Shown: positions 1-64,000 of the stretch, in pieces | How positions within the stretch are numbered: the stretch's first letter is position 1 | Layout: each line of letters starts with the position of its first letter | Assembly (NCBI GenBank): GCA_020740775.1 | Contig: JAHEWK010000001.1 | Span: forward strand, 7,006,001 to 7,070,000 | Reading direction: 5' to 3' | DNA: 64,000 bases | Source of the DNA: Ilyonectria destructans | Taxonomy: Eukaryota > Ascomycota > Sordariomycetes > Hypocreales > Nectriaceae | The notes under the pieces: generated by a model | What the model was told of the DNA's origin: nothing | Database searches by the model: none | What the model saw: only the letters and a program-made list of their open reading frames with translations | Position numbers and translations under genes: made by a program

Positions 1-419
1 CCAACATCCCCGGCATTCTTGGCTACATTTTGATGCTCTGCCCCACCAGCAACGGAGTCAAGTTCTTCGGAACATTCCTCTGCGCTGTCTCGGTTTACAA
101 TGGCCCTGGACTCAATCTTACTTGGCTCAACGTTAATGTTGCTCCTCACTACAGACGTGCGACAGCCATCGGCGTCCAGCTTAGTATGGGAAACTCTGCT
201 GGCATTGTCGCTGGCCAGATTTACAGGACAGCCCCATACACACTTGGAAATAGCTTCTCTGTTGGTGCAATTGGTGCGGCTCAATTGCTGGTTGCTATCA
301 AATGGCTCTACATTCGCTGGTGCAATGAGAAGAAGAGGAAGATTGCGAACGGAGATATGGACGACAACAGGAAGGTCAAGACTGGTGACTGGGAGTTGGA
401 CTTCAAGTACCATCTTTAG
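1..419 (+). CDS. MFS permease, C-terminal part (anion:cation symporter type)
   Basis: This gene enters from the left edge and ends at a TAG at 417-419; about 138 residues are visible in the frame starting at base 3. The visible part has hydrophobic helices and the stretch WLNVNVAPHYRRATAIG followed by QLSMGNSAGIVAGQIYR, which resembles the last third of the anion:cation symporter family (allantoate, nicotinate and vitamin permeases). The tail is charged and cytosolic-looking. It probably imports a small organic anion across the plasma membrane, but the substrate cannot be told because the N-terminal two thirds are missing. No intron is visible in this part. Confidence 0.75.
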   Translation, partial: NIPGILGYILMLCPTSNGVKFFGTFLCAVSVYNGPGLNLTWLNVNVAPHYRRATAIGVQLSMGNSAGIVAGQIYRTAPYTLGNSFSVGAIGAAQLLVAIKWLYIRWCNEKKRKIANGDMDDNRKVKTGDWELDFKYHL

Positions 420-1362
420 GTGCACACAGTGTTGACTGGCTCGATTTTTCAGTTGGAGGAGGCAAAAGTTAGGATTTTGTTCAAGAAGTCAACGGGTGGG
501 GGCTGTTGTCTCTTTTGTTGTGGTTGGGGGTAATCTTGTAGTTATCACTCTGTAGTCTTATGCCGCTTTTACATGTCAATACAATCTGCCAGCAAGGTCC
601 AATCGCCCAAGTGTAAAGCGAGAAGCAGATGAGCCAGCAAAAAGGCAAATTTAAGTGCATGATGGAGGTTAATGGGGTCAATCGAAGAATAATTACTTCG
701 ACTTGTTTAGGTGACTGCGTTCTGAAAAGAGGTGTTTATATGTTATAGCTGTAATTTCTAGCTGCTGGAGCACTTGTAAGAACTCTTATAGTATATAGAA
801 GGATAGAATATAAGAACCTGAGCTGAATAGTAGTAATTAATCTACTTAAGCAATATTTTTTTTTAATCTATTGGTTAATAAAATATAACGGAGAAAATAA
901 TATAATAAGCCGAATACTATATATCATAAATACACTCTAATTAATAGAATTTATTTCAAGCTAAATCTTATATATACTAAAAAATACAAAATACTTATTA
1001 TACTACTATTAATAGCAGGGTTGAAGTTAGAAGGGTTGAATTGAAGCTTTAAGCAGAGACCAGTATGCAATAACCTTATTATTTAACTACTATTTATTCT
1101 GGTGCTGGGTGTAGTATTTACTGTTTATCTCTACTGTTTGAGAATACTGTATGGCTTTGATCTATCTGATGATATTGAGTAAAGCTAAAAAAGAAACAAA
1201 TATTACTATTAATTCTACTAAATATAGAGAATATTTTTTGTGACCCCTAAGTCAACTTATAGCCTGTTATAGGCAGCTAAAGCTTGTGCAGTCCCACGGT
1301 ATAGGGTAAGTTGGTAACGAAATTGACTAACATTCGGCATTAAATAGAGATAACAACTATTA
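420..1362. other. Intergenic; AT-rich from about 720 to 1260
   Basis: No gene is supported here. From about 720 to 1260 the sequence is strongly AT- and TpA-rich with no open frame, which resembles DNA degraded by repeat-induced point mutation. No terminal repeats or recognisable element remain. Confidence 0.5.
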
Positions 1363-4300
1363 TCACTCCACCGTATATACCTTGCATTCCCTACCCACAT
1401 CGTCTACGCCCTCTAAATACCCTCTGATCAAGTCTCGTATAGCAAAATGTCCATTTGCCTCTGCTAACTCGCATGCCCTTTGGTCATTCTGGTGATCCTC
1501 TCCTCCACAACCGACCTTGTAATCCAGAAGGAGTTGGGTTATGTCAAGCCTACCATTCTCTGCCGCGCCCTCCAAGGCAGTTCTTCCGTCATTCTCGGCA
1601 GGCTTGGCATTAACATCAGCGTCGTGTCGTATCAAAAACTCGACAATTGCGCCAAACCCATAGATGGCTGCGTATTGCAAGGACGTTGCCCCTCCCTCTG
1701 GATCTGGCGCGGCGTTGACTTTGGCGTCGTGATCGACGAGATATCTCGCTACATCAAGTGATCCGTTCTTGACAGCATGCTGAAGCGCAGTGCCACCCGG
1801 ATGGATCTCAGGGTGAGGTGCAGCATTGACGTCGGCGTCTGCCCGAACCAAAACTTTCACCCAGTCGAGATCTCCCCTGGAAGCAACAACTTGCAGGCAG
1901 GTAGTTCCATCGAAAGAGGAGGGCGGTGCATTAACGTCAGCTCCGTTGTCAATAAGTAGCTGTGCAATATCAAAATGCTCCCCTATGAGAGCAAACTGTA
2001 AGGCCGTCGCGCCACACCTTTTGTTGCCCGGTGCATTGACGTCGGCGCCGCCATGTAGGATTAAAAATTGAGCCGCCTCGGGATAGCCCAGAGCTGAAGC
2101 AACCTGCAAAGCGGTTGCTGCGACTGAATCTCTGGGGGGCAGGCCCATTACCGAAATTCGGACTTCTGTTTCGACATCGATTGGTTGGATTCCATAGTCA
2201 AACAGAATCTTGATCATGTCGAGAGGGGTGCGAGGATCAGGCAGACACCCGAACGCCTGGTAATCCAGCGGCAATGGGCGGATTCCAAAGCCAAGCAACA
2301 GCTCCAATAATAACCGATCGCGTACAACCAACGCATGGTGCACCGGGGACATCCATTCATATTTTGATACCATCGTATAGCCATTTTGACCATAGCCAGC
2401 CTGCAACAGGTAGGATACAATATCATATCGTTTGTCCCAATTATTGGAGCGCGTCCGGGGAACTTCCAAAAGCGCTACATGTAATGGACAAGGATATTTA
2501 TGATACCGATCGCTTGCAGTTGTCGCGATTCCTCCATCTAGGAGGTCCTTGACGAAGACCGGGTTCCTTAGCTTGACTGCCTGTATCAGAGCCAAGGTTT
2601 CAGCATCGCTGGTATTTTCACCGGGTGTCGACTGAGCTATGATTCTTCTCAAAAGAATCTCGAGGGTTGCTCGACTCCATCGGTGTCTGCAGTCTGCGAC
2701 TCCAAGTGCTAACGCGTCCAAGGGGCTTGCTCCTGCATTTAGGAGTGTGTGTGTCGCAAAATCCCGAAACCTGCTTTCAGAGATAGAGTCACATACATTG
2801 AGTCTACCGATCTTTACGAAACGATCACGAAAGAAAAGAGCTGCCAGAGGAGTGAAGTGGTTTCCAGACCCTCCGATTGTTTCAGTTGGAATTGGATGCG
2901 CACCAACATCAAGCAAAGCCTGGAAAACTAGCCAGTGTCGTGAAAGAAGACATGCCACCAATGGTACGACGCAGCAACAGGTGCATGGGGCGCCTCCAAG
3001 ACCGTAAAGAAAATCTCCCTTCCAGTCATGACCATGGTACCACCCGGAGTGCAAAGCTTCCGAAACCCCAAAAGCGTTAGGATTGGCGCCTCTTGCGACA
3101 AGACGGTGGATCAAATCGGCGTCTCCATGTTCAGTTGCGACCATCAAGACATTGATATAATGTGCATGACCACATTGACATAGTCCAAGATCGATTTCAA
3201 GTTTGGCGTCTCGAGCAAGAAGGAGATCAATCATCTCATTGTTCCCTCGCCTAATTGCAACACAGAGTGCAGTTTCTGTGATGTCTTCGTATTTCACCAC
3301 CTCGTTGACATTAAGCCCCTCATGAATGAGATATGTGGCCAACAAACAATTGCCGTGAACGATTGCCATATGTATGAGTCCAGTTTCCAGTTCAGCCATG
3401 TTCTGGAGAAACGCCTGAAGGTTCTCGCCGTATACACAGTGTAAATTTGCTGGCGTCATGGTACTCAGAGCTGGCACGATCAGTCTCGCAACCGAAGCGC
3501 TCGGCTGCTCAGAGAGCAATGTAGCCGCGCATTTGCAGGACATCAACAGCTCTTTTGACACCTGTGGTGTACAAGAGTTCAGGGCTTTTGCTAGCACCAT
3601 GGATTGTAAGGCCAAGTCACTCATCTCGTCTAGACTCCCAAACATCCAATGCGATTCGTAGGGTATGAGATGCTTCAATACGAAGAAAAACTCTGGGTCT
3701 CTGCACACACTGTAGTTGTAACTCGAGAACAGTTGAGAACATAACAAGAAGTCTTTTCGGCGTATTGAGTTTAGGATGGTCCAGATTGTGGGCTTCTGGT
3801 GGTGATCTGACAATCCACCGACCGCTCCCGAACCCCGAGCGGTGTAATAAGCTAAGAGCTCTAGAGGGCTTCTGATTATATAGTTGTCGCTAGAGGAATT
3901 GTAAACAAAGCTGAAGGTCACATCGGCCCCTGCGTTTTGAAGTAGAGATGCGATGGCGAAAGGGTATTGTGGCATGTCGGCTTCTTCACATTCCTCAAAG
4001 TGCCACTCCGCGCAATGTTGCAGTGAGGCACCGAGCGCCGAGTTGATGTCACCCGTAGTTGGACGATGGGGATATAGTTCATTGTCCAGAAACATGCTAA
4101 GCAACTCGGAGAGTTGATACCTTGCCGCAATTATCAGAGGTGACTGCCAGTCGTCTAGCCACCTCCAGCTGACTTCCAAAGAAGACTTGAAACGGTCCAA
4201 GTGGCCTCTCAAGTGGATGCCAAGATGATCGGTATTCACCTTCGCTCCGCGAGTGATTAGCGACCTCACAAAAGCTGTAATGGTAACGACATCCTCTCGC

Positions 4301-5579
4301 CTTTGTAATGAACCGTCTTCTTCATCCACAACGCGTGGCTCCAGTCTTTGACGCCAGCCAAGGATAGCTAGAACAATAGCGCTGCTTCTCCATTCTGTAT
4401 GGGGCTCGTCAAGTTTTGCATTGTGATGCACGAGCAGCTCGGCCATCGGGAGATTTCCAGAGAGAAGTGCGAATTGAAGCGGATTGACATGAGACTTTGG
4501 TGGACAATCTGGATGATAACAAGAATGTCCATTTGGATTCAAGTCGTTCTCGAGGAGATATTGAACAGTCTCCAGATCTTCCACTTCAACGGCAAGTCGA
4601 AAAATCCTCTCAAGAAATGCCTTAGCAGTTGGCCGTTTTGTCAATGGAGCAGAATTGAGCATTCTCGGGATGTTCGCTTGTCTCAAGACACTGAACAACT
4701 TATGTCCGTCTTCATGATCAAGGTTTGTTAGATGGTTGTTGGAGAGCACATATGTCATGAACCTCCACCCTTGCTCGATCCGAGTGTGCCGATCGCTGTG
4801 GTCGAGAAGTTGTGGGATCGCTGAAGCGGCGGATGCAGGAAGATACAGCGACATCAATGACTGCGCGTGCTGCGCTGCGGCTGAGTTGTAGAGGTCGATG
4901 ACTGTCGTTTTAAACTCGACAGCTTCCACATCTTGCGCTAACCAAAATGAACAAGCTGTCAATGAGATGATTGAGAGGAAAGTGCCTGGCTTACAAGGTA
5001 GTTTGAAGCTCTTAATGTCATCCCAGAAGTCGGTGAAAGGTAAATTTCTGGTGCTGGGCGGCGCAGGCGATTGGACAACAAGATTGAAATTGGGGGGCGT
5101 TCGAGGGGAGGATCCTTGGGCAGAGATTAGAGCCACGTATTTGAACTAGAGAATATTAAAGACTCACCTTCAAGCTGCAGCTGGTCCAGACTTGTGAGGT
5201 AACCTCGAGTTCGGAGAACTTTTCCAGTTACCAAGTTCCCCTTGAGGTGGAGTTGGACTTGTTTGTCGCGTTTCCTCGCCTTGGTGACCTTATAGCCCGC
5301 CACTTTCCAGTCATGCGGGTCTGTGTCCTTGGAGTACTTTGTGTAGTTCCACTTCCCCAGCTGTGAAACATACTGAGATTTCCTGAGACTAGTCAAATCT
5401 GCGAGCGGGGCGGCTGCAAAGGAGAGGACTTACGATTTTGTGAAGCCATGGACTGCTTTCATTACCGCCATGACACCCCTGGTACCTTCCAGCGGAAGGT
5501 TCTGTTTGACATAAAGGTCGTGGATCACATGTTTGAACTTGATCCACTCCTCTGCGATGATTCCTGAGCCGTGGGACAT
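1363..5579 (-). CDS. Clr5-domain ankyrin-repeat protein, 1370 aa
   Basis: Three exons, complement(join(1363..5114, 5168..5382, 5434..5579)), give 1370 residues. The introns have GTAAGT and GTGAGT donors, and the second has a CTAAT branch-like sequence. Residues about 8-62 (EEWIKFKHVIHDLYV, then HGFTKSKSQYVSQLGKW across the first splice) form a Clr5 domain, a short DNA-binding-like module often placed N-terminal to ankyrin arrays in ascomycetes. The remainder is mainly ankyrin repeats: degenerate in the first half, near-consensus in the last 250 residues (repeated GADVNA, DADVNA turns). The large exon alone opens with a GTG and no upstream ATG, so the two small upstream exons are needed. Partner and function are unknown; a nuclear scaffold or recognition role is only an inference from domain content. 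Confidence 0.8.
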
Positions 5580-7072
5580 GGCGAATTGCGAGAAGCTGTG
5601 GTGGTGAGGAAGCTGAGAATAAAGTCTAGACAGGCTCCGTGAAAGCGACCACGAGCTGTCTTAAATGGCCATTACCTCCCTGCTTTACTGAGCCCCTACC
5701 CCGCTTTCGAAATGCACGAAGAGGGATTTGATTGGGTCACGTCCAAATATCGTCCCTCACTCCAGTAGCGTAGGAATCCCTGGTCATCGCCAGCCTCACT
5801 CCTCGGGGCTCTCGTTTTATTGGATAGAATCTAAATTCCAGACGTATGCACGGAGTACACCACACACACCGAGACACCGCTGGTCTTGGCACTGTTATCT
5901 GTGATGTGATTGGATATTGTCCAGATTTTCTTCTTCCCGCCTTCGGGCATGCTCACCGGGTGGGAGAGGTAGCGGTCAGATTTTATCTGCATTTGGGCCG
6001 TGATCGTCGTGATGGCACATGTGAGTGACCCTAAATGCAGCCCCAGAACGATTCAAGTGCAATGTTTTGCTGAACATGGAACTTAATAGGCATGCCGAAT
6101 GACACTAATGCAAGTGTTTGTGTAATCCTTCAGGCACGAAGTCAGATTGTAAGGCAACGAAGCGACGACTTCCAAGACGTGATTGGCCCTTGTCCAAAAT
6201 CTAGCCAAGACTCCGCTGTTGGCGCATACTGTACCATAAGACAGCAACGTCATATTGGGCCTGGAGTTGTTTGAGCTCAGTCAACTGGAACCCTCTGTGC
6301 ACGTTAATGCTTGCTCCCCTCGCAATGACTAGTCATGTCCATTTGGTCTCAAGGTATAAATTCAGCCGTCTCTCTCAATTCAGGTGTATCCTGATCATAC
6401 CAAACACACTCACACAGGTGTTTCCAACTAACTGCTGTCTTGACTTTTTGTGCTATCATCATCTAGTCATTCCCAATATTTCTTCTCCAAACCTCCCCAA
6501 TATGCCTGATCATGCCCAGCCTACACGTGATTTGAATCAATAGTTAGTTCTTCCTTTCTCTTCTTCCTTTAATTGCTCATTTTGGAGGTTTCGCCTATTG
6601 GGCTGTCGAGATGGTTTTCACATTTACATATTACCCCGGAAACTAAATGTTTGATTCGATCCAGTACGAACAGCGCCGATCGGACACAAGAGATTCGTGA
6701 CCCTTTCGAACTTCATACCGCGGCATATGAGCCACATAACATCTTTATGACTATTCAATCCAACTCGGGAGACGTTAAAGATCGAAAGGAATACTACGAG
6801 ACGCGAGCAAAATATTGTCTATCAGAATTTGTGCTGAAATTCGAAGGTCGTGGCCCCCAGCCTACACGCCTGCCATCATGAAGCGGCATATGGGCTATGT
6901 GACTGATACCCAGAGTAGATTGAGATTGCTATGAGAATATTGAAATTGGGGCCCTAGCACCAGGCTTGGACATCTTACGAATCTATCGAATTGAATACTA
7001 TTTTTCAGAGAATGGAGAAATTGTCTAATTATTTTCGGCCGTGCTACAAAGAAAAAGTGAAAGCCAAAGATC
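5580..7072. other. Intergenic; possible short unrecognised transcript near 6350-6890
   Basis: A TATA-like GGTATAAATTC near 6354 is followed by a pyrimidine-rich leader and an ATG at 6502. The frame from this ATG closes after 13 codons, and a longer ATG-less frame runs at 6573-6881. Spliced versions are possible but none gives a recognisable protein, so no gene is called. Confidence 0.25.
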
Positions 7073-8767
7073 CTAGAGCCTCAAAACCTGTTTGTCTGCT
7101 ACTAGCCTTGCTGTTAGATTCTTACGGTCAACATCTTGTATGTTAACACCCTGCTGAATCGCCATCACCGCCGCTGTCGCAGCACTCTGACCCAAGATCA
7201 TGTATGTTGGCTCCATGCGGAGGGCTGAATATGCAATGTGCGTGCTACTCATGGTTACTGGGTTGAGAAAGTTCGTCGCATCGCTTGCATTTGGGACGAT
7301 GGCGTTGAATGGGATGACAAACGGCGCAGAGGTAACCACATGCACAAGTCCCTCATCGTAGATCCGTCCATCAACAACTACGCGCTCCACTTGGTGCACG
7401 TCTAGGTAATATGAGCCCATGCCAATGACACTGTCGTTCTGGAAGGACCGCGGCTGCTGGACATCACTTTGCTTCATGGTGTAGCCGCCGATCATGCGCC
7501 GGCCTTCCCGGAGATACATCTCGTATGGCCAGTTGCCGTTCTTGACAAACTCATCCTCAGAATATCCCCAAGCGCCGATACTCGTGCGGATGGATTGTGG
7601 TACACGTAGGTGGTTTGCCAGTGTCCAGAAGAAGCCCTGCGCATAGACCTTATGCGCAAGCACGGTATCTTGCCGTTGCTGATACGAGTCCTCCACGTAG
7701 TTGGACAAAGGGCCGTGATTCCTTCCAATGAGATCTGTGCTGACCTGGCCAGCTGCATTGGAATCCGTCTTGTTATTCGGCATAAGCTGAGTTGTAAAGA
7801 AAGGGCCTCTGTAGCCTGACTCGATGTAGCGGAAAAGGATTTCGTAGGCGGACTCATTGTAGCCAGCAGGCTTGAAGAACGCTTTCTTGTTGCTGGCCAC
7901 TTTAGTCAGGCTCAATCGGAAGTTGTATGACTGGAGGCTGTAAGGATCCGACTTGCCCTTGACCGACACGGGATCGGCGAAGACTTGCTGGATTCCTGCG
8001 ATCAGGCCGCTACCCGAATCCCCCTTCACAATGTATGGGTCGATGTTGGAAAGTCGGTTAGGACCATTGACAGAAATCCCTGCCGCTGATTCACTGAATT
8101 CGTCTTGACCCTCGCGTCCTGTGCGATACGGAATCCCTGCCGCCTCCATAAGGTCGCCCTCGTAACCAGCATCAATGAACATTCTTCCGGCAAAGACGGA
8201 TCCAGATTGTGTTCTGATGGACGTAATAGTCGCCCCGTTTTTGGTCACACCGCTCCCAGAACGGTCAATGGCTTGATTTCGAAAGACAGGCACCGTCCAA
8301 TCCTTGATCCATCTCTCCCACATATTCTCCGCAACTTTCGGCTCGAAGGTCCACTGCATTTTCTTGCTCTCCTCGATGGCCATGCCCGGCTGGGCGCGAA
8401 TATTCTTCGATATGTAGTTCGATCGTGTCTCGTATTTCCACGCGCTGGTACCCTGGTAATAGGTGAAGATTTTCCCGTAGAATGTTCTGGCGATGCCGCC
8501 AATGGAATTTCCGTTCTTATTATCCGTCCAGCCGAGGCCTGAGGTGGTGAGGCCGCCGAGAGTGCTTCCAGGAGTGATGATCACTGCCGTCCTGTTCATG
8601 CGTCTTGTTTGTATTGCCGCTGCCAATGCAGCGACCGTGTTGCCGTAAATAACCACATCATATACGACGGTGTCACGCGCGATTGCGGCGGAGGAGACGG
8701 TTTTAATGAGCGAAGTCATGAGGCATAGAAAAAAAAGAATGCGAAGTAGACTGCTCCTTGAAGCCAT
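7073..8767 (-). CDS. Secreted FAD-dependent oxidoreductase, 564 aa
   Basis: This is an intronless frame. I chose the ATG at 8767 because it starts directly with a signal peptide (MASRSSLLRILFFLCLMTSL, then a cleavage-like VSSAA); the open frame extends upstream to 9013 but that part is unconvincing. After the signal comes a flavin-binding Rossmann start (YDVVIYGNTVAALAAA) and, about 25 residues on, LGGLTTSGLGWTD, the hallmark of the FAD_oxidored family (PF12831). The motif FIDAGYEGDLMEAAGIPYRTG in mid-protein is also typical. Members are thought to oxidise or reduce small metabolites or sugars; the substrate is unknown. Length fits fungal members. It precedes the gentisate block, but no link is shown. 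Confidence 0.8.
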   Translation of the reverse strand: MASRSSLLRILFFLCLMTSLIKTVSSAAIARDTVVYDVVIYGNTVAALAAAIQTRRMNRTAVIITPGSTLGGLTTSGLGWTDNKNGNSIGGIARTFYGKIFTYYQGTSAWKYETRSNYISKNIRAQPGMAIEESKKMQWTFEPKVAENMWERWIKDWTVPVFRNQAIDRSGSGVTKNGATITSIRTQSGSVFAGRMFIDAGYEGDLMEAAGIPYRTGREGQDEFSESAAGISVNGPNRLSNIDPYIVKGDSGSGLIAGIQQVFADPVSVKGKSDPYSLQSYNFRLSLTKVASNKKAFFKPAGYNESAYEILFRYIESGYRGPFFTTQLMPNNKTDSNAAGQVSTDLIGRNHGPLSNYVEDSYQQRQDTVLAHKVYAQGFFWTLANHLRVPQSIRTSIGAWGYSEDEFVKNGNWPYEMYLREGRRMIGGYTMKQSDVQQPRSFQNDSVIGMGSYYLDVHQVERVVVDGRIYDEGLVHVVTSAPFVIPFNAIVPNASDATNFLNPVTMSSTHIAYSALRMEPTYMILGQSAATAAVMAIQQGVNIQDVDRKNLTARLVADKQVLRL

Positions 8768-10363
8768 TCTGATTCTTGCGGTAAAGACTGTTTTCCTTCC
8801 GGAACTTGGGAAGCAGCGAGATTTCGGGAGAAACCAAAGCGCAATGACAGGGGCCAAAGTTTTTCTAGCAAAAGAACAGAGCAGCAAAATGAGTGGGATT
8901 ATGGGAAATAAACAATACGAGAATTTGGCAGAGGCTGCGCCAGCTATCTCGTACGTGAGACAGAGTTGGAATGACACGATCCACCTGTCGATTTCACTTA
9001 TGGCGTGGAACAAATGCCATTGACAGGTAGCTTAGTCTACTTTGGTGCCAGGACGACTCCGAATTCGGTTGGTTACTAGGCGCGGCTCTGGAATTTAGCT
9101 AGTGTAAGGGCGATTCAATCAAGGTTATTTCTCCTTTGAGTGTGTTTACAGGCTACCCACGTTGGCGAGACCAAGCCACCGGGTCCACTACCGTTCTCGC
9201 GGAGCCCATTCAAACGCCATTGCAGCCCGGAGAGGGGCTATTGACTTGCTCCTTTTAGTCGGAGGGGCCGAATGGACTCGGGGCCCACGAGATCGAGTGG
9301 AGTAACAGTCGTGAGTGAACTGGATGCGGCGGTGCCAAGTCGCTTATGACCACCAGTTATGGCATCGTTTAAAGGGCCACACTATTAACTCGGGGCTTGG
9401 GGAGGAACAATACAAGTTATTGTGTACCTATTTGACGTCCTGTGAGAGCCGCGAACCCCCGTGAGCCTTGATAGATTGTGGATTGGTCATCTAGCGCCAA
9501 GGAAGGGAGGAATCCATTGTTCTTTAGCGCCGCAATTACCACCCAGCGATGAAGGGTCTCAGCCAGCCACGGTCAGGTCCACGTGTATAGAGAAGTGAGC
9601 TTGAGTCATTTTCGGGCATTTAAGGATTGCTGAAACCCTGGAATGGGCCTGGTGGATACTCCGACTGCTGAGAAATGCTTTGGTGCGGTGAACCCCACGT
9701 TCTCAATGAACCAGGCGTGAACACGAGCTGGCATGAAAGACGTCATCGTCTGAAACCGGACATCCATTTACCGCCCTTTCAACGTTTGCGAACTCGATGC
9801 TACTGAGGGAATCGTTAGTGGAGGGGACTCATGATGGCTCCGCCGGCCTTATCATCCGTTGCAGCTACGTCATTTCATGTCAAATCTGCGCTTTTGAGTG
9901 CTTCAGAGCCCATGTCATGACAGCACTTCAGTCTCATTAGCGCAGAAAAGAGGGTATTGTATTAATTCTCAAGCGGAAGGCCAACCAAGTCAGAATTCGA
10001 CTCCATCAACAAGTCGTACATGATGCAGGCTTTCAAGTCTACAGCCTCAGGACATACAAATGGACCAACTTACCACTCCTCTAATTCATATGATCATTAT
10101 CCATGAGATGACGGAAAGAAGAAAAGAATGAAGCGAGTGATATCGGGTTGGTCTAGGTGAATCCGATTTAGTAGTGATCTATATGTTGATTGTTCATGTT
10201 GTAGAAAGTGAGGGAATTGGGAAAATGAACCTGCTCCCAGTTGGATTATTAAGATTGGCAGCATCTTCGTAAGAAATACCTAAGGTTAAGTAATGTTTAG
10301 TCTTACATCCACTCTGCTTTAAATCTAGTTTCACCATCATCGATTACTTGTATTACTAAGTGC
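8768..10363. other. Intergenic, no gene seen
   Basis: About 1.6 kb with no open frame resembling a protein. It holds the promoter of the secreted oxidoreductase on the left and the 3' flank of the Zn2Cys6 regulator on the right. Confidence 0.5.
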
Positions 10364-13203
10364 TTAGATTGGAAATCGTTTGAACCATTGCTGAATCTCA
10401 TTCGAGAAAAAAGTACCCAGTTCAAGTTCATCCTGAAAGCTAGTAATCGTTCCTTCTTGCATCGGCATTCCCATCAATAACTCAGGTTGAATATCCATAT
10501 TTCCATGAGGAACATCCACCGAATCATATTGAGGGGTAAATTGAACACCAGAATTAGGTAATTCCAACGTTCGAGGAGAGTGCGAAGTTCCTAAAACATA
10601 TTTCAGTATAGTCACCCAAGTACCCGCTCAATGTGAGCTCACCCCAGTTTTCGACAAGTGCCAATAGACGTTTTATGTAGTCGACGCATCGACTCAGAAT
10701 GCCATTTTGTGTTCCAAGTTGCACAAGGGCATCGGCTGCCTTTTCTAGGAACTCTCGTACTCGATCCAAGCGGTTAACGTCGATTGGATCGTTGGCAATA
10801 TCTTCCATTGGTACCAAAAGGCTGCCGAAAATTACCAATGCAGCGTTAAAAGCTTCAGGGTGTATTGTTAGCACACATCTTTGACAACCCAAATCGTATA
10901 GCAGCCGCGGAGAGCAAAAAGACGCACTGTAGTATAACGTGAACCACCAGGCTCCAAACAAGTGCCGCCCGAGGCCTGGCTTGGTGAGGATCGTATGAAT
11001 TATCTCAATAATATCCTCCGCCGCCCTCACGCACGTACGATTGAAGTTTGTCTGCATTTGGTTAACGGACCGTTGATTGCGGCGCAATGAACTCGGATAT
11101 CTCGCGCATCCGCCAAGCGAATTTGTAAGCATGGGTCGGTGAAGTAGAAGCTGCACACTTAGATATCTCAACGACAGAATTAATCTGAACCGTTCCATGG
11201 GTCTGTCCTCCAATAGACATTCCTCAGGTAGGTTTGTTGAGGATCGTAGGAACAGTGGTGACGGCAAAGAATTATGCCAGTCACTCAGTTCTTGCTCCAA
11301 ATTAAATATCTGTGTTATCATCAATGTCTCAGATGGAGGATCATCACAGCCTAAATTGTGACCGTAAAGAGTGGCGACAACCTTCCACATAACTCTGTAC
11401 AAAAGGCTACTAAAATTTAGCAGATATTAGGACGCAGAACTTGGGAGAGGATCCTACATTGTGGCATTGAAGAAGGCAATGCTCGTGTCGTTGTGAGTTG
11501 TGATCACCCCATCGCATGGGAGGAGCGGTATTGGAAGGTCCAATTTGACGTAGTCTTCAGGAATTGCTCCCGGACGGCCGAAAGTCATGCTTAAGCTCCT
11601 ATAGTAACGATGAGCCACGAAATTCCACTGCGGTAGTTATAAACACCGAGGATAAAAGATGGATAAACACAGCTCGGGGCATGATCAGATGTAGCGTACC
11701 TATCCAACAACACACATCCAAACCACGTTCTCTTTCTCATTTCCTGCTCTATCGGCGGAAATTTAGACATGGCATCTCTCGAATGGAGGCCAATCGACAA
11801 AGCAGCTTTAACTGCTAGACCGTGAGTAGTCCATGTTTGCACAGATTTCTGTGTGCTTTGAAGGTACTGGCTCATGAGCAAGAGGTATTGAACTTGGTTA
11901 ACGTTAATAATCCATCGAGAAAGGTTTGTTGCCAGGTTCCATTTAAGAAGCCTTACCAGTTTCAAGAGTAGTGCCCCTGAGCATCTGAGTCTTGCAGAGT
12001 TCTGTTGCGCGACGGTAATAGACATCCGATTGCTCATTCTGATACTCTGTACCATCTTCTGCCCAGCCTGTGCATATAGCCATCGCAAGTATCATGTTCA
12101 ACAGCCCCAGCCATGTTCGACGAACGTTGATTCGGAAGTTTTGTTGCCTCATGTGTTCATACGTCTCCAAGAAACTCTCTTGGTGGATGAAAGGAAAGAG
12201 AAGACCAGTGTTTGAGAAGTATGACTGTATAAGCTTTCGTGTTTCATGATCAGGAGGCAGCACGTTCGTCTCAACCGCACTCGACGTCTCCCCCGCGCGG
12301 CCTTTTGCAGAAGAGGACGAGATTGGACGAGAGACATTGATCATGCCTGTTTGGTACAAGCCGATGCCGTTGGATGACGACGGGGAAACAGAGTCACCAG
12401 CTGCTGCGCTTTGCTTAGCCATGGCGCGGAATATTTGGCGCATGAAAGCAATATTCGATGACGGCCCTTAAGCATTTGGTTATTAGCCGTATGATCGATA
12501 AGGCGAGAGGTAGGCAGCATACCAAAGAATCCACAGTCTTGATCGTCAACAAAGGACAGAGCCATCCCATCCGTCATGCTCTGATCCGTTGTTTGATCTT
12601 GTATACCCTCGACATTGACAACAACATTGCTGGGAAGAATGGGTACTTGTGTGGTTGGTCTTCCAGGATTAGCCCCGTTCGGACGGCACGCTTCAACGTC
12701 TGTTAAACGTTGGCCTTGATGCTTAACGGTCGCCTCGAGGATCCTGACTTTTTCCTCCAGAGAGGTGAAGAGGCTAGCACATTCACCCCATTAGCAACAG
12801 GGAGCAGGTCTCGGAAGAAAATCGCACTAGACTAGCCATGGTGGTGCGGTAATCACCGAGAAGGCTCAACTTACTCTCTTGGGACCAAGAGATTGGCAGA
12901 TGTGTCGGGGAGTTCGTATATGCATTCGAAGCCTAGCCGCTCACAAGGTTCGCACCTTGGTCGTACACCATTGCACTACGAAGGGAAACCTCCATCGGTT
13001 TAGCACTGTCCATGGGAGCGAAAATGGGCCACAACGGGGGCCGGAATGGGGTTCCTCACGCGAGACTTTCGTATCCGGCATGCGGAACAAGCCAAGCCAA
13101 CTCGGCGGCGTTTTGGGGCTGGAGCTGGGTCCTGATCTTCCACGCTCTCGCCATTGGAAGTGTGGTTAGTGCCCGCGATGGACAAATCATCATCGTGGCC
13201 CAT
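10364..13203 (-). CDS. Zn2Cys6 transcription factor with Fungal_trans domain, 777 aa
   Basis: Eight exons: complement(join(10364..10590, 10643..11409, 11458..11598, 11700..11892, 11957..12466, 12523..12773, 12875..12975, 13060..13203)); all phases agree. The first in-frame ATG is 13203. The binuclear zinc cluster is split by intron 1: C39-x2-C42-x6-C49-x6-C56-x2-C59-x6-C66, with a basic KRRR before it. A short coiled-coil linker follows (SLEEKVRILEATV). The middle holds the Fungal_trans region, including RKRTWFGCVLLDRSLSMTFGRP, the family signature. It is divergent from the FAH-family gene at 13818 and close to a flavin monooxygenase and gentisate dioxygenase, so it is the likely pathway regulator (inference from position). 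Confidence 0.85.
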
Positions 13204-13817
13204 TGCACTCCGTAGACCTCCGCCTGTGGGACGGAAGACGGAATTGGCCAGGGTATCTGGATGATAAGAAAAGTGGGCAGACGGTAGAGGAACGGGTCCG
13301 GGAGTCGCCGGACTCAAGTAAGGGCCTGAGACTCGGGGAAGGATTGGGACGGAAGCCGACTCTTATAATCAGCGGAACGGGGGAGAGTGTGGGGAAGTGC
13401 TGTCACATCTCCACATTCTGCTACGTACTTTGACTAAGTTAACTAGATGACATGGCCCCTGACCAGAAGAAGATGTCCAGGAGAGGGGCTTTCCACCTTA
13501 TCTGCGGTTGCTCTAGTCTGGAGTCACAAGGTTTACACTGCCGAAGCATCATGTAACCAATTGCCGTCCAAGACTGTGCTCTGTTCCGGCGTTCCGGACC
13601 AGCCCCTTTCCTCAATTAGACTAGCTGGCCTCGCGTCTCGGGGAACCGTCGGGATGGCTCCCCGGCTGAATCCACCCTGGAGCTGGAGGACTGTGATAAA
13701 ACAATATTTACGGCACTTTGCGACGCTGGACAGTTTCTCAAATAATCCCGCCATCAATACTTTTTGACAAACCACGTTTCAGTACCCAACCAAAAATTAT
13801 ATACGCCACTCGACAAG
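13204..13817. promoter_or_regulatory. Divergent promoter between Zn2Cys6 regulator and FAH hydrolase
   Basis: This 614-bp gap separates two genes transcribed away from each other. It contains a perfect inverted repeat at 13296-13313 (listed separately) of the CGG...CCG type bound by Zn2Cys6 dimers. No coding region is supported. Confidence 0.5.
13296..13313. promoter_or_regulatory. Inverted repeat, candidate Zn2Cys6 operator
   Basis: Arms GTCCGG and CCGGAC are perfectly complementary around a 6-bp spacer (CGG-N6-CCG). It lies 93 bp upstream of the regulator start and 505 bp upstream of the hydrolase start. Such triplet pairs are the usual sites for Zn2Cys6 dimers, so autoregulation is plausible; no binding evidence exists here. 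Confidence 0.4.
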
Positions 13818-14914
13818 ATGAAGGTTGCTTGGGAGCGTTTGATTCGATTTGTCGCGACAGATGGACGCGTCCTCTATGGAGAGCCGATCCTTCCAACCCC
13901 AGACTTTGACATTGGCGACACGACCGATAAGACTAAATTGCAGGCGAGAGTGATTGAAGGAGACGACTTGTACGATACTACAGGGGCCACCTGGGTGACC
14001 AATGACATCGTCACTGTGAAGAAACTTCTTGGCCCGATGACACCCTTGGATGTACCGATTTTGCGCTGCGTTGGGCTGAATTATGCGACACACAGTGAGT
14101 CCATCCTTCGCCGACGGGAATTGATTTGGACTGTAAATACCCTGCCGATTCTGACATTTGTTGCTCGCAGTTCGCGAGGCTGGCCGAAAGCAGCCACCCT
14201 TCCCTTCCATCTTCTTTAAACCCTCTACGACTATAACCGACCACGGGGCGAGTGTGGTGATCCCAAAGATTGCTCAAGATGACCAGGCGGATTATGAAGG
14301 CGAGCTGGTAAGTTCCAGACTATAAGCGGCGTTAATATTCCCGTGGAGGAGAGCGCTCATACCTTCTTTAACTCTTCTAGGTCGTCGTCATAGGTAAAGA
14401 CGCAAAGGACGTAGCCGAGTCCGATGCACTCGAATATGTCGCTGCATACACCGCAGGAAACGACATATCGTCGCGAAAATGGCAAAGAGACCCGGCCCTT
14501 GCTGGCGGTGTGCCTCAATGGGGTTTCTCCAAAGGTTTCGACACCTACGCGCCGCTCGGCCCCGTCCTCGTTTCGGCCAGCCTGGTTCCTAATCCTGCCG
14601 AACTTCACCTCCAGACGATCGTCGATGGAGAGTTACGCCAAGATGCGGGGTTAGATGATCTTGTATTTTCTATCCCCAAGCTGATTGCCCATCTATCTTC
14701 CGGAACTACTCTACAGAAGGGTAGCGTTATTATGACGGGTACCCCAGGAGGTATGCTTACTTTACATTTGTGAAAAAATGAACTCAGCTAACCCGTTTTT
14801 GAAGGAGTTGGTGTTGGTATGAAACCACCACGGTTCCTTGTTCCTGGAACGAATATGGAGGTGAAAATTTCGAGAATAGGGACTCTGAGAAACGGTGTCG
14901 AGTTTTCTCCATAA
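13818..14914 (+). CDS. Fumarylacetoacetate-hydrolase family protein, candidate fumarylpyruvate hydrolase, 297 aa
   Basis: Four exons, join(13818..14094, 14171..14307, 14381..14750, 14805..14914), encode 297 residues. Family landmarks in order: CVGLNYATH, IFFKPSTTI, DYEGELVVVIGKD (acidic metal ligands), TAGNDISSRKWQ, KGFDTYAPLGP and SGTTLQKGSVIMTGTPGGVGVGMKPP. This is the compact FAH fold of about 280-300 residues, not the 420-residue fumarylacetoacetase of tyrosine catabolism, which has an extra N-terminal domain. With gentisate dioxygenase and an aromatic hydroxylase beside it, the most likely reaction is hydrolysis of fumarylpyruvate (or maleylpyruvate) to pyruvate and fumarate (or maleate). 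Acylpyruvase or oxaloacetate decarboxylase activity are alternatives. Confidence 0.85.
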
Positions 14915-15564
14915 AAGATAGATTAATTTAGACATCATAGACTCAATATTGATCAATCATAAATGCATTTCTGCTTGGCATCATTACGGGCGTAGTCTTT
15001 TGTGAAGTAAGGCAATGAGTAGTTTGTCGACCTTACCCGCCACCATTGTATCAGTTCAACCATGACGCGAAATACATTATGACATCTATTGATCATTACA
15101 TTTGATGATCGGGATCGGAATGACAAGTCTTGTGATTCCTATCCAATTAAGGTCTACAGATCAGTCTTACAGATGCAGATGATTGAGGCCTCTCGCGGCC
15201 GCCGGGGCCGTGGACAGGTCCGATACGGAAGACCGGGATTCCGGAGATCTGAGGCTAGTAGGCGTAGGTTCCGGTGACTGACGCTACATTACGGAAATGA
15301 CTGATTCCGGTTTCCGATGATTGTCATAGATGTCGTAAATGCTCAACATGTATCATAAGGAGGGCTTGAATTAATAATACCGGGCGGATAGCTCGCACTA
15401 ATTGAATCATTGCATATGTGTCGCGGAGAAATTTGTTGCACCTTCCACCATAAACGAACTTCACGCCGTAAAAGTTATTCTGAATTGCGACCTCCTAGCT
15501 CGCGACAAATTCTCTTTAAACACCCCCGTCTACCCGACATCTTCATCAGGATCGAGCGCAGTAG
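14915..15564. other. Convergent 3' flanks, no gene seen
   Basis: This gap lies between the 3' ends of the FAH-family gene and the flavin monooxygenase. A GC-rich patch around 15180-15260 has no recognisable product. Confidence 0.5.
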
Positions 15565-17214
15565 CTACATTTTATGCCTTGCACCCAGTCCAAATGTAGC
15601 TCCGCCCTCGAAAGACCACGCCTTTCTCAACTCTTTCTCCGCATCATACCCATATGTCCACAGTTGCGTTACAGGGTCGCTCCACTGGTTGGTACTCTCG
15701 ATGAAATATTTTCCTTCAACTTCAGCTCGCATCCCGCGATCTCGAGCCTGCTGCTCTGCTCCGTCTGGGAAATGCCAGAGCTTCCCATTTACCAGACTTG
15801 CTGTTTGCATGCCGTAGCTGCGGCTCATTCTCTCCTTCTCGAAAACTCGAAGCGCATCGGGGACTTGATCCTTTGAAGAAATAAGTGACAATGCCTCGGC
15901 AAGAGCAGCGCCATCTTCGACCGCCATGGCGGCTCCCTGGGACATGTAGGGCACCATGGCATGCGCAGCGTCGCCGAGGATGACGAGCTTCTGGCTTTTG
16001 GAGATCCAAGTCTGGAGGCGAGCGCCACTCAAAAGCGGCCACTTGATTGTCTTGTTGACGAGATGGATGACCTTTTTGAGCCTAAGTATCGGTGTGAGCA
16101 TTCCATCAATACACGTAACCGTACGGAAGGGGTGGCTTACTTGGGGTCCCAGTTTTCGAAGTGCCTCCTCATGTCTTCAATGGCGTTCTGAGGGTTCCAG
16201 GTGTTGGAATCACTGTGGTCTACATGAGATAGCACCATGTTAAAAGATTTCCCTCCAGCAATGCAGTAGGTCATCACATGTCGACCTTCTCCGATCCTGA
16301 ATATTCAATGTTAGTAAATGCTTGACTCTAAAGTTGAAAAACCCACCAGATGTTGATACCCGGTTTCTCCAACAACCAGCAAGTGTCGGGGTCGGCTTCC
16401 ATCTGATCAGTGTCCACCACAGCGCGATATGCCGCGAACCCTGTCTTTGTTGCCGGCTTGTCCACGCCGCCGATGACGGTAGGCCGTGCAACGGATTTGA
16501 CACCATCGGCGGCAACAATGAGATCCGCAGTGTACTCTCTCCCATCTTCTGTTGTGGCCGATGGTACGCTCTCGTCGTATTGAGTAACCTTGCTTTTGGT
16601 AATTATTTTAACACCCTGCTGAGTTGCGAGGCGGCACAGGGCATCATGGAAGTCCGCGCGGTGGATAACGAAGTACGGGGCGTCGTATGTCTCACTGAAG
16701 TTTGGCTTGAGTTTCGTGTATCCAATAGCGGTACCGTCTTCCCAACGGCGGAACGTCATGCTTTCTGGCTCTACGACCCGGCCTTCGAAAAAAGGGCCGA
16801 TGCCCCAAGAAAGTAGAAGCCTCGCGGAATTGGGCGGAATCTGAATGCCCGCTCCAACCTAACGAGGGGCATTATTAATGCGAGATGTTTCCAAAACAGC
16901 CAACAAGGACGTAACTCACCTCTCCTAACGCTGCCGCTTGCTCTAAAACAGTAACTGCATGTCCGCGGCGTGCTAAAGCCACTGCTGTAGCTAGACCGCC
17001 AAGACCAGCGCCGACCACCAAGATGCGTAAAGGAGCTACAGCTTTGTGCAGAGACACGCCTTTCTGGTTGTCATTGTCCAACTTTTGCAATTTGCTAAGG
17101 AGTGATGTTGACTGTGACGGGTAGTCGGATGCCTATGGAAACGGAGTCAGGTCGGTTCGTTGCCTATGCGCCAAGGTGATGCAGTACCATTTCCGGTTTC
17201 ATTGTGCCGTTCAT
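15565..17214 (-). CDS. FAD-dependent aromatic monooxygenase (salicylate-hydroxylase-like), 474 aa
   Basis: Five exons: complement(join(15565..16081, 16141..16296, 16347..16858, 16920..17132, 17188..17214)). The first exon is only 27 nt, and the splice into exon 2 keeps phase 0; without it the frame has no ATG. The chain has the three class A flavin monooxygenase motifs: GxGxxG dinucleotide fold in RILVVGAGLGGLATAVALA, DG motif in DLIVAADGVKSVARP, and GD motif in LVILGDAAHAMVPYMSQGAA. GEVGAGIQIPPNSARLL is typical of salicylate and hydroxybenzoate hydroxylases. Next to a divergent gentisate dioxygenase, it probably makes gentisate, e.g. from 3-hydroxybenzoate (6-hydroxylation) or salicylate (5-hydroxylation). 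The substrate is inferred from context. Confidence 0.85.
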
Positions 17215-17587
17215 CGTAACTGTAGTATCTTGGCGACTTTAGTCTGTAACAGAAAGTATTACAAATAATGAAAGCTTACAAAACTAAAAGAGCCTTGTAC
17301 GCTTGTAAGCCATTATTAAAGCCTCGGACGTCCTCCGCTTTCGGGGAGCGCTCCCGATACTTCCCCGCTTCTCCATGGAATGGCCCAACAGCTTCAGTTC
17401 CGCCGGGTGTATATCGGAAAACCCGTCGGAACACTCATCGCTTTGCATCCGGAAAAAGAAAAGTACAAAACTATGATGGTTATATCCAAATATATGATCG
17501 AAACAACTGCAGACCAGCATTGAGCCCAAGCCACCATACTCCCTCAAGTTTGATACCAACCTCCCAACGGCTAGAACAAAAAGCACA
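17215..17587. promoter_or_regulatory. Divergent promoter of monooxygenase and gentisate dioxygenase
   Basis: The 373-bp space separates the two start codons and must drive both genes. It holds two adjacent CGG...CCG-type elements at 17325-17356 (listed separately), which would suit joint control by the nearby Zn2Cys6 regulator. Confidence 0.5.
17325..17356. promoter_or_regulatory. Paired CGG...CCG elements, candidate operators
   Basis: The first element is CGGACGTCCTCCG (17325-17337, CGG-N7-CCG). The second is CGGGGAGCGCTCCCG (17342-17356), containing a perfect 12-bp palindrome at 17344-17355. They sit between divergent catabolic genes. They resemble Zn2Cys6 dimer sites, but spacings differ from each other and from the 13296 repeat, so a shared regulator is unproven. 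Confidence 0.4.
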
Positions 17588-18790
17588 ATGACAGCCCTTA
17601 ACGGACACAACGGCAATGGCGCCTTGGCCAACGGTCATGAAATCACTACTCAGGAACAGCTTCTAAAGGCTTTAGAAGCTACGAAGACAGCCCCGCTATG
17701 GGCACAGATGCAGAAGCTGAACCCACCTGCCCCAAGTCCTAGAACCGTTCCATATCTATGGGCATATGACGCTATCAGGCCTTACCTCCTGCGAGCTGGT
17801 GCTCTTGTCACCGAGAAACAGGCCGAGAGACGTGTTCTCATGCTTGCTAACCCGGCCCGAGGTACGTCTATGGCTGAACTTCGTGATGTATCCATTCGGC
17901 CGAGGGTTCCATGAACTGACGTGGTGTTCAGAGGCCCCATATACTACCGACACCTTGTATGCTGGCTTGCAGCTCGTTCAACCTCGAGAAACTGCGCCTG
18001 CGCATCGTCACACTGCGTTTGCGTGCCGGTTCATCATCGAGGGCAAGGGCGGCTTCACTGCCGTGCACGGAAAACGTGTGCCGATGCGCCCCCGGGATGT
18101 GATTGTCACTCCCACCTGGAACTGGCATGACCATGGCAAGAAAGGCGCCGATGAAGAGGGTGGTGATGACCAGCCTGTTATCTGGCTTGATGGCCTCGAC
18201 TTGCCCAACTTCGTGCACTTCCCAGTCCATTTCGTTGAGCACTTTGCAAAGGCCCGATACCCGGCTGAGGATAAGGAGGAATCGCCAATTTTGTTCCCGT
18301 GGAAGGACATGCAAGCCAAGCTTGAAGCTAGCCCGGCCGAATGGACATCGGCAGCGTATCTCAAAGCCGATGGTAGAGAAAGTGAGTTCAATTTTCATAC
18401 TTCCCCGGAGTTTCTCCATGTTTCCAATCCTTCCATACCCTTGAGCTTGTGTCTCGTCAATTCTAACAGTCCACCTTTTTACCAGTTGGTCGCGTTATTG
18501 GTGCATCGGCTGAGAGGGTCACTGCCAGCGGTCAATCTCCTGTCGTGCGCGAAACCGCCTCTTCTGTGTATCATGTCATCGAAGGATCGGGTCACTCCAA
18601 AATTGGCGATGTGACCCTGTCATGGAAGCAAGGCGATACGTTTTGTATCCCTGCATGGCATCAGTATCAACATTTTGCGGATGACAGTGGCAAGGTTTAT
18701 CTCTATCGATTTGATGACAAGCCTATGCTCAAGGCGCTTGGTTTCTATCGCGTCGAGGGGGACGATGTGGAGAAGTTTGTGTCGGACTGA
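17588..18790 (+). CDS. Gentisate 1,2-dioxygenase, 342 aa
   Basis: Three exons, join(17588..17861, 17932..18381, 18486..18790), give 342 residues, the usual length of this family. It is a bicupin Fe(II) enzyme that opens the ring of gentisate to maleylpyruvate. The first cupin carries the metal motif in [19 protein letters not shown] (H116, H118), followed by [20 protein letters not shown]. The second cupin is [16 protein letters not shown] and [17 protein letters not shown]. It is transcribed away from a flavin monooxygenase and lies 2.7 kb from an FAH-family hydrolase, together supplying hydroxylation, ring cleavage and final hydrolysis. A maleylpyruvate isomerase is not seen in the window. 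No targeting signal is visible; it is probably cytosolic. Confidence 0.92.
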
Positions 18791-20108
18791 TGTCTGGCGG
18801 GTAAGAGAAATTAAATTGTCAATTTAATTCTCGCGGATACTTATTATCGGAGAGCGGGCACTCATCTATCATTATCTCAGACATTCCTTAGAGCACAAAC
18901 AAGAGTGACTTTGTTTTCCCATGAAGAATAAATATTGGGCTTCCACCTTCGTAAAATATTTCTCACCTTGGAGAACTTATGCGCATCCTATCAAAAAATT
19001 GTTCATCTTAGGCTGAAATATAGCGCAACTGAATGGTTTGAGTTTCAAACAAACAGGCTCTCATTTCATGGATAGTTTAGTAACGCACGAAGTACGAAGG
19101 GGTTCTTGAGTTTATATCTCACTCTTACTGTAAGAAAAACACTGTAGTTAGTCACATGGCTAGAAAGCGGTATTCTTGACTGAACCCGTTTCCGGGAGTG
19201 CAATCAACCTACAAGCGCGATGATGGTCAGTATCTTCACAAATTCAGCCGTTTTGCATTGGGGTGCTGCCGCGTCGTTGTTCCCAATCGCAAGTTTTAAT
19301 CTCACCTTAAAGTTAGTGGGGCGCTGACTTGAAATGGGTCGTACTAACACGCACTCACTGATTCTTGTGGTGGACATAAGCAGGAGTGGGAATGAGGCCT
19401 AATAACCCAAACCGTAAGTCTGACCTGGTTATAGGAGGACAGCAAGAGCGTGAACATTGAGAATATACAGACTGTCCAGCGGCTTAGTCTTCTGGCTGAA
19501 CTTCGAGCACTCGCGTCTGTCTTTATCGAAGGTAGAGGCATCCCGTCTAGTACATGCGCAAGAACTACACATTAACTTAGTGGTACAATCGAAGAGGTCG
19601 TGAGTTTTCTTTTCTAATGTTAGAGATCACGGTTTGACGATCGGCTGCTGGAACTTAAGGGCTTCAAAGGAAAGCTTTAACGGCCATACTACCTACTACA
19701 ATAAGAATAGTAACCTACCTTTCATTTACTTTTTTCTTAGCCATGTTTCCATCGACGATTACCTCGGTGACGGCATGTGTTCCAATTCCAGACCAATATG
19801 CATACAATGAGATCAAGCTGGCCTTGTCAATCGGGACTATCTAATCTACTAGAATGGGAAACAATTTACTATTTAGCTAACGCGCCGAAATATTATGACT
19901 TATTCTGGACTCTATCCACCATACAATTAAGTCAAGCTAAGTTGTGGCAATATTAATATCTTGATATTCTTCACTACAGAATATAGCTGATAATATCTGT
20001 CCTTGATATTCACTCTTCAAGATTGTACACATGCAATTGACTGCTCTCAAGCAAGCGACATAGCCTCGCAACAAGCTGCTATCGAGTTCATACGCGGACC
20101 CACGGAAT
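18791..20108. other. Intergenic, no gene seen
   Basis: This 1.3 kb stretch lies between the dioxygenase and the sugar porter 3' end. It has only short frames without family features. Confidence 0.5.
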
Positions 20109-21768
20109 TCAAACCTTGTTCTCTTCAACATGCTCTTCAATATGGGCCGATACCGTGGCATCCTTCTTCATAGCCATAGCACCCTCTGGATCATCCAAGG
20201 CGTGAGGAACGAGCTGGTCGCCGAACAACACATCCATTTGCTCCAGGGTAAGACCCTTGGTCTCGGGGTAGAAGAACCAGAAGCAGAGGAGGGCGATGAG
20301 GTTGAAGACGAAGAAGACGTAGAAGTAGCGGAAGCCGATCTTTGTCAGCGCGCTGGGGGAGAACTGTGCGAAAACGAGGTTCACTACCCAGTTGGTGAAG
20401 GTGGTGATGGCATTTCCCAGGGCGCGCACCTCGACAGGGAAGATCTCAGCCGGGTAGACCCACGAGATAATACCAAGAGGGGTATAGAACAAGCTGAAGA
20501 CGAAGTTCATGGCGACCATCGACCGCAACTGGTTGGTATTATCGGGGTTAATATATTGCGCCTGCACCGCATTGACTAGGAGAGCGGCAGCAAGGCCCAT
20601 GGCTGAGACAATCAGCGGCTTAACACGGCCGACTCTGTCGAGCATCCAGAGGCCGATGGTGCAGTAGACAATGGAGAGGGCACCACTGATGCCGATGATC
20701 ATCAAGGAGGTCTGCGTGTCGATGCCGAGGATTTCGTAGATACGAGGCCCGTAGCTGGCAGCGTGTTAGTAAGAGTCCAACAAGGGCGTAAATGACCACG
20801 TACTAGTTGATGACGTTGATGCCAGAAAGCGGTCCAAATGCCTGGACACCACATCCGAGCAATAGTCGCTTCCTCCAAGTGGGCTTGGTGAGGATGGACA
20901 TGGCGGACACCTTGCCAATCTCTCGGTCGGCGGCGATGACGTCGCGGATCTCGATGAACTCGAGGTCGATTCGTGATGCGTTTTCACCGTTTCGGAGCTT
21001 TGAAAGGACTGTACGCGCCTCTTCGTGTCTGTCCTTCTCCATGAGCCAACGTGGTGACTCCAGCAGGAACCAGACACCTGTTACGAGGATGAGGGCGGGG
21101 ATGCACTGGAAGGCAAGGGGGAATCGCCCTGTGAGAAATGTTAGCTAGATGGCATAATACATCGCTCGCGTGGCTGTTACTAACAAGAGAAGGCCGTATG
21201 AGAAAACGAGCAGCCGTAGCCGAGCCATTGTGCCACCAAGAAACCCCAGCTGAGGAACCACTGAAGCAGACCAGAGAGAGCGCCTCTCCACTTGGGCGTG
21301 GAAAGCTCCGAGGCGTACATGGGAATGGTGCTGGTGAGCATGCCGACGGCCATGCCGCCAATGAAGCGACCGACAATAAGCATGGCCATCGATGTCGAGC
21401 CGGCCTGGAGGGAAGAACCGAGGAGCGAAACCACAGATCCGGCGAAGATGGTTCTCTTGCGACCAAGTAGATCGGCGACAGCCTATTGTGAAACGAGTAA
21501 AGAGTCAGCCACCTGGACACAACGACACGGACGAGACGATGGAGAGGAATGCGAAACTCACCATGTTGATCATGGTTCCCAGGACAGCGCCGCCCTGGAA
21601 AGAGCTGACGATGGCTCCCGCGGTGTCATCGCTGGGCGAGTTGAAGTATTCCTTGAAGTGCGGCAGAGCGATGGTAGAGCTGATGATGCCCGAGTCGTAG
21701 CCGAAAAGAAAACCTCCCACGGCCAGGAAGGCCGCCGAGGCGATGGTAACGGTATTGCCCTTGGGCAT
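20109..21768 (-). CDS. MFS sugar transporter (sugar porter family), 491 aa
   Basis: Four exons: complement(join(20109..20754, 20804..21128, 21185..21482, 21562..21768)). The chain shows the sugar porter landmarks: FLFGYDSGIISS in helix 1, ADLLGRKRTI in loop 2-3, GRFIGGMAVGM, LLESPRWLMEKDR after helix 6, GPLSGINVINYYGPRIY, and FYPETKGLTLEQMD at the end of helix 12. Twelve membrane helices are expected. It is divergent from the GH78 alpha-L-rhamnosidase, so its substrate may be L-rhamnose or a rhamnosyl disaccharide or flavonoid glycoside; this is inferred from position only. Confidence 0.85.
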
Positions 21769-22182
21769 GGCTGCTGTTAATCAAGCAGGGCCAAAATATG
21801 AGGACTGGGATAAGGTGTTGGGGGGTAGTGATGGATACGACTCCAGAATCTGGGGACACGGGAGGTTTATATACGCTACCCCGGATCTATGCCTTGCCAC
21901 CGCAATGCGGAGGGATCGGCTAGACAGATGCTAATAAGGGGGAACCAGGGACAAGTGATCAGGGTTGGCGTTCATCTCTCTGCGTGAGAAGGGAGCAGAA
22001 AGCGCCATTTGCCCCAGGATCTCGGCATCATTCAGCCCGAGTCGCGACCTCGTCCACGCGGCGCAAAACTCGGAGTCGTGGGCATGATGCATTCCCCATG
22101 TTTCCGGGTCGCCCAAACTATTGGAGTGCGTGTGGAATGATAGACACACACCCACAACCCTTGGCTCCGGATGGATGTGGAG

Positions 22183-22198
22183 CCCCCCCCCCCCCCCC
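22183..22198 (+). repeat. Poly-C tract, 16 bases
   Basis: This is an uninterrupted run of 16 C. Its length may be unstable or be a sequencing artefact. It lies in the divergent promoter. Confidence 0.9.
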
Positions 22199-22295
22199 AA
22201 TCCGCGCCGTCGCCGTAATTTGGAGTCGACAACTGACTGGAGTCCTCGGTCCTTTTGTTTGGAAATTAGGTTAGAGGCAGGTAATAATGGCTCAC

Positions 22296-22355
22296 GAGTT
22301 GCATGAGGCCTGGACGAGTTGCATGAGGCCTGGACGAGTTGCATGAGGCCTGGAC
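22296..22355 (+). repeat. Three perfect tandem copies of a 20-bp unit
   Basis: The unit gagttgcatgaggcctggac is repeated three times without mismatch, 148 bp upstream of the rhamnosidase start. Each unit contains AGGCCT. Perfect identity implies recent expansion; a role as repeated regulator sites is possible. Confidence 0.95.
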
Positions 22356-22502
22356 TGTAGTATTGCTCCACCCAACGGGCCAAGCTGACCCGAGAACGGA
22401 CGCGGTGTAAAAGCTGTAGACGAACAACAGAACCCAGACACCAGCATCTTTCATGATCCGTGGCCGTCAATTCCAACCCTGCAATACACAGCAACAGCCC
22501 CC

Positions 22503-25380
22503 ATGGAAGTCGTCAGTTGTGGCATCCACGGCTTTGGTGAGGCCATCGGTCTTGACGTAGACGAGCTACGCGTGTTCTGGAAGCTTGACTTCGCCGATGA
22601 GCATGCTGTCCAGGTGGCATACCGCCTGGTGGTGTCGGACAGCAAAGACGCCGACGGCTATGGTCAGGAAGGAATCTGTTTCGATACTGGCCGCGCCAAA
22701 GGCCGTGAGCAGCGCAACATCTTGTGCAAGCCGCAGGGTGGCTTCAAGTCGACAACATTCTACTACTGGACCGTGACGGTCTGGGATCAGAATGGAAACG
22801 AGGCGACCAGCTCAGTCAACGAGTTCTACACGTCGTATCCTCGATGCTCCAAGCTCCTGCCACCGTATAGCATGAACCAGAAATATGTAAGACTCAAATC
22901 CACAGGGCCTCGACTGTCAGTTTACTGACCGGATGGTCCATAGATGCCGCACTCCAGTCTTATTTTTCGCACTTGGTTCGAGGACGAGGCAAACCGCTGG
23001 AAGGCCGTATGGATTGGTGATGGAGGCGACAAGCCTATCTACCTCCGCAAAAGCCTTACCTTCCAGCGCAAACCGTCGCGCGTCATTATATTCGCCTCAG
23101 GCTTGGGCCATTTCAATCTCTCTGTCAACGGTCAGCCGGCCTCGTCCCACGTCCTGGACCCAGGCTGGACCAACTACCACCGGACAGTACAGTTTGTGGG
23201 ATACGACGTGACGGATAATATTTTGGACGGGGAGAACGTTTTTGGTGCCCACGTGGGCAACGGCTTCTACGCAGGCGACCAAGGGGACCGCTTCTTCTGG
23301 CCCATGTACGAGGACAACACGTACGTCCGCTACGGTAACGAGCTGTGCTTCTTTGCCGAGATCCATGCTCATTACGACGATGGCACGCACGAGTGTATCG
23401 TCTCCGACCCGAGCTGGACGATCCGTAAGAGCGCCACCACACTGGCGAATATCTACGCCTCTGAAAACCACGACCGGCGGGCATATCCCGTTGGCTGGGA
23501 CGCACCGGGCTTTGACGATGCTACTTGGCAGCCGGCCAAGCCGCTCACGGGACCAAGGGGCAAGTTGCGATACCAGAGCCAGCATCCAGTCATGTTACAC
23601 AACACGTTCGTGCCCATTAAGCAAAGCACAGTCAAGCCTGGCGTCCTCATGTACGACCTTGGCCAGAATGCATCCATCATGGTACGAGTCGAAGCCAGTG
23701 GTCCCGCTGCAGCCGAGTACCGCGTCAAGTACTCCGAGACGGTCGGTGAAGATGGCCTTGTGCTAATGCCGGATCCTCTGTTCAAGGAGTTCGAAACGGG
23801 TGTGTACTCGAAGATTACGCTGGCAGGGCAGGGAGAGCAGGAGGTTTGGACGCCCGACTTTAGCTTTACGAGTGCTCGATACATCCAGATCGAAGGCGCC
23901 TCGCTTGATGGGGAAGATGGCCTTCCTGTCATCCACTCACTCACTGCCCGCCACGTCTCGTCTGGCGCTCCGCAACTCGGTTTTGTGAAGACTGACAAAG
24001 AGGATGTCAACGCATTAATTAACGCCTGCTACTGGACCTTCAGCTCGAATATATTCAGCTATCACACTGACTGCCCACAAATCGAAAAGTTTGGATGGCT
24101 GGAGGTGTCGGCTCTACTCTTTCCCGCCACACAATATGTCCGTGACATGGAGGCTGTCTACTCCAAGATCCTAGACGATATCATCGACACACAGGAGCCC
24201 TCCGGGCTTGTTCCTACTATGGCACCCTTGGTCAGATACATGTGAGTGATGAGCCTGCCCTTCCTGTTGTGACTGCTCTAGGAGACTGACACGAGTTAGG
24301 TGTGGCCCTATGCATGACACAATCACCTGGGGCGGTGCCGTGTGCTTACTCCCCGAACTTATTAAGCACTACTACGGCAGCACAGCTGTCTTCAAAAAGA
24401 TATATAAGCCATGCGTACAGTACATGGAATACATGCAGGACAAAGAGCGACTTGGTGGACTCATTGAGCACGGCCTTGGAGACTGGGGCTACAGCATTGC
24501 CTACGGAAATCACCAGGCAAACATCGAAACGGCCATCTATTATCAGTGCCTGCGCAACGTAGCTCTCATGGCCAATCACCTCGGGTACACAGGTGACGAG
24601 GCTAGATTTACTTCGTGGGCAGAGCGGATATACACCGTCTACAACCAGCAGCTCCTCGTCACGGACAAGACAACGTATCCCTACGCGTTCTACACGTCTC
24701 GCGACGCCCCCGGAACGCAAGACCGCACAATGGTAGCCCAAGCCGTCGCCCTCAAGCACGGGCTCATCCCCGTCGAACACCGCGACGACATCATCCAAGC
24801 CTTCATCGCCGCCGCGGAAGACTCAGGCCACGTGATGCGCGCGGGCGAGATCGGCCTCAAGTACCTGTGGAACACGCTGGCCGACCCAGATGTAGACCGG
24901 CCAGATATTGTCTTCAACATGATGCGCCAGGAGGAGCACCCATCATACATGCGCTTCCTGCGGCGCGGTGAGACGAGCCTGCTGGAGTTCTGGCAGGACG
25001 AGTGCCGCTCCAAGTGCCACGATATGCTGGGTACCATCTACGAGTGGTTCTACGACTATGCGATGGGCGTGAAACCGTTGACAGATGCGTACCGTACGTG
25101 GAGGCTGCGGCCGTGCTTCAAGGCCGAGTTGGACTACGTGGAGGGCAAGGTTGAGTCGCCGTATGGGCTGATCGCGGTTTGCTTCGATCGCAGAGGGAGA
25201 CAGGATGGAAAGGCGGTGGTGGATGTCAGTGTGCCGACTGGGACTACCTGCGAGCTGGTTCTTCCGAGCGAGACGAGTGTGGTGGAGATACAGAGGCAGC
25301 CGGTTGACGAGGCTCGGAACTTCAAGGGCAAGACGTTGGAGCTGCTCCAGGGCCAATATAGACTAGAGATTACAGCTTAG
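22503..25380 (+). CDS. Alpha-L-rhamnosidase, GH78, 920 aa
   Basis: Three exons, join(22503..22886, 22944..24241, 24300..25380), give 920 residues. It releases terminal L-rhamnose from plant glycosides. The N-terminal beta-domain (VQVAYRLVVSDS) is followed by a carbohydrate-binding-like part (PIYLRKSLTF, GLGHFNLSVNGQPA, LDPGWTNYHRTVQF) and the (alpha/alpha)6 catalytic barrel, which begins near NALINACYWTFSSNI. The catalytic motif is TDCPQIEKFGWLE (D504, E509), then MHDTITWGGAVCLLPE. A C-terminal beta-domain follows. No signal peptide is seen, so it is probably intracellular and acts on imported glycosides, consistent with the divergent sugar porter. Confidence 0.9.
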
Positions 25381-26727
25381 ATGGTCATGTCTACTCTGCG
25401 TCACAATAGAATGATTCTACTATTTCTCTTCATATATTTGGATCTCACAAAGACGCAGCATGCGGTGACGGCGTACCTGTTTCTGGCCGCTCCTCGGTCA
25501 AGTGCGATGTGGACTCGGTGGTCCCGGGGTCACCTAGAGACTACATCCGAAGCTTCGTTGGTGTGTTACTCAATAGCTTCGGTAGTCAATAGGCCGAGGG
25601 CGTACTGAAGCATCCCAAATAAAGGCTCGAGATATCAGGAACAGTGGTCACATCGCTTGGCTCGTTTCTCGTAGCGTCCACAATCCGAGACCCCGATGGT
25701 TGGAGGCTCCAATCCGGTCCCTCTTGGTCTAGACCCATGCTCACCGGGGGCTATTGCGACATTTCTGGCCTACTCGGCAAACAAGGCATGCCTGGCGTTG
25801 TTGCTGTCCCGAGTTGATCGGCCTCGGTCAACCTGACAACATACGAGCCAGCCTCAAAACCCGATATGCAGATGACCGGCTTTCCAGGGTTATAGTTAGC
25901 GCCGGCTTTCAATATCGTTGATTGGTGATACAAACCGGCCAACTTTTTGTCTGGTTGGCCGTAAAGATCCACCTCAGACCCCATCTCCAAGTTTTCATCA
26001 GCCGGCTTTGAGGCGGTTGATTGGTATTCTCCGCCGGCTTTGTTTTCGTTCTATTGGTTACACGGCCTCACTGCGGTGGAGATACGACTCAGATCCTCAA
26101 CTAACGCCACCCCCTCGTGGTGTTCTTCCACATGGTTGCTTTCTCCACCTTCTCTCCGCAACCCAGACGCGGGACTGACGCATAACGGGGAGGCTGCATG
26201 CTGCACACGAGACAAAGGCAAAGAGGATCTAAAACACAGTCGCCATTTGTATGGCTTGAACCGCGAAAATTTTGACCACAAGGCTGATCACGACCAAAGT
26301 CAGAATATTGCAAGACTCGGCGCCGGCATAAGATGATGCGTGGGAATTCTCGGAGCTCCCGGGAAGCTTCGCAAGACACGCGGCCGGACCCAACTGACAG
26401 CCCAAAGCCCGCACCAGCTTAATACTAATCTTTCAGTGGGACTGTTGTTATGTTGGGTTACAAAAGTTGCGTGTTACGACTCTGTCAACGCCAGCACACT
26501 TTAAAGACCACTCGTCATGTATAATTGGGTTGCTGCTGCTCCATGAAGTAGAAGCAAATGAGTCTGGCTCCTAACTGTTCTCGCTCGTTGCCGCCAAGTT
26601 GTGTATCACTTGGGACAACATCGATGCCGAAGCCCGTTGTGTATCAAGCGTAAACCGGTCCAGGCATTCCATCCACGAACGCCAGATGATCTCGCCCCTG
26701 CCGGCACTTCCACACGTACCTATTGGT
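25381..26727. other. Convergent gap with CCGGCTTT repeats
   Basis: This gap lies between the 3' ends of the rhamnosidase and the second Zn2Cys6 gene. No gene is supported. Four copies of CCGGCTTT occur between 25876 and 26041 (listed separately). Confidence 0.5.
25876..26061 (+). repeat. Dispersed CCGGCTTT motif, three copies followed by ATTGGT
   Basis: CCGGCTTT occurs at 25876, 25902, 26002 and 26034. The last three are each followed 5-6 bases later by a degenerate CGTTnATTGGT, i.e. a reverse CCAAT pentamer. They could be old imperfect repeats or a promoter-like module, but both flanking genes end toward this region. Confidence 0.6.
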
Positions 26728-28467
26728 CTACCCTGGTCCAAATGCATCCGAATTTTGTATGCCCATGATCATCGATCGGCTTATGCGACTTCTCTCAAGG
26801 TGGGCATTGCCGGCTGCCTGGCTCAGGTCGAAGTCGGGCCACAGATCGTCCACCTTGTCCTCGAGTGCCAGTGCATGTGCAATGAGAAACTTGACCATCC
26901 ACTTGTCAAAGCGATGCGTGTTCCTGCTGAGAGACAGGATGCAATTCTTCTGGAACACGACCAATCGGCTAATCTGCGACCTGTCAGTAAACACATACTC
27001 CATATCGCCCAAGCAGATTTTATACCATCAGCTCCACGCTTGACCAGTAGCTGCGCAGCTGTACCAGCGTTGCGAGATTTGATTCGAGGCGGTTTCTCGA
27101 GTCTTCAAGCTCATGGGGTTCTCCGAACAGGTACGTGTGCAGCAGCACCGATGAAGATACAATCGTGACGTGGCCCACAATGTTGTACAGAGCCTCTGCG
27201 CCTGGGACCTCCCGCGATGCCTTCAGTACATCACAAATAATGGCCGCATGAGCCTTGCAGAGATCTGCGTATTTCTTCCCGTTCCTCGTAGACGGCCGTC
27301 GCTGGTCGAGGTATTGGTAGAACAGCAGCGTGTAGTAGTGATGATGGCCGAGATGGAAGGCGATGAAGACACTGCCTAGGCCACGACTCACGAATGTTGC
27401 CAGGTTTTCCAATGAAAATGTCAGTTCGGGGCCAATTTGCTGCTCAAAAGCGGCAAGTTGGGATTCAAGGCGTTGAACCGACTCGTCCATCCAACCTTCG
27501 TCCCACTCAGCTATCTCGGCGAGTTCCTTGTGGAACTGCTGTATCTGAGCATAGATCTCGACCAGCCTTACCATATGGCCCCAGAGTCCGGGTCGCCATT
27601 CTGCATCAGGGATGTCTGGGTCGCCCGGCTTCATCAGAGCGAAGACAGCCTCATCCATTGGGACTCGGGGCCGCTTCGCTTGCCATTCAAACTGTCGCGA
27701 CAAATTTGAGCCACCGCTAGCCCATGTGTCAATGATGAAGCAGGTCCAGAAGATCCGTCGCTTTGTCTCGCGGGTGACTCCGTCATCAGCTTCGTTGAGA
27801 GCTCCGAGATTGAGTATCTGAGCCATGCGGTTGGCAATCACTGATGATGCAGTTAGTTCGACGATGCTCATCGCGCCCAGGCCAGGTCCATCAGAAATAT
27901 ACCAAAGTATAACGACTCGGCATCTGCGTTACAGTCGCCCATGCAGTTATTCCCCACCAGGATGCACGCCTGGATGTTCTCAATGCAGACGTGCTCGAGA
28001 TCATCCTTCAGCGCCGCCTTGGCTTTGGCACAATACATAGGTCCGCGGGCCCGTATGTCGGGCTGTGTGGCGAATCTGGAGCTTTGTCAACCCTAGTCCA
28101 GCAAACGTCAAGAACCAATGCTAGTCGGGCGATTATACCGTGCCGACATGCCAATCATGCTCAGAAGGACAGGCTGAGAGACTGTTCCCGCGACGGCGCT
28201 GGCTTTGAAGGTGGACTCATGGAAGAGACTGTGAGGTTGGTTATGGATGAATCGGAAGTACAGGTCTACCAAGTGTATGACTTCTTCACGAGAGCGAGTT
28301 GAGATGACGGGGGGAAGAGGTTGCGCGGCTGCGGGAGACTGGGACGCGGGAATCGCGGCCGAGCAAGACAGATTTCGCTGGAGGCATTGAGAGCACGCCG
28401 AGTCCCTTATCCAATCGCATCTTCGCTTGCCAGTCCTGCATTGGAGGCATGCCTTTACAGGTCGCAT
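26728..28467 (-). CDS. Zn2Cys6 transcription factor, 520 aa
   Basis: Four exons: complement(join(26728..26973, 27026..27840, 27903..28075, 28139..28467)); every junction keeps frame, and the last intron has a TACTGAC branch site. The zinc cluster starts almost at the N-terminus: C7-x2-C10-x6-C17-x7-C25-x2-C28-x6-C35. The middle region matches fungal regulator architecture: LYFVIANRMAQILNLG and TKRRIFWTCFIIDTWAS. The end has RSYWSSVELMISRLVVFQKNC and FDKWMVKFLIAHALAL. Its 3' end faces the rhamnosidase; it may control the rhamnosidase and sugar porter, or the secreted esterase on its other side. Target genes are not shown by the sequence. Confidence 0.85.
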
Positions 28468-29503
28468 TGTGCTGTAGCTTTGATGACTCTATTTGGTATT
28501 GTTAGTGGGTGAGAAAGCAGGATAAGAACCTGGAGAAAAGTCTACATATTTATTAGCACTGAGTTCCTGACTAAGCATTTAGTAGAGAGCAATTATAGAG
28601 ATTAAAGCTTAACAAGCTTTAGTATCTAGCTTTCTAACTGGACTTATATAGAAAAGAAGATAAGGCTTTCATATTATATACTGGTCTTATTTTTAAGGTT
28701 AGTTCCTTTAGGCTGCATCTCTCGTACTCTCGCTTGGCCATTCTTTTCTTAACGCATCTAGTGGAGCAATTCATGCTTCCTGACCAAGTCAATCCCTGAG
28801 AACTGCTTCTGGCAGACTTTGCAGTGACGCGGGAAGACTCGAAAATCATCTGAAAATGAGCTGTCGACAAGGCCAACTCCCGGTAATAGCTTATACTGTG
28901 CGGTGATGGTTGCGCATCTTGCGATGGCGACTGAGATGATCTGGATGGGAGAACAGTCGAGGGAAGTGTGAACAGCTGTGCCTCTTCACAGAGCGGGGAA
29001 GCGCGGGACATCTTGTGTGGACATTTTAGAGCTAGTGAGCAATTGAAACAGATAGGTAGAGTAAAGGAGACGATGAAAAGAGCCAGGACAAGGGTCGGAT
29101 TGCGGGGGACTTTGAGGGCCTAACCAGTCTCCCCCACACTCATAATCTACCGTCGTACCATGCCGGAGTTATTAGTTTCGTCACTTACCCCAGGCTATGA
29201 CGCACCATGGATAGTAATCGAATCGGAATCGGACCTCGGCGCCGCTTCCCGATAGACGGGGTCTCGGCGCCGCCTACCGGACGAGACTCGGTCCTTCGTC
29301 CTCGTCTGGGAAGCGCGATAGCTGCGGTGCCTGTTTCGGCGCTTTTACCGTCATGAGATACCCAATTCATAGGAAGACATGTGCAGATCACTTGTTTCTT
29401 AGTAAGAGCGTGAGAGCATAAATACCAATGCCATCCGCTCAATGGAAAAGGGACGTTTTCTGATAGAAGACCAGGACGTCCATCCAAATAAGAAAATACT
29501 ACA
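28468..29503. other. Intergenic with decayed zinc-finger remnant and AT-rich patch
   Basis: AT-rich DNA runs from about 28540 to 28690. A C2H2 finger remnant lies at 28761-28823 on the minus strand (listed separately). The rest, including the promoter of the carboxylesterase, shows no gene. Confidence 0.5.
28758..29011 (-). pseudogene. C2H2 zinc-finger gene fragment, broken
   Basis: On the minus strand, 28823 to 28761 reads CKVCQKQFSGIDLVRKHELLH, a C-x2-C-x12-H-x3-H finger. A TAG follows immediately, and another in-frame stop (TAA) comes two codons later. Upstream the reading has to change frame to reach an ATG near 29011, so no intact gene remains. The fragment abuts AT-rich DNA, consistent with truncation and mutation of a former gene. 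The parent gene is not recognised. Confidence 0.4.
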
Positions 29504-31210
29504 ATGTTTCCTCCACTAATGCTCTTCGCTGCCCTAGCGCCATGGGTCCTCGGAGCGGCAGTCAATACTAGAGTCTACAACTCGAATCCTACTGCTGAGC
29601 TTCAAAACGGCACCTACTACGGCATCCACAGCTCGACCTATGAGCAGGACTTCTTCCTCGGCATGCCGTACGCCCAACCACCACTGGGTAACCTGCGCTT
29701 CCGTCATCCTCAGCCGCTCAATACCACCTGGGACGAGCCTCGCAATGCCACCACCTACCAGACGTCCTGCTACGGCTATCCCTATCCCGTTGGGCCTCTC
29801 CTTGGCGGCAGCGACGACTGCCTGACTATAAACGTCGTGCGCCCTACAGGGACCGATGCTGATGCGAAGCTTCCTGTAGCTTTTTGGATCCACGGCGGGG
29901 GCCTCGTCAGCGGCTCCAATTCGGACCCTATTTCGAACCTGACCTTCATCGTACAAGAATCGGTCAAAATGGGTCAGCCGATCATCGCCGCGAGTGTCAA
30001 CTACCGTCTCCATGCCTGGGGCTTCCTATGGGCCGCCGCTTTAGAGGCTGATAAATTGGGAAACCTAGGCTTCAGGGACCAGCGACTTGCTATGCGGTGG
30101 GTGCAGGAGAACATCCCAGCGTTCGGAGGCGACCCAGACAAGGTGACAATCTGGGGTCAGAGCGGAGGTGCCCGAGCTGTTGCCACTCATCTGACAGCCT
30201 TTGGCGGACGTGACGATAAGCTGTTCAGGGCAGCCGTCATGCAAAGTGGTTCTGGCTTCCCTACCGACTTTGGTGAGATCAGGCCTCCCCAGTCGACGAC
30301 GTGGGAAGAGGCCTACGAATCGCTCCTCAGCAAGACTGGGTGCGAAGGTGCCTCGGATTCCCTGCAATGTCTCCGCGAAGTACCCTCTCACCAGCTAGCT
30401 TTGATCTTTGCCGACGTTGCGTTCCCGCCTTTTCTCGACATTGTTGACGGCGACTTTGTCCAGCAGCCACGGGTTACGCTTCTTCGAGAGGGCAAGTTTG
30501 TCCACGTTCCCGTCCTAACCGGTACCGCGATCGACGACGGCGACTACTTCTCGCAGCATGGCATCAACACAACGGAACAGTGGGAGGACTGGCTTATCGC
30601 TGGGGGCGCCGGTGATGCCACAATTGAGGCTATCTCGGCACTATACCCTGACATCCCGCGGCTTGGCCTTCCGTCCACCTACCCGGGTCGGCCGACAGGC
30701 AAGGATGCATCATACGGTTCAATGTGGAAGCGGGCAATGGCATTTGGCGGTGATAGAGCCATGCAGGGTCCTCGTCGAGCATGGGCGCGGGCTTGGACCG
30801 AGGCTGGCGTGCCAGTGTACAGCTACCGCTTCGACCAGGTCACGGGTGACAGGCCTGCAGTACAGGGCGTTGGCCACTCGGCAGAGCTCAAATTTGTCTT
30901 TGGGGCGCCTGTAGGCAACTTGTTTCCGCATGATGAATTGAAGAACCTGTCCCATCAGATGAAGAAACGCTGGGTCAGCTTCTTCAACCACATGGAACCG
31001 AATGTGGGTTACGGCACGGGGGCAAAGTGGCCAGTATACTCGCTTAAGAACCCAGAGAACCTGATATTTGATGCTGATAAGCCCAGTTCAACATATATAC
31101 AGGCTGATACTTTCCGGGCTGAGCAATTTGAATACTTGAATAAAAAGTTGTGGAAGGTGGGATTGGAGGCGAGTGAAATAACTGACGAACAAGGAAGAAA
31201 TGAAATCTAA
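29504..31210 (+). CDS. Secreted type-B carboxylesterase/lipase, 568 aa
   Basis: Intronless, 568 residues. A signal peptide is clear (MFPPLMLFAALAPWVLGAAV). The alpha/beta-hydrolase family PF00135 is shown by FFLGMPYAQPPLGNLRF, SDDCLTINVV, LPVAFWIHGGGLVSGS (oxyanion hole) and GNLGFRDQRLAMRWVQENI. The nucleophile elbow is IWGQSGGARAV (S220), where GESAG is usual. The acid position is AIDDGDYF (D345 instead of the common Glu). The catalytic histidine is probably H458 in GVGHSAELKFVFG. Several N-glycosylation sequons support secretion. Substrates could be acylated plant polymers, lipids or phenolic esters. Confidence 0.88.
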   Translation: MFPPLMLFAALAPWVLGAAVNTRVYNSNPTAELQNGTYYGIHSSTYEQDFFLGMPYAQPPLGNLRFRHPQPLNTTWDEPRNATTYQTSCYGYPYPVGPLLGGSDDCLTINVVRPTGTDADAKLPVAFWIHGGGLVSGSNSDPISNLTFIVQESVKMGQPIIAASVNYRLHAWGFLWAAALEADKLGNLGFRDQRLAMRWVQENIPAFGGDPDKVTIWGQSGGARAVATHLTAFGGRDDKLFRAAVMQSGSGFPTDFGEIRPPQSTTWEEAYESLLSKTGCEGASDSLQCLREVPSHQLALIFADVAFPPFLDIVDGDFVQQPRVTLLREGKFVHVPVLTGTAIDDGDYFSQHGINTTEQWEDWLIAGGAGDATIEAISALYPDIPRLGLPSTYPGRPTGKDASYGSMWKRAMAFGGDRAMQGPRRAWARAWTEAGVPVYSYRFDQVTGDRPAVQGVGHSAELKFVFGAPVGNLFPHDELKNLSHQMKKRWVSFFNHMEPNVGYGTGAKWPVYSLKNPENLIFDADKPSSTYIQADTFRAEQFEYLNKKLWKVGLEASEITDEQGRNEI

Positions 31211-31369
31211 ATAGATATCTATTTTGAATATTAATTGGCTTTAATTTAGCAAAAGTCTTACAAGCTAACCATACTAGCTTATTTAAAGAAGATAGGACAT
31301 TGGGATTGTATATCTATCACTTCGTATCCGTTTTCTTCTTCTTCCTCAACACCGTCCCAACACCGTCCC

Positions 31370-31870
31370 AACATCCGCTATACGGCTAGTGTCTGTCAGA
31401 ACTCCAATCTTCTTCCAATCTCTGCTGCCCCATCCACGATTTGCGGTTCTTGAATGTCTAGGTGATACTGTCCCACAGGAGTGAGACAGGCTGCCCAACG
31501 GGTTTACAATAGGAATTCCGACATACCTTGATATACGTTCCTTTTCCTCCGTGGACCTTGAAGCGGAGAACCTTGTCGACAATGCCGATGACGGAGGCTT
31601 TCAGGGTAACAAGAGCACCGTTCGAGTATCGAAGTAAGATGGTCATGGAGTCGGGGTTGCCGTAGTGGGACTTTGACCCTCTCGTAGCCCAGCACAGCCG
31701 TGACCGTCTTCGGCTTTCCGAGCAGCACCAGCGCTTGGTCAATCAGGTGCGACCCAAGATCGTAGAGGACTCGGCTTCCTGTGTTGGCCTGGGCCCTCCA
31801 CGTATCAGCCCATCCGTCGCGTATAGCGGGCGCGTGGACGTCGAAGTGGCTTTCGAGTTCGACGACCTTA
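31370..31870 (-). pseudogene. Gfo/Idh/MocA-family oxidoreductase remnant
   Basis: The C-terminal half of a Gfo/Idh/MocA dehydrogenase is legible in pieces. One frame gives KVVELESHFD, then SRVLYDLGSHLIDQALVLLG. It shifts frame near 31680 to NPDSMTILLRYSNGALVTLK. After a still-intact intron (GTATGT...GACAG) comes YHLDIQEPQIVDG, then a further stop and shift. The N-terminal NAD(P)-binding Rossmann domain is absent. This is a truncated, frameshifted gene, not a live one. Its flank adjoins the C2H2 gene. Confidence 0.6.
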
Positions 31871-31998
31871 CTGGATAATTCAGAAATCACTGGTAATTCA
31901 GGCAGCACACTAGTGATCCAGTTACAGATCATCCTGAACCTGTAGCCGAAGAAAGGTGGGTCAGCCGGCCTATATAGCCGGGACGTGACATCACCCAT

Positions 31999-32249
31999 GT
32001 AGTAATGTGCGACCGTACTAAATAGACTGCCGATTTGATTCTTGAAAGTTTAAACCAATCAGAGATTGCCATTCTGCAGGTCAGATTTCCCCAAACCACT
32101 TTGACTGCGCCTTACCGGCGGTTTTGCCTTATCGCTCACTCTGTGGCCATCACCAAAACCTCGCGCCCTTGCCAAAGTACCATCCCCTCGGCCAGATTCC
32201 TCAGGTCAGTGCTGGGCGTGCATTATCCCGTCATGACTTGAGCGGCGAA
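31999..32249. other. Short gap, likely promoter of the C2H2 gene
   Basis: The open frame extends upstream of the chosen ATG to 32124 without another ATG, so this stretch is treated as leader or promoter. Confidence 0.4.
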
Positions 32250-35200
32250 ATGTTCCCTTTCCCAGTACAAGACGACCAAAGCGTGAGGCCTTTATCCGAG
32301 GACGATCAGCTAGTTCTCTTGGGTCTTGTCCGCCGCTATGGCGTCTCGAGTCTTGTCTGCGCCCTGAGTGGTTTGGGCACTCCTTGTGAGTTCGAACTAG
32401 ACAGACTGCCAACGTATTCCAACTCACACGACGCAGCCCGAGCCTCTACATTCTCGGCGACGACTCTTCTTAGCAACACAAGTGCTCCCTCCTTGACATG
32501 GAGCAGTTCTGAGGCTTCCCACGCCCGATCTGACGCCGCCTCGATCCGCACTCTGTCCACCTGGCAAGACACGTCTACCGACGTTCCTTCGATCGACGAC
32601 GGCGAGGTCGGCAAAGTAGCCGATAGGACGTGGCTCGACTCTCCCAGTCTGATTCAGTCGCCCATTCCGCCCTGCGATGTCACCTCTCACCTCTCGCCTC
32701 GTCACATTGCACCGACTTCTAAGAAATACCAGTGCCATATGTGCTTTTTGGATAACAACCCCGTGGGCTTTGGCCGGAAGAGTGACTTTAAGAAGCATCT
32801 CTACAACTTCCACGATGCTAACGTGACTTGGCTGTGCAAGAGTAAGGGCTGCCATCTGTCTTTTGCTACTGAGCGAGCGTATAGCATCCACGCCAAAGAG
32901 ACACACTATATAGACGCTCTGCCTAACAGTTCAGCCAAGACGGAGTTATGCCCCCAGGTTGTCTTTGCGTGCGGTTTTGCTAACTGCAAGGACCGCATCT
33001 TTGAAGCTTCAAGTAGCGATCAAGCGTCGGCTAGCCGCGACAAGTACTTCGAGCATATCGCCAAGCATTTCGAGGATGGATATAATATGAACAACTGGGA
33101 GTATAACGTGCAGTTGCACAACCTTATTTGCCAGTCCAAGGTCAAATCCATCTGGAAGACGTGCATCTGGCCCAAGGAGAGGAGACAGCAGCTCACCTGG
33201 CGTGCTCGATCCTCCGGCGATTTGAAACGTATGCTTGAGTCGCGCCACCTCGGCCAGGATATTTCGACTCTCGTTCGTCTCGCGTTTATCCTCGGTACCT
33301 CGCCTTTCACCAACCCTAACACGCCACCCCCGAGCGAAATTGATCTTCAGTTCCCTCTGCCCGTCCGATCCGAATGCTTGATGGACACCGTTGGACATGC
33401 CGAAGGAACGCAACCCAAAGCCAAGCCTTCCAACAATTCCGCGAACGCCAGCACCCCAGGAATCACTCCTCCAAACCAACCACCGCAAACGCCTCAGCTT
33501 ACCACGCTCCCGACCCGACGGATCAAGCAGGAAACACGTCCCTCTACTTCCGTGGATAGCATCCCTGAGTCCAAAATCCAGGACGAGCTCACCGCTGGAT
33601 CCCGCCCTGGGACTCCCTTCCCGAACCCTAACAAAAAGGTATGGCCTGTGGATTCACCCAAGTTTCAGGCACCAACTGCGGCGACAGCTTCACCCATGAG
33701 ACTACCATTTGTCACGGATGGACAAATTGTGGAATACTCACCAACTGAGGAGGAAGTACGTCATTGTTTTGGGCTTGAGTCCGCCGTTCAGCCCAAATCA
33801 CTCTACGTCCCTGCTTTGGCCACAGTAAACAAAGCCTCAGTCGATGGGGAGAATATTGAGAATCGCCCTATCGTTCAGCTGCTTCCGGAGAGAAGAGATC
33901 AGGAAGATAATAGATGTACCGAGGGTGAAGTTAATGTTGCTCTCGATGTATCACTTGATGACGCAAAGGGTGAAACAAAACTCGAGCAGGAGGTGCATGC
34001 CGCGAGCCGATGCCAGTGAGTCTGATTAATCTCGACCATTGTTCGTTACGGTAATGCTTAATTATGCGTCTAGATATAAATCAAACGAAGGGCCTCAGTC
34101 AGACTTAGTGTCTATGCCTGAGAAGAGTGTTTTGAGCGGAAGCACTCGCTCTATGTCCGAAGATCCTCAGACATTAGTCGACGAAGCATGCGCCATAATT
34201 CTATCAACCGCCTTTGGTATCACGATTGATGAGGTACCAGAGCCAACTTCAGTCTGGCAGAGCGTTCAAACATGTCTGGCAGAGCTCTCTGAAATGGTAG
34301 ATCCAAGTTTAGAACTGCCATGTGCATATCGAGAGTATGCTGGACAATCCGGTAAAGCTCCATGCCCATCAGCTCAAGATGGAGCCGCAAGCTCAGCATC
34401 GCGATCATCACAAAAGCGCAAGCCTTTGGGAACTGGAAGCGACGGTGACAATCCAGAAGATAGCTCAGATTCAAACGGCGGCTTAACATCCCAGGACTGC
34501 GATACCAACAGATCAAAAAGGAGGAAGACGACTACCCGTTTCAGCTGTCCATTCAGAAAAAGAAACCCCCTTCGGTTTCATGTTCGAGATCACATGAACT
34601 GCGCGACGCAGTCATTTTCCTCGATAACTCTGGTTAAGTGGGTCCCCAGTTACACCGACCCGAGCCTGAATCGCTAAGCTGAGGTAGGCGACATGTCATG
34701 ACATTTCACAAATGCAAGAGAGCTGCCCCATTTGTCTGCACGCGTTGCCAGGAGAGGTTTACGACGATTCAAGACTGCCAGGCGCACTTACGGGTCCCGC
34801 CAGACAGAATATGTCAGACAAAAGATCCCGGTGACGATAGCAGCTCTGAAGATGATCCAGAGGATGGCATCACATCGGAAATCGAGGAAGTGCTGCGGGA
34901 CCGGAGAGCATACATTCAAGTTGTGGGGTGGGATGCTCTTTGGCGAACACTCTTTCCTACAGACAGTACTATAGAATCTGCAGGTAACGTATTTCAAGTC
35001 CACCATATAGCAATGTTGTCTAACTCATTTCTTAGAATTCGAACCTGTGATTGAAGATTACGAAGTGCAACATGACTTCGAGGAATGCAGTGGGGAGTGG
35101 CAATCTTTTCTAAGAGCAGAAGCCATCAGAATGCTGTCTAACCCAACCCAAGCGTCTCCGGACAAGCTCCATCCACTTTTCCAGACTCTAGTCAACAGAA

Positions 35201-35634
35201 CTCTACAGGGCTGCCGGTCCAGGGTTCTAGGTTCGTACGCAAGGGTCTCTAGAAGAAGGCAACGTACCGCAGACGAACAAAATCAGGCTGCTTCATCATC
35301 AAGGTCCTCTAGTACTTTGACAACGCATCAGAGACGTCTATTACCTACACCAGACTCGATAGATCAGAGATCTCCACCTCCACCTTCTTCCACGACATCC
35401 AGACCGGCCCCAATGGGGATAGATGAGAGTTGGCACCAGAACATGGCGCAACCCCAAGCTACGAACACATCCGACCTCGAACCCTCACAGTTCGGGGGCG
35501 GCGTGTTGCTTGCCGCAGCCGTCCACCAATATGACACCTCCAACGTTACCAATCAGTGGCCAGACGTATGTGTTATCTGCCAAGGACCCAGACCATGCGA
35601 TTGTGATAGGGGCTTCGATTCTTTGGGTGCCTGA
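32250..35634 (+). CDS. Large C2H2-type zinc-finger protein, 1074 aa
   Basis: Four exons, join(32250..34015, 34074..34637, 34688..34983, 35036..35634). The first in-frame ATG is 32250. Two zinc-finger regions are visible. The first, in exon 1, is KYQCHMCFLDN, SDFKKHLYNFH, then a second finger CKSKGCHLSF...HAKETH. The second lies across introns 2-3: RFSCPFRKRNPLRF, then CATQSFSSITLVKRHVMTFHKC and FVCTRCQERFTTIQDCQAHL. The latter pattern is a recurrent fungal C2H2 arrangement. Long Ser/Pro/Thr-rich linkers separate them. Probably a nuclear protein, possibly a regulator; the family has no assigned role. It lies between a dead oxidoreductase and RIP-like DNA. Confidence 0.75.
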
Positions 35635-37167
35635 ACAAAGTCCGCAAGCGGTATATAGTCGTCGGGTTACCGACCCCACTCGCAGAGCTGCACAGCCTTC
35701 GGAACTTCAGCTATAGTGTTATGCAGACTGAGCCACTTATTTTTTTTCTCTACTAGAGTAATAATAGTAATAGGGTTTCATAGAGAGATAACTTCAGTCT
35801 ATCTATATAGAACTTTTATAGACTTACTGACTACTTTATAATATATATAGAGGAGCTATATTAAGAGGTTAGGGTGCTTTAGTATATATATACCCAGAGG
35901 GAGGACTAAAAGCTTAACAGTAAAAAAATGATATACCAAAGTATTCTAACCTCTTAATACAGCTTAATAAAGTCTTACTCTAATACCTAAAAATTATATA
36001 AAGTAATACTTAAAGCTAGTAAATCTAACAAGTAAAATTTTTAAAGTAGTTCTCTTAGCTTAAAGTATAAAAAGACTCTAAAAAAACTCTTAATTTAATA
36101 AGGTAGACTATTAAGACTATTAAACTAGAGTAAATTCAGTAACCTAATAGGCTTTATAATTTAGATTTAAAGTTATCTAAGTAATATAAGATACTTAAAG
36201 CTATAAAATATTTAGATAAGATAATTACCTACCTTTATAAAGCTATTAAGACTATACTAAAAGTTAGCTTTATAGTGTATAAATATAGTAATTATCTTAA
36301 TACTCTACTCTACCTTAGATTCTTATACTTTATAAAATATATAGTCGATGTTATACTGAAGGAGTATCCAGGCAGATTAACAGTATTAAATAACCTTACT
36401 ATTTATCTCAGTATTAGATACCGCTAGATAGAGTCTAATATAAAGCATAAGGATATTATAGATACTGTTAAGTATGCTAATAGTACTATTAATAAAGAAT
36501 CTAAGGGGTATCCCTACTAACTATACTGGCTTTCTATCCTCAGGCTTTAGCACTCTGTAATAACTCAGCTATATACCGATGCTGTATACTTAAGCTATAA
36601 AGCTCTTAGAGAACTAACACCTGGGCTCAAAGGAAGTTCCAGGAATATTACGGTGTATCTTTCCACTTACTCTTACGGCGAACTAATATACTGTTAACGA
36701 TATACCCGCTGATAAACCAGAATATATTAATATAATAATTCAGCTTGACGATCGACTTACTGAGTGATATAAACTCAGTAAAGGCTCTTAAGATGTTAAG
36801 AAAGCCGCTAGATATTATACTTTACTAATAGAGCTTCAATCTGCACTAATTAGAGTTCCTCTACTTGCTGTAGGGCGATACATACTAGCTGCCAATATCC
36901 TTAATAATCTAGAGAAGGCCTATTATATTGCTGACGCTACTATTTCGCTTATACCCCAGTCGGTTTTAAATTCCCTTTTCAGTTTAGTGTGGATAAGCAG
37001 CAGGTTCTTGAGTAAGTGGTTAGTTTAGTATCTAATGCTGCTGTAACTATATTGATGGCAGACCAGGAATAGTATACGCGATAAAGATGCTTAAGATGGG
37101 TTGGGGTATCCTGGCGAGTTCTCTTTAAGATATCTGAAGCAGCTTGCCCTCTTTTAATCTTAACTGA
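35635..37167. repeat. AT-rich, TpA-rich DNA resembling a RIP-degraded repeat
   Basis: From about 35735 to 36600 the sequence is extremely AT-rich with abundant TA dinucleotides and no open frame. From 36600 to 37167 it is less biased but still non-coding. This is the signature of repeat-induced point mutation. I could not identify the original element or its ends. Confidence 0.6.
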
Positions 37168-37524
37168 GAGTATCCCGAGTTAGCAACGTCATATCGTTAT
37201 AACTCCTTAGTCATTAACCCACAGGGGATCCGAGTGGTTGAGCTTCCTGAGCTTTCTCGAACGTAGATTGTCAAGCGAGAAAAGAAACTCCAATCCGCAG
37301 AAACCCTAGAGCGGCTTTGAGATATAATTGCGAGCCCGGTTCTTGATGCTCTGGGCTTTTTGGAGATCCCAACGGGAGACACTTGGGCGCTTATTTGGTG
37401 GATTCTAAATGGACCACTTGTCAGGTTCCCCATACATACTGCAGGGTACCATTTGGGCTCTGGTTCCAAGATAGTTCTTGGTAGAGTCATTTCATCTTCT
37501 AGTAGTCACGTCAAAAAGAGATAA
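37168..37524 (+). pseudogene. CHAT-domain protein remnant
   Basis: One frame reads LATSYRYNSLVINPQGIRVVELP, then ETLERL, stop, DIIASPVLDALGFLEIP, WALIWWILNGPLVRFPIHTAGYHL and VILGRVISSSSS-like residues before TAA at 37522. Key words such as IWWI-x-GPL-x-FP-x-H-x-AGYH match the CHAT (caspase-like) domain of fungal TPR-CHAT proteins. In-frame TAG and TGA codons replace expected Gln/Trp/Arg, consistent with C-to-T mutation. Its upstream part merges into the AT-rich DNA. Confidence 0.5.
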
Positions 37525-39190
37525 GTAATATTATGTAATAATGACAGATTTCTTTTTGCTCCTTAGGTATTCCCTCCTCCGCTCCCCCCGACAGAACTAA
37601 CTATCGAGATCATAAAGAGAAATCCGGTCCCCATTTTCCTTCCCATCTATGGCAGGAAGTTAGATCTTGCTGAGTCGGGCATCCCTATTGATGTCAGCAG
37701 AGCTAACCTCTTCGACATTATATACTTTCATGCCACTTTTAAAAACTGTAGGATAATTTAGGACTACTACCGTTGGTATGTCAAAGTGATTCTCTGGTTC
37801 TCGTCCAGAATCACAGCAGGAATGGATCAGTGGATTGGTAGAATCAGTCACAAGCGTTATCAACCATCTAAAAGCGAGTGACATCCGCTTCCTAGCTAGG
37901 GAATTTGTTATTCTGCAACAGATCATTTAATGTCTACCCATTCGTCGGCCAGCCGCACCGACCGAAGCCACCCGGATCTCATCTTTGGCTATACTCTCTA
38001 CGATCAGCTCTCGTGCAAACACCTGTTCCGGCACCAATAGCAAACAGATGGAGTTGGCGCCGTGGTCAAGTAAGATAACTTGCGATGTTGTTTCTTTAGT
38101 AAACGCCCATGGGTGCAGGTTTGAATAATTAAAGGAGGAAACAATAAAACATTGCCTGTTCATTCATTGTACGGGTCCCAAGCAAAGTCTCCTCCCTTTC
38201 TTATTTTCCGCTGAAGGTCAAGATGATCCAGGGCACACCTAGTGGCAAGTCAAGCCGACATCCACGACATCTGGAAGCGTGATGAGCATACGGTGGGATT
38301 CGTTGGTTTTGTCAGGCCATCACTCGGAGCAACTCAGCCTTCTCGCCCGCCCCCCAACAGGATATCAAGACCTGCCTAGTCAGAGACAAACACTAGGTAG
38401 GAAGCGTATAGTTTCAACTTGACAGCTAAGATATCCCGCTTCTAGAAACGCTGTCAGGTAACTATGGGTCCACTAGGGGTGCACAGGCACGAATCAGACA
38501 GGTTAAGCGAGCAAATACACTCCAGGTGAGCTTATCACAGCGCTCTGAAGCGCGCAGCGTGGGAAAGACCCTCTAAGACGAAAGCAGTTGAGTGTCGATT
38601 AAGCTATATCTTGATACGTCAGCCTTGCCCGGCAGTGCGGCAATATGGAGAGGGGATATTCAGATTCAATGAGTGAAGTATGACTGCGTCGTATATGCCT
38701 GGTGCTGAGAGTTTGCCGCTTATTGAGCACCACAAAGCCAACTGGAGATACCCCCGCAGGAGAGCAATTGGCGAAGGACCTCGCACAGCGTTTCGCTGCG
38801 AGGCGCTATACAGGAAGCGAAGCGACCAAGCAGACGTTCTGCTCCCTCGCCTCGACCCTGCCTCCCGTTCACTTCCATGGACACGTTCGAGCCGACTACC
38901 ACCCGCAGCAGAACGACATGCTCTTCGCTCGCGGCGAGGAGCTCAAGGCAATGGAGGTTTTCGAGCTCGACCTTCAACAATCCCGACCAGCCGTGGTTCT
39001 CATCGGCTTCATATCAGGGCGCAGGTGGAGACTGCGGCGCCCTACTTCTAGACGTGCTTCGTGCTTTATGGTGGTCGAAAATTCCTCTTGAGCGATACGG
39101 AATAAATGAACTATAGAATTCATCTAAACACGCAGAGATTTGCATTGGATGATGTTGAGTAAACCAAAAACCAAAAACCTGATACATTCA
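37525..39190. other. Intergenic; ambiguous open frames at 38680-39116
   Basis: Between 37525 and 38680 only short frames are found. At 38680-39116 four overlapping frames (three plus, one minus) stay open for 80-130 codons, and none has recognised features or clear splice structure, so no gene is called. Confidence 0.4.
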
Positions 39191-40871
39191 CTATGGGTTT
39201 AGGATAACTGTCTGTGTCTGCAGAAACTCTCGAAGCCCCCATTCAGCACCAAACCGTCCAAATCCACTTGCTTTATTGCCACCATGTGGTAGCGTTGACT
39301 CATCGTGGACAGTCGAGCCATTGATATGCACTGCCCCGACTTCAAGCTTTCGGGCCAGCTCCAGAGCGTGATAGTGGTCTCGGGTCCAAATAGCGGCTGA
39401 AAGACCGTACTCGCTTGTGTTCGCCGTCTGAATAGCTTCCTCCTCATCCGAAACAACAACCACACCAACCATCGGCCCAAAAGATTCAACTGAAAAGAAT
39501 TCCATTGATGGTTTAACATCTGTGATGAGTGAAATAGGGACAACTTGGTTGCTTGGGTGGCCTTCAGAGCTGTTAGACGAAGATATCACATCTGATCCTT
39601 TGGCTGTCGCATCCGAAGCCAGGCTATGCGACCTCGTCGCGCTTTTAGGGGCTATCAGTTTGTATGATGTGCCAAGTTTCTTGCGGAGGGCTTGCTGCAG
39701 GTGGTACTTGAACTCATCTGCGACTTCCCTGGATACAATTGCAAGGTCTGTGGACATGCAGATTTGTCCTCCCTACTACAAGTTAGCACCGTACATGGGC
39801 CCAAGGGATACTGAAGAAGATTGTTTCGGACTCACATTCAAGGTGGCGCCGTGCAAAACGGCTTCTGCTGCCTTCGCCGTGTCTGCGTCTGGGAGGATGA
39901 TAGAACAGTTCTTTCCGCCCAATTCTAGAAGCACTGGCTTGAGTGCTTGCCCAGCCATTTGCGCGATAATCCGCCCCACGGTCGTCGAGCCGGTGAAGTT
40001 GACCTTCCGGATTGCGGGGTGTTTGATCAATGCCCCAACAACTTCAGCCGCATCCTCTGGTCGGTGTAGAATAAGATTTACAACTCCAGACGGGAATCCG
40101 GCGTCGACGAATAGTTGAGCAATGAAATGATGGGTTCTGGGACTCAATTCAGAGCCCTTTACAGTTAGAACTTATTTCAATGTGTGAGTTTGCATGACAT
40201 ACTTTAAGAATGGCGGTATTTCCGGTTGCAATTGGAGCCAGTACTGCTCGGAATCCTAGTATAAGTGGGCCATTCCAGGGTGCAATTCCAAGAACTACCC
40301 CTAGCGGACGGTTGAAGACAAATCCGTAAGAATCCTTTCCCTCTGTGTGTGGGATAGATCCGTTCATTGAACTTGATGTGATGAGCGACGCAGTTTCTTC
40401 GATCATGGCAATGCTATCGGAGACATTTCCAGCCGCCCACTCTTCCGAGCAATGGATTTCAGTTTGTATAATTCTCATGGCCTCATATTTGTGCTGAAGG
40501 AGCAACTGGGTTATTAGAACATATAATTAGCATTGAACTCTACACACAGGGTAATTCATCTCGCTGACTAGGGCGAGACCACCTACATGAGCTAGCTTGA
40601 GAAACAGACGCCGCCGCTCCAACGGAGATGACTGCGACCAACTGTCAAAGGCATTGCTACAGCTCTCGATAGCCTTGGAGCAATCTGAGATATCGGCACC
40701 TTGAAAAAAGCCAGTCGGTGATATTTTCTGCGTTCTGGCTGCCGATGCTTTGAAGACCGGCAATCCATCAATTAAGAGTGGGATGTTGGCATTTTCGGCA
40801 AGTGTTTTTGGGCGATCTTGGATGTGAGGATTCGACATGTTAGATGCGGTTTGAGGTTCCAAAACAGTCAT
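39191..40871 (-). CDS. Aldehyde dehydrogenase, aromatic-aldehyde type, 496 aa
   Basis: Four exons, complement(join(39191..39772, 39836..40156, 40203..40505, 40587..40871)), give 496 residues. For exon 1 I used the GTAGGT donor after KLAH, which restores LFLKLAHLLLQHKYEAM. NAD(P)-dependent ALDH landmarks are APWNGPLILGFRAVLAPIA, KVNFTGSTTVGR, LLELGGKNC (general base E274) and NGGQICMST (nucleophile C308), 34 residues apart as usual, then ESFGPMVGVVVV and SGFGRFGAEWGLREF. The sequence style is that of vanillin and salicylaldehyde dehydrogenases. Next to a stilbene-cleaving dioxygenase it likely oxidises the released aromatic aldehydes to acids. Confidence 0.88.
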
Positions 40872-41493
40872 CTTGAAACAGAATTTCCCGAAACATGGAA
40901 GAACAAGGATCAAAAGATAATAAAATGCGATCGAGGTGAATTTTTCAAGATTTGTCAGTGTGATGGGGGGCAGCGGTTGAGGAAAGTCTCAAGAAGACTT
41001 TGCCGGGTGTTTAATATATTGGACTTCTATTCCACAAAGTTGAACGCAGCGGGGAACCTTCGGGTTTCAAGCCGCCAGAGTGCCATAATGAAACGGAAGG
41101 ACCGGGGTGTAGAGGCAACCGAACTTAATACGGCTTTGTTACGCGGCTCATAAGTTGCACCACCATGACTCGCCGTAGGCCGCCGATGAAGGATATCCTA
41201 GTTTTAACTCACAGCAAGAACGACGCAAATAATTCAAGTCGAGGAAGACATAGGAAAGGAGCACAGATGAATAACAATGATGGTAATGAAGTCATGTCGA
41301 ACCTGACTAAATCATCGTAGCCTTGACTTTACAAGAATGCTGTAAGGTAATTACTATTTCTAGGTAGAGCAACTATACTTGATCTCTCTTCGCCAAATTA
41401 AGTAAATGCCCATGATTTAGAATTACATTCTAATTCTGGTACTATCAATGCTACAAATTCTTAAAGTCTTATATCCTATTCTAAAGGGGAAGC
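40872..41493. other. Promoter of the ALDH gene and 3' flank of the MFS gene
   Basis: A 622-bp gap with no gene seen. Confidence 0.5.
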
Positions 41494-43437
41494 CTAGGTG
41501 GTGCTATCAACGGATCCAACTACCTTCAGAAGAACCTTTTGATATGCCTCCCGAGCCTTGCGCCCATAAAGATAGATCGGAATAGATAGCAGCATAGACA
41601 GGCTAACCACCATAAACATGATCATATAGACCTGGATCCAACCCTGAGAATTGATCCAGTCAACTGCAACATAGAGAAACAGAAATGCAACAAGATTCTT
41701 AGTGACATTTATGGCAACTAGGATCTCCTGCGCGAAGACAGGATAGGAGTCGAGTAGATATGTCATTGCGACGTTGGGAGCGTAAACGGTGCCGAAGGAA
41801 ACTAATTGGGCGAGCATGTCAGTATCCTTCATCTTCAATATTGGGAGTAGCTTACCCATTCCAAATCCAACCGCAATGACTGCCCAATGGAGCGATTTAT
41901 CACAGGCAAAGGCAACGATGATGCAACCGATCGGTGCGACAAGACAGCCAGGGCTGAGGGATATAAGACGTTGCTCAGGGACAAAGACGCCACGATTCCG
42001 CACAATGCACCGAGCAGTTATCACATCGCAGATATAGCCGCCACCGTAGCAAGCAACAACAAAGCCAATAATAGCTGCGATCTGCATAAGTCCCACGCTG
42101 CTGGCAGCAAACAGGTAGGGCGGAGCAAGAAGAAGAGATGGGAAAGCAAAGCTAGTTGGATATGTCAGCGATTTTCCGAACGGCTGGTCCTCTTCGGGGA
42201 ATTGAGGATCGAAGAAGCGTACATTAGAATGACCTGTGATGCAAGCGCGCTGCCGTACACAAGAATTGTCCACAGCACCGGAAGACAGCCCAAGAAGACG
42301 AAGGGTAACGCGAATGCCTTTGGAAGACTGATGTTGGGATTGTAATGGATGAAAGTCGTCCAGACTTTTGGCAATGAGATGGCAACGACGCCATTACCAT
42401 CCCGTTCGCTTTCAAGATGCTCGGAATGAGGGGCAACATTTGATGCGCTGTCGAGTTCCTCTTTAGGGGTGCTGCTTTCGTCTCGGTTCGAACCTGAGGG
42501 CGGAGAGTCTGGTAGCGGTGGGCGAACGAATGATGATTCTGGGTAGAAGAGAAAAATGGCGACGAAATCAAACCCGGCAATAGCAGCGCAGACCCAGACA
42601 AAGTCTCGCCACGTCCCAGGGCTGCTTTGAACCATAAATCCAGCAATCAACGGGCCGACCGCTGAACCGCAAGAGATGAGAACCACATATCTAGCCACGA
42701 CTGTCAGCGATTGATGATGCTGAGCTAAGAATGTTGACTTACATGGACATCATGGCTCCTCTTTCGTGAAGATAGAACATGTCCGATATAACTCCGGGCA
42801 CAATGCTCTGGGAAACATTAGCATGGTGCTCACGCACAACAGGGTGCCTCCCTGAGTTTCCTTTCTGATATATCGAGTTCAGATCCACTTACTTCGCCAG
42901 CTGCCGAGACAAATCCAGAAAGACACCGAGCGGCAAGGATTTGTCCAAATGTCTTTGCCTTTGCTGTCCAAACAAGAACTGCGAAGAGCATACCCATTGA
43001 GATGAGCAGAACGGGTCGTTTGCCATACTTGACGGAGAAAGGGACCCAGAACATGTTGCCTATTCCGAGGAGAAGAAAGTTGAACTGCATCCGACGGGCC
43101 AAGGGTCAGTTTGCTAAATAGATTGCATGGATTTTGCGCGTGGAGGAGCGATGTAGCTTTTGCTTACCGTCATCAAGGAATTGACCTCTTGGGCGGTCTT
43201 TTGGAACTGCATCTCAAAGAGAACCTCTGCGACGGAAAGACCGGCGCCAGCAAAGTTTGCCACAAAGTTGAAGAATGCGACCGATATCAGTGCAAGGATC
43301 TTGATCCATCGCGGCCAGCGCAACGGATCTTTTTCGTCGTTGGACGGCGGTGGCCAGAGTCCTAAGTGGTGGTGCTGCTTGGAAGAGCCATCGACGACGA
43401 CGTTATCTGCCGGGAACAGGATCCTGGCGTCTGCCAT
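41494..43437 (-). CDS. MFS transporter, 532 aa
   Basis: Six exons: complement(join(41494..41801, 41856..42151, 42223..42690, 42743..42807, 42893..43084, 43168..43437)); the fourth listed (exon 3) is only 65 nt. About twelve helices in two halves are joined by a long charged loop rich in Ser and acidic residues (residues about 225-290). Landmarks are DPLRWPRWIKILALI before helix 1, SVKYGKRPVLLISMGM in loop 2-3, SGFVSAAGESIVPGVISD in helices 4-5 and GPLIAGFMVQ. The layout is that of the fungal DHA1-like drug or aromatic porters. It is flanked by the ALDH and, divergently, by the dioxygenase, so it may move stilbenes, aromatic acids or aldehydes. Confidence 0.8.
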
Positions 43438-43907
43438 AGCTGAGATGAAGCGTACGAGTAGTTGGCGTCAACGAAGATTCAGTAGAGTGTGATGAATAAG
43501 AGAGGAATAACTGGGACAAAGAGTAGGAGAATATCTGGCCCAACGCAAGAAATCATCGAAAGGGGGCAGGCGACTCCAAGGTCTTAGTCCATCAACAAAT
43601 GATAGCGCTTCGGCACTGGCCCCGATTTCCCCACGAAGTCACCGCGTATCTATCCGGGGAGCATCATTATACTCTCCAGATGCGGAGACCCCGCAAGGAT
43701 TAAGATTGCGCGGCCTCGTCGTCACCAATAGAGATGGGTCCATTATAGTCGCATCGCCGGGGCAGTATCGGGAACGACCCGAAAGGCTCTACGTTAAGTA
43801 CCCCATTAATAAGTACCCCGGACTGAGCTAGCCCCGCATCCATCAACTCATCTCCAATTCACACGCGCTGCTAATTAAGCAACGTCTTTGTTTCGTTATC
43901 ATTCATC
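43438..43907. promoter_or_regulatory. Divergent promoter of MFS transporter and dioxygenase
   Basis: A 470-bp region between two start codons facing away from each other. No clear palindromic operator was recognised. Confidence 0.45.
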
Positions 43908-45749
43908 ATGGCAGGACATTTCCGCGGAATCTCGTCCCAAAGCGGCAAGGCTTTCCCCAACTTGCCCCAGTTCTCGGGCTTTATGAAGCCTTGCCGCTTC
44001 GAGGGCGAGATCCGGTTTCTCGAGGTGGAGGGTGACTTGCCCGAAGAGCTCGATGGCACATTCTATCGTGTGATGCCCGATCCGCAGTTCGCGCCGTTTA
44101 TCGAAGATGACCCAGTGAGTATTTTCCATCAACCAATGCTTCCAACAATTGGGACGCGAGACGTGTCACACTGGCTAATAATGCGCTACTTCTAGTGGTT
44201 TAATGGGGATGGAAATATCACTGCTTTTCGTTTCAACAAGGGCAATGTCCACCTCCAGCAAAAGTACGTCCGTACCGAGAAATTCATCAAGGAAAGGGAA
44301 GCACAGCGCGCGCTTGGCGGTAAGTCTTGCAAAATATTGCAATCGCCGTGAATCCCAAGAGCTAGTGCCTTGACTCATACGGATTTCTTCAGGCAAATAC
44401 CGAAACAAATATACGGATGCCGTCGAGTTCAAAGTCCGTACCACGGCCAACACCAACATATTTTACTTCAACAAAGTTCTCCTCGCCATAAAGGAAGATG
44501 CACAGCCATTTGCTATGGATCCCATCACGCTCGAGACCATCGGCCTCTGCGATTTCAATGGTCAACTACCAAGTCTAACCTTTACCGCTCATCCGAAGCT
44601 CGATCCCATCACCAAAGAGCTGGTATGCTTTGGTTACGAGGCCAAAGGTGACGGTACCCCGGATGTATGCTATTACAATATCGATTCGAACGGTATCTTC
44701 ACCGAGGTGGTCTGGTTGGTGTCTCCTGTCGTAGGCATGATTCATGATTTTGCCGTAACCGAGAACTGGGTAAGTACATGGAAGGCAGGATTGATGCACA
44801 CCATCGTTTGGATAAATGCTAATACGGGCTGATGGTAGGTTTTGTTTCCTATGATCCCTCAGGTTTGCGACATTGATAGACTCAAGCAAGGAGGCGAACA
44901 TTGGCAATGGGACCCAAAAGTTCCCTTCTACTTGGGCGTTCTCCCACGTCGAGGAGCCAAAGGGGACGATGTCAAGGTAAGGCTTAAAATACCTTTGCTA
45001 ACGGGTCAACTGTATTTGAGACGCGTCTTGAATCCAGAAATCGACTGTTCGCGTCATTCTTACACAGCCATGCTAACCTGTTCATACAGTGGTTCAAGGC
45101 TCCAAATGCGTTTCCTGGCCACACTACTAACGCATACGAGACGCCAGAAGGAAACATTGTTTTTGACCTTCCTCTAACCGACAAGAATGTTTTCTTTTGG
45201 TGGCCAGATGCCAATGGAAATGCACCCAATCCCCACGACATCCAAGCCAAGTATGTCCGTTTCACCCTGGATCCACAGGCGTCAGAGCTCGAATTACCAA
45301 CTCCTGAAATCATCTTGGAGCGTGATATGGAGTTCCCGAGAATTGATGATCGCGTGTCCATGAAGCGTCACCAACACAGCTTTTTCGACATGATGGCTCC
45401 AGAGCTAGGCACCGACTTTGCTGCAATCGCCCCGGTACTCGGCGGTGGACATCCTTTATACAACTCCATCGGTCACCTGGATCACCAGACTGGGAAACTC
45501 GAAGTATATTTCGCAGGAAAGACGCACATGGTGCAGGAACCAGTGTTTGTGCCACGATCGGATGATGCTCCAGAAGGCGACGGTTTCTTGATGGCGCTGG
45601 TGAATAACTACAGTACCATGTCCAGCGAATTGCATATTCTCGATACACGAGACTTTTCTACTGCGCGGGCAATTGTAAAGCTGAACATTCGACTGAGGGC
45701 AGGCCTTCATGGCAATTGGGTGGATGCCAAAGAGCTGGCTGGTGTTTAG
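43908..45749 (+). CDS. Carotenoid-oxygenase-family dioxygenase (lignostilbene/resveratrol cleaving type), 501 aa
   Basis: Five exons, join(43908..44114, 44196..44319, 44393..44769, 44839..44976, 45090..45749), give 501 residues. The RPE65/carotenoid oxygenase fold is shown by DLPEELDGTFYRVMPDPQF, WFNGDGNITAFRF and four iron-ligand histidines in the expected places: TAHPK (H177), IHDFAVTEN (H228), FPGHTTNAYE (H293) and GLHGNW (H489). The N-terminus and the absence of a plastid or membrane segment fit fungal stilbene-cleaving enzymes, which split the central C=C of resveratrol or related stilbenes into two aromatic aldehydes. The adjacent aromatic aldehyde dehydrogenase would accept such products. 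Cleavage of carotenoids is the main alternative. Confidence 0.88.
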
Positions 45750-46191
45750 TAACAACAGTGTACCTATGTGGAATCAGCTCAAGATTGATTATGCCCGTCA
45801 ATTTCAATAGGTTACCAAGGCCGGCGGGAGCTTGTGATGTCAGCGGATGTTGGCGATTCATGGGCTTCAGCACAGAAGGGCTCGGCTCAATTACTTCATC
45901 CTCCGTGCCCGCTATATTTATAAGCTCCACCACTTTTGGCTTTTTCCGGGTCCAAGCCCGTCATAGCGCGAGGTATACGAACATATACGAATGTATACGA
46001 ACGTATACGAACCGGCCGGATGTCTTATCACACCAGCTCAAAGGGTTTGGGGCTAAAGGGTTTCGGTAAATGACGTAAGTTCCCGATGATGGGTAGGGAT
46101 AGCAGGAGAACTAGAATATAATACTAGAGCCAATCCAACATTTGGCATTAGGTCCGCGTCTAGACACGAATATCTCACCCCAACATCCACA
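45750..46191. other. Intergenic with a small tandem repeat
   Basis: A 442-bp gap between the dioxygenase and the SDR, with a 10-bp repeat at 45973-46012. No gene is seen. Confidence 0.5.
45973..46012 (+). repeat. Four 10-bp tandem units (gtatacgaac-like)
   Basis: Units one, three and four are gtatacgaac; the second is atatacgaat. It is a simple tandem repeat upstream of the SDR start. Confidence 0.9.
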
Positions 46192-47233
46192 ATGGCTTCG
46201 CAAAAGCGCACGATTCTAATCACCGGGTTTGTCATACTACTTCTGTTTTCTCCAGCTGCCAAAAAAAAGGACAAAAAACTAACCAAACTGCCGTGTTTAG
46301 CTGCTCAGATGGTGGAGCTGGCCATGCCCTCGCTCTTGAATTTGAGGCTCAGGGCTTCAGAGTCTTCGCCACCGCTCGATCCACCAAGTCCCTAGCTTTA
46401 CTTCAAGCAAAAGGCATTGAGGTCTTCCCCCTCGATGTGACTAAGCCGGAAAGCATTGCGGCTCTTAAAATCGAGATTTCCAAGCAGACCGGTGGAAAGT
46501 TAGATATGCTGTTCAATAACGCCGGATCGAGTTCGTGCAATCCTATCAAGACGCTATAGCGTCTCCCAAACCTGCCAATTATTGACAAACTCACGATTTA
46601 GTGTATGAAATCCCTGCAATTGAGGCCGATGATGATCGTGTCCGAAGCATGTTCGACGCCAATGTCTTTGGCCTGTTCGCCATGGTGAAAGCTTTCACCC
46701 CACTTCTTCTAGCCTCGGCCACCAACTCGACTCGTCCGCCTACCATCACCAATACCTCCTCGATCTTGGCTCGCGTTCCTTACCCATTTTCTGCAGCGTA
46801 CAACGCCTCCAAAGCTGCTGTCTCATCCTACTCCGATACCCTACGAATCGAACTAGCCCCACTTGGCATCAAGGTTGTGACATTATTCATGGGTGTTGTA
46901 GCAACGGGCATCACATCTCCCGACAGCATCAAGTTTGGGTCCGAGAGTCTCTACGTTGCTGCGGAAGAAGGGATTAGGGGAAGGAGCCGAAATCACGCAC
47001 GAGAGGGCATGAAACCCGACGAATTCGCGCGACGGGTTGTCGGTTCAATCCTCAATAAGCCTGGCCTGACCCAAGGATCATACGTATGGCAAGGAGCCAT
47101 TGCTTCCCTCGTCTGGTTTCTCAATGCGGTGGGTTGGAGAAAGGTATTTGATGGTAGTATGGAAAGTGGTGCGAGTCTGAGCAAGGAGGTCAAGCGTTCA
47201 ATCTATGAGGAGGGCCAACGTCGTTTGGCCTAG
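46192..47233 (+). CDS. Short-chain dehydrogenase/reductase, AYR1-like, 298 aa
   Basis: Three exons, join(46192..46226, 46301..46530, 46602..47233), encode 298 residues; the tiny first exon supplies MASQKRTILITG and the splice completes the TGxxxGxG cofactor motif (ITGCSDGGAGHALA). Other classical SDR landmarks are DVTKPES, LFNNAGS, NTSS and the active-site YNASK. The sequence style resembles NADPH-dependent 1-acyl-dihydroxyacetone-phosphate reductase (AYR1), and a hydrophobic segment near the C-terminus (GAIASLVWFLNAVGW) suits membrane association. It lies 442 bp after the dioxygenase in the same direction, so action on a stilbene-derived carbonyl is possible but unproven. Confidence 0.82.
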
Positions 47234-48580
47234 GAACGGCGTCAAAGTATTACGCGTTATATAGGCAGGAGAGCTGACAGCTTTGGTCCAACCCAATAGA
47301 CTCCGGACAGATTGCAAGATGTGCGCTAGTTAATTAGACGGGGAGGATGGAGCTAAGCTCTGAAAGTATTGGAAGGTGGAGGAAATCCCGAGATGTCGCT
47401 TGATCACAACCAAGAGCAGCTTGCTTTTGGTCTGAAGTTAGTGACTACACGGGAATTTTTGCTAGTTGGGTTAATATTCACAAGACAATTTGTGATTTAT
47501 CACTCTTTCTCTGATCTTACGAGCTTTTAAGATCCCCCCCCCTTTGTACTCTGGCAAGACATATTCTACCTTGTCGCCATTCTCGGATTCCCCAATTGCA
47601 GATATGAGCACCAATCCTCAGTAACCTACGAAGAAGCAACACGGTCCCCCGGTATCCGATATTGCAAGCCGTGCTGAGGCTCTTAGGGTATTTTGCTGTT
47701 ACGCTTCCTTCACAAGCCCTGAAAGCCAAGAGATTATAGCACACTCTCAATCACTAGCCTCTGGCCTCTGGCCTCTAGCCCCCTGAAGCTATAGGGGCTG
47801 GAGCGGATGCCTCGAGAATGCTGGCTTGCCTTGTATGTACCTCAGGTGACCAACAAAGATGAATGGATATGGCGCCTTTAGCGCGAGCAAAGACTTTTAA
47901 AACGGACCTCCGTACTTGGGGTTGCTAACACCGTTGGCGGCTGGCAACCCTGGTCTCCAATTGCAACTATCGTTAGACCGAAGGTTTATTTTGGCGAGAC
48001 CAGAAGTCCCATCCTCGGCACTGGATTTTGCAATCACCCCGCAAGGGACCGACCATGTAGTGACGGAGATTGCGTTGGCTTGCATACGTGGCGTGGTAGT
48101 CTAAGGGTCGGCCTCTCCGGGCGTCCTGTCGGCAGCCCGCCGAGGACCTTGAAGCGGCAACAGCCATCACATTGTGGCACAGAGGAGTGTGCCCATTCCT
48201 TGATTACCAACTCTCCATGCGGTAATTATGTGACAAATCTAGGAGCATTGGGTGATTTCGGCCGAGACCATCCGGATCCCTCGAATCATGTCCTTGATTA
48301 GCTGCTGATACCGATAAACCCTGTTGATACGAGAATGTCAGCCAGGAAAGAAACTGCCAAACACTGTGACTACCAAATCTAACCGGGATGAATACGAGTA
48401 CAAGCCTTGCGTGTCTTCAGAAAGGGATTAGGGATGTCGCTGTCAGGCTAGACGTAAATCGCGAAATGAGGGTATATAAGGTTAGGGAGAACCGAAGCTT
48501 TATTCTAAAAAGCCAAAATTTCTTCCCCAGCTCAGTCTTGACTTATTAACCAAGTAAACGAAAATTCTAAAGCTTCCATA
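47234..48580. other. Intergenic, no gene seen
   Basis: This 1.35 kb gap has only short overlapping frames and a small CT-rich repeated patch near 47750-47785. Confidence 0.5.
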
Positions 48581-49597
48581 ATGCATCCTTTGCGCATATT
48601 CCCTCTATTTCCAGTCATCTCGGCCACACCTCTTGGGAGGAAGGTTGAGTCTGGGGCATCCTTGCCATCGCATGTTGTCTACCAATTTCCTGACAGTCCA
48701 AGTTGGATTGAGAACATCGCCGTCCGTCAAAATGGCGACCTGCTCTTGACTATGCTCTCCACCCCCGAGCTTTTCCTTCTTCGCAATCCCCGCACCAAGT
48801 CGCCTGAGCTGAAGCTGGTTCATTCATTCGACACCCTCACCGGTCTACTCGGCATTGCGGAGACGACACCTGACGTGTTCATCACCGCTGGGGGGAATTT
48901 CTCGAACATTGCCGTCCCCACCCCCGGCACATCGTCAGTCTGGGAAGTAGACCTTCGTGGGAAGAAGCCCAAGGTCTACAAGGTGGTCGATATCCCGGAG
49001 GCCGTCTTCGTGAACGGCATGACCACTCTGCCTTGGGACAAGAACAGCGTTCTCGTGGCTGATTCCACCCTCGGGAAGATTTTCAAGGTTAACATCAGGG
49101 CCAAGACTTACGAAGTGGCGATCGACGTCCCGGAGATGCATATGGGCCCCGATGCCGTCGTTCCAATTGGTATCAATGGCATCACAATCTATAAAGGATA
49201 CCTGTACTGGACGAACAGCTACTATAGAAAGGTTTACAAGCTCAAGATCAACAAGACCGGCGGCATTGCTGCCGGTGCGACGGTCCAAACGGTTGGGTCC
49301 CCCGACGTGGGCTTTCTGGACGATTTTGCATTGGACAACAAGGGAGATGTTTGGGCAACAACCAATGCCGCCAACGAGCTGTTGGTGGTTTCACCGAAGG
49401 GCAAGGTTGTGGTTGCTTTAGGGTCATCGACAGAGCTGACGGTTGCTGGTGACACCGCTGCAGCGTTCGGCCGGACCAAGGGCGATGAGAAAACCTTGTA
49501 CGTCGTTACAGATGGTGCTCTTGCGGGGCCCGTCAATGGAACTATAACGGAGGCAGGGAAGATTGTTGCTGTTGACACAAGGAATTTCAGCTTCTGA
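48581..49597 (+). CDS. SMP-30/gluconolactonase-like beta-propeller protein, 338 aa
   Basis: A single-exon gene of 338 residues. The N-terminus (MHPLRIFPLFPVISATP) is a short hydrophobic, probably secretory, leader. The rest shows repeating beta-blades of a six-bladed propeller: WIENIAVRQNGDLLLTML, GLLGIAETTPDVFITAGGNF, VNGMTTLPWDKNSVLVADS, GKIFKVNI, GPDAVVPIGINGITIYKGYLYWTNS and FLDDFALDNKGDVWATTNA. These fit the fungal SMP-30/LRE-like family. Most members have no known substrate. Some homologues in fungal metabolite clusters catalyse pericyclic steps, but no backbone synthase is present here. Confidence 0.75.
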   Translation: MHPLRIFPLFPVISATPLGRKVESGASLPSHVVYQFPDSPSWIENIAVRQNGDLLLTMLSTPELFLLRNPRTKSPELKLVHSFDTLTGLLGIAETTPDVFITAGGNFSNIAVPTPGTSSVWEVDLRGKKPKVYKVVDIPEAVFVNGMTTLPWDKNSVLVADSTLGKIFKVNIRAKTYEVAIDVPEMHMGPDAVVPIGINGITIYKGYLYWTNSYYRKVYKLKINKTGGIAAGATVQTVGSPDVGFLDDFALDNKGDVWATTNAANELLVVSPKGKVVVALGSSTELTVAGDTAAAFGRTKGDEKTLYVVTDGALAGPVNGTITEAGKIVAVDTRNFSF

Positions 49598-51166
49598 AAA
49601 TACGACTTCTATGCAAACACAAGTCTACGAGGTAGAAGGGGAATAATCCAGGTATGATCTGATATCCTGAGGAAGACAACGTCAGGATTGTACGGTTCAC
49701 AGGATGTACACTTGTCCATGGTCTATTAAGAGCAATAGGTAGTAGTAGTGGTAGCAGTGGTAGTAGTAATATTACGTAGCCTTCGCCCTTGTGTCTGTCC
49801 AAGGTTACACGAACAGTATGTCTCTCGGCATTGCAGCGGAGCCGGATGACGTTCTATTGCACGTCGCCTAGATCGGTTTGGCGCAGCGCTCATGGGAGCC
49901 AGAGAAAGACAAAACCAACAATTCGCCATCCTCCGCCTGCCCCATCCACTCCTCCAACGTCTGCTTCGGTCGGCCCGAAGACGCCGCCAGCCAAACGAAC
50001 AATCTCTCACTGCGGCCAGACCTATACGAAGAAACGACGCCTGTCCCCCGCCTGTTCTAGCACCATTCTGTCTTCTTAGAGCAACGAGCCTGTCAGATCC
50101 CTCATGGCTTCGGCTTCTGATGAACTTGGTGAATTGGAGGCAAACACTGCCATCACCTCTCTTAATGTAGCAACAAATAGCGACTTCATAAAGCCACAAA
50201 TTGACTAAGACATCCATTGGCCATCCACAGTGGCAACCATGAATGTCCCTAAAGAACGCAAATGGTCCTCACTCACATTACCCATCCTTGGGCATGCACC
50301 CCCTTTTGTGAATCTTCCAATATACCCTGTGATGCTCCCTCTGACAATAAGCCACGGCCCCGCATCACCCGTAGCTCTTGATGCCTTCCGTCTTTCCCCA
50401 CACATACCTTACAGAGCATGATGTCGATCATTTGCATTCAAGCGTGAGAGCTTGCCCTCGGATGCTCCCGATCAACTTCATACATTATCTCCTGCAGCTC
50501 CTGCCGTATCCCAGCTTCACATTCCTCCTCTCTAAGGACCAGACTAACCCATACGCTAACGAACGGGTCCGCCTTGTGAGCACCCGCTTGTTTCGCCGCT
50601 CTTTAGCTTGCCTATCTCATGCAATGACGAATAGGCGATACGGCCCGGCATACCCAAAGCTCCGAGAAAACTCTGATGTCATCAATGCCGAGAGGATTTG
50701 AAAGGAGAGAGATGCCAGAGAGTTGCGTGCTTTTGAGAACAAGGATCGGAACTTGACCAATAATGAGGTCACCTGTTTTGAAGTCGGGGTTGTCCGACTT
50801 GACAACTTCGGCAATGCTGATGCTTTGTAAGTTATAGGCTGATTTAACTGAAAAGCTGGTACGACTTTGTCTGTGCGGCCCTCATACGCCCACGCATATA
50901 AGGATCGAAGCTAGTGTAATAAGAGCAAAGGACGCATTATTATTACCAAGAGAGAAACTGGCTTCCTGTCTTTCAGTGAAAGTGGAAGTGACGATAGAGA
51001 GCGTAGTGTAGCCGCGTAATCACCATGGATGGCTCCGTCTAAGTCCGGTTAGGCTTTGCACGTAATTACAAGAGTTCCTATGAATGCTGCCTGGAGCTGC
51101 CCAACCGTGGCCCCTTGAAAGGAAAGCTATTGTCAATGGGAGACTCTGTATATTTGATATCGCTGC
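49598..51166. other. Intergenic, no gene seen
   Basis: This 1.6 kb gap includes a short AGT/GGT microsatellite near 49735-49772. The long minus-strand frame at 49726-50217 is low-complexity (poly-Thr from that microsatellite) and is not called. Confidence 0.5.
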
Positions 51167-52282
51167 TCATTCCCAAGGGTGGATATTAGTCTTCACCCCC
51201 TTTCCATCACGATATTGGTCCAATGCCTTATTGACGGCATCCGCATCTAATCCCTCGATAACCTCAAAACTGCTGGGGCGAATTTTCCCCTCCTTAAGCC
51301 ATCGAGGAACCTCTTCCCAGAACCCTATTGTCACTTCCGGGTGCATCGGAGAAACGCCAAACACAAGGCGGCGTTCATACCCCGCGGATTTGGAACCTAT
51401 CCGAGCAGCATCGAAGTCTCCCTCAGGTCGACGAAGAGTGATCAACGTGCCCTTCTTCGTGTTTGACAGCGCCGCGACACCGAGCTCTTGTTCCACGCCA
51501 GCATTGACCGTATCAACCGCATAGACCAGCTCATCCCCCGTAATGGCACGAATCTGGTCCAGCACATCAGGGGCTTTTCGGTCGATCACGTGGGTGGCCC
51601 CGATAGACTTGAGCTTTGCTTCATTGTGATGCCCGGCGACTGCGATGATTCGACCTATTCCTGCCAACTTCGCGAGCTCAATCGTGGCTCGCCCGGTGTT
51701 GGAGCCGCCTCCAATCACAAGAAGCATGACGTTGCCATATTCGAAGGCCTTTGCTTCCTGTGAAAATGGAGGAGGGAAGCCATGGCCTGAGCTCGCGAAG
51801 AGGGCAATAAACCCAGCCAGCACAATAACGGGGACTGTGGATGCTTCGTCGCTACTCAGGCCACTACCGGCCACCCTGCCTACAAACCTCGCGTCGACAA
51901 GAGCATATTGTTGCGCTCCGTTAGAGTTATTATCGAAGCCCCCCTGGGCATAGGTGTGACCAAAAACATGCTCATTAACTGTGAACTTAGCAGAATACTC
52001 TCCGGTTCCTACAGCCACAACTTCTCCGACCAGATCACTGGCAAGGACGCAAGGCATGCTCGTTACAAAAAGGCCAACATCACGGGTTCTCTGATCATGA
52101 GGATTCACTACACACCAGTTAGCTCTAGTCTTCTCGTTCTTCGCAGTAGAATTGTTTTCAAACTTACAGCCGGCAACAAGAACCTTAACTAGTAACTGGT
52201 TGTGACCAGGCTGCGGGATTGAACGTTCCCCCACCACTAATGGCTTGCCCACTTCCTGGAGTAAAAGGGCCCTTTGAGACAT
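51167..52282 (-). CDS. Zinc-type alcohol dehydrogenase-like protein (CipB-like), 351 aa
   Basis: Two exons, complement(join(51167..52107, 52168..52282)), give 351 residues. The MDR fold is evident: RALLLQEVGKPLVVGERSIP, LVKVLVAGLNPHDQRTRDVG after splicing, CVLASDLVGEVVAVG, VIVLAGFIALFAS and the nucleotide-binding VIGGGSNTGRATIELAKLAG. Catalytic-zinc cysteines are not apparent, so it is probably an NADPH-dependent enone or quinone reductase type. The intron is 60 nt, without stops, so retention would keep frame. An in-frame ATG at 52366 would add 28 residues with a hydrophobic stretch (LYLFALALLVCGYSLL), leaving a membrane-anchored form possible. Confidence 0.8.
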   Translation of the reverse strand: MSQRALLLQEVGKPLVVGERSIPQPGHNQLLVKVLVAGCKFENNSTAKNEKTRANWCVVNPHDQRTRDVGLFVTSMPCVLASDLVGEVVAVGTGEYSAKFTVNEHVFGHTYAQGGFDNNSNGAQQYALVDARFVGRVAGSGLSSDEASTVPVIVLAGFIALFASSGHGFPPPFSQEAKAFEYGNVMLLVIGGGSNTGRATIELAKLAGIGRIIAVAGHHNEAKLKSIGATHVIDRKAPDVLDQIRAITGDELVYAVDTVNAGVEQELGVAALSNTKKGTLITLRRPEGDFDAARIGSKSAGYERRLVFGVSPMHPEVTIGFWEEVPRWLKEGKIRPSSFEVIEGLDADAVNKALDQYRDGKGVKTNIHPWE

Positions 52283-53294
52283 GATTGTTTCCGAGTCTGA
52301 AGTGGAACGCAGTAATGAATAACCACAAACGAGTAGTGCTAATGCGAAGAGGTATAAGGAGGGCATTGCTAACGGGTCAGCAGGAGCTTCGTGCCAAGAA
52401 TGGGAAGCTTGAGGCTTTAAAGAGTAGTTAGCTGAGGCCTTTCTGGATTCCTGACAAATCAGCTTCATATGGTCTGATGACGACAAGAGCTATTGGACGC
52501 ATTCAGGATCGTTCATGCTGACAGTTAATAGTCAATTATAAATAATGCCGGCTGGTAGTTCGACCGCCGGGCTAACAAAATGCCGGCGGCTTAATAATAT
52601 AAATTAGCGAGTCTTCGTTAGCCTAGCGGCCCCTGAACCTTGGGAGAATACACTCGGGCCTCTTTGCAAATAGAGTTGCTTTTACCCCTCCCAACGCTAT
52701 CAAGGGCATGATAAAAAAATATTGATATCCTGACCTTAGTCAGAGGGGGTGTGAGATGGCAAAAAACCCTTCGCGGGAAAAGAGGCGGCCGACCTGTGAC
52801 GGGAACGTCCGGGGTGCTGAATCCTGGGTAGGGTCAATACGAAACTAGGGCCCACGGGACGGGCCAAGCCACAGTGTCCGTCTGACCCTCCACAAGAGTA
52901 AAGAAGCTTAATTACGCAGGTACCAACTGGCTGTGCAGTTACTAGTGCGATACCTGCGAGAAGAGTTACGCAATCAACCTGAACTACCTTACCCTTATGG
53001 CCTGTAGATACCTGTTGGCATGGGCGGGCTGCCTCCCAGCCTCGAGGCAGGTACGTAGTGAGATACCTAAGTTGAAATTTTATTCTAGATTTACTTAAGA
53101 AGATGATCTCAAAGGAGGCTTAGCTACGGAGTACTGCGTAGTCGTACGTAATTCTGCTTAGCAGGAAGCCCTTTTACTTACACAAGTTACCTACTGACGC
53201 AAGTATAAGTGAAAACGAAGCCTCCTCCTCAAATCACCATCACCCAACTTCCCTCATTCTCAATTCATCGTCTCTTTGTCGGTATAAAACCAAA
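52283..53294. other. Divergent intergenic region, no gene seen
   Basis: About 1 kb between the starts of the CipB-like gene and the tannase-family gene. It must hold both promoters. Confidence 0.5.
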
Positions 53295-55112
53295 ATGAGA
53301 CTCAGCTCCATTTCGAGTGGCGTCCTGGCTCTTGCCACATGTGCTCGCGGTAGCAAGGCAGGCGACTCATCGAAACCTGGCACCCATCATCGATTTGCCG
53401 ATGTAACCACAAGCCGTTTCAGCGCATCGTGTGCTGCATTGGCAAAGTTGATTGCAATTGACAACGTCGTCGTCAACTTCGCCGAACATGTTGCTCCAGG
53501 CACAAACATCACCTTCCCCAACGCAGACCCGACTTGCAGGCGCCCTTTTCAAGTCGTCACGACAGATCTATGCCGGGTGAATATGGATGTAGCAACATCT
53601 GACAAAAGCGGACTTGTGGTTGAGACGTGGCTTCCAAAGAACTGGACGGGGCGGTTTTTGAGCACCGGCAACGGTGGATTGGGGGGTTGTAAGTCCTGAC
53701 ACAACTTATTGAACAAAAGTCCTACAGCTGACTCTAATTTTCAATGCATAGGTATCCAGTTCGAAGACCTGGACTACACGGCAAGCCTAGGTTTTGCTGC
53801 AGTGGGCACAAACAATGGACATGATGGCCAATCAGGAGCGACATTCTTGGATAACGACGAAGTTGTTGCCGATTTCGCCTTCAGAGGGTATATTTCTCAC
53901 CTATCCCATTACTTGTGCAGGATGTCAAAATGGAGCTGATTCAATCTACAGTGTCAAAACTGGTGCTGTTGTTGGGAAATCAGTCGCAAAGCTCTTCTAC
54001 CGATCCAAGCACACCAAGTCTTACTATCTCGGCTGCTCTTCAGGAGGTCGCCAGGGATTCAAAGCTGTGCAAGACTTTCCGGACGAGTTCGACGGCCTCG
54101 TAATTGGAGCACCTGCTCTTGGTTTCAATACCATGGCTGGATGGACTGGGAACTTCATTACCATCACTGGGACAAGCACTTCCGAAACATTCCTTCCTAT
54201 GGACTTATGGGCTGTCGTTAACGCCGAGGTCATGAACCAATGTGACGAAATCGACGGTGTAAAAGACGGCATAATCGAGGACCCTAATCTTTGCAAATTC
54301 AACGCAACAGCTATGTTGTGTGCGCCCGGAAAGAGCACTGGATGTCTTACAAAAGCTCAAGTTACCACGGTAAACAGGGTCTTCAGTGACCTCATTGGGG
54401 AAGACGGATCTTCAATTTACCCGCGCATGCAACCTGGGAGCGAGATTCTTGCGTCGCAGGTATATTATAATGGTGTGGCTTCTCCTTTTACAGTAAGTCC
54501 CTTTGCCCTTTGTTTGACACCAGGGATATGCAACTAAATTCTTCATGATAGGACTGGCTCAAGTTTGCTGTCTTTGCAGACCGTAACTGGGACCCTACAA
54601 CTTTGACCCTCCAAAACATCACATTCGCCCGAGAGAAAAATCCTTCGGATGCTGAGACGTTTGACACTGATCTCTCGGCCTTCCGTTCCAGTGGCGGCAA
54701 AATCCTCCACTATCACGGTTTGCAGGACGGCATCATCACCTCCGAGATTAGTGAAAAGTATTACGAGGCCGTCAGAAAAGCAATGGGCCTATCATTCAGA
54801 GACATGGACAAATTCTATCGCTACTTCAAGGTTTCTGGCATGGACCACTGCGCTCTCGGACCTGGCGCATGGCAGATTGGTCAAACAGCTGTGGGCACGG
54901 CCAAGTTCACTAGCCAGGATAATATCCTGATGCGAATGGTAGATTGGGTCGAGAAGGGCAAGGCCCCAGAAACTATCAGGGGAACCAAGTTCATCAACGA
55001 CGATCCTTCCCTTGGGCTCGACCTTGTTCGAAACCATTGCAAGTATCCGAAACGGACCGTTTTCAAGGGTAAAGGCAATCCCGACGATGAGAATTCATGG
55101 GAGTGCAAGTAG
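53295..55112 (+). CDS. Tannase/feruloyl esterase family protein, 543 aa
   Basis: Four exons, join(53295..53688, 53752..53887, 53952..54492, 54552..55112), give 543 residues. The intron after DFAFR uses the acceptor at 53951, which restores DFAFRGVKTGAVVGKSVAKLF; the nearer acceptor leads to a stop. A signal peptide is likely (MRLSSISSGVLALATCA). The catalytic CS-D-HC arrangement of the family is present: YLGCSSGGRQGFK (C205-S206) and GMDHCALGPGAW (H456-C457), where the cysteines form a disulphide next to the active site. Calcium-binding-like NQCDEIDGVKDGIIEDPNLC is also present. It is secreted and hydrolyses ester-linked phenolics such as tannins or feruloylated wall sugars. Confidence 0.92.
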
Positions 55113-56238
55113 CGGGGTATGGTAGTTATACCAAGACGATAAGAGGTACTCACGAAACGCATAGTACTTCGAAACCACCAAGAATAACTATAGGATCTTT
55201 TCTGTTGGTTTTTTTTCACTTCCATTAGTTACACATAGTTTGTCCTTTCTATAGATATTTGCAAAAGAATCCAACTATTGGCGCTCTTTCACTTCTCGCT
55301 CAGTTCTAAACATATTAGATACATTGACAACTTGGTATGCGTTAGCAGTATGGTATAATAGTGTGCGAGTGCGGTAAATACATGCCAGATTTACTTGGAT
55401 ATTTGGTAATTTGGTCATTTAGATACCTGAGCCCCACAGGTGTAGGCTCGTCCAATCACTGTTCTGACTACTGTTTCAAATTCTTTCCAGCAGATCTCGC
55501 TGTTCCAAGATGCAGCTGTTACTGCAGCTTGTTAAGGTATTGCGAAAGGTAACCAGTTAGTTAGGTGTGACGATCCGGCTTATCCTGTACGGGGGGTATA
55601 GGGTAGGCTGAGACGTGGGTCCGTTACTGGTTGTGACCGCCTGGTCCCAACACAGGCCGTGACACTATACCACTACCAAGCTATATAGCTACACTACCTA
55701 GGCAAAGTGACCTCATCATGTGTATTTGTACGAGGTTCCCCCACCGCCAATTGAGGCGCAGAACTTTATCAATAAGCACAGCTCAGAGAGGCTGGAACGT
55801 GGCGCCACGCAGCGTTAAACATTGGACCGCTATCCTTTGGTGGATAAGGTGATGCGCCACGCTGAAAGCCCAGAATGTGCGTGGAACCAACCACGACGGA
55901 CGCTTAGGAACGTAAGCTGCAAGCCGACTTCGAGATGTGGTCAGCATAAGCCCGTGGCAACATCCGCGCCTGAAATCTGGTCTTTCTTTGTTTCTTTTAG
56001 CTTTCATTTTCCAGAAGTTGGCGGGATAGGCTGGGGTCTCGGCCCTGCCAAAGACCAACTGTCATCAGCTTGCTGGTGGTGGCTTTGTGCTTGGACAGAT
56101 GGCATTTGGGCCATAAATACCCTGCGTCTACCGCGATCTCAGGTCCGGCCTCTCCCAAATTCGAGACCCTAGTATCTTCACCAGAGTGTTCACTAGTCTT
56201 TACAAGAATCTTCAAGAGTCTCCACAACCGTCTTCACC
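55113..56238. other. Intergenic, no gene seen
   Basis: About 1.1 kb. It contains the 3' flank of the tannase-family gene and the promoter of the hemerythrin-like gene. No family-like frame was found. Confidence 0.5.
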
Positions 56239-57119
56239 ATGGCCTCTCTTTATGCTGATCATCCTTTTCCTTTAATCCCGACTCCAGCCCACAAAGAAGC
56301 AGAGGTCAGTCTTACCTGCCCGTGTTCTATCGTCTTCTAACCGTATTCAGCCCGACATGTTTTCCCGAGTCGCTTCCGAAATGTCCCTCGTCCATAATAT
56401 GGTTATCCGCGGCCTCAACTCCATCTACCTGCAAGCCCCACGAGTCTCCCAGAACGACGTGCCCTCTTTCTTGCAATACGCGCTCGCTTGGTGGGCACTG
56501 GTCAACGTGCATCACACAGGCGAGGAGACAGACTTTTTCCCATACTTGGAAGATGCCACAGGGCAGAAGGGGCTGATGGACATCAACGTGGACCAACACC
56601 ATGCGTTCCGAGACGGGCTGCAAAGCTTCAAGACATATATGGAGGACTGTGTTGCTGGAAAGCAAACATTCGAAGGCAACAAGGTCGTTGGCATAATTGA
56701 TGAGTTTGGAAAAGTGTTGGTGACGCACCTGACAGACGAGATCCCCACCTTGTTGCAGCTGCGCGAGGTTGGGATGGAGAAATTGGGAGGTCTGGAGAAG
56801 CGGTTTGACCTGGAAGGAGAAAAAAACATGGTACGTCTGAACATCAAATTGGAGGAATTGAGCGCCCGAATTGATGAAGCTAACGATGCAAATACAGAAA
56901 CTGCTGGGACTGGTGCAGGGCTTGCCCTTCTGCTTCTGCAACCATGATGTCCAGTATGAAGATGGTAAGTGGGCGAGTTGGCCGCCAGCCCCGCGCATCG
57001 TGCACATCCTTGCTCGCCATGTCACGTACTGGGTGCATCGAGACCGGTGGAAGTTTGCGGCCTGTGATCGATACGGACAGTTACGAACGCTCCATTGCCT
57101 CTCTCAGGAGAAGGCGTGA
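56239..57119 (+). CDS. Hemerythrin-like (HHE) domain protein, 255 aa
   Basis: Three exons, join(56239..56304, 56351..56830, 56898..57119), encode 255 residues. The first exon supplies MASLYADHPFPLIPTPAHKE and the third continues as KLLGLVQGLPFCFCNHDVQYEDG, ending DRWKFAACDRYG. The four-helix di-iron motif is visible: H37 (SLVHNMVI), H76/H77-x2-EE (VNVHHTGEETDFFPYLE), H105/H106 (DQHHAF) and H148-x3-E152 (THLTDE). Such proteins bind oxygen or nitric oxide, or sense iron; fungal members are uncharacterised. No signal peptide, so probably cytosolic. It lies 4 kb from the anaerobic ribonucleotide reductase fusion. Confidence 0.85.
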
Positions 57120-58879
57120 CGGCAACGCCTGGATTTCTGTCCTGAATGTTTGTTCGATATGGTAGCCGATAAATTGGAACTTGGTGTGGAAGGTAGCTCG
57201 TTCGAGGTTAATTAGAGCCTGAATTAACGTTGTATATGTTGCCCCTGTCTCTAATCTCGGCCGTTAATTGTCATGGTCCGATGCTCTTGGCCTTCTTAGT
57301 CTGGTTGCTCATGGAGTGATTGAGAAGAGGTTTGTATAGCGAGTCAATCACCCAAGGAGGGAGATTTGAAGGCGTACTACGGAAGGGAACCGCGTGCGGG
57401 GCTGGAGGATGGTCGCGACGATGCACAGTCTCGTCGAGGCACAACAAACGTGGCGCTTGTGGAGATGGTGCATGAGCTGATCGCTAGCGAATGAAGGACC
57501 CCAGTCAGCCCAGCCAGCCACGGAGTGCATAGTGTAGCAGCCTAAGAGCTAGGATGGTATTCAAGCCAAGGAATGGCAAATGCACATGACGGAATAGGGA
57601 TAGAGATGAAATACGATCGCTACCGGCGCTTCGGGCCCTGAATACCGGCCATGGGATACCACCAATGTCATGACGTTTATGGCGACTCAAAGGACGTTTT
57701 CGCAACTTTCGACACCGGTAGTAAGCCGTTTATTCTCCGAGCAAAGCCGTTCTCGTCGTCGAGTTAGCTTGCCCTCCGGAGTGGAGTCGTCACTCATGCC
57801 CGCATCTGGTAATGGCACGGACACGACTTTGACACATTGGCGATGTTCCTTTCGGCGAATATACGCTTGGACCCCCTGACTCTGACGGATTCATGTGTGT
57901 GTGCTGTGCGGAATCCGTCGTCGGCTACGGAGACATGATTCATGTTCCCCTGAGAACGCGTGGGTTGAGATGGGACTAGAGAGACGCCAACGCCCATCAG
58001 ATAGACGCTAGGCCACAGGCGGATCAAGGCCCGGCCATGGCTTCAGCTGTCATTGGAGATGGCTGAACTTGCTGAAGGAATTTACCGGATCTCGGGTGCC
58101 AGTCCCCGCTCTGGTTGCGGAGAGCTCCACCTGCGCTTCCACCTTCGCTTCCATCCTCGGTTGTTGAGCTCCAAGGAGAAGCCAGTAGGGCCGATGAAGG
58201 GACTAGACCCAGTGGACAACGCCTCGTGGCGGCCATGTTGCAGAACCCGGCAATGCATCCGGCGACCAAAGCCTGGACCAGGGGCGAAGCTGTGTTAGGA
58301 AGCCGACAAACCTCCGCATCTCGATCCTCGTGGTCATAGTCCTCCCCCATGTACAGTAGATCATCTGCAGTGCTGGCAGGGGTAGGGGTGGTGACGATCA
58401 CGGCTGCCCTCTTCCGAATCCCAGATGCTAACGGTCGTGCCTCGGGCTGGCATCATCGGCTCCTGTATCTTGCTCCGTCACTAGCATTTAGGTTAGACTT
58501 GCCGACTCGCGAATGCCCCGGGGATGGTCATCACGTTAGTCAATCAATACCACGAGGTCGGCTCCGCGCGAACGCCTCAAAGTCAAAGCGCCATGCCACG
58601 AGTTCAATACCTGCGACGGTAAAGGTCTCCCCTCTGCGGACCTATTCCATTCTTGGCCCCACCCCGGAAGCCGTCAAACCTCTGATTTCGGGTATGGTGG
58701 CAAAGGATGTCACTGTCAGACGCGCTCTGAGGTAGCCCATGGTTCATTTCAGCCTTCTCAGGGGCAGTTTATAATGGTTGCGGCCTCCACCCCCGCCTGT
58801 CACGTCCACCTAGTCGGTTCTTGTCTTCATATTTTGCTTTTTGTGCAACTGAGCGTGCGAGGCCGCATTACCACTCACC
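57120..58879. other. Intergenic, weak open frames only
   Basis: A minus-strand open frame at 58024-58401 and overlapping plus frames lack an ATG at the right place and show no family features, so no gene is called. Confidence 0.4.
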
Positions 58880-60194
58880 ATGGCATCAACTTCCGACGTC
58901 AAAGTGGCCTCTTTGGCGGCTGGCTTTACCATCGGCTTTGGATTGTTGACATGTTGGGAGGCCATCAAACAAACGAGGCGGAATCGTAACCCGTTACGAA
59001 GTGCCTACATTTACATGCTATGGGGCGAGATTGCCGCTAATCTCGCCATTGCCATCATCGGGTGGATTTTCTTGGACGGTATTATCTCCTCAACGTAAGT
59101 CATCGGCTATTCCATTACATGCTAGACGCAGCCTGTCCAACTGACATAACCAGCGTTCCGGTGCTTTTCTTCATCCTTTTCCTATGGGTCTTTGAGGTTC
59201 AGTTGCTCATGCAAATCATCGTCAACCGAATCGCAATTATCGCCGAACATGAAAGCACCATCCGAAAGCTCAAATGGGGCACTGCCTTCATCATTACATG
59301 CATCAATATTGCCGTCTTCTGCATCTGGATCCCCGCACATATTGTTCCACCAGCAAGCGCCCTGTAAGCACACTCTTGTTCAGGAGGGACTGTCCCAAAA
59401 CATACTCCGCATCTAGTACTGACCGTGAGAATAGCATTGTTCGTGTTAACGAATACTGGGATCGAATGTCCAAAGTCCTCATCCTCCTCGTCGATGCAGG
59501 GCTCAATTGGTATTTCCTTCGTACCGTGAAGAAACGCCTTGTCGAGCAACATAACCTAAAGAAGTATCAACCGCTGGTTGGCTTCAACGCGAAGCTGATG
59601 GTGGTCTCTATCGCCATGGATGTGAGAAACCTTGCGCACGCCCCAGACTAAATCAGAGAATTCCCATCTAATCACCATCACTAGGCCATGCTCATCGGAT
59701 TAATGTCGCTACCAAACCAAATCGTCTACATCCAGTTCCACCCCGTCGCATACATGGTCAAGCTGAACATCGAAATGTCCATGGCCAAGCTCATCACTCG
59801 CCTGGCTCGGGGGAATAACGCCGACGACGACTACCCCTCCATGTCGAATTCCAACCATCGCGCGAACGGACAACATGGCAGTCACAACAATACCAATAAT
59901 GCTCCTTGGGCTCAGGGGAATGCGATACAGTTAACGCATAGGTCCAAGGTAGTCGCCGGTGACTCAGACGAAGACCTTTCTGGCACGCTTAACAAATTCG
60001 GCGTTGGGGTGGGCATCCACAGACGGACGGATATTGAAGTCAAGGTCGAGGAGGATCTGAAGAATTATAGGATGAAGCGGGACAGCCCAAGGGGCAGGGC
60101 ACCATTGGAAGTTGATGAGCTGCCGCTGACGTTGGACGCCGGGCATCCAAAGCAGGACCGAGATGGATCTTCGATTGGCCAAGATTCTGTTTGA
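58880..60194 (+). CDS. Multi-pass fungal membrane protein of unknown function, 379 aa
   Basis: Four exons, join(58880..59094, 59154..59363, 59417..59621, 59685..60194), give 379 residues; the four phases agree. The first about 255 residues contain roughly seven hydrophobic segments, e.g. VASLAAGFTIGFGLLTCW, GEIAANLAIAIIGWIF, VPVLFFILFLWVFEVQLL, FIITCINIAVFCIWI, VLILLVDAGLNWYFL and AMLIGLMSLPNQIVYI. Conserved-looking polar residues lie in helices (WEAIKQTRRNRNPLRSAYIY, FNAKLMVVSIAMD). The last 120 residues are charged and soluble (cytosolic tail). The topology resembles seven-helix receptor-like proteins of Pezizomycotina, but I recognise no named family. Confidence 0.72.
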
Positions 60195-61226
60195 TGGGGA
60201 TGGGACTAGTGATTCTAGACCATCCATCTATACTTAATACTTTACATAGGGTTTCTCTACACTATAATTCGTTGACATTGGAGACTAGGGCGAACTAATG
60301 ACTTCCATTGCTCTAATTGCCCCCATTGCTCCCATTGCTCGATTCAACCCTTAATTCCAATGCACAAAAGGGTCGATCCTCAACGATCATGTTACATAAG
60401 TTGGCTGGATGTACGGTTTGGCCATCCTCTAAGATTCCGATTTGTCAGAATGTGCTACATCCATAGTATCCTCCCCAATACTAATCTGAAGGATCAAGGC
60501 AGTACGTAACGTTGGCGAGCTTATAAAGCGACAATCGGTTGGCATCAGGTACGAGCCTCTCAAAGGTGGGCCTAAAGGTGGGATGGAGGAATATACCTTG
60601 TCATAAGTCAATTCAGTGATTATTTTCGGTACATACCAGGGTCGCGACAATCTCGCGTTCGCTATCGTCCACCGTGCTGTGCCGCTTCAAATTAAGCACC
60701 GTTTCTTCACGGGTCGCGTTTGGCAATGTTAGATACCGAATCTTTTGCGACTCATCAGATATTCTCATCCCGGTCGATTGGTCTTGCCCTTTGACATACC
60801 AAATTTATGCTATCACTTTGCCACCGCCTTTTGGAATGTTATTGGGCCACTCTCGCAAATCAGAAGGTGTTAATTACATCCGGCTGCGCCTGGGCTGAGG
60901 CATGTCAGCCGTCCGGGCTTTCATCGGGCGTATAAATAACGTGTTTTAGACGTGATATGACTGGATATGAAAGACGGTGGAGCGTTTAGTCGTGCGATGA
61001 TGTCTTGTCCTAAAACCACGATCAGGTGACGGCTCGAAAGATTTATGAACTACGCGTCGCAACGTGATGGTTGAACGCGTCGCATCCTCAATTAACGCGT
61101 TAATAAATAGGTTCAGAAGCTCTGAGATCATACCTAGCTTCAGAAATCTGTCAACCTTGTAAGACAATCCAGGCGAAGCTTTATCGTCGGGTTTTTCTCC
61201 GCCTTTGTCTCAAAAGATAGCCATAG
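60195..61226. promoter_or_regulatory. Upstream region of the NrdD-NrdG fusion
   Basis: About 1 kb without a gene. A TATA box (TATAAATA) lies at 60931-60938, about 290 bp before the start codon, so a eukaryotic-type promoter is plausible. No upstream exon carrying an ATP-cone was found in any frame here. Confidence 0.4.
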
Positions 61227-63725
61227 ATGACTTCCGAGATGACTTCCAATGTGCGCCTGGTCGACGAGTATCTATCACAGACGACATGGAAGGGCTCTGA
61301 GAATGCCAATTCAACCTACTCGCACCAAGGACTTATGCAGTACGTCTCCCAACATGTTATTTCGGAGTATTGGCTGCAGCAGCTCTACTCCGAAGAGATC
61401 CGGACGTTCAACGAACAGAACCGCTTCCACATCCATGACCTCGGATTTCTGAGTGCCTACTGTTCAGGTTGGAGCATTGAAGACATCCTCCTTCAAGGCT
61501 TCGGTGGCGTCGAGAACAAGATTCAGTGCAGACCTCCCAAGCACCTTAACACTGCCCTCAACCAAACGGTCAACTTCCTCTTTACCCTTCAAGGGGAACT
61601 CGCTGGAGCTCAGGCACTCTCGAGCTTCGACACATATCTCGCTCCTTTCGTTCGAGCCGATAAACTCACGTACACCGATGTCTTCAAGTATGTCCAGAGC
61701 TTCGTCTACTCACTCAATGTGCCTACGCGGAGCGGATTTCAGGCGCCCTTCACCAACCTCTCGATGGATTTGATTTGCCCCAAAAGCCTCCAATTCCAAC
61801 CTATTCTCATTGGTGGCGAACCGCACCCGACTTGGATGTACGGCGACTTCCAGGAAGAGATGGATATGCTCAACAAGGCTTTCGCCGAGGTTATGATACA
61901 GGGCGACGGCAATGGCAATATCTTTTCTTTCCCAATCCCGACTTACAACCTTTGTGAAGGCATTGACTGGGACTCGCCTCGCTGGGAGTCCATCTGGGAG
62001 ATGACAGCTAAGTACGGCGTCCCCTACTTCGCCAACTTCATCAACAGCGACTTGGACCCCGAAGACTTTCGATCAATGTGCTGTCGGCTCCGCCTCGACC
62101 TCAGCAAATTGCACTGCAGAGTCGGTGGCCAGTATGGTGCGAGCCCGTTAACTGGCTCTATTGGAGTTGTCACGCTCAATCTGCCGAACCTTGCTTTCCG
62201 ATCCAACGGGACGAAAGAGTCATTTTTTGCAGAAATATCCGAAACACTGCGGGTTGCCAAGGACTCACTTGAGATCAAGCGAAAGGTGGTGAATGGAAAT
62301 TCTGCCTTGTATCCCTATGCAGCACACTATCTATCTGCCACGAAACACCGCACAGGATCACATTGGACCAATCACTTCAGTACTATTGGCGTCAACGGTA
62401 TGAACGAAGCGCTAGTCGCCATCTTTGGCGAGGGTATCACTGAGCACAAGGAGTTCGCCCTTCAGACACTGGACTTTATCAAGGAGCGGCTTCAAGAGTT
62501 CCAAAACGAAACTGGCAACCTCTATAATCTGGAGGCCAGTCCGGCAGAAAGCACCTGCTACAAGTTTGCCCGACGGGACAAGGAGCTTTTTCCGAGTCGC
62601 ACCATCCCAACCTTCTACACCAACTCGACCATGCTCCCTGTAGACACGACCGAGGACCTCTTTGAAGCCCTTAGTCATCAGGAGGAGCTACAGTGCTCAT
62701 ACACGGGCGGCACCGTTTTTCACGCCTTCTTGGGTGAGCGTTTGTCGAGCTGGAGGATGGCGAGAAACCTCGTCAGAATGTTGACAGAGCGTTACCGTGT
62801 CCCGTATTTAACCCTCACGCCGACCTTTAGCATCTGCAAAACACATGGCTACATTGCAGGAGAGCAGCCACACTGCACTGTGTGCGCTGAAGAATGCCTT
62901 GTGTACTCACGAATCGTTGGCTATTTCCGTCCCACTCGCGACTGGAACAAGGGCAAGACGGCCGAGTTTTCTATGCGAAAGACCTATCGTTATGAAATTG
63001 GTTCCATCGACGAGAAAGAGAAGGAGAAGAATAGGCTGCGGGAGCTGGAGAGCCAAGTCGCCGAGATCGTTGATTTGCCTGTGGCTGGGTACACAAAGTT
63101 GACTCTCAGTGACTGGCCCGGCAAGATGCAAGCCGCTATCATGTTCACATCTCGCTGCAACCTTTCATGCCCTTGGTGTCATAACGGGCCGCTCGTTCGT
63201 GGTGAGCGTGACAACTTCACGATCCTGGACATATTTCGCCACATCACGTCAACGCCACATAAGTCACTCGTCATATCAGGCGGTGAGCCGACCATCCACA
63301 AGGGCTTGGTCCCCTTCATGCGACTTCTCAATCAGGCGGGCGTGAGTATCAAGCTTGACAGCAACGGCACGTCGCCCGTGGTCTTGAGCCGCATATTCGC
63401 TGAGAAGCTTGTCGACTTTGTGGCTATGGATATCAAATGCGCCCTGGAGAACTACAAGAAGGTGACTGGCCGAAAGATAGCTCCAAAGGTTCTGGAGTCT
63501 AGCATTGCACTCATAAAAGAGAGCGGAGTGCCATATGAATTCCGCACTACAGTCGTGCCGTCGTTGGTGGATATGGAGGATCTCTTCGAAGCGAAACGGC
63601 TGGCTGGTGGGAAGTTGACGATGCAACGTTTCCGCAAGGGGGACAACAACTTGCACGAACAGTTTCGCGAGTGTCAGGAGCACACTGAGCAAGAATTCAA
63701 GACGATGGTTACGCAAGTAGCATAG
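61227..63725 (+). CDS. nrdD-nrdG: Anaerobic ribonucleoside-triphosphate reductase fused to its radical-SAM activase (NrdD-NrdG), 832 aa
   Basis: A single intronless frame. Residues about 1-600 are class III RNR (NrdD): HIHDLGFLSAYCSGWSIEDILLQGF, TLQGELAGAQALSSFDTYLAPF, SMCCRLRLDL (C285/C286, thiyl-radical region), YGASPLTGSIGVVTLNLP, and a zinc site C537-x2-H540-x9-C550-x2-C553 before SRIVGYFRP (candidate glycyl radical G565) and WNKGKTAEFSMRKTY. A charged linker leads to residues about 627-832, an NrdG/PFL-activase-like radical-SAM domain: KLTLSDWPGKMQ, CNLSCPWCHNG (C644-x3-C648-x2-C651, 4Fe-4S) and VISGGEPT (G685-E687, SAM contact). It would make deoxynucleotides without oxygen, activating its own glycyl radical. 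The N-terminal ATP-cone is missing. ATG 61227 is the first; another lies four codons on. Confidence 0.95.
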   Translation: MTSEMTSNVRLVDEYLSQTTWKGSENANSTYSHQGLMQYVSQHVISEYWLQQLYSEEIRTFNEQNRFHIHDLGFLSAYCSGWSIEDILLQGFGGVENKIQCRPPKHLNTALNQTVNFLFTLQGELAGAQALSSFDTYLAPFVRADKLTYTDVFKYVQSFVYSLNVPTRSGFQAPFTNLSMDLICPKSLQFQPILIGGEPHPTWMYGDFQEEMDMLNKAFAEVMIQGDGNGNIFSFPIPTYNLCEGIDWDSPRWESIWEMTAKYGVPYFANFINSDLDPEDFRSMCCRLRLDLSKLHCRVGGQYGASPLTGSIGVVTLNLPNLAFRSNGTKESFFAEISETLRVAKDSLEIKRKVVNGNSALYPYAAHYLSATKHRTGSHWTNHFSTIGVNGMNEALVAIFGEGITEHKEFALQTLDFIKERLQEFQNETGNLYNLEASPAESTCYKFARRDKELFPSRTIPTFYTNSTMLPVDTTEDLFEALSHQEELQCSYTGGTVFHAFLGERLSSWRMARNLVRMLTERYRVPYLTLTPTFSICKTHGYIAGEQPHCTVCAEECLVYSRIVGYFRPTRDWNKGKTAEFSMRKTYRYEIGSIDEKEKEKNRLRELESQVAEIVDLPVAGYTKLTLSDWPGKMQAAIMFTSRCNLSCPWCHNGPLVRGERDNFTILDIFRHITSTPHKSLVISGGEPTIHKGLVPFMRLLNQAGVSIKLDSNGTSPVVLSRIFAEKLVDFVAMDIKCALENYKKVTGRKIAPKVLESSIALIKESGVPYEFRTTVVPSLVDMEDLFEAKRLAGGKLTMQRFRKGDNNLHEQFRECQEHTEQEFKTMVTQVA

Positions 63726-64000
63726 GGAGAAAGATGGGACAAGGTTGCATTCTCTTGTATATTCTCATTCTCACTGGTAGATTTTAGCAATTTCAATGAT
63801 TTAAACAGTGCAGGGAATAAGTCGAGATTAAAAATCGTGTAAACCTGCAGTGCGGCTTTAATAATTTGCGCCCGAGCAAACAAAAATTTCGGAGCCAACA
63901 TCACTTTATCACCCGCTTTGGCTGTCTTGTTATACTTCAAAGTCTCGTGATATGTTTCAGTCTTCCTAATTACCCTGTCCCTTGGTGTCTTTGGAGAACG
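63726..64000. other. 3' flank to window end
   Basis: No gene is visible in the last 275 bases; the right flank of the fusion gene lies outside the window. Confidence 0.5.

Follow-up and report, generated by a model that had tools for sequence, protein, structure and literature searches.

A single uninterrupted reading frame in the genome of Ilyonectria destructans encodes a full class III ribonucleotide reductase (RNR), NrdD, followed in the same chain by a radical-SAM activase of the NrdG2 type. The window, that is, the whole stretch of 64,000 nucleotides analyzed here, covers bases 7,006,001 to 7,070,000 of a contig of 7,387,871 bases. We consider it very probable that the product is a glycyl-radical reductase fused to its activase and that the gene goes back to bacterial nrdD and nrdG, which an ancestor of this fungus took up. 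The frame starts with ATG and runs through 832 codons with zero internal stops; when the window was shuffled 40 times by single nucleotides, the longest open frame was 261 codons. Its parts, in window positions, are as follows.

61227-63725, plus strand: fused NrdD-NrdG frame, 832 amino acids and a stop codon, intron not needed
61299-62987, plus strand: NrdD catalytic domain, residues 25-587, from the complete Pfam NRDD profile, TIGR02487 and PRK08270
61302-61310, plus strand: NxN flap motif N26-A27-N28, from residue position and comparison with relatives
61461-61463, plus strand: C79, conserved active-site cysteine, C in 64 of 64 relatives
62076-62087, plus strand: MCCR-type finger loop, M284-C285-C286-R287, where the thiyl-radical cysteine is expected, from alignment and the motif classes of PMC9669993
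62532-62534, plus strand: E436, putative active-site glutamate, paired in the alignment with T. maritima NrdD chain position 495
62835-62885, plus strand: metal site of the glycyl-radical domain (C537, H540, C550, C553), from conservation in relatives
62919-62921, plus strand: G565, glycyl-radical residue in RIVGYF (R562-I-V-G565-Y)
62988-63080, plus strand: charged linker, residues 588-618 (31 residues), the gap separating the NrdD and NrdG family matches
63081-63599, plus strand: NrdG2-type activase domain, residues 619-791, TIGR02495 above its cut-off
63156-63179, plus strand: CxxxCxxC radical-SAM iron-sulfur site (C644/C648/C651), from motif and conservation
63279-63290, plus strand: GGEP motif, residues 685-688, from motif and conservation

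Both halves of the protein are identified by profile searches well above curated cut-offs. Pfam NRDD (PF13597) aligns from profile position 1 to 562 of 562 (E = 3.6e-179, 597.5 bits against a cut-off of 26.2), and the NCBIfam models PRK08270 (849 bits, cut-off 548) and TIGR02487 for NrdD (478 bits, cut-off 326) are also passed. In the C-terminal part, the NCBIfam NrdG2 model TIGR02495 covers profile positions 2 to 178 of 193 with 148.5 bits (cut-off 131.15), and Pfam Radical_SAM matches residues 639 to 782 with 56.5 bits (cut-off 29.5). The remaining Pfam and NCBIfam models fell below their cut-offs for the fused protein (for NCBIfam, among the best 25 of 50 listed). The two enzyme families and their union in a single chain, both proposed in a first-pass annotation from the letters of the DNA, are thus borne out by the profiles and by the location of both domains inside one 832-residue frame.

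The catalytic residues of both families are kept. Of 164 NrdD columns conserved to 95% or more among 64 prokaryotic or viral relatives, the fused protein retains 151, and of 29 NrdG columns conserved to 90% or more among 59 relatives it retains 25; these counts omit L052, L053, L054, L061 and L067, which have fewer than 480 matched query positions, and NrdG rows below 150. Thirteen conserved NrdD positions differ in the fungus, of which 154, 303 and 398 are invariant across all 64 relatives, and four conserved NrdG positions differ as well. The thiyl-radical cysteines named by the first-pass annotation could be located in the MCCR loop and at C79, with C285 and C286, like C79, being cysteine in all 64 relatives. 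Another candidate for the radical cysteine, C297, came from a phmmer pairing with P. copri Cys416 counted by hand; it is rejected because this position is K in 51/64 relatives, C285 and C286 are cysteine throughout, and the T. maritima alignment backs the latter pair. E436 lies among the conserved columns of the relatives and pairs, counted by hand, with a T. maritima residue which we take to be the proposed proton-source glutamate. The predicted four-ligand metal site ahead of G565 is kept; it had been described as a zinc site, of which the four ligands stand while the composition is adjusted to Cys-His-Cys-Cys as in most relatives (position 540 is H in 54/64 and C in 9/64). G565 itself was correctly assigned, with G in 54 relatives and a gap in the remaining 10, and the CxxxCxxC cluster and GGE motif were likewise found where a radical-SAM activase should have them. 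A role for the NxN flap has been described for P. copri NrdD (PMC11226230).

The assembly comprises 71.7 Mb in 74 contigs, and the fused gene occupies contig bases 7,067,227 to 7,069,725, 318 kb from the contig end and flanked by sequence on both sides, in agreement with the earlier placement of the gene in a fungal genome. The arrangement found, NrdD then NrdG in one frame within a eukaryotic genome, is that of a eukaryotic NrdDG fusion. A single match to the fused gene was obtained in the genome. TEF1 of the same genome, read by eye, is broken by several introns. The class I RNR large subunit also gives one match in the genome, its best-scoring solved relatives being 1zyz-like chains and then 3hnc, presumably the yeast and human class I large subunits, respectively. 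A search of the terminal 10 kb at each end of the contig found no doubled telomere repeat.

Left of the fused gene are frames for a tannase, a zinc alcohol dehydrogenase and a hemerythrin-domain protein, the last at window positions 56276 to 56947, about 4 kb upstream, for which a link to oxygen or iron is possible; three frames to the right had no Pfam match. Elsewhere in the window, the frames at 22944-24245 and 24310-25380 are probably one alpha-L-rhamnosidase gene with an intron (the first frame was scanned). GC content drops to 0.37 at window positions 35001 to 38000 and to 0.34 over the contig's final 10 kb (L072), possibly as a result of repeat-induced point mutation.

Not one NrdD-NrdG fusion was found across 103 loci from prokaryotes, viruses and phages (66 prokaryotic genome contigs, 3 viral or phage loci, 30 from the phyla of L014 and L012, and 4 phage loci; certain genes occur more than once in this set). 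Both nrdD and nrdG were found in 85/99 loci, never in one frame, and the four additional phage loci are unfused; for phages, the best 20 of 2243 records were listed and five examined. Bacterial fusions had been suspected from at least 21 matches with frames of at least 945, and none of the 15 inspected (L101-L115) is fused, L115 being a locus in which NrdG was not found. A 956-residue frame (L100) proved to have six stops inside and to represent separate genes, and three phage matches (H3, H4 and H7) that seemed to run NrdD into NrdG consist of separate frames; no activase frame was seen in phage match H2. Since no fusion occurs among the loci examined, the fusion would be either eukaryotic or inherited from an unsampled donor. 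The best full-length prokaryotic NrdD matches are 46% to 56% identical. Bacterial PRK08270-type NrdD with NrdG2 resembles the fungal protein in its NCBIfam models and reaches 57% identity over the NrdD part, but is encoded by neighboring separate, often overlapping frames, whereas the fungal pair shares one. We also noticed that six loci (L055, L056, L059, L063, L066 and L115) have NrdD frames with in-frame insertions of hundreds of residues, intein-like in appearance, near query positions 173, 235, 286 and 444-465.

A different division of the reductase was observed in many prokaryotic loci, where the NrdD frame ends just past the metal site, with the glycyl-radical segment in a small frame of its own ahead of nrdG. 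Judged by motif, a separate small frame is present in 28 of 99 loci and the segment is in frame in 56, while 11 are undecided and 4 are cut; the 28 include L110, whose sequence is masked in places, and certain loci occur twice (L105 is apparently L008). Measured between stops, the separate small frames span 45 to 129 residues, and they are offset by -40 to +52 bases; they include, among others:

L007, 4744-4878: small glycyl-radical frame
L019, 4772-4936: small glycyl-radical frame
L036, 4715-5101: small glycyl-radical frame
L101, 3242-3418: small glycyl-radical frame

Eight of the 11 undecided loci (L027, L051, L094, L096, L100, L107, L109 and L111) have a small frame by profile match, weak in five of the eight (13.9 to 18.7 bits), which brings loci with a separate frame by motif or profile to 36/99. 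The glycyl-radical domain seems, on these matches, to be encoded apart from NrdD in about a third of the relatives. The split loci include Nealson-, Dojka-, Falkow- and Kuenenbacteria, a Pacearchaeota and an Aminicenantes genome, with many Patescibacteria. The separate frames resemble YfiD/GrcA, the stand-alone radical cofactor of pyruvate formate-lyase. No earlier report of a split NrdD glycyl-radical domain appears among the matches listed from open-licence titles and abstract openings, and this arrangement is possibly more novel than the fungal fusion.

The phylogeny of NrdD against prokaryotic sequences, proposed in the first-pass annotation, was computed as two trees of 65 and 60 rows, each a chosen subset of loci; it gives the fungal protein a position between mostly bacterial groups and names no donor. 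Taken as unrooted, both trees agree that the fungal NrdD joins the branch that separates a few divergent sequences (L048, L049 and phage L078, to which the 60-row tree adds L091-L097 and L100) from a large clade of all other rows, and they differ in the midpoint root only. Supports at the attachment are 88/88 in the 65-row tree, and 100/99 and 93/89 in the 60-row tree. The fungal NrdD is a long branch (1.3-1.4 in both trees) lying between two groups of mostly bacterial rows, and neither tree points to a donor.

The fungal NrdD begins at the NxN flap and is devoid of an ATP-cone, in contrast to the bacterial PRK08270-type proteins, where PF03477 (ATP-cone) is present in 4/4 relatives scanned. 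All 62 judgeable NrdD frames among the 66 genome-contig loci, and 88 of 95 across the 99 loci, are extended at the N-terminus by 80 residues or more, the remaining four of the 99 being cut or short of the start. A profile of 63 N-terminal pieces detected no ATP-cone elsewhere in the 64-kb window, the only non-NrdD match having E = 1.9; the profile included L042, which is cut by a contig end and contributes catalytic sequence, giving a weak match to the window's NrdD. Short N-termini with no room for an ATP-cone were also observed in prokaryotic loci L091-L095, L109 and L116 and in phage L120 (a 590-residue frame), five of these eight loci coming from genomes in the phylum of L014 (Parachlamydiales). 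The existence of such prokaryotic relatives counts against a simple loss of the ATP-cone. In the second tree, L091-L095 lie past the 100/99 branch from the fungal row and L116 in the large clade opposite, while L109 is absent. The T. maritima and T4 NrdD proteins also have no ATP-cone (PMC11226230).

The fungal fusion is real but belongs to an already known kind of find. Contrary to the first-pass annotation, which knew of no described fungal example, fused NrdDG was published in 2010 by Lundin et al. (PMC3019208) for Fusarium oxysporum, Gibberella zeae, Nectria haematococca, Schizosaccharomyces japonicus and Phytophthora. That study describes eukaryotic NrdD and NrdG as always in one frame, except for a second, unfused nrdD in S. 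japonicus, places these NrdD among bacterial NrdD, and infers a bacterial source followed by spread among eukaryotes with a patchy distribution; the order NrdD then NrdG in a single fungal frame is the one seen here. In another eukaryote, the diplomonad Trepomonas, NrdDG is likewise fused and of bacterial origin (PMC4967989), and NRDD is reported from anaerobic gut fungi (PMC6712302, PMC10978972). The solved T. maritima NrdD (PDB: 4coi, 4u3e) shares the double-cysteine finger loop, the aligned glutamate and the lack of an ATP-cone, and matches fungal residues 68 to 587 with E = 1.8e-34; its chains are NrdD alone, and its subclade lacks the finger-loop methionine (PMC9669993), which the fungal loop has. 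Among the matches listed from the open-licence literature, mostly titles and abstract openings, none reports biochemical work on a fungal NrdDG.

Three other explanations of the gene were weighed. That it is bacterial, brought in by contamination or a misjoined contig end, deserves hardly any credence. All relatives found are prokaryotic or viral, in collections of prokaryotes, viruses and phages, and codon usage speaks on both sides: two other frames from the fungal assembly correlate with the fused gene at just 0.41 and 0.10, below the 0.54 of a high-GC bacterial homologue, but fungal RNR1 does so at r = 0.72 (GC3 of 0.74 against 0.64 in the fused gene), and five of the seven other frames, which are not proven genes, do so at 0.80, 0.72, 0.65, 0.63 and 0.58, while the other three of four bacterial nrdD genes give -0.48, -0.25 and 0.36. 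Contamination is unlikely because the gene sits 318 kb inside a 7.39-Mb contig of a 71.7-Mb eukaryotic genome, with sequence continuing on both sides, and the absence of the fusion from all 103 loci examined, as well as the fungal fusions already published (PMC3019208), also argue against it.

A decayed or repurposed gene, its frame open and ribonucleotide reduction lost, is improbable, though less so. It would accord with the long fungal branch, with the changes at the three invariant NrdD positions and with the presence of a class I RNR in the genome; however, decay would hardly be expected to leave 832 open codons with the recognized catalytic and metal-binding residues of both domains intact. 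Slightly easier to credit, yet still unlikely, is that the fused protein is cleaved or that its parts act separately, the benefit of fusion being one promoter and one start codon; the proposal of Lundin et al. that fusion overcomes the operon problem of eukaryotes and so aids fixation (PMC3019208) would favor this.

We prefer the reading of a bacterially derived reductase fused to its activase, and the two enzyme families suggest how it may work. If the gene is expressed and its product active, then without oxygen the C-terminal radical-SAM domain would use its iron-sulfur cluster and S-adenosylmethionine to abstract hydrogen from G565, in the same chain or in a dimer partner, with the 31-residue linker tethering the activase to the reductase. 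The glycyl radical would in turn generate a thiyl radical at C285-C286 of the finger loop, and this thiyl radical would start the reduction of ribonucleoside triphosphates, so that the fused enzyme may activate itself in cis and support dNTP synthesis under anoxia. Electrons probably come from formate and/or thioredoxin, as predicted from the formate-linked methionine of the MCCR loop and from E436, which resembles a thioredoxin-linked residue; section 2.5 of PMC9669993 describes methionine-bearing double-cysteine loops of this type as having components for formate or thioredoxin use. An exon-by-exon search, which detected 3 of 14 controls, found no glycyl-radical domain of the pyruvate formate-lyase type (PF01228) in the genome; no dedicated formate source was thus seen, and formate would be needed from elsewhere.

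Class I RNR needs oxygen, and since the eukaryotic class I enzyme is also kept, the fused enzyme is, on the gene content, most likely a supplement for low oxygen. The best hopene cyclase match, in a weak test where no control passed, reached 195 bits against a cut-off of 431; the matching sequence carries general cyclase domains, and we take it to be of the lanosterol-synthase family. For copper nitrite reductase, with one control passed, matches were weak and did not exceed 31.4 bits (cut-off 296). With neither family above its cut-off, a wider anaerobic lifestyle is not supported, and given the retained class I RNR and the lack of a hopene cyclase above cut-off, the fused gene does not imply full anaerobic growth.

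Fungi dividing in waterlogged soil, in plant tissue or in guts critically require a way to make dNTPs that does not depend on oxygen. Having no ATP-cone, the fungal enzyme should lack the usual dATP off-switch, which raises the question of how fungi control their dNTP pools under anoxia. The union of both activities in one gene allows the effect of a tethered activase on glycyl-radical formation to be tested.
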